Origin: Prevotella sp.
Lineage (GTDB): Bacteria; Bacteroidota; Bacteroidia; Bacteroidales; Dysgonomonadaceae
NCBI GenBank assembly: GCA_031263965.1
Contig: JAISES010000187.1
Coordinates: 1-22,230, forward strand
DNA: 22,230 nucleotides
Direction of reading: 5' to 3'
Both the position numbers and the translations under genes were made by a program. Below are positions 1-22,230 of the stretch, piece by piece; within the stretch, counting starts at the first letter, position 1, and the number at the start of each line of letters is the position of its first letter. The notes under the pieces were generated by a model. It did no database searches and was not told the DNA's origin. It worked only from the letters and a program-made list of their open reading frames with translations.

Positions 1-905
1 TTTTGGATGGAATTTATATTTCCGGATTGTAATTGCAGATTATAGTTAAGGATATTAACCCTGACTTTGTCCAGTATCTCGAAAATGTTATATTTTTCGC
101 CTGTTATCTGTTTCAGCGAAACAGGGTTAGGCGCATCACTGACAAACAGAGTCTGGTTTATGTTGATGCCGATACCTGCTATGGATTGCTTGATGTAGTC
201 GCCTTCAAGCACATTCCCGACCAGAATTCCACAAATTTTTTTCTCTTTCCAATATATGTCGTTCGGCCATTTAATGGTAATATCTTCAGTATAGTTTAAG
301 AGGCATCCGGCTACGGCTAATGAAACAACCTGTGAAATAATGAATTGTTCGTTCGCTTTTATTTCCGGATAAAGGAGTATGCTGAATAACAGGTTTTTCC
401 CCTTCTCCGATTCCCACTTGTTTCCACGCTGGCCTTTTCCTGCCGACTGGAAGTCTGACCAAAGTATGGTATTTTCTTCCTGCGGCTTTTTCTTGTTTAT
501 TTCGGACAAAGCGTTATTTGTAGAGCCGCATTCTTTGACATGAATTATACCTCGATATTCCTCTTTCTTTTTTTGCGGCAGCTTTTTTATTACCTCATCC
601 ACCGAGTGTTGTATCAGTTCCTTAATCAGATGATCGGGAACATCACTTTCTATATAAACGGCATTCCACATATCGGACGCTGTATGATCGCCTTTTGTTA
701 TTCCACTGTACCGTTCTCTTAATTCGATACTCCTTTCAGGGTCGCACTTCATGCTGATTCGGAATTGACCGTCCTTAGGATTCAATGATACATAGGCGAA
801 CATCTTTTCCATAACTTTGAAGACAAGGACATATTCATCGAAAGGAAAACTTTCCGAAGCTCCCTTTACAGACAGACAAAATTCCCTTGCTTCTTCTATG
901 TTCAT
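1..905 (-). CDS. birA: MmcQ/YjbR-like domain fused in frame to biotin-protein ligase (BirA), 3' end outside window
   Basis: The frame is open from ATG at 905-903 to base 1, giving 301 visible residues; the C-terminus is missing. Residues 1 to about 118 match the MmcQ/YjbR (DUF419) fold: an FPFDEYVLVFKV segment, NPKDGQFRISMKCDP, RYSGITKGDH and a final helix ending KKLPQK. From about residue 120 the protein is a catalytic biotin ligase: GSTNN at 127-131, SAGKGQRGNKW at 154-164 (biotinyl-AMP loop), KWPND at 212-216 and KICGILVGN beyond. BirA attaches biotin to acceptor lysines such as the AMKM site of the carrier at 8396-8848. There is no stop codon between the domains and no ATG, GTG or TTG near the expected BirA N-terminus, so one polypeptide is predicted. 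No DNA-binding winged helix of the E. coli BirA type is seen. The start lies 5 nt after the yraN stop, so the genes are probably co-transcribed. The domain calls are secure; the fusion could still be a strain oddity. Confidence 0.85.
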   Translation of the reverse strand, partial: MNIEEAREFCLSVKGASESFPFDEYVLVFKVMEKMFAYVSLNPKDGQFRISMKCDPERSIELRERYSGITKGDHTASDMWNAVYIESDVPDHLIKELIQHSVDEVIKKLPQKKKEEYRGIIHVKECGSTNNALSEINKKKPQEENTILWSDFQSAGKGQRGNKWESEKGKNLLFSILLYPEIKANEQFIISQVVSLAVAGCLLNYTEDITIKWPNDIYWKEKKICGILVGNVLEGDYIKQSIAGIGININQTLFVSDAPNPVSLKQITGEKYNIFEILDKVRVNILNYNLQLQSGNINSIQ

Positions 906-910
906 AATAT

Positions 911-1276
911 TCAATTTACCGGCGCTAAGAATGCATCGTCGATATGCTCGATTTCAAATTTCTGTCCATTCCAGATGACGGCTACAACATCGAATCGGGC
1001 GGGACGTTCTATATCATTCACATTCAGATAAAAATCGGCTGCTTCTACTATCCGCTTTATCTTTCCTTTCGAAACTGCCTCTTCGGGATTTCCCCACTGG
1101 CCCGAACTTCGGGTTTTCACTTCTACGAAGATAATAAACTCATCGTCTTGTGCAATAATATCTATCTCGTATTTTTCATAAACCCAGTTTCGTTCCAGTA
1201 TCTCATAACCCTTTTGCCGGAGATAACGTACTGCGGCATCTTCGCCCTTTTTGCCTAATTCGTTATGTTGAGCCAT
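911..1276 (-). CDS. yraN: YraN family (UPF0102) endonuclease-like protein
   Basis: This 121-residue protein has the usual UPF0102 length and layout. GxxGEDAA lies near residues 8-15, followed by a restriction-endonuclease-like core with D39 in EIDII, E52 and K54 in VEVKTR (a PD-(D/E)xK arrangement), and the conserved GNPEEAVSKGKIKRI segment. The family is widespread; its exact cellular role is poorly defined, and a nuclease function is inferred from the fold. The gene sits between comB (50 nt upstream) and the mmcQ/birA fusion (5 nt downstream), on the same strand. The start ATG is at 1276. The gap upstream holds a short repeat (1283-1320). Confidence 0.92.
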   Translation of the reverse strand: MAQHNELGKKGEDAAVRYLRQKGYEILERNWVYEKYEIDIIAQDDEFIIFVEVKTRSSGQWGNPEEAVSKGKIKRIVEAADFYLNVNDIERPARFDVVAVIWNGQKFEIEHIDDAFLAPVN

Positions 1277-1282
1277 ATTTCT

Positions 1283-1320
1283 TTAATGTGCTAATATGAA
1301 AATGTGCCAATATGCTAATA
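1283..1320. repeat. Short degenerate intergenic repeat (TGTGCTAATATG-type units)
   Basis: The 38 bases between comB and yraN are built from related units: AATGTGCTAATATG, then AAATGTGCCAATATG, then CTAATA. From memory, similar GTGCTAAT-rich strings occur in intergenic DNA of Bacteroidales; I could not search for this. It lies inside a likely operon and leaves both reading frames intact. Confidence 0.5.
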
Positions 1321-1326
1321 CAAACG

Positions 1327-2037
1327 TTAGTAGATATTTTTCTTATTCTTATCATAAATAGGCACAAGGTTCACCGTGTCTTCCGTCAGGCAGTATTCAA
1401 CCGAGTCTTGCAGGTTGTTGGCTCCTAATCGTTTAATATGCTCCGTATGGTTAATATAATTTCGTAAGCCCGGAGTTGCATCTCTCCACATCGCAAGAGC
1501 TATTTCCACGGCATCCGATGCATAGGTGTAACCCTTATCCAATAATCTTTTGGCAACGGCTCCCGCATACAATGTATCTTCTATGTTGAAGCGGTTGTTC
1601 CATCCTGCGCAGAGAACAAGAACGTCCTTTTGCGCAGCGATGCAAAAATCTGCAACAGCGCTGATATTTGAAAACGCCCCTATAATAAGGGTGTGCGAAT
1701 CGCTTGCCGCTTCAATGGCTTGCGTGCCGTTCGTTGTAGTAAAGACAATATCTTTTCCTGCCACTTTTTCGGGCGTATAGTCGAACGGCGAGTTCCCAAA
1801 ATCGGCAAAGCCGCAACGCCTGACATTTCGCTCTGCTCCTACCGGAAAGCCTTTTTCTTTGTAAGCCAGGGCTTCCTCGATGGATGCCACAGGTATGATG
1901 CTTCTTGCTCCGTTTTTTAAAGCAGCGCACATTGTCGTTGTAGCCCTGAATATATCCACGACAATGACTATGCGTTCGGCATTGTTGTCAGCATAACAGG
2001 GATACAAAGCCGGAGAAAAGCAAATGTCTGTTTTCAT
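1327..2037 (-). CDS. comB: 2-phosphosulfolactate phosphatase family protein (ComB)
   Basis: The protein has 236 residues, normal for ComB. Family signatures visible are VVDIFRATTT at 26-35, the VGAERNVRRCGFADFGNSP stretch near 68-86 and FTTTNGTQAI around 99-108. ComB dephosphorylates 2-phospho-3-sulfolactate to sulfolactate, a Mg-dependent step of archaeal coenzyme M synthesis. Many bacteria that do not make coenzyme M carry homologues, and their substrate is unsettled. No ComA or other sulfolactate gene is in this window. Its ATG overlaps the kdsA stop by 4 nt (2034-2037), implying translational coupling with KDO-8-phosphate synthase. The family call is secure; the in vivo reaction is not. 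Confidence 0.88.
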   Translation of the reverse strand: MKTDICFSPALYPCYADNNAERIVIVVDIFRATTTMCAALKNGARSIIPVASIEEALAYKEKGFPVGAERNVRRCGFADFGNSPFDYTPEKVAGKDIVFTTTNGTQAIEAASDSHTLIIGAFSNISAVADFCIAAQKDVLVLCAGWNNRFNIEDTLYAGAVAKRLLDKGYTYASDAVEIALAMWRDATPGLRNYINHTEHIKRLGANNLQDSVEYCLTEDTVNLVPIYDKNKKNIY

Positions 2038-2834
2038 TCTTTCAATGCGGCCTTTATACGGGTTAGTTTCACCATTAGTCCTTCCAACTGATCGAGAGGA
2101 AGCATGTTTGCTCCGTCCGATTTGGCATTGGCGCAGTCGAAATGGGTTTCTATAAACAGCCCGTCCACACCTGTTGCAATACCGGCCTTACACATGGTCT
2201 CTATAAGTTGGGGTTGTCCGCCTGTCACACCAGATGCCTGATTCGGTTTTTGCAGGCAGTGGGTGGCATCGAGTACCACAGGGAAACCAAACTCTTTCAT
2301 TTCGGGTATTCCACGGAAATCGACAACAAGGTCGGAATACCCAAAAGTTGTACCCCTATCCGTAATTATTACATTATTATTGCCTGCGTCTACTACTTTC
2401 TGTACGGCAAATTGCATCCCGCCCGGAGCCAGGAACTGGCCTTTTTTTATATTTACTATTTTTCCCGTTTGGGCTGCCGCTACCAACAGGTCTGTTTGTC
2501 GGCAAAGAAATGCCGGAATCTGCAAAACGTCTACATATTCGGCTGCCATAGCCGCTTCGTGTATTTCATGAATGTCGGTAACCGTAGGTATACCGAATGT
2601 TTCACCCACTTTGCGGAGTATCTTCAAGGCTTTTTCGTCGCCTATTCCTGTGAAGGAATCGACTCGCGAACGATTTGCTTTTTTATATGAGCCTTTAAAT
2701 ACATAAGGAATATTTAGTTTGTCGGTGATTGTTTTCACTTTTCCGGCTATGCGCAGAGCCATTTCCTCTCCTTCTATAACACATGGGCCGGCTAACAGGA
2801 AAAAATTATCGTTTATCAAATTGGATATGTTCAT
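2034..2834 (-). CDS. kdsA: 3-deoxy-8-phosphooctulonate synthase (KdsA)
   Basis: KdsA condenses phosphoenolpyruvate with D-arabinose 5-phosphate to KDO 8-phosphate in the cytoplasm, feeding the inner core of lipopolysaccharide. The 266-residue protein shows LLAGPCVIEG (13-22), FKGSYKKANRSR (about 46-57), a GTTFGYSDLVVDFRG segment and the ATHCLQKPN / GGQPQLIETM motifs. Cys18 in AGPC is the metal-ligand position of the metal-dependent class, where E. coli-type enzymes have Asn. It appears to be the first gene of the cluster continuing to comB, yraN and mmcQ/birA. The 360 nt upstream contain repeats, and I found no convincing promoter there. Confidence 0.96.
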   Translation of the reverse strand: MNISNLINDNFFLLAGPCVIEGEEMALRIAGKVKTITDKLNIPYVFKGSYKKANRSRVDSFTGIGDEKALKILRKVGETFGIPTVTDIHEIHEAAMAAEYVDVLQIPAFLCRQTDLLVAAAQTGKIVNIKKGQFLAPGGMQFAVQKVVDAGNNNVIITDRGTTFGYSDLVVDFRGIPEMKEFGFPVVLDATHCLQKPNQASGVTGGQPQLIETMCKAGIATGVDGLFIETHFDCANAKSDGANMLPLDQLEGLMVKLTRIKAALKE

Positions 2835-2860
2835 TTTTATTTTTATTGATTTCTTCGTTC

Positions 2861-3074
2861 TTAGAAACTGTTTGAATTTTAGCGAAAAAGATTATTATAA
2901 GATCTGATTGTTCAATTTATATGTTCTTTTTCTCCCGTCATTGCGAGGGTTTACCCGAAGCAATCCATAAAAGAACATTCCTGCTGGATTGCTTCACCGC
3001 AAGCGGTTCGCAATGACGAGAGTAACAGAAAATACCTATAAAAAAATCTACTATAAAATTCAAACAGTTTCTAA
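2861..3074. repeat. MITE-like inverted-repeat element, copy 1, with a nested palindromic repeat
   Basis: The element begins and ends with perfect 21-bp inverted repeats (2861-2881 and 3054-3074), the left one starting TTAGAAACTGTTTGAA. A shorter relative with the same ends lies at 19189-19272. The extra length here is a second palindromic unit, roughly 2921-3018. That unit has arms beginning CGTCATTGCGAGG (2936) and ending TTCGCAATGACG (3018), inner arms GAAGCAATCC and GGATTGCTTC, plus ATGTTCTTTT (2921-2930) inverted as AAAAGAACAT (2969-2978). No transposase is present. It fills most of the 2835-3145 gap upstream of kdsA. Confidence 0.8.
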
Positions 3075-3145
3075 ATAAAAGGAAGAAAGTGCGAAGGAAC
3101 GCATTTCGGAATGTCGCAAAAAGGGAATAAATTTATTAAATAAAA

Positions 3146-3175
3146 AAGAGGAATGATTTACGGGTCATTCCTCTT
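3146..3175 (-). terminator. Rho-independent terminator of der
   Basis: An 11-bp perfect stem (AAGAGGAATGA against TCATTCCTCTT) with an 8-nt loop is followed on the minus strand by a T-rich run. It lies 19 nt beyond the der stop codon. Confidence 0.85.
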
Positions 3176-3194
3176 CTCTTATTCTATTTTTTTA

Positions 3195-4508
3195 CTATTT
3201 CTCTCTTATGATAATATTTATCGGAGTACCGGACAGATCCCAATTGTCACGGATGCGGTTTTCGAGAAAACGTTTGTAAGGATCTTTAATCCATTGCGGA
3301 AGATTACAGAAAAACACAAAAGTCGGCACCTGGATATTCGGCAACTGGGTTATGTATTTTATTTTAATATACTTGCCTTTATTTGCCGGAGGAGGCGTAT
3401 GTTCAATGATAGGCAACAATACCTCGTTCAGTTTATGAGTCGGAATTTTAGTTTTTCTGCGGGCATAAACTTCTTTTGCTATTTCCAATACCTTCAGTAT
3501 ACGCTGCTTAGTTAGCGCCGATGCAAAAATTATTGGAAAATCTGTAAACGGCGCCAATCTGTTACGGATGGCCGCTTCAAAGGTTTTAATGATCACTTGC
3601 TCCTTATTCTCCACCAAATCCCATTTGTTTACACAAACGACCAAGCCTTTACGGTTCTTTTGTATCAGTGAGAAAATATTCAAATCCTGACTCTCTACAC
3701 CTTGCGTAGCATCCAGCATCAACACACATACATCGGAATTTTCTATCGCTTTTATAGAGCGAATTACCGAATAATATTCGAGATCTTCGATGACTTTCCC
3801 TTTCTTGCGAATACCGGCAGTATCAACGAGATAGAAGTCCATACCGAATTTGTCGAACCGTGTATAAATAGAGTCGCGGGTAGTTCCTGCAATATTGGTA
3901 ACAATGTTTCTTTCCTCACCAATAAGTGCATTTACAAAAGATGATTTACCTGCATTGGGACGGCCAACGATAGCAATACGGGGTATTTCTTCTAATGGCT
4001 CATCCTCGCTTTTTTTTGTAAATTTGGTCAAAATAAGATCCAACAGGTCACCTGTTCCTGCACCGTTTATTGCCGAAATATTAATAGGATCACCTAATCC
4101 TAACGCATAAAATTCCGCTGATTCGGCATGTTGCACAAAGTTATCAGCCTTGTTCGACACCAGAATTACAGGCTTTTTAGATCGGCGCAACATATTGGCT
4201 ACGGACGAATCCAAATCGGTAAGCCCATTGGTTACATCTACCAGAAAGAGAATTACATCTGCTTCTTCGATGGCTATTGAAACTTGCTTATTTATCTCGC
4301 TCTCGAATATATCGTCTGAATTAACAACCCATCCTCCGGTATCTACAAGGGAAAATTCCTGTTTCCCCCACTCTACTTTTCCATACTGGCGGTCGCGTGT
4401 TGTGCCCGATGTTTCGTCTACGATAGCTTGACGACTTTCAGTCAGACGGTTGAACAACGTCGACTTTCCTACATTCGGACGGCCTACTATAGCCACTAAA
4501 TTTCCCAT
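3195..4508 (-). CDS. der: Ribosome-associated GTPase Der (EngA)
   Basis: Der is an essential tandem GTPase for 50S ribosome maturation. The 437-residue form from ATG 4508 fits the family. The first G domain starts at once with GRPNVGKS (9-16), SGTTRDR and DTGG. The second has [18 protein letters not shown] and [12 protein letters not shown]-terminal KH-like domain carries the [18 protein letters not shown] segment. The frame stays open upstream to 4649, but those 47 residues are non-homologous, and a good promoter lies inside them (4537-4544), so 4508 is the start. A terminator follows at 3146-3175, making der probably monocistronic. Confidence 0.97.
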
Positions 4509-4536
4509 AAAAATAATCCTAATCTGTAAATTTGTG

Positions 4537-4544
4537 CAAAGGTA
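4537..4544 (-). promoter_or_regulatory. Bacteroidetes-type -7 box upstream of der
   Basis: On the minus strand the sequence reads TACCTTTG, matching TAnnTTTG and followed by CA as is common in the phylum. The -33 region (TTTA about 19-23 nt upstream) is a poor match. The box sits 28 nt before the der ATG, which supports the shorter der start. Confidence 0.6.
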
Positions 4545-4617
4545 CGTTTTTTTTCGGACTTTATTTAAACAGAAAAGGCCTGCAAAAGCAAACCTTATCA
4601 TTATAACATTTTTTCTT

Positions 4618-5175
4618 TTATTTAAAATACGAATCCCGGGTACAAACAATCAATGTATCGGCCTTGTTTTCCATACCTGACAATTTCTTAAATGGTGTAT
4701 CCATCACAGCCTCTTCCACTGCGTAGGCCTCTTGAGATGGGCCCCGGAAACGCTGTATTGTACCGCCGTCTTGCTTATATGCTACATAATTTTGCCGGAC
4801 AGTAACATTACCCGTATTTCCATAACCAAAATATTGCCAAAGCCCGTCATTGTAAATATACAACAATCCATTCTCAAATTTATACGGACTGCTTTCCGAA
4901 ATACTCACCTGCCCTACCAAAATGCGGTTTGCATCAAATGAAATCATCGCATCTGTAAAAGACTCCATTACTGCATTGAAATATCTTACCGAGTCTACTT
5001 TCTTATTAACTAATACGCCTCCATTATCAGAACCTGCATATACTTCAAACTTAATATACTTCGAGTTCCTATATCGTAATGAGTTTGTATCATCGTTGTT
5101 TCCACAGGCATGAAAGAATACCGGAGCTAGTCCCAATAATAATATATTTCTAAAAAGATTTATTCTACTCATCAT
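4618..5175 (-). CDS. Hypothetical lipoprotein, second of a pair
   Basis: I do not recognise a named family. The 185-residue product has a lipoprotein signal peptide (residues 1 to about 24, ending FFHAC before GNND), so it should be lipidated at that cysteine and exported to the envelope. The rest is beta-rich with many Tyr and Asn residues and no catalytic motif I can identify. Its ATG overlaps the stop of the upstream lipoprotein gene by 4 nt (5172-5175). Both proteins carry a [10 protein letters not shown] / VDLSGLAIYAG-like segment early on and both end with DT-hydrophobic-hydrophobic-x-C and a Phe near the terminus, suggesting distant tandem paralogues. Confidence 0.8.
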
Positions 5176-5768
5176 TGAAATAGATATTTTACATTACACC
5201 AAACGATAGTATCTCCATCTGCTTTTAAATCATCCAATGAAGTGTATTTAGTTAGCGGCAACGAAGCGATGTCTTTTTTGTAATCGAACGGCCGGTCAGA
5301 TATAACTACGGTATCTCTATAAACATCAGGCGCTGCCACATAAGGATACATAACCAAACTCAACTGGCGGTAAAGACTGTCGCGATTATTTCCTATAGCA
5401 GCGAATAAATAAGCGCCATCCGTTTTTACAGCAAAAAGGGAATCATTACGGTAAGCATATTTTGAAACAATCTTCCATTTACTTTTCGATTTTGGATATC
5501 CATACGTTATCAAGTCTCCATTAAACTGGATACTAAGCGAATCATGAATCCGATGATTATACAGCCCGCGAAAATAGTACCGCGCCAATTCTGTCCTTTT
5601 CAGATTATTATATTGCACATTTACAGGACCGTCTGCCTCCCCTGCATATATAGCAAGGCCGGAAAGGTCTACATAACGGACTTTGTATATATAATCGTCC
5701 TCGCTATCATTACTACAACCGGCAAAAACAAGACAGACAAGTATAATCAGGCATACTATTTTTTTCAT
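5172..5768 (-). CDS. Hypothetical lipoprotein, first of a pair
   Basis: This 198-residue protein has no family I can name. A clear lipoprotein signal (MKKIVCLIILVCLVFAGC, lipid-modified Cys at 18) precedes an acidic SNDSEDD linker, a common exported-lipoprotein arrangement in this phylum. The mature part alternates short strands (YVDLSGLAIYAGE, DSLSIQFNGDLITYGYP) and looks beta-rich. It overlaps the following lipoprotein gene by 4 nt, so the two products may act together. A TATCTTTG -7 box lies 23 nt upstream of the start. Confidence 0.82.
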   Translation of the reverse strand: MKKIVCLIILVCLVFAGCSNDSEDDYIYKVRYVDLSGLAIYAGEADGPVNVQYNNLKRTELARYYFRGLYNHRIHDSLSIQFNGDLITYGYPKSKSKWKIVSKYAYRNDSLFAVKTDGAYLFAAIGNNRDSLYRQLSLVMYPYVAAPDVYRDTVVISDRPFDYKKDIASLPLTKYTSLDDLKADGDTIVWCNVKYLFQ

Positions 5769-5790
5769 TTTCCACTTTATTTTCTGAGCA

Positions 5791-5798
5791 CAAAGATA
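5791..5798 (-). promoter_or_regulatory. Possible -7 box for the lipoprotein pair
   Basis: The minus strand reads TATCTTTG (TAnnTTTG) 23 nt before the ATG at 5768. No TTTG is present at the expected -33 spacing, so support comes from one box only. Confidence 0.4.
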
Positions 5799-5831
5799 AT
5801 CAAATTCCCTTTTTCTCCCGAGCCTGCATCG

Positions 5832-7706
5832 TTATTTATATATATCAAGTCCTGCAACAAAATAAATATCCCCGCCATCCGCTATTTCCAATGGCTCCAG
5901 TTTTAAATAACGGGCATCGATCTCCTTCGACAACGCTACATATTGTACCACAGGGTTATTTGCTATATTATTAAACATCGCATCAGATCTAAGCTTCGCC
6001 CAATTCTTACCATCGGCACTAATATAGAAATTATATTTCAATATATTGGAAGAGTGCTCTTCAGGCAGAGGAGTGTATGAAAAACTACTAAACTTGAAAT
6101 TCTTACCCAAATCGATTATCAGCGGTGTATTCTTTTCTATTTTCAAGAAATTAACGCCGTTTTCACCCGCGATTGCGGATTCAAATGATTGAGGCGATAT
6201 TAGCTTCCGGTCTTTTACATCTATTTTATTCTTATTTTCTACGGCTTTTTCTGTAGTTACAAGTTCGGGCGCATTATAAATCGCAAGGGTGCTGATAACA
6301 GGGCAAGCCAAAGCTTTAAATTCAATTTTTAGCTTCCGTGTAGATACGGCCGAGAAACGTAACATACGCTTATACCCTATTGTTGTTTCCTTGGCCAGAT
6401 CTATCCAAGCTTTAGTTTTCGCATCCCAGAATTTAACGGTAAAGGATTCAACACGCTGCCCTGAAGGAATATATTCCTGCAAAAGTAACCTGTTGATAAC
6501 TTGAGTCTTCTTCAGATCAATTTCAATTGAAGGATTTAATTCATTATCATTAGTTGTCCAGTAAGTATCATAGTTACTATCGAGCATATTGTATGCTTCA
6601 TACCTATTCCGCGAATTTGGATCTTTCGCCGGGCTGCGGGCTTTTACCGAAGCCTTTGCTGCCAGGTTATCGGCAAAAGCGTTCTCTCTCGCCCTGCGAA
6701 ACTCCATCAGACGTGTGGAATCGGCAGCATGAATGCGTCCACGGCGATCAGGAGGCACATTCAGCAATAGATTTGAATTACGTCCTATCGATGTATAATA
6801 GATATCCATCAGTTTTTCCACCGATTTTACTTTATCATCCGTATCGGGGCTATAAAACCATCCCGGACGGATGGAAACATCTGTTTCGGCAGGAACCCAT
6901 GCTTCGCCCCCCTGCTCTCCTGTATTCAAAATTTCTGTAGGCGGAGCATCCCTTCCCGGACTAAATCCGGTTATATTTAATGTAGACCAGTTTGTTTTTC
7001 CTGCTACGCCCCGTTCATTCCCCATCCAGCGGCATCCCGGGCCCACATCGCTGAATATTATGGCCTGAGGCTGGTTACGATATACTGTTTCATGAAACAA
7101 ATCCCAGTTATAGACCTGCTTCTTCCCGTCATGGCCTTCACCATTGGCTCCGTCGAACCATTGTTCAAAAACTTCTCCATACGAGGATAAAACTTCATTC
7201 AGTGTGTTTGCGAATATCTGATTATATTGAGGCGTACCATAGTCGGGATGATTCTGATCCCACGGAGACAAATAAACCCCGAATTTCAACCCATACTCGC
7301 GGCAGGCATCAGACAACTCCCTCAACAGATCACCTTTTCCATCCTTCCACAAGCTTTCACGAACCGTATGTGTACTATATTTGCTGGGCCACAGGCAAAA
7401 ACCGTCGTGATGCTTTGCTGTAATTATTATTCCCTTCATCCCTGCTGCTTTAGCCGTTGCAGCCCATTGACGGCAGTCAATGCCGGTGGGATTAAAGACT
7501 TCCGGATTTTCTTTTCCATCTCCCCATTCCACATTAGTAAAAGTATTCGGGCCGAAATGGATAAACATATAATACTCCATTTTCTGCCAATTTACCTGAT
7601 ATTTAGTTGGCAAAACGCCATACGGCTTTATCCTGTTATTTTGAGCTATGGAAAATAACGGATACGTAAGAAGTAAAAGTAAAAAGGTGCTGAATCTTGT
7701 TTTCAT
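5832..7706 (-). CDS. Secreted alpha-L-fucosidase, GH29, with C-terminal F5/8 type C (discoidin-like) domains
   Basis: The enzyme should hydrolyse terminal alpha-L-fucose from glycans in the periplasm or at the cell surface. A signal peptide (MKTRFSTFLLLLLTYPLFSIAQ) is followed by the GH29 barrel: FIHFGPNTF (48-56), AKHHDGFCLWPSKYS (97-111) and EQWFDGANGE (181-190), where D185 is the likely nucleophile. From about residue 355, after the barrel, one discoidin-like carbohydrate-binding domain (YEAYNMLDSNYDTYWTT, then IEIDLKKTQVINRLLLQE) is seen, and a second possible one from about 510 to the end (IIDLGKNFKFSSFSYTP, YISADGKNWAKL). The length of 624 residues suits a multidomain GH29. No SusC/SusD pair is nearby, so it is not in an obvious polysaccharide utilisation locus. 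The general-acid residue was not assigned. Confidence 0.93.
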   Translation of the reverse strand: MKTRFSTFLLLLLTYPLFSIAQNNRIKPYGVLPTKYQVNWQKMEYYMFIHFGPNTFTNVEWGDGKENPEVFNPTGIDCRQWAATAKAAGMKGIIITAKHHDGFCLWPSKYSTHTVRESLWKDGKGDLLRELSDACREYGLKFGVYLSPWDQNHPDYGTPQYNQIFANTLNEVLSSYGEVFEQWFDGANGEGHDGKKQVYNWDLFHETVYRNQPQAIIFSDVGPGCRWMGNERGVAGKTNWSTLNITGFSPGRDAPPTEILNTGEQGGEAWVPAETDVSIRPGWFYSPDTDDKVKSVEKLMDIYYTSIGRNSNLLLNVPPDRRGRIHAADSTRLMEFRRARENAFADNLAAKASVKARSPAKDPNSRNRYEAYNMLDSNYDTYWTTNDNELNPSIEIDLKKTQVINRLLLQEYIPSGQRVESFTVKFWDAKTKAWIDLAKETTIGYKRMLRFSAVSTRKLKIEFKALACPVISTLAIYNAPELVTTEKAVENKNKIDVKDRKLISPQSFESAIAGENGVNFLKIEKNTPLIIDLGKNFKFSSFSYTPLPEEHSSNILKYNFYISADGKNWAKLRSDAMFNNIANNPVVQYVALSKEIDARYLKLEPLEIADGGDIYFVAGLDIYK

Positions 7707-7766
7707 GCATGTTTTTGATTAAAACCGCCTCTAAGGTAATTATTTTGGCTCAATTATGTAAAATAA

Positions 7767-7794
7767 AACGCCGCATGGTTATCCATACAGCGTT
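7767..7794 (-). terminator. Terminator of the lipocalin-like lipoprotein gene
   Basis: AACGCCGCATGG pairs with CCATACAGCGTT (10 of 12 positions, loop TTAT), with a TTTTATTTTA run following on the minus strand. It lies 21 nt past the stop at 7816. It is related in sequence to the terminator at 8351-8376. Confidence 0.75.
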
Positions 7795-7815
7795 CTTTAT
7801 CGATAAAAAAGGATG

Positions 7816-8274
7816 TTATTGCCTTGTAAAATAAAAAACGGTAATAGCTTTGGTCACTCCGCTATTCGGAAAATCGTGTGCTTTGTAATCCTCAGTATTG
7901 TCATCTTCTATTTTCAATGTATTACCGGATACTGTAGCTCCATATGTATCCGAATTTTCCTTATCTCCATTCCAGTACAAGGTAAGAGTGTTATCTTTAT
8001 AGACATATGTTCCTTCTTCATTATTAGCTTCATTCGTATGGAATGTCTTAAAAGTATTATTTCCTAAGAAGGTTATTTTCGGAGAAAAATCCTCTCTTTT
8101 AAGTTGTTCTTTTATCCTATCTAAGTCGCTATTGGCGGCAGCATCGGCTTCAACTTTTGTAAAATTCCATGTACCGACAATTCCGTCCTCATTATTATCA
8201 TCATTACTACATGATAGAAAAAATACAAAAAAAGTCGATAGAAGTAAAGTGAAAAATAGCTTGTAAGATTTCAT
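7816..8274 (-). CDS. Lipocalin-like lipoprotein
   Basis: This 152-residue protein has a lipoprotein signal (residues 1-22, FFLSC) and an acidic SNDDNNEDG linker. Then comes IVGTWNFTKVEADA, the G-x-W opening strand typical of lipocalin-like domains in Bacteroidetes, followed by paired strands (PKITFLGNNTFKTF, GTYVYKDNTLTLYW, VSGNTLKIED). This suggests a small envelope beta-barrel that may bind a hydrophobic ligand; no ligand can be inferred. It has its own near-consensus promoter (8310-8340) and terminator (7767-7794), so it is a single-gene unit. Confidence 0.82.
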   Translation of the reverse strand: MKSYKLFFTLLLSTFFVFFLSCSNDDNNEDGIVGTWNFTKVEADAAANSDLDRIKEQLKREDFSPKITFLGNNTFKTFHTNEANNEEGTYVYKDNTLTLYWNGDKENSDTYGATVSGNTLKIEDDNTEDYKAHDFPNSGVTKAITVFYFTRQ

Positions 8275-8309
8275 TTAAAGTAAATTTAAGTTAATAATAT
8301 TATTTTCAA

Positions 8310-8340
8310 CAAATTTAGTATAATTTTTTATAATTGCAAA
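8310..8340 (-). promoter_or_regulatory. Near-consensus Bacteroidetes promoter for the lipocalin-like gene
   Basis: On the minus strand TTTG (8340-8337), a spacer of exactly 19 nt, and TAAATTTG (8317-8310) match the -33/-7 consensus TTTG-N19-TAnnTTTG. Transcription would start near 8303, leaving a leader of about 29 nt before the ATG at 8274. Confidence 0.75.
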
Positions 8341-8350
8341 AAAAGCAAAA

Positions 8351-8376
8351 ACGCCGCATGAATAATCATACGGCGT
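8351..8376 (-). terminator. Terminator of the methylmalonyl-CoA operon
   Basis: ACGCCGCATGA and TCATACGGCGT form an 11-bp stem with one mismatch and an ATAA loop. On the minus strand it is followed by TTTTTGCTTTTTTTG. It lies 19 nt after the biotin-carrier stop codon. Confidence 0.88.
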
Positions 8377-8395
8377 CATTTATTTATACAAGAAA

Positions 8396-8848
8396 TTATC
8401 CTACTGAAACAAGGATAACCCCTTCCAACACAGAATCACCTTTATTCACGCAAACTTCTGTTATTTTACCATCCTGTGGAGCTTGTATGGCATTTTCCAT
8501 TTTCATGGCCTCAAGCATTACTACAGTCTGGCCTTTCTTCACCTCATCGCCAACGTTTACCAATACATCGATAACGATACCTGGAAGTGGAGATTTCACA
8601 CTACCTGCGCCGCCGCCCCCTGCGGGTTTAGTTGCAGGCGCCGAAGCTGTAGCTTTAGGCGCGGGAGCCGCAGTTGCAGCTACCGGAGATTTCACCGCCG
8701 GACGGGAAACAAGGGTAACTTCCTCATTATTTACCAACTCTACTTTGTAGTTAGCTCCATTTACGGCTACTTCAGCAAGAGAGTTATCCATTTTATTTAC
8801 GGCAACTACGTATTCTTGACCGTTAATTCTATATATGAATTGTTTCAT
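8396..8848 (-). CDS. Biotin carboxyl carrier protein of the methylmalonyl/propionyl-CoA enzyme
   Basis: The 150-residue protein carries biotin that shuttles CO2 between partner subunits. An N-terminal domain (1 to about 50) is joined by an Ala/Pro-rich flexible linker (about 53-82) to a biotinyl domain: PLPGIVIDVLVNVGDEVKKG, then EAMKMENA with the biotin-accepting K116. It is the last gene of mce - mmdA - oadG-like - carrier, 15 nt after the preceding gene and followed at once by a terminator. Its lysine is a likely substrate of the BirA domain at the left edge of the window. Confidence 0.93.
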   Translation of the reverse strand: MKQFIYRINGQEYVVAVNKMDNSLAEVAVNGANYKVELVNNEEVTLVSRPAVKSPVAATAAPAPKATASAPATKPAGGGGAGSVKSPLPGIVIDVLVNVGDEVKKGQTVVMLEAMKMENAIQAPQDGKITEVCVNKGDSVLEGVILVSVG

Positions 8849-8863
8849 AATAATTTTTCAATT

Positions 8864-9040
8864 TTATTTTCTTGTTGGCATTTGAAGCATAACATTCCTT
8901 TTATCGGCCCAAGGCAAATAATCTTTCGACACATGTTTAATTGTCAAAACATTGCTCTCTACATCATGCTGATCCTGCATATCGTATATAGCCATTGCTA
9001 TAGCTGCCAATACTTCTGCCGGTATATTTTGATCACTCAT
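8864..9040 (-). CDS. Small OadG-like protein lacking the membrane helix (58 aa)
   Basis: A 58-residue frame runs from ATG 9040 to TAA 8866-8864 between mmdA and the carrier gene (gaps 20 and 15 nt). The sequence has PAEVLAAIAMAIYDM, HDVESNVLTIKHVSKDY and a LPWADKRN segment, which resembles the C-terminal part of Bacteroidales OadG-type subunits (AAIAxAL, ESxxLTI, Y-x-PWSSK). Normal OadG subunits begin with a transmembrane helix that anchors the sodium-pumping decarboxylase; none is present here. Position and sequence suggest an assembly or linker subunit binding MmdA and the carrier. The gene is clearly real by position and codon content; the family link is from memory. Confidence 0.78.
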   Translation of the reverse strand: MSDQNIPAEVLAAIAMAIYDMQDQHDVESNVLTIKHVSKDYLPWADKRNVMLQMPTRK

Positions 9041-9060
9041 TTTTTTAAATTTTATAGGGA

Positions 9061-10611
9061 TTACAGAGGCAAGTTATCGTGCTTCTTAGCAGGATTAATT
9101 TGCTTTTTAGTTCTCAATTGTTCCAGGGCGCGGATTACACGGAAGCGTGTATTACGCGGCTCGATAACATCGTCAATATATCCATAGCGGGCGGCATTGA
9201 AAGGATTACAGAACAATTTGTTGTATTCTTCTTTCTTGGCGGCAAGAGCTTCAGCCGGATTAGCTGAATCTTTAATGTCTTTTGCATAAAGAACTTCGGC
9301 AGCGCCATCGGCGCCCATTACTGCAATTTCGGCAGTAGGCCATGCATAGTTGATGTCTCCGCGAAGTTGTTTACAACTCATCACAATATGGGAACCTCCG
9401 TAAGATTTACGGAGAGTTACAGTTACTTTAGGCACGGTAGCTTCTCCATAAGCATAAAGAAGTTTTGCACCATGAGTAATTACACCGCCATATTCCTGGC
9501 CTGTACCCGGAAGGAATCCCGGAACATCGACCAATGTTACCAACGGAATGTTGAATGCATCGCAAAAGCGGACGAAACGCGCAGCCTTGCGTGAAGCATT
9601 GATATCCAGTACTCCGGCAAGATATTTAGGTTGATTTGCAACTACACCGACAGACTGTCCGTTCATGCGGGCAAATCCTACAATAATATTCTTAGCATAG
9701 TTGCCATGTACTTCAAGGAATTCCCCGTTGTCTACAACCGCGCCTATCACCTCGAACATGTCGTATGGTTTATTAGGATTGTCCGGTATTATTTCGTTCA
9801 ACGAATCTTCCATTCTGGCAATCGGATCCGTACACTCTTTGCGTGGCGCTTCTTCCATATTGTTTTGAGGAAGGAAGCCGTATAATTGACGGATAAGAGC
9901 CAGTCCGTCTTCTTCTGTTCCTACAGAGAAATGAGCAACACCCGATTTTGTAGTATGAACTCCGGCGCCTCCCAATTCTTCCTGGGTAACATCTTCTCCT
10001 GTCACAGTTTTTACAACCTTAGGGCCTGTAAGGAACATATAAGATGTACCTTCCGTCATCAAGGTAAAGTCGGTAAGAGCAGGCGAGTATACCGCGCCGC
10101 CGGCACATGGCCCAAAGATACCTGAGATCTGGGGAATAACCCCTGAAGCAAGAATATTGCGCTGGAAAATTTCAGCATAACCGGCCAAAGCATTCACACC
10201 TTCCTGAATACGTGCGCCACCCGAGTCGTTGATACCGATCACCGGAGCGCCTACTTTCATAGCCATATCCATCACCTTGCATATTTTTAATGCCATAGTT
10301 TCGGATAACGATCCTCCAATTACGGTAAAGTCTTGTGCGAACACATAAACTAAACGGCCTTCGATAGTACCACAACCTGTAACAACACCATCGCCAAGGA
10401 ATTTTTGCTTATCCATGCCGAAGTTTGTACTACGGTGTTCTACGAACATATCGAATTCCTCGAAGCTACCTTCATCGAGAAGGATAGCAATACGTTCGCG
10501 TGCAGTGTATTTGCCTTTTGCATGCTGAGCTTCTATTCTTTTTTCACCTCCGCCAAGACGTGCTTTGGCGCGAAGTTCTATCAGCTCTTTTACTTTTTCA
10601 AGTTGGCTCAT
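9061..10611 (-). CDS. mmdA: Methylmalonyl-CoA decarboxylase / propionyl-CoA carboxylase carboxyltransferase subunit
   Basis: This 516-residue acyl-CoA carboxyltransferase moves CO2 between biotin and propionyl-CoA. It shows the double crotonase-like core of the family: [18 protein letters not shown] near the N-terminus, [37 protein letters not shown], and in the second half [29 protein letters not shown] and [13 protein letters not shown]. In Bacteroidales this enzyme is placed in the succinate-to-propionate route, where decarboxylation regenerates the carboxylated acceptor. Neighbours are methylmalonyl-CoA epimerase upstream and the OadG-like and carrier genes downstream. No beta (sodium pump) subunit is in the operon, so carboxylase and decarboxylase directions cannot be told apart here. 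Confidence 0.95.
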
Positions 10612-10690
10612 GTTTTTATATTTTAAATTCTAAATTAAAGTCTTTACATAAAAATGACTCTGCCACATCGTGTAAGCAAAGCCATCTCCA

Positions 10691-11104
10691 TTATTTTTTT
10701 GGAGTTTCACAAAATTCGGTAAGAACACTACCTGTAGATTTAGGGTGAAGGAATGCAATATCGAGACCTTCTGCTCCACGACGAGGCGCTTTATCTATCA
10801 GCTGCACACCTTTTGCTTCTACTTCCGCCAGGGCATTGGCTACACCATCCTGAACACACCATGCTATATGATGGATGCCTTCCCCTCTTTTTTCGATAAA
10901 TTTAGCGATTGTACTGTCGGGACTTGTCGGCTCGAGAAGTTCTATTTTAGTTTGCCCTACTTTAAAAAATGCAGTCTTCACTTTTTGGTCTTCTACAACC
11001 TCGATACTATAGCATTTAAGACCCAACACGCCTTCATAATATGGAAGTTGTTCTTCGATGCTTTTTACAGCAATACCCAAATGTTCAATGTGTGAAATAT
11101 CCAT
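10691..11104 (-). CDS. mce: Methylmalonyl-CoA epimerase
   Basis: The enzyme interconverts (2R)- and (2S)-methylmalonyl-CoA, linking the B12-dependent mutase to the MmdA enzyme encoded next. The 137-residue length is typical. It has the vicinal-oxygen-chelate fold: HIEHLGIAV with metal ligand H8, an internal GVLGLKCYSIEVVEDQKV repeat, KIELLEPTSPDS, GEGIHHIAWCV with the second histidine ligand, and FLHPKSTGSVLTEFCE with the glutamate ligand. It is the first gene of its operon, with a promoter box at 11143-11150 and 79 nt before mmdA. Confidence 0.95.
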   Translation of the reverse strand: MDISHIEHLGIAVKSIEEQLPYYEGVLGLKCYSIEVVEDQKVKTAFFKVGQTKIELLEPTSPDSTIAKFIEKRGEGIHHIAWCVQDGVANALAEVEAKGVQLIDKAPRRGAEGLDIAFLHPKSTGSVLTEFCETPKK

Positions 11105-11142
11105 GATTTTATCTGAATAAAAAGTTATTATTTAGTTCGGCG

Positions 11143-11150
11143 CAAAGGTA
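11143..11150 (-). promoter_or_regulatory. -7 box of the mce-mmdA operon
   Basis: The minus strand reads TACCTTTG followed by CG. A TTTC lies 20 nt upstream as an imperfect -33 element. It is 38 nt before the mce ATG. The rest of the gap 11151-11421 between divergent mce and the small plus-strand gene contains no gene and no strong structure. Confidence 0.6.
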
Positions 11151-11421
11151 CTACTAAATAATAAGACAACGAAATTAATAGAGTAAAAAAACCTCAACTA
11201 TACGCATAGTATCAAATAGTTTACAAGTCTACCGGATAAGTTTCTAAATGATTGTTTTCGCCACAGAAAGCATCTTGCACAAGCACTATTTCACAACTAT
11301 AAACAACTACCCGTTTCGCTGTTAATTTAATATTAAAACAACAATATCATTAAACAATTCACAGCTTTTAATCCTTTACATTTTATATGGTATTATTGTC
11401 GCATCTTAGAAACAAGTTATC

Positions 11422-11697
11422 ATGAGAATAAAAGACACTTTAAAATTAAAGGCAGGGGATATCTTGTACAGGGTTGATCCCCGTAAGTTATCGATTAAGG
11501 CATTCAGAATAAGCAGCCCTGATGAAGTGTATAATTTCACGACTACTACTCATGAAAATTTTTCTATCGAATGCGAAAAGAAGCGGTTCCATTTACCACA
11601 GGGCATACTTTCTTTCCCTTTTGAGTTTAAAGGACTATTATATTTTCTTTGCGAAGATGATGCCAACGGCTATATTAAAACTCAAATAGGTTTGTAA
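11422..11697 (+). CDS. Small conserved-looking hypothetical protein
   Basis: This 91-residue protein is not recognised. It opens MRIKDTLKLKAGDILYRVDP, a short amphipathic strand region resembling small beta domains, and later has SFPFEFKGLLYFLCEDDANGY. It has no signal peptide, membrane segment or catalytic motif. It is supported as a real gene by its position, a strong terminator 14 nt after its stop and a lack of competing frames. It is transcribed alone, divergent from mce. A TATTATTG box (one mismatch to TAnnTTTG) lies about 30 nt upstream. Confidence 0.68.
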   Translation: MRIKDTLKLKAGDILYRVDPRKLSIKAFRISSPDEVYNFTTTTHENFSIECEKKRFHLPQGILSFPFEFKGLLYFLCEDDANGYIKTQIGL

Positions 11698-11710
11698 ATA
11701 CATTAATATA

Positions 11711-11750
11711 ATAAAAGCGCTTCAGAAATCGAAGCGCTTTTATTTTTTTT
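11711..11750 (+). terminator. Strong rho-independent terminator
   Basis: A 13-bp perfect stem (11711-11723 with 11731-11743, core AAAAGCGCTTC/GAAGCGCTTTT, 7-nt loop) leads into an uninterrupted T run. It ends the 91-residue gene. Confidence 0.93.
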
Positions 11751-12052
11751 ATTATTACCTGATGTTACGTAGCGCAAGAACAAACCCAATGAAAAATATT
11801 AACATCACATACTCCTATTCTTTTTTCTGTGCAAGCAATCTCTGACTGCGCGCAGAAAAAGCACCACAAGAATAAAAAAACCGTTGTGACACATTCCTAT
11901 ACCTCTCTGGTAAGAAAAAAAGAACTACAAATATTTCTTGATGCATTTATCCTGAATATAATCCGTTTAGATATTCTGAATGAATTTTTTATTTATACCT
12001 TTGTTACATATATTAAGAACAATAAAGAATGTACGGATAGAAACATAACATA
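11751..12052. other. Gene-free stretch
   Basis: I see no convincing gene here. A 75-codon frame at 11829-12056 has Lys/His-rich, low-complexity composition and no recognisable domain. One TACCTTTG box lies at 11996-12003 without a matching -33 element. A CTGCGCGCAG palindrome occurs near 11846. The structured RNA candidate begins immediately to the right. Confidence 0.5.
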
Positions 12053-12083
12053 TTGATTAAATCATAATGGGCTTTTAGCTTTT
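12053..12083 (+). promoter_or_regulatory. Promoter of the candidate structured RNA
   Basis: TTG at 12053-12055, a 20-nt spacer and TAGCTTTT at 12076-12083 fit the -33/-7 pattern with one mismatch. A start 6-7 nt downstream falls at about 12090, exactly the first base of the outer stem of the RNA. Confidence 0.5.
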
Positions 12084-12089
12084 ATTCTC

Positions 12090-12250
12090 ACTAATCAGAA
12101 ACCTAGGAAATTTCAGAGATTGTCCGAGAATAATGTGCGAGGGTTCACGTCTTCGGGCGTGAACTATTTGCGCTTATTTAGGACAAATGGTCATTCCTAG
12201 GTACCATGATTAGTTAAATAAGTATTCAGCAAATAGTTTCACGCCTTTTT
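12090..12250 (+). ncRNA. Candidate small structured RNA, 6S-like rod with alternative terminator fold
   Basis: Two competing structures can be drawn. Fold 1 is a rod. An outer stem pairs 12090-12097 with 12207-12214 (8 bp) and 12101-12109 with 12194-12202 (9 bp). An inner stem pairs 12120-12125 with 12181-12186 (6 bp). A nearly symmetric open bubble follows (12126-12142 against 12165-12180). The end hairpin is 12143-12151 with 12156-12164, capped by a UUCG tetraloop. Fold 2 pairs 12156-12171 with 12229-12245 (16 bp, one bulge) and 12173-12180 with 12215-12222 (8 bp), followed by TTTTTGTTTT: an intrinsic terminator. A promoter box fits a start at 12090. The rod with central bubble is the 6S RNA plan, but the end hairpin is short for 6S. 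It could instead be a leader attenuator of the acyltransferase or a mobile palindrome. Confidence 0.55.
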
Positions 12251-12255
12251 GTTTT
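12156..12255 (+). terminator. Terminator hairpin at the 3' end of the structured RNA
   Basis: The long stem described for fold 2 (GGCGTGAACTATTTGC against GCAAATAGTTTCACGCC, then CTTATTTA against TAAATAAG) is followed by TTTTTGTTTTG. It ends about 18 nt before the first possible acyltransferase ATG (12273). Confidence 0.7.
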
Positions 12256-12305
12256 GCTTGTTTTAAGAGTTTATGAAGGTTAGCGCTCGCAAACCCTTAA
12301 AATTC

Positions 12306-13427
12306 ATGGACAACAAATTTTCCCCCAGAGACATTCAGTCACAGACGATTGATTTTCTACGTTTTCCGCTTATTATCGGAGTAGTATTTATTCATAACAC
12401 CGCAGCCGAGATTGTAATAAATGGGCAGGTATCCGGAACCGATAAGTATATGCCGGTTTTTGAATATTGCTCCACCCTCTTTTCTGATGTTTTAGGTACT
12501 ATTGCTGTTCCTCTTTTCTTTTTTATGTCGGGTTTTCTGTTCTTTTTTAACCTTCAAAAATTCAATGTACATAGTTACAGAAACAAATTGCAATCAAGGG
12601 CAAAGAGCTTGCTTGTGCCATATTTGTTTTGGAACTTAGTTGTGTTCACTTTGTATTACGCTATGCAAAATATACCTTTGCTACAAGGTTTCACGAATAA
12701 AGAACTTGATTTACATCACTTTTTAAGCTATTTCTGGAACAATTCAGGAGAAATGAAGGAAGGATATTTACTTGAAATAAACACAAGTTCAAGAATGCCG
12801 ATTGCTTATCAATTCTGGTTTATTCGCGATTTGATAGTTACTGTTATTCTAACGCCTGTTATTTATTTTTTATGTAAAACAGGGAAAATTTATGGGGTTG
12901 TTATACTTGCTCTTTTATGGTTATCAGATTGGTTGTTCAGTTTTACAGGATTAAGTAGTACGTGTCTCTTCTTTTTTACGGCAGGGGCATATTTAGGAAT
13001 AAGTAAAAGAAATATAATAGAAGATTTTGGTAAAATAAGAAATCTATCTTTTGCGTTGTATCCAATAGTTGCAATCGCCGATTTGTTGACTAAAGAATAT
13101 ATTTTTAACGTATATATTCATAAGATAGGGATAATAACAGGCATTATCTTTTGTTTCAATCTTGTAGCATTTTTGTTGGCCAAAGAGAAAATCAGGTCAG
13201 TCCCATTCCTTTCGGCGGCTTCATTTTTTATTTTTGCTGTCCATGCTTTGTTATTAACTATTTTGCGTAAAATTTCATTTATGATTTTTCGTCCGGAATC
13301 CGATTTTACAATGACAAGTTTATATTTTATTAATGTTATCCTGACGGTTTTTATAACTTTAGGCATGTATTATATCTTGAGACGTTTTTGGCCGCGATTT
13401 GTGGCAATTATCACCGGCGGACGGTAA
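12306..13427 (+). CDS. Integral-membrane acyltransferase 3 family protein
   Basis: The protein resembles the Acyl_transf_3 family, which transfers acetyl or other acyl groups to surface carbohydrates. From ATG 12306 it has 373 residues, normal for the family, with about ten hydrophobic segments. The opening IDFLRFPLIIGVVFIHN holds the conserved Arg and His (family pattern LRxxxxxxVvxxH); further on come PLFFFMSGFLFFF and a YQFWFIRDLIVTVILTPVIYFLC segment. The frame extends to an earlier ATG at 12273, but those 11 residues are basic and unlike the family, so 12306 is preferred without certainty. The acceptor is unknown. No glycan synthesis genes surround it. It lies directly after the structured RNA and may depend on read-through of that terminator. 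Confidence 0.87.
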   Translation: MDNKFSPRDIQSQTIDFLRFPLIIGVVFIHNTAAEIVINGQVSGTDKYMPVFEYCSTLFSDVLGTIAVPLFFFMSGFLFFFNLQKFNVHSYRNKLQSRAKSLLVPYLFWNLVVFTLYYAMQNIPLLQGFTNKELDLHHFLSYFWNNSGEMKEGYLLEINTSSRMPIAYQFWFIRDLIVTVILTPVIYFLCKTGKIYGVVILALLWLSDWLFSFTGLSSTCLFFFTAGAYLGISKRNIIEDFGKIRNLSFALYPIVAIADLLTKEYIFNVYIHKIGIITGIIFCFNLVAFLLAKEKIRSVPFLSAASFFIFAVHALLLTILRKISFMIFRPESDFTMTSLYFINVILTVFITLGMYYILRRFWPRFVAIITGGR

Positions 13428-13450
13428 ATCTCCCATCCAGGATAAACGTA

Positions 13451-13545
13451 TTATACTCAAACAGAAATATATTGCAATTAAGTCTCTGCCAAAATCAATC
13501 TACTTGAATTGATATTTTTCGCAAACCAATTCTGTTTGAGTATAA
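13451..13545. repeat. Palindromic element between convergent genes
   Basis: Perfect 16-bp inverted repeats (13451-13466 TTATACTCAAACAGAA and 13530-13545) enclose 63 bp that contain a smaller AATCAAT/ATTGAT dyad near 13493-13514. There is no T run suited to a terminator in either direction. The shared CTGTTTGA core recalls the ends of the elements at 2861 and 19189, though the rest differs. Confidence 0.65.
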
Positions 13546-13575
13546 AATTTTACATAAGTACTCCAGCTAAAAATC

Positions 13576-14289
13576 CTAATCTAATCTCGATATTTTCCCT
13601 GAGCCTGATATAGACTGATCTATCCGGGGGTTGCCTTTATACTTCACGCTTCCACTTCCTGAAATACTCACATTAAGATATTTTTGAGCCGTCACGAAGA
13701 AATCGCCGCTACCGGAAACCGAACAAGAAACCGTATCGGCTATAAGCTCCGCAGCCACAACTTTTCCGCTTCCGGAAATGCGGCTATCCACGCTTGTGGC
13801 TCTTCCTGCCACAAAAAAATCACCCGATCCTGAAACCTTTGTGCGCAATGTCCCGCAAATAAGCTCTTCGGCTGTTATATTTCCACTACCGGATACATGT
13901 ATATCCAGGAAAGGAGTCTCCAGTTTCCCTTTCAATATGGCCTTTATAGAACCGCTGACGCCTAAATACTCCAATGTGGAAGAATTGGTATATATATTGA
14001 ATTTTGTAGGGCTTATATTCTCTGAACTACCTATATGCAAAGTGCCGTCGCTTACTTCAACCCTCAGCAATGAATATATGTTGTCATCGGTTTCTATCCG
14101 CAGATACGGCGATCCGGGCTTTTGTTCATAGATCATCGTGGCGCCACCGCCAAAATCGATCCCTCTATAGTCGGGAATACTAACCTCATTACTTACCATC
14201 GTCCCGCTGCCTCTGACGGAGTTAAATAAACATGAATTTAAGGCCAAAGCTATTAAAGCAATACTGATTGTGTACAAAATTGATTTCAT
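13576..14289 (-). CDS. Head-GIN domain (DUF2807) lipoprotein
   Basis: The 237-residue protein has a lipoprotein signal (residues 1-20, LALNSC) then RGSGTMVSNEVSIPDYRGIDFGGGATMIYEQ, the usual opening of DUF2807 proteins. The remainder is a right-handed beta-helix-like repeat marked by SGSG turns: one SGSI followed by six SGSG motifs (HVSGSGN, KVSGSGD, RISGSGK, SVSGSGD, SISGSGS, SISGSGK) at roughly 16-20 residue spacing. Such proteins are common in Bacteroidetes envelopes; the function is unknown. It is on the same strand as the citrate synthase gene, 135 nt after that gene's stop, with no clear terminator between, so read-through is possible. Confidence 0.92.
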   Translation of the reverse strand: MKSILYTISIALIALALNSCLFNSVRGSGTMVSNEVSIPDYRGIDFGGGATMIYEQKPGSPYLRIETDDNIYSLLRVEVSDGTLHIGSSENISPTKFNIYTNSSTLEYLGVSGSIKAILKGKLETPFLDIHVSGSGNITAEELICGTLRTKVSGSGDFFVAGRATSVDSRISGSGKVVAAELIADTVSCSVSGSGDFFVTAQKYLNVSISGSGSVKYKGNPRIDQSISGSGKISRLD

Positions 14290-14424
14290 TTCTATCTTTT
14301 TTTATTAGCGCTTTATAGATATGACGCACAAGCTCCGGTTTAGTTACAATTATTCTTAAAATAATTCAGGGTCTGTTTAAATTTTTAACGAATATTTTGT
14401 TATAAGGACGAATTGTTTTATCGT

Positions 14425-15789
14425 TTACTTCTTTCTTTTTGCAAGAGGTATGTATTCCTTGATTTCTCCTGCATTCTTATATGCCGGACGAATAATACGT
14501 TTTTGCTTGAAGCTCAGCTCTTCTATACGATGTGCGCACCATCCGACTATACGAGCCATAGCAAACAAAGGGGTATAGATTTCTTGCGGCAAACCGATCA
14601 TATCATAAACAAACCCGGAGTAGAAATCGACATTGGCACAGACCTGTTTCTTAATATTTTTGCCTTTCAATTCCATAAAATTGAAGATAGCGCGCTCTTC
14701 CAACAAACTCATAAAATTAAATTCATCCTCACGCCCTTTTTCTATAGCCAGGTCACGGGCCATTTCTTTCAGCAAGACCGTACGGGGATCGGATATTGTG
14801 TAGATAGCATGTCCCATACCATAAAACAAGCCGGTCTTATCATACGCTTCCTTATTTAATATTTTCACAATACAGGCATCTACCTCTTCTACATTTGTCC
14901 AGTCTTTTACATTCTTCCTGATATGCCTCAACATATCTCCTACTTTCAGGTTGGCGCCACCATGCAAAGGCCCTTTCAGAGAACCGATACCTGCTGCGAT
15001 TGCCGAATATGTATCCGTTCCGGCCGAGCTTGTTACGCGAACCGTAAATGTGGAATTATTACCGCCACCATGATCGGCATGTACCATCATTGCCAGGTCG
15101 AGTATCTTCACATCCAATGGAGTATAGTTATGCCCCTTCATCATATACAGGAAATTTTCGGCCAGCGAAACATCCGGCTGCGGATGACGGATATGTAACG
15201 ATTGTCCTTTGCTGTGCCTTAGGGCATTGTGCGCATAAGCGACAATAGTAGGGAATGTAGCAACCAGATTGAGCGACTGTTTTATGAGGTTTTCAGGAGA
15301 TATATCGTCCGGATTTTCGTCGAAGGTATACAATTCGAGAACGCAACGCGACAAATAATTCATAATATCGTTGCCCACAAGGTCAAGGATGTGCATTACA
15401 ATCTTTGAATTCAGATCCATTGTTTTACTCAGCAAACCCGTAAAATCGGCCAATTCTTTTTTATCAGGAAGATTTCCCGAAAGAATGAGATAAACAACTT
15501 CTTCAAATCCCAAACGGTTCTCTTTCTGCGCGCCTTTTACCACATCCTCGAGACTAATTCCGCGATATATTAATTTCCCCGGAATAGGATACGTATTGCC
15601 TTCGGAATCGCGATCATAACCGACAACATCGCCGACTTTAGTCAATCCCACTACTACTCCCGTGTGATCCTCATTACGCAGACCCCGTTTTACGCTAAAT
15701 TTCTGAAAGAGTTCGTTATCTATATTACAAGTGTTGCATACCGTACTTGATATTTGCTTTACTATTTCGTTATTATTCAATCTATCCAT
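14425..15789 (-). CDS. gltA: Citrate synthase
   Basis: It condenses oxaloacetate and acetyl-CoA to citrate. The 454-residue protein has an N-terminal extension of about 65 residues before GKLIYRGISLEDVV, the family's GxxYRGxxIExL region. MVHADHGGGNNSTFTVRVTSSAGTDTYSAIAAGIGSLKGPLHGGAN carries the catalytic His motifs, and GMGHAIYTISDPR follows; these match the larger citrate synthases of Bacteroidales. The gene is last in acn - DJ-1 - GNAT - gltA, 15 nt after the GNAT stop. The Cys-x-x-Cys near the N-terminus (VCNTCNI, about residues 18-21) is a curiosity of unknown meaning. Confidence 0.95.
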   Translation of the reverse strand: MDRLNNNEIVKQISSTVCNTCNIDNELFQKFSVKRGLRNEDHTGVVVGLTKVGDVVGYDRDSEGNTYPIPGKLIYRGISLEDVVKGAQKENRLGFEEVVYLILSGNLPDKKELADFTGLLSKTMDLNSKIVMHILDLVGNDIMNYLSRCVLELYTFDENPDDISPENLIKQSLNLVATFPTIVAYAHNALRHSKGQSLHIRHPQPDVSLAENFLYMMKGHNYTPLDVKILDLAMMVHADHGGGNNSTFTVRVTSSAGTDTYSAIAAGIGSLKGPLHGGANLKVGDMLRHIRKNVKDWTNVEEVDACIVKILNKEAYDKTGLFYGMGHAIYTISDPRTVLLKEMARDLAIEKGREDEFNFMSLLEERAIFNFMELKGKNIKKQVCANVDFYSGFVYDMIGLPQEIYTPLFAMARIVGWCAHRIEELSFKQKRIIRPAYKNAGEIKEYIPLAKRKK

Positions 15790-15804
15790 GTATATATTTT
15801 TTAG

Positions 15805-16251
15805 TTATTTATCGAATATCAGATCACAGTTCATTTCTACTTTATTAATTTTCGCCCCCAGATTTTCATAAAAATTTATGGCATGCGTATTCCAGCCGGA
15901 TACTTGCCAACGCAAACCGTTACATCCTGACTTTCTAGCATAAGAGATAACTTCCTTGATGAGCTTCGAGCCTACACCTTTCCCTCTAAATCCTTCCTTT
16001 ATATAAAGATCGTCCATATAAAGAGACTTACCCGTCCATGTATAATAAGCATGAAAGAATATAACGTAACCTATGATTTTGCCACCATTTTCACGGGCAA
16101 CAAGCCCCTGAAAATATTCTTTTTCAGACCTCATCTTCTCTACCGTATTAACCATTCGTTCAGGTAGCTTTTCGAAAGTCGCAAATTCAAGAAAGAGAGA
16201 GCATAGCTCTTCAAAATCTTTTTCTTCAACAGGATTTATAGTTACATTCAT
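15805..16251 (-). CDS. GNAT family N-acetyltransferase
   Basis: This 148-residue acetyl-CoA-dependent acyltransferase shows the GNAT core: strand YVIFFHAYYTW, then LYMDDLYIKEGFRGKGVGSKLIKEVISYARKSGC with the RGKGVGS pyrophosphate-binding loop, and the C-terminal WNTHAINFYENLGA motif. It most resembles the diamine/polyamine N-acetyltransferase branch (FLEFATFEKLP and YTWTGKSLYMDDLYI), but the substrate is not certain. It lies between the DJ-1 and citrate synthase genes with gaps of 14 and 15 nt, so it is part of the TCA operon by position only. Confidence 0.9.
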   Translation of the reverse strand: MNVTINPVEEKDFEELCSLFLEFATFEKLPERMVNTVEKMRSEKEYFQGLVARENGGKIIGYVIFFHAYYTWTGKSLYMDDLYIKEGFRGKGVGSKLIKEVISYARKSGCNGLRWQVSGWNTHAINFYENLGAKINKVEMNCDLIFDK

Positions 16252-16265
16252 ACCGGTTATATAGA

Positions 16266-16850
16266 TTAATGGGCAAAATCATCAATTGTTTTATCTTCCT
16301 GCCATCTGTACTCTATGTTTTTTGCAATCTCGCGAGCCTTATCCAACCCTATAACATCTGCAACAAATCCTAAAGCCATATCTATTCCTGCACTGACACC
16401 CGATGACGTATAGTATTTCCCGTCAACCACCCATCTGGCTAATTCCACCCATCTAACATGGCCGGAATTGATCTTTACCCAATCGAAAGATCGTTTATTA
16501 GATGTAGCTCTTTTTCCATCTAACAGTCCTGTCTTTGCCAACAATGCACTACCTGTACATACTGTTACAACATATTTGCTTTGCTCGGCAAGAGTTCTTA
16601 GTTTATCTATAAACAAAGTATTCCCAACTTCTGTTCTGGTTCCCTGTCCTCCGGGGATAAACAATACTCCTTGAGGAGCAATATTATCTATTTTTTCGGT
16701 ATTGATACTGACATTATCCAGATTAGACACATAATTGCCGTTCATGGAACAGAACTTGATCTTCCATTCATCAGTTTTCCCAAAGACCTCTACAGGACCA
16801 AAAACATCAAGTGTTTCAAAATTCTGAAAAAGTATAATATTGACTATCAT
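16266..16850 (-). CDS. DJ-1/PfpI family protein
   Basis: Counted from ATG 16850 the protein has 194 residues. It has the DJ-1/PfpI glutamine-amidotransferase-like fold: [19 protein letters not shown] (E21), [10 protein letters not shown] near 63-72, and [23 protein letters not shown] with the nucleophile-elbow C98. The later [30 protein letters not shown] segment places it in the branch shared with isocyanide-hydratase-like proteins and the N-domains of some AraC regulators. Reported family activities include hydratase, deglycase and protease; none can be assigned here. The frame extends to 16898, but ATG 16850 overlaps the aconitase stop as ATGA (16847-16850), which favours the shorter form. 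Confidence 0.88.
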
Positions 16851-19123
16851 ATACGTTCTTGTTTCATAAAGTTCAATGCGCTCCCTGCCTTGAACCATTC
16901 TATTTGCAACTGATTATAAGTATGAGCGACTTCAATGGCTTCGCAACTGCCGTCCCAATGATTGAGATAAACAGTCAGGTTCTTGCCGGGGCGGAAATCC
17001 GCCAGCCCAAAGATAACGATCTTATCGCTTTCCCATATCTTACCGTAATCGTCTTTGTTCACAAAAGTAAGAGCCAGCATGCCCTGCTTTTTCAGATTGG
17101 TTTCGTGGATACGGGCAAACGATTTTACGATGATAGCCTGCACATTCAGGAAACGGGGCTCCATCGCCGCATGTTCGCGCGAAGAACCTTCCCCGTAGTT
17201 TTCTTCGGCAACGACAACCGATCCCAAACCTTCCGCCTTATATTTCCTTGCCAGCTTGGGCACGGCAATATACTCTCCTGTTTCGGTATCCAGCACTGCA
17301 TTTGTTTTATCATTGAAAGCATTGACTGCCCCGATCAACATATTATCCGAAATGTTATCCAAATGTCCGCGAAAACGCAGCCACGGCCCTGCCATAGATA
17401 TATGGTCGGTGGTGCATTTACCTTTTGCCTTTATCAATAAGGATAATGCTTTGGCGTCTTTGCCGTCCCATGCCGGAAAAGGATGTAATTCCTGTAATCG
17501 TTGAGAGTCCGGAGCTATTTTCACAATAATATGCGAACTGTCTTCAGCAGGAGCCAAATATACCGAATCTTCCATTTCATAGCCTTTAGGAGGAAGTTCG
17601 TACCCGTCAGGTTCCTGTAGCTTGACCTTCTCTCCGTTCTCATTCGGCAAAGTATCCGTCATCGGATTAAAACACAGGTCTCCGGCAATGCTCAGGGCTG
17701 CGACAATCTCCGGCGAAGCAACAAAAGCGTGGGTATTCGGATTTCCATCATTTCGTTTTGCAAAATTACGGTTAAAGGAAGTCACAATAGAGTTTGGACG
17801 TTCCGGATTCTCCGATTCCCTTTTCCACTGTCCGATGCATGGTCCGCAGGCATTTGCCATAATGGTTGCGCCAACCTCCTCAAACAAAGGCAATATACCA
17901 TCCCGTTCGGCTGTATAACGAACCTGTTCCGAACCCGGATTGATAATAAACCGGGCTTTTACCTTAATATTTTTATTCTTTGCATCTTTTACAACAGACG
18001 CAGCCCTGGAAAGATCTTCATAAGAAGAGTTAGTACATGAGCCGATCAATCCTACCTCCATAACCTGAGGATACCCTTTTTCTTTTACAACCTTGGCTAA
18101 CTGTGAAACAGGATGTGCGGCATCCGGTGTAAACGGCCCATTCACATATGGTTCGAGAGTGGATAAATCTATTTCGATTACTTCATCAAAGTATTTATCC
18201 GGCTCGTTCAGCACTTCAATATCAGGAGTAAGATAATCTGCCAATTGGTCTGCCAACCCTGCAACTTCCGTTCTGCCTGTAGCTTTCAGATAGTCCGATG
18301 ATTTTTTATCGTACGGAAATATGGAAGTGGTAGCCCCTACTTCGGCTCCCATATTACAAATAGTCCCTTTTCCCGTAGCAGATAGCGATGCGGTTCCTTC
18401 TCCAAAATATTCGATAATAGCATTCGTTCCTCCCTTTACGGTAAGTATACCTGCCAGTTTCAAAATTACGTCTTTTGGCGATGCCCAACCTGAAAGCCGG
18501 CCTGTTAATTTGATACCGATCAACTTTGGCATTTTCAACTCCCACGGCATACCGGCCATTACATCAACGGCATCGGCGCCACCTACCCCGATAGCGATCA
18601 TACCCAATCCTCCGGCGTTCGGCGTATGCGAGTCGGTACCGATCATCATCCCCCCCGGGAAAGCATAATTTTCATATACCACCTGATGAATAATGCCGGC
18701 ACCCGGCTTCCAGAAACCGATACCGAATTTGTCAGACACAGCGCTCAGGAAATCATAAACTTCTTTATTCGTTGTTTTTGCAGTATTTAAATCCTCTTTA
18801 GCCGATATGAAAGCCTGAATGAGGTGGTCGCAATGCACCGTCGACGGCACCGCAACTTTTGTCCGTCCGGAATTCATCAATTGTAATAATGCCATTTGAG
18901 CTGTCGCATCCTGCATTGCTACCCTGTCGGGTGCAAAGTTTACATAATCCCTAACGCGTACATAGTCCTTGACAGATTCTTCTGGCGACAGATGGGCATA
19001 AAGGATTTTTTCACTTAAAGTCAAAGGTCTCTTCAATATCTCTCGAGCCGCTCTTACTTTTGACGGGTAAGACTTGTAAACCTTACGAATCATATCCATA
19101 TCAAAAATCCGGTTTCTTGTCAT
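16847..19123 (-). CDS. acnA: Aconitate hydratase
   Basis: Aconitase isomerises citrate to isocitrate using a [4Fe-4S] cluster. The 758-residue length and sequence resemble the mitochondrial-like aconitases of Bacteroidales. Seen are [48 protein letters not shown] with the first cluster cysteine, [10 protein letters not shown] with the other two, and a C-terminal swivel domain with [22 protein letters not shown]. The start may be 19123 or the Met eight codons later. It heads the operon with DJ-1, GNAT and citrate synthase. Upstream, a TAAATTTG -7-like box (19183-19190) overlaps the edge of a repeat. The symbol is used loosely for the class. Confidence 0.95.
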
Positions 19124-19182
19124 AGTCTCTCTATTTAATTTATTTTTTCAGTTCTATCCATATAGCATTTCAGGGGTAAAGG

Positions 19183-19190
19183 CAAATTTA
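19183..19190 (-). promoter_or_regulatory. Possible -7 box for the aconitase operon
   Basis: The minus strand reads TAAATTTG, a full TAnnTTTG match, 60 nt before the aconitase ATG. Its first base pairs lie in the outer end of repeat copy 2, so the -33 region would be inside the repeat; no TTTG is seen there at the right spacing. Confidence 0.4.
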
Positions 19191-19272
19191 AGAAACTCTT
19201 TGAATTTTAGCGAAAAAAATTATTATGGGATTTGAAAAAAAACTTCTGCTATAAAATTCAAACAGTTTCTAA
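19189..19272. repeat. MITE-like inverted-repeat element, copy 2 (uninterrupted)
   Basis: This 84-bp element has the same ends as the copy at 2861-3074: AGAAACTCTTTGAATTTTAG on the left (one change, G to C) and CTATAAAATTCAAACAG to TTTCTAA on the right. The interior GCGAAAAA-A/G-ATTATTAT is also shared. It lacks the nested palindrome and so shows the basic form. It occupies the divergent gap between aconitase and the TPR gene (19124-19421), which holds no gene. Confidence 0.78.
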
Positions 19273-19393
19273 TAAAAAACATTCCGTTGACAAATATGTT
19301 CATTTTTTCAATTCAACGGAAAAATCATTAAACCTGCATGTTTTAAAAAAGTCTAAGAATTTCAAGAGAGTGCCTCTTTTTAAAGGTTTTTCT

Positions 19394-19401
19394 TATTTTT
19401 G
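19394..19401 (+). promoter_or_regulatory. Possible -7 box for the TPR-sigma operon
   Basis: TATTTTTG fits TAnnTTTG and lies 20 nt before the TPR gene ATG. No TTTG is found at the -33 spacing, so support is partial. Confidence 0.38.
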
Positions 19402-19421
19402 TAATCAAAATAGATTTTAGC

Positions 19422-20456
19422 ATGAAGTATACCCTCATTATATTATTAATATTATCCGGCTCTTTTATCCATGTCAGTGCTCAAACATCGACAGAAAAAC
19501 TGATAAGGCAGGGAGTCAGCCTTCATGACAAAGGGCAGTATAAAGAGGCTATAGAGTTTTACGAGAAAGCGCTGGCGGAGAATCCCAATTCCATGTCTGC
19601 CGTTTATGAGATGTCGCTTTCCTATCTCCAATTAAAAGATTACAGTAAAGCATTGAGTCTGAGTTCAAAGGTTATTACCGCAGGATTCCAGCCCTTGTTG
19701 ATGGATGCTTATATAGTAAAAGGAACGGCTTTGGCTAATACCGACAAAATGGCTGAGGCCATTAAAACCCTGACTGAAGCTATGTCGCGATGCGGCGATG
19801 AATATCTTCTTCATTTTAATTTAGGTCTATGTTATTTCAATAGTAAAAATAATCCGATGGCTGTATTGCATTTACGCAAAGCCATCGAAATCGATGCTAC
19901 ACATGCCAGTGCATTCCTGTTATATGGCTATGCATTAAACGATATGGGAAGATGGCTTCAAAGTTTTTACTCCTTTCATTTTTTCCTGCTATTGGAACCA
20001 AATACCGAACGTTCAAAGGATGCGTTTAGCGAAATGTTGGACATTCTTAATGCAAAGCCGGATAAAGGGTCGGAAAATCTTTCGATGGAGGAAGGGATAG
20101 ACCGTCAGGCTATTCAGAAGGAAATACAGAATATAAAAGCAAAGTATAGCGATAAAGACCAATATGACTTCTTTGTAAAGGCCTCCAAATTGATATTTTT
20201 CTCTTTAGCCCAGCTACAGAACGATACACAGAGCGGACTGCTTTGGTATTTCTTCGTACCTACCTATGAAGAGATATTAGGTTCGGGACACTTCGATACT
20301 TACTGCCGGTATGTAAGCGTAACCTATTTTCCGGAATCGCTTTCATGGTGGGACAAAAATAAAACTCAAGTAGATAACTTCATAGAATGGTTCGAACATG
20401 GGCAAAGCCAGATGGAAGAAGATGAAGAAGAGTTGGGTGATGATTCGGATTTATAG
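19422..20456 (+). CDS. Exported tetratricopeptide-repeat protein
   Basis: This 344-residue protein has a signal peptide (MKYTLIILLILSGSFIHVSA, cleavage before QTST). TPR units run from about residue 26: GVSLHDKGQYKEAIEFYEKALAENPNS, a second unit with YLQLKDYSKALSLSSK, a third beginning AYIVKGTALANTDK, then HFNLGLCYFNSKNNPMAVLHLRKAIEIDA and LLYGYALNDMGRWLQSFYSF. The C-terminal half is helical without TPR signature and ends in an acidic tail (EEDEEELGDDSD). TPR proteins mediate protein contacts, here probably in the periplasm. The sigma factor gene follows 21 nt later, suggesting a shared transcript and perhaps an envelope-sensing role. Confidence 0.9.
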   Translation: MKYTLIILLILSGSFIHVSAQTSTEKLIRQGVSLHDKGQYKEAIEFYEKALAENPNSMSAVYEMSLSYLQLKDYSKALSLSSKVITAGFQPLLMDAYIVKGTALANTDKMAEAIKTLTEAMSRCGDEYLLHFNLGLCYFNSKNNPMAVLHLRKAIEIDATHASAFLLYGYALNDMGRWLQSFYSFHFFLLLEPNTERSKDAFSEMLDILNAKPDKGSENLSMEEGIDRQAIQKEIQNIKAKYSDKDQYDFFVKASKLIFFSLAQLQNDTQSGLLWYFFVPTYEEILGSGHFDTYCRYVSVTYFPESLSWWDKNKTQVDNFIEWFEHGQSQMEEDEEELGDDSDL

Positions 20457-20477
20457 AAAATACGACGCTTAAATATA

Positions 20478-21029
20478 ATGTCACAAGAGACAGAGAACAA
20501 TCTTATAAAAAGGGTGCAAAATGCGGAGACACAACAATCCGCTTTTTCCGAGCTGGTAAAGGAATACAGCGAACCTTTATATTGGCAGGTACGAAAAATC
20601 GTATTGAGCCATGACGATGCTAATGATGTTCTTCAAAATACTTTTATTAAAGTGTGGACCAGCATCGATAATTTCAGAGGCGACTCGAAACTATCGACAT
20701 GGTTATACCGCATTGCTGTAAATGAAGCGATTACATTTTTGAATAAACAACGGGCACAAAATAATATTTCGGTAGATGATGCCGATTCTTTCCTGCTGTC
20801 GAAACTCGAAGGCGATGAGCATTTTGACGGGGATGAGGCCCAACGAATGTTACAGAAAGCAATACTTACATTACCCGAAAAACAACGGATAGTATTTAAT
20901 ATGAAGTATTTTAATGAAATGAAATACGAAGAAATGTCGGACATCCTGGAAACCTCTGTTGGTGCGCTAAAAGCATCCTATCACCATGCGGTAAAAAAAA
21001 TTGAAGATTTTTTATCAGTAGAGCATTAA
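20478..21029 (+). CDS. ECF-type RNA polymerase sigma factor
   Basis: The 183-residue protein has the two-domain ECF layout. Region 2 runs from FSELVKEYSEPLYWQVRKIV through DDANDVLQNTFIKVW to FRGDSKLSTWLYRIAVNEAI (roughly residues 23-90). An acidic linker (DDADSFLLSKLEGDEHFDGDEA) precedes region 4, LPEKQRIVFNMKYFNEMKYEEMSDILETSVGALKASYHHAVKKIEDFL (about 131-179), whose helix-turn-helix binds the -35-equivalent box. It probably directs transcription of envelope genes in response to an outside signal. The next gene encodes a single-pass membrane protein in the place expected for an anti-sigma factor. Targets are unknown. Confidence 0.94.
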   Translation: MSQETENNLIKRVQNAETQQSAFSELVKEYSEPLYWQVRKIVLSHDDANDVLQNTFIKVWTSIDNFRGDSKLSTWLYRIAVNEAITFLNKQRAQNNISVDDADSFLLSKLEGDEHFDGDEAQRMLQKAILTLPEKQRIVFNMKYFNEMKYEEMSDILETSVGALKASYHHAVKKIEDFLSVEH

Positions 21030-21086
21030 ACCTTTTGAACTAATTATAGTCTATTATTATAAAAGAGTTTTAAGTATAAAGTAATC

Positions 21087-21422
21087 ATGTTGGATAATTT
21101 TGATAAAACAAAAAATCCGTTTAAAGTTCCCGAAAACTATTTTGAGGACTTTAATCGCAGCATAATGGAAAGTCTTCCGGCCAAAGAAAATAAAGCCAGG
21201 ATTATTCCTTTATGGAAAAAGGTATTGCCCTGGACTACAGCTGCTGCTATATTCTGCGGAGTACTCTTTACGATCGGTGTTTTGGAAAAGAACAACACAA
21301 CTGATCCTAAGGCGGCTATATCCCCGAACCTTTCATCTTCCCTCGAAGATGATTATTTCCTCTTTCTGGAGGACGAAGTGATAAAGTCACAATATAAAGA
21401 AATGGTATACAGTAGTTATTGA
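21087..21422 (+). CDS. Small single-pass membrane protein, possible anti-sigma factor
   Basis: This 111-residue protein begins KNPFKVPENYFEDFNRSIMESLP, a short cytoplasmic helix motif seen in small proteins encoded after ECF sigma genes in Bacteroidales. After a basic stretch (KARIIPLWKKV) comes one transmembrane helix (about residues 50-68, LPWTTAAAIFCGVLFTIGVL). A short periplasmic part ends in an acidic segment (LEDDYFLFLEDEV). The topology fits an anti-sigma protein holding the sigma factor at the membrane, but no ZAS zinc motif is present, so the role is inferred from position (57 nt after sigma). Confidence 0.78.
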   Translation: MLDNFDKTKNPFKVPENYFEDFNRSIMESLPAKENKARIIPLWKKVLPWTTAAAIFCGVLFTIGVLEKNNTTDPKAAISPNLSSSLEDDYFLFLEDEVIKSQYKEMVYSSY

Positions 21423-21537
21423 CACCCTTCACTTATCAGTTGAACTGAATGGAAAAGAAAAAGCCTGTATCAGCAGGAATTATTAAGAGACGGTTTAAAT
21501 TTTATAATCAACATACGGATATATCAAAAACAAGCAT

Positions 21538-21996
21538 ATGAAAGCAAAGAGTATTTTATTATTATTTTTGGTGTTTTGCTTCTCATTTTCCATAAATGCA
21601 CAGGATGGCAAAAAAGGCTTCGACATAGAAGCCTTAAAAAAAGAAAAAGCCGAGTTCCTTAAAAAGGAATTAGACCTGACAGAAGCCGAAGTTAAAGCAT
21701 TCCTTCCTTTGGAAGCAGAATTTATGCAAAAGAAATTTGCAGTAAACAGAGAAGCCCGGAGAGAAACACGGGAATTGAAACGAAAGGAAAATAAAACCGA
21801 TGCCGATTATAAAAGGATCACCCAGTTAAATCTGGAATCGGAGCAAAGGGACACTCAGTTGCAGGTTGAATATTATAAAAAATTCAGCCAGGTGCTTTCT
21901 GCCGAAAAAGTGGAACGATACAGAACAGCCGATCAGAAGTTTAAAGAAAAACTTTTAAAAGATCATCAACAACGGGGAGGAGAAGGCCACAAGTAA
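21538..21996 (+). CDS. Spy/CpxP-like periplasmic helical protein
   Basis: The 152-residue protein has a signal peptide (MKAKSILLLFLVFCFSFSINAQ) and a highly charged, all-helical mature part. FLKKELDLTEAEVKAFLPLEAEF corresponds to the LTxxQ-like segment of Spy/CpxP proteins, followed by long Arg/Lys/Glu helices and LSAEKVERYRTADQKFKEKL. Spy-type proteins act as ATP-independent chaperones or stress-signal dampers in the periplasm. Placed after the sigma factor and its putative anti-sigma protein, it is a plausible output or feedback component of that module. No clear terminator follows before the his promoter at 22014. Confidence 0.82.
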   Translation: MKAKSILLLFLVFCFSFSINAQDGKKGFDIEALKKEKAEFLKKELDLTEAEVKAFLPLEAEFMQKKFAVNREARRETRELKRKENKTDADYKRITQLNLESEQRDTQLQVEYYKKFSQVLSAEKVERYRTADQKFKEKLLKDHQQRGGEGHK

Positions 21997-22013
21997 AAAT
22001 AATTAGCAAAAAG

Positions 22014-22044
22014 TTTGTTTTATTGCAAATAATGCATACTTTTG
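22014..22044 (+). promoter_or_regulatory. Consensus promoter of the histidine operon
   Basis: TTTG at 22014-22017, a 19-nt spacer and TACTTTTG at 22037-22044 match the Bacteroidetes consensus exactly. Transcription would begin near 22050, about 14 nt before the leader peptide ATG. Confidence 0.85.
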
Positions 22045-22063
22045 TTCCATAGAATGATTTTAT

Positions 22064-22117
22064 ATGAACAATAAAGCGCATCATCATCATTTTTTATTAC
22101 TGCCAAAAGGTAAGTAA
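22064..22117 (+). CDS. hisL: Histidine operon leader peptide
   Basis: A 17-codon frame encodes MNNKAHHHHFLLLPKGK and ends with TAA at 22115-22117. Four consecutive His codons (22079-22090) lie between a consensus promoter and an intrinsic terminator, with hisG beginning 88 nt after the stop codon. This is the arrangement of translation-controlled attenuators: when charged histidyl-tRNA is scarce the ribosome pauses on the His codons and the terminator fails to form. Three Leu codons follow the His run; whether leucine also matters is unclear. The peptide itself probably has no other function. Confidence 0.87.
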   Translation: MNNKAHHHHFLLLPKGK

Positions 22118-22162
22118 CATATATTGGTGTGATGTTTGCAAAATATATAGGAAGAGCTTACC
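22109..22162 (+). promoter_or_regulatory. Predicted antiterminator of the his attenuator
   Basis: GGTAAGT (22109-22115), the end of the leader frame, can pair with GCTTACC (22156-22162), the left arm of the terminator. ATATATT (22119-22125) pairs with AATATAT (22142-22148) inside it. A ribosome reaching the stop codon would cover 22109-22115 and leave the terminator free to form; one stalled on the His codons would not. Confidence 0.75.
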
Positions 22163-22186
22163 GGAATGGTAAGCTCTTATTTTTTT
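22152..22186 (+). terminator. Attenuator terminator upstream of hisG
   Basis: A perfect 11-bp stem (AAGAGCTTACC 22152-22162, GGTAAGCTCTT 22168-22178, loop GGAAT) is followed by A and seven T. It lies between the leader peptide and hisG. Confidence 0.92.
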
Positions 22187-22205
22187 ATAATATAAAACGG
22201 ATATA

Positions 22206-22230
22206 ATGGTATTAAGAATTGCAGTACAAT
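22206..22230 (+). CDS. hisG: ATP phosphoribosyltransferase (HisG), first codons only
   Basis: The window ends after ATG and seven codons reading MVLRIAVQ, the start of HisG in Bacteroidales (commonly MLRIAVQSKG from memory). HisG catalyses the first step of histidine synthesis, joining ATP and PRPP. The assignment rests on these few residues together with the preceding His-rich leader peptide and attenuator, which together make it convincing. Confidence 0.8.

Follow-up and report, generated by a model that had tools for sequence, protein, structure and literature searches.

Transcription attenuators, whether of the trp-leader type or in the form of riboswitch expression platforms, rely on the competition between an antiterminator and a terminator. 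The element described here lies in a stretch of 22,230 nt from Prevotella sp. (GCA_031263965.1, contig JAISES010000187.1, positions 1-22,230, forward strand), which was analyzed at its full length and is referred to as the window. It resembles the trp-leader type in having four strands with the pairings 1:2, 2:3 and 3:4, followed by a U-run and a downstream gene. It differs in that its two hairpin loops are complementary and its alternative structure is one long rod, in that no conserved leader peptide was seen by eye, and in that a single type of leader precedes very different genes.

Within the Bacteroidota, Bacteroidales-1 and 6S (RF01693, RF01685, RF00013) share with the element a long rod-like form; unlike these, the element matches none of their models, its supposed bubble is closed, and it occurs as a multi-copy leader. 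The Flavo-1 motif (RF01705) is likewise dispersed in this phylum and is placed, in the accessible part of PMC9723704, at several 5' transcribed regions, in sense or antisense indistinctly, whereas no Flavo-1 match is found in the window or in 38 other loci that carry the element. Palindromic, terminator-like candidates from Bacteroidetes also figure among the human-microbiome RNAs of PMC8040213, and the element may overlap with one of that paper's 3161 candidates. The RNA is not described in the accessible portions of the literature, which include parts of PMC9723704, PMC2864571, PMC8040213, PMC7366714 and PMC10994844; it may be listed elsewhere without a name.

The locus and its competing folds

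We consider it roughly 70% probable that the element attenuates transcription in cis from the 5' leader of an acyltransferase mRNA, and that it is one copy of a large, unnamed RNA family. This reading, which is drawn from sequence, had been the last alternative of an earlier first-pass annotation of the same DNA, and it is the one favored by the evidence. The complementary sets all fall inside 12067-12252 (Table 1), and they can be combined in two ways. In the two-hairpin fold, arms 1 and 2 pair with each other, as do arms 3 and 4, the latter pair forming an intrinsic terminator with its U-run. In the rod, arm 2 instead pairs with arm 3, and P1, P2 and P3 zip up, burying the terminator strand, which would let RNA polymerase pass.

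Table 1. Features of the element and its surroundings, in positions of the window
Feature	Position	Strand	Remarks
Likely -7 promoter box TACCTTTG	11996-12003	+	Bacteroidota consensus TAnnTTTG; inferred start near 12009-12011
Segment ACATATTGATT, just 5' of the element	12048-12058	+	looks conserved, by eye in aligned rows
Arm 1 with 5' extension	12069-12089	+	core TTATTCTC at 12082-12089; pairs with 12126-12133
P1 (outer stem)	12090-12097 / 12207-12214	+	rod only; 8 bp; swap test 101/108
Hairpin A	12098-12114	+	GAA(A) stem, loop carrying the P2 5' strand, UUUC
P2 (inner stem)	12101-12109 / 12194-12202	+	9 bp; pairs in the rod, or could kiss loop-to-loop in the two-hairpin fold
P3	12120-12125 / 12181-12186	+	rod only; 6 bp, inside the 'bubble' of the first-pass annotation; swap test 107/108
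Arm 2	12126-12133	+	partner is arm 1 (two-hairpin fold) or, from 12128, arm 3 (rod)
2:3 helix of the rod	12128-12140 / 12168-12179	+	
Top hairpin with UUCG loop	12142-12151 / 12156-12165 (whole element 12142-12165)	+	10 bp; pairs in the alignment of relatives
Arm 3	12155-12181	+	terminator 5' strand or top of the rod; 3:4 swap test 102/108
Hairpin B	12189-12205	+	GGU, loop carrying the P2 3' strand (P2' = 12194-12202), ACC
Arm 4 (12214-12246) and U-run	12214-12251	+	3' half of the intrinsic terminator
Inverted repeat TTTTAAGAGTTT...AAACCCTTAAAA	12261-12302	+	between terminator and start codon
Acyltransferase gene	12306-13427	+	Acyl_transf_3, Pfam PF01757, 103.6 bits; membrane protein; ATG 12306 or 12273

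The rod and the terminator exclude each other, as the first-pass annotation had recognized, because the shared strand 12156-12180 is needed by both. The outer, inner and UUCG stems that it had reported were found again, at 8, 9 and 10 bp. Its terminator stem, given there as 24 bp, is present next to the U-run: 27 pairs in three helices (9 + 8 + 10, with small bulges between) join 12155-12181 to 12214-12246 and adjoin TTTTT at 12246-12250. The 17/16-nt central bubble, which had been drawn as open, is paired, and the helix that closes it, P3, is supported in 107 of 108 relatives. Both P3 and arm 1, by which the second fold is completed, had been overlooked.

The minimum free energy is -57.1 kcal/mol both for 12087-12220 (z = -8.8) and for 12087-12250 (z = -6.6); in each case 0 of 200 shuffles were as stable. 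For a rod without the outer arms, the two folds of the window are nearly equal in energy (-56.2 vs -55.1 kcal/mol), and with these arms included the rod is ahead by about 7 to 9 kcal/mol.

The inverted repeat that follows the terminator may be a second, separate control element. Several close relatives have, as judged by eye, resembling repeats ahead of the start codon, and none was seen in the wider RNA family. On the other side of the element, an upstream open reading frame (ORF; 11422-11697), which has no Pfam match, is followed at 11713-11749 by a strong terminator-like hairpin, AAAGCGCTTC...GAAGCGCTTTTATTTTTTT.

Conservation of both folds

Covariation of the stems among relatives, which the first-pass annotation had proposed as a check, is present in two kinds of analysis. 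The first is an alignment-independent swap test, in which each strand's energy of pairing to its native partner is compared with the energies for 60 partners taken from other members. The members were anchored on the two P2-bearing hairpins; of 180 in total, 175 were anchored (5 could not be) and 67 redundant ones were dropped, leaving 108. The own partner beats the swapped mean in 101 members for P1, 107 for P3, 97 for 1:2 and 102 for 3:4, and the weakest supported helix is 2:3, with 88 of 108. Wrong-pairing controls reach 41/108 and 45/108; in the control that pairs P1 with P3' the swapped mean is distorted by no-duplex values, and its median rank of 0.56 is the better figure. The value for P2 (106/108) is biased, since P2 and the two hairpin stems served as anchors. 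Arms 1 and 4, which would close the rod, show no covariation in this test (51/108, median rank 0.50), and the window's own 1:2 pairing has a rank of just 0.25.

The second analysis uses 11 close relatives in a plain MAFFT alignment. The rod shows 42 two-sided changes vs 19.4 in shuffles (0/500 reach 42) and a covariation score of 0.245 vs 0.152 (0/500), while for the two-hairpin fold the corresponding values are 14 vs 8.2 (6/500 reach 14) and 0.139 vs 0.120 (2/500). Pair types of the two-hairpin fold are not in excess in this alignment (34 vs 36.3 shuffled; 457/500 reach it), and sliding the partners lowers the covariation score of both folds. P1 and P3 form standard pairs in 52.9% and 48.0% of the cells, low values that are put down to misaligned loops. 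The pairs of P2 across the relatives include GC, CG, AU and UA.

The ratio of G-U to A-C counts is 29:21 in P1, 21:7 in P3, 70:11 in 1:2, 55:5 in 3:4 and 49:13 in 2:3, and this excess of G-U in every helix argues for selection on the sense RNA. A conserved and mutually exclusive antiterminator is present, with P1, P3 and 2:3 on one side and 1:2 and 3:4 on the other. On this comparative evidence both mutually exclusive folds of the element are kept by evolution, and the first-pass proposal of a new RNA with two such folds stands.

The apical loops of hairpins A and B are complementary by way of P2, so that the two hairpins could kiss. A kissing score of at least 26 was reached by 58 of 63 real sequences and 38 of 189 shuffles, and one of at least 30 by 39 of 63 and 4 of 189, respectively. 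Hairpin B is supported by the dinucleotide GG, which occurs within 5 nt before TACCAG in all 102 distinct cores of the sequence pattern described below, though the pattern did not require GG. Its stem takes the forms GGG/CCT, GGT/GCC, GGC/GCC and GGT/ACC among the members, for which the anchoring demanded such stems.

Two further candidate helices were set aside: a separate 5' hairpin, P0, around 12069-12089, which is convincing by eye and unsupported (mean z -0.40), and an additional pairing of arm 4 with the stretch behind the U-run, which is weak and little different from its control (65/105 vs 55/105).

Distribution of the family and its relation to 6S RNA

A DNA search of 61 genomes (E <= 0.01) gave matches in 11, the source genome included. 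Three genomes besides the source hold five long and clear matches between them, two of the three carrying two copies each; the remaining matches are short, although two of them (in G007 and G019) overlap matches found later by covariance model. The genes that follow the copies differ, comprising by eye an EcoRI-like and a cytosine-type methyltransferase as well as lipoproteins, and the EcoRI methylase is confirmed by Pfam. A first covariance model, R1, was built from six sequences (the copy in the window and the five clear matches). Within the genus it locates the element in 17 of 25 genomes and within the family in 35 of 101, the source genome being counted in both, with up to 13 matches per genome.

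A wider scan used the sequence pattern GAAANCTGGTAANTTTN{50,80}TACCAGNGCCTC on contigs from one genome per species and returned at least 116 stretches. Among the 80 titles listed, 70 are of Bacteroidota (Bacteroides, Flavobacterium, Chryseobacterium, Sphingobacterium, Dyadobacter and others), and the rest comprise four Fibrobacter/Fibrobacterales, three Lentisphaerae, one Ignavibacteria, one Verrucomicrobia MAG and one 'Clostridia' MAG. Given 100 of the pattern loci, R1 recovers the element in 98 and misses L154 and L174. A second model, R2, was built from 107 matches (alignment A6, which contains at least four reverse-strand matches) and under strict filters detects the element in at least 41 of 296 genomes sampled from the phylum, the source genome included; this is a lower bound, since at most nine candidates per genome were scored. 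In 16 genomes chosen as carriers, R2 gives between 1 and 17 matches each, the highest number being that of Bacteroides xylanisolvens XB1A. In the source genome R2 gives five matches at E <= 2.5e-5, including a partial one, plus two that are weaker; the last of these two is the reverse strand of another match. These model-detected copies differ in sequence from that in the window. The many related copies before very different genes, in Bacteroidota and in neighboring phyla, point to an unrecognized family of genetic switches.

The first-pass annotation had preferred a 6S-type RNA, which would mimic an open promoter and bind RNA polymerase. The long rod and the theme of refolding do recall 6S, and beyond these the comparison fails. 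The window contains no Rfam family at gathering score, 6S and Bacteroidales-1 included, and the central bubble is paired; the element is multi-copy, and most copies occupy a leader position before genes. The source genome has its own Bacteroidales-1 RNA on another contig (RF01693 at G000:C308:472-645, 146.7 bits), as do others: a match above the cut-off occurs in 13 of 21 searched genomes, the source among them. The available part of PMC7366714 reports that Bacteroides has a 6S RNA and makes product RNAs, and with the Bacteroidales-1 RNA elsewhere in the genome the 6S slot is thus filled. A 6S identity for the element is therefore hardly credible. In 39 stretches, namely the window and the 38 carrier loci, the element is without a match in Rfam 15. 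Six sub-threshold Rfam matches at 11900-12400 (E <= 10: mir-2796, STnc480, BSnc120, mir-231, FMR1-AS1_1 and RMST_1) lie far below their gathering scores and are regarded as chance; neither 6S nor Bacteroidales-1 is among them.

Promoter, terminator and orientation

The transcription start had been placed by the first-pass annotation at 12090, the first base of the outer stem. This is doubtful, since conserved sequence begins near 12069 or earlier and the likely -7 box lies further upstream still. The box accords with the Bacteroidota consensus TAnnTTTG, as quoted in the part of PMC7366714 that was available, and no -33 TTTG was seen by eye upstream of it. Across the family, TAnnTTTG occurs upstream in 69 of 107 members, where 6.6 would be expected from mononucleotide shuffles. 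At the other end, 80 of 106 members have at least five T within the 8 nt after arm 4, as against 69 of 636 control windows, and this U-run, combined with the swap-test support for 3:4, indicates an intrinsic terminator.

Neighboring ORFs were called mechanically. For the 108 non-redundant members, the first downstream ORF is on the same strand in 93, on the opposite strand in 9 and missing in 6, and the first upstream ORF is on the same strand in 64, on the opposite strand in 38 and missing in 6. Fuller sets give similar downstream counts: 97 same strand, 10 opposite and 10 none among 117 loci that were not de-duplicated, and 55, 4 and 4 in a set of 63. In B. xylanisolvens XB1A, 15 of the 17 copies are followed by a same-strand ORF when both strands are considered, or 16 of 17 when same-strand downstream ORFs alone are sought. 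The position between promoter and start codon that an attenuator leader should occupy is thus the usual one, with 15 of 108 members as exceptions.

The same observations bear on the alternative of a stand-alone small RNA of about 240 nt, ending at the terminator and acting in trans, for which the position before genes would reflect shared promoters or chance. The promoter box and terminator do frame a complete unit, the rod is very stable, and the 15 exceptional members without a same-strand next ORF would suit such an RNA. The orientation of the other 93, and of 15 of the 17 copies in XB1A, speaks for a leader instead, and it is not evident why an RNA acting in trans would conserve a fold by which its own terminator is disrupted. 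We regard this alternative as unlikely.

The proposed switch

If the element is an attenuator, the order in which its strands emerge may determine the outcome. In equilibrium folding of the growing RNA, with an assumed start at 12009, the probability of 1:2 is 0.95-0.98 at 12140-12165 and 0.82 at 12172, falls to 0.22 at 12179 and is 0.00 at 12186, where 2:3 stands at 0.96; P1 closes at 12214, just before arm 4. According to this calculation, 1:2 would form first and flip to 2:3 once 12179-12186 is out, so that the modeled decision point would lie at 12172-12186. The rod would be complete at 12214, before arm 4 exists, and read-through is therefore the calculated default.

For the full-length RNA the equilibrium terminator probability is 0.00, and across 105 members the median advantage of the rod is 6.5 kcal/mol (quartiles 2.0 and 11.2) with the kissing energy uncredited, the two-hairpin fold being favored in 15 of them. 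Termination would consequently need a factor or kinetics absent from the model. A ligand or protein that holds 1:2 closed at 12172-12186, or that keeps hairpins A and B kissing at this point, would allow 3:4 to form, whereupon transcription would stop and the gene would be off. Both the factor and the direction of the switch are what we infer; the opposite direction, with termination as the default in the cell and a factor favoring the rod, is possible.

An extended form of this proposal may be put forward tentatively, as something we hold to be rather less probable than its negation. The family would constitute an undescribed class of RNA sensors that alternate between two kissing hairpins and a long rod, present in Bacteroidota, Fibrobacterota and parts of the PVC group. 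One signal would be sensed where the hairpins kiss, a junction flanked by near-invariant GG...CC and AA...UUU, and would switch transcription of accessory genes, namely those for restriction-modification, surface and secreted proteins, sigma factors and response regulators, and genes on conjugative elements. The regulon would be a dispersed one that moves with its genes.

Downstream genes and their implications

The alignment and scan covered 87 of the 95 listed references to downstream ORFs; eight (L098, L087, L129, L153, L154, L175, L184 and L187) were omitted by eye, without a written rule. The 87 proteins contain 61 Pfam families, and among the 25 shown the commonest are RibD_C (8), DHFR_1 (4), AhpC-TSA/thioredoxin-like (3) and sigma-70 region 4 (3). 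PADLOC models for type III and for type II methyltransferases each match two members, possibly one and the same pair. No function common to the 87 scanned proteins was found, and since they are so diverse, the commonest family accounting for 8 of 87, no signal or ligand is named.

With up to 17 matches in a chosen genome and an occurrence in several phyla, and without a match in Rfam 15 across the 39 stretches scanned, this would be a sizeable, unassigned leader RNA family of gut and environmental Bacteroidota. If its members are attenuators, a single signal may govern many accessory genes whose present annotation treats them one by one. The presence of copies in strains of Bacteroides, Flavobacterium and Chryseobacterium makes the attenuator reading directly testable. 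The kissing-hairpin and rod design would also be an unusually clear natural case of two exclusive folds that are both visible in covariation.

Genomic setting of the copies

L107 consists of two identical copies, inverted, near both ends of a 7.1-kb contig (G021:C33), and the copies L099 and L100 are also at contig ends, which could mean that near-identical copies disrupted the assembly or that they mediate inversion. At L071, L241, L092 and L072, two or three element matches occur within a few kb, partly as arrays of leader-gene-leader-gene. One copy of XB1A (L142) precedes a RibD-like gene and lies within 1.5 kb of the RNA genes rteR and BTnc005. rteR is linked with CTnDOT, and the copy is thus probably on a CTnDOT-like conjugative element.

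These settings, together with the dispersed, multi-copy occurrence before unrelated genes, raise the question of whether the element acts as DNA, in the manner of an attC-like or MITE-like site of mobility or recombination, folded in the single-stranded state; the inverted copies of G021:C33, the tandem repeats of leader and gene at L071 and L241 and the probable conjugative element at L142 would all fit. The prevalence of G-U over A-C in all helices, though P1 has just 29:21, points to RNA, as does the placement of promoter and U-run, and the strong orientation bias toward the next gene is likewise at odds with a DNA site. A mobile palindrome would also leave many identical copies, by which the first-pass annotation itself would have been contradicted. 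The source genome has no near-identical copy, a DNA search giving the window itself and matches of 14-20 bases, though another genome has two identical ones; compensatory changes are moreover found across the members. A DNA-level element is thus quite improbable, and the attenuator remains the preferred reading.

Spread by viruses was considered and dropped, since a single viral contig (L246) was the lone match in one scan of a viral collection; its flanking genes are different. At L113 (2423-2677; G008:C295), the ORF behind the copy begins like an EcoRI-type methyltransferase (MANTNLTDAKNAKNDEFYT) and continues, by eye, like sigma-70 region 4, an arrangement suggestive of a junction, from recombination or from assembly, immediately after the leader. 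Near another copy, L097, a fluoride riboswitch is found at 2054-2122.
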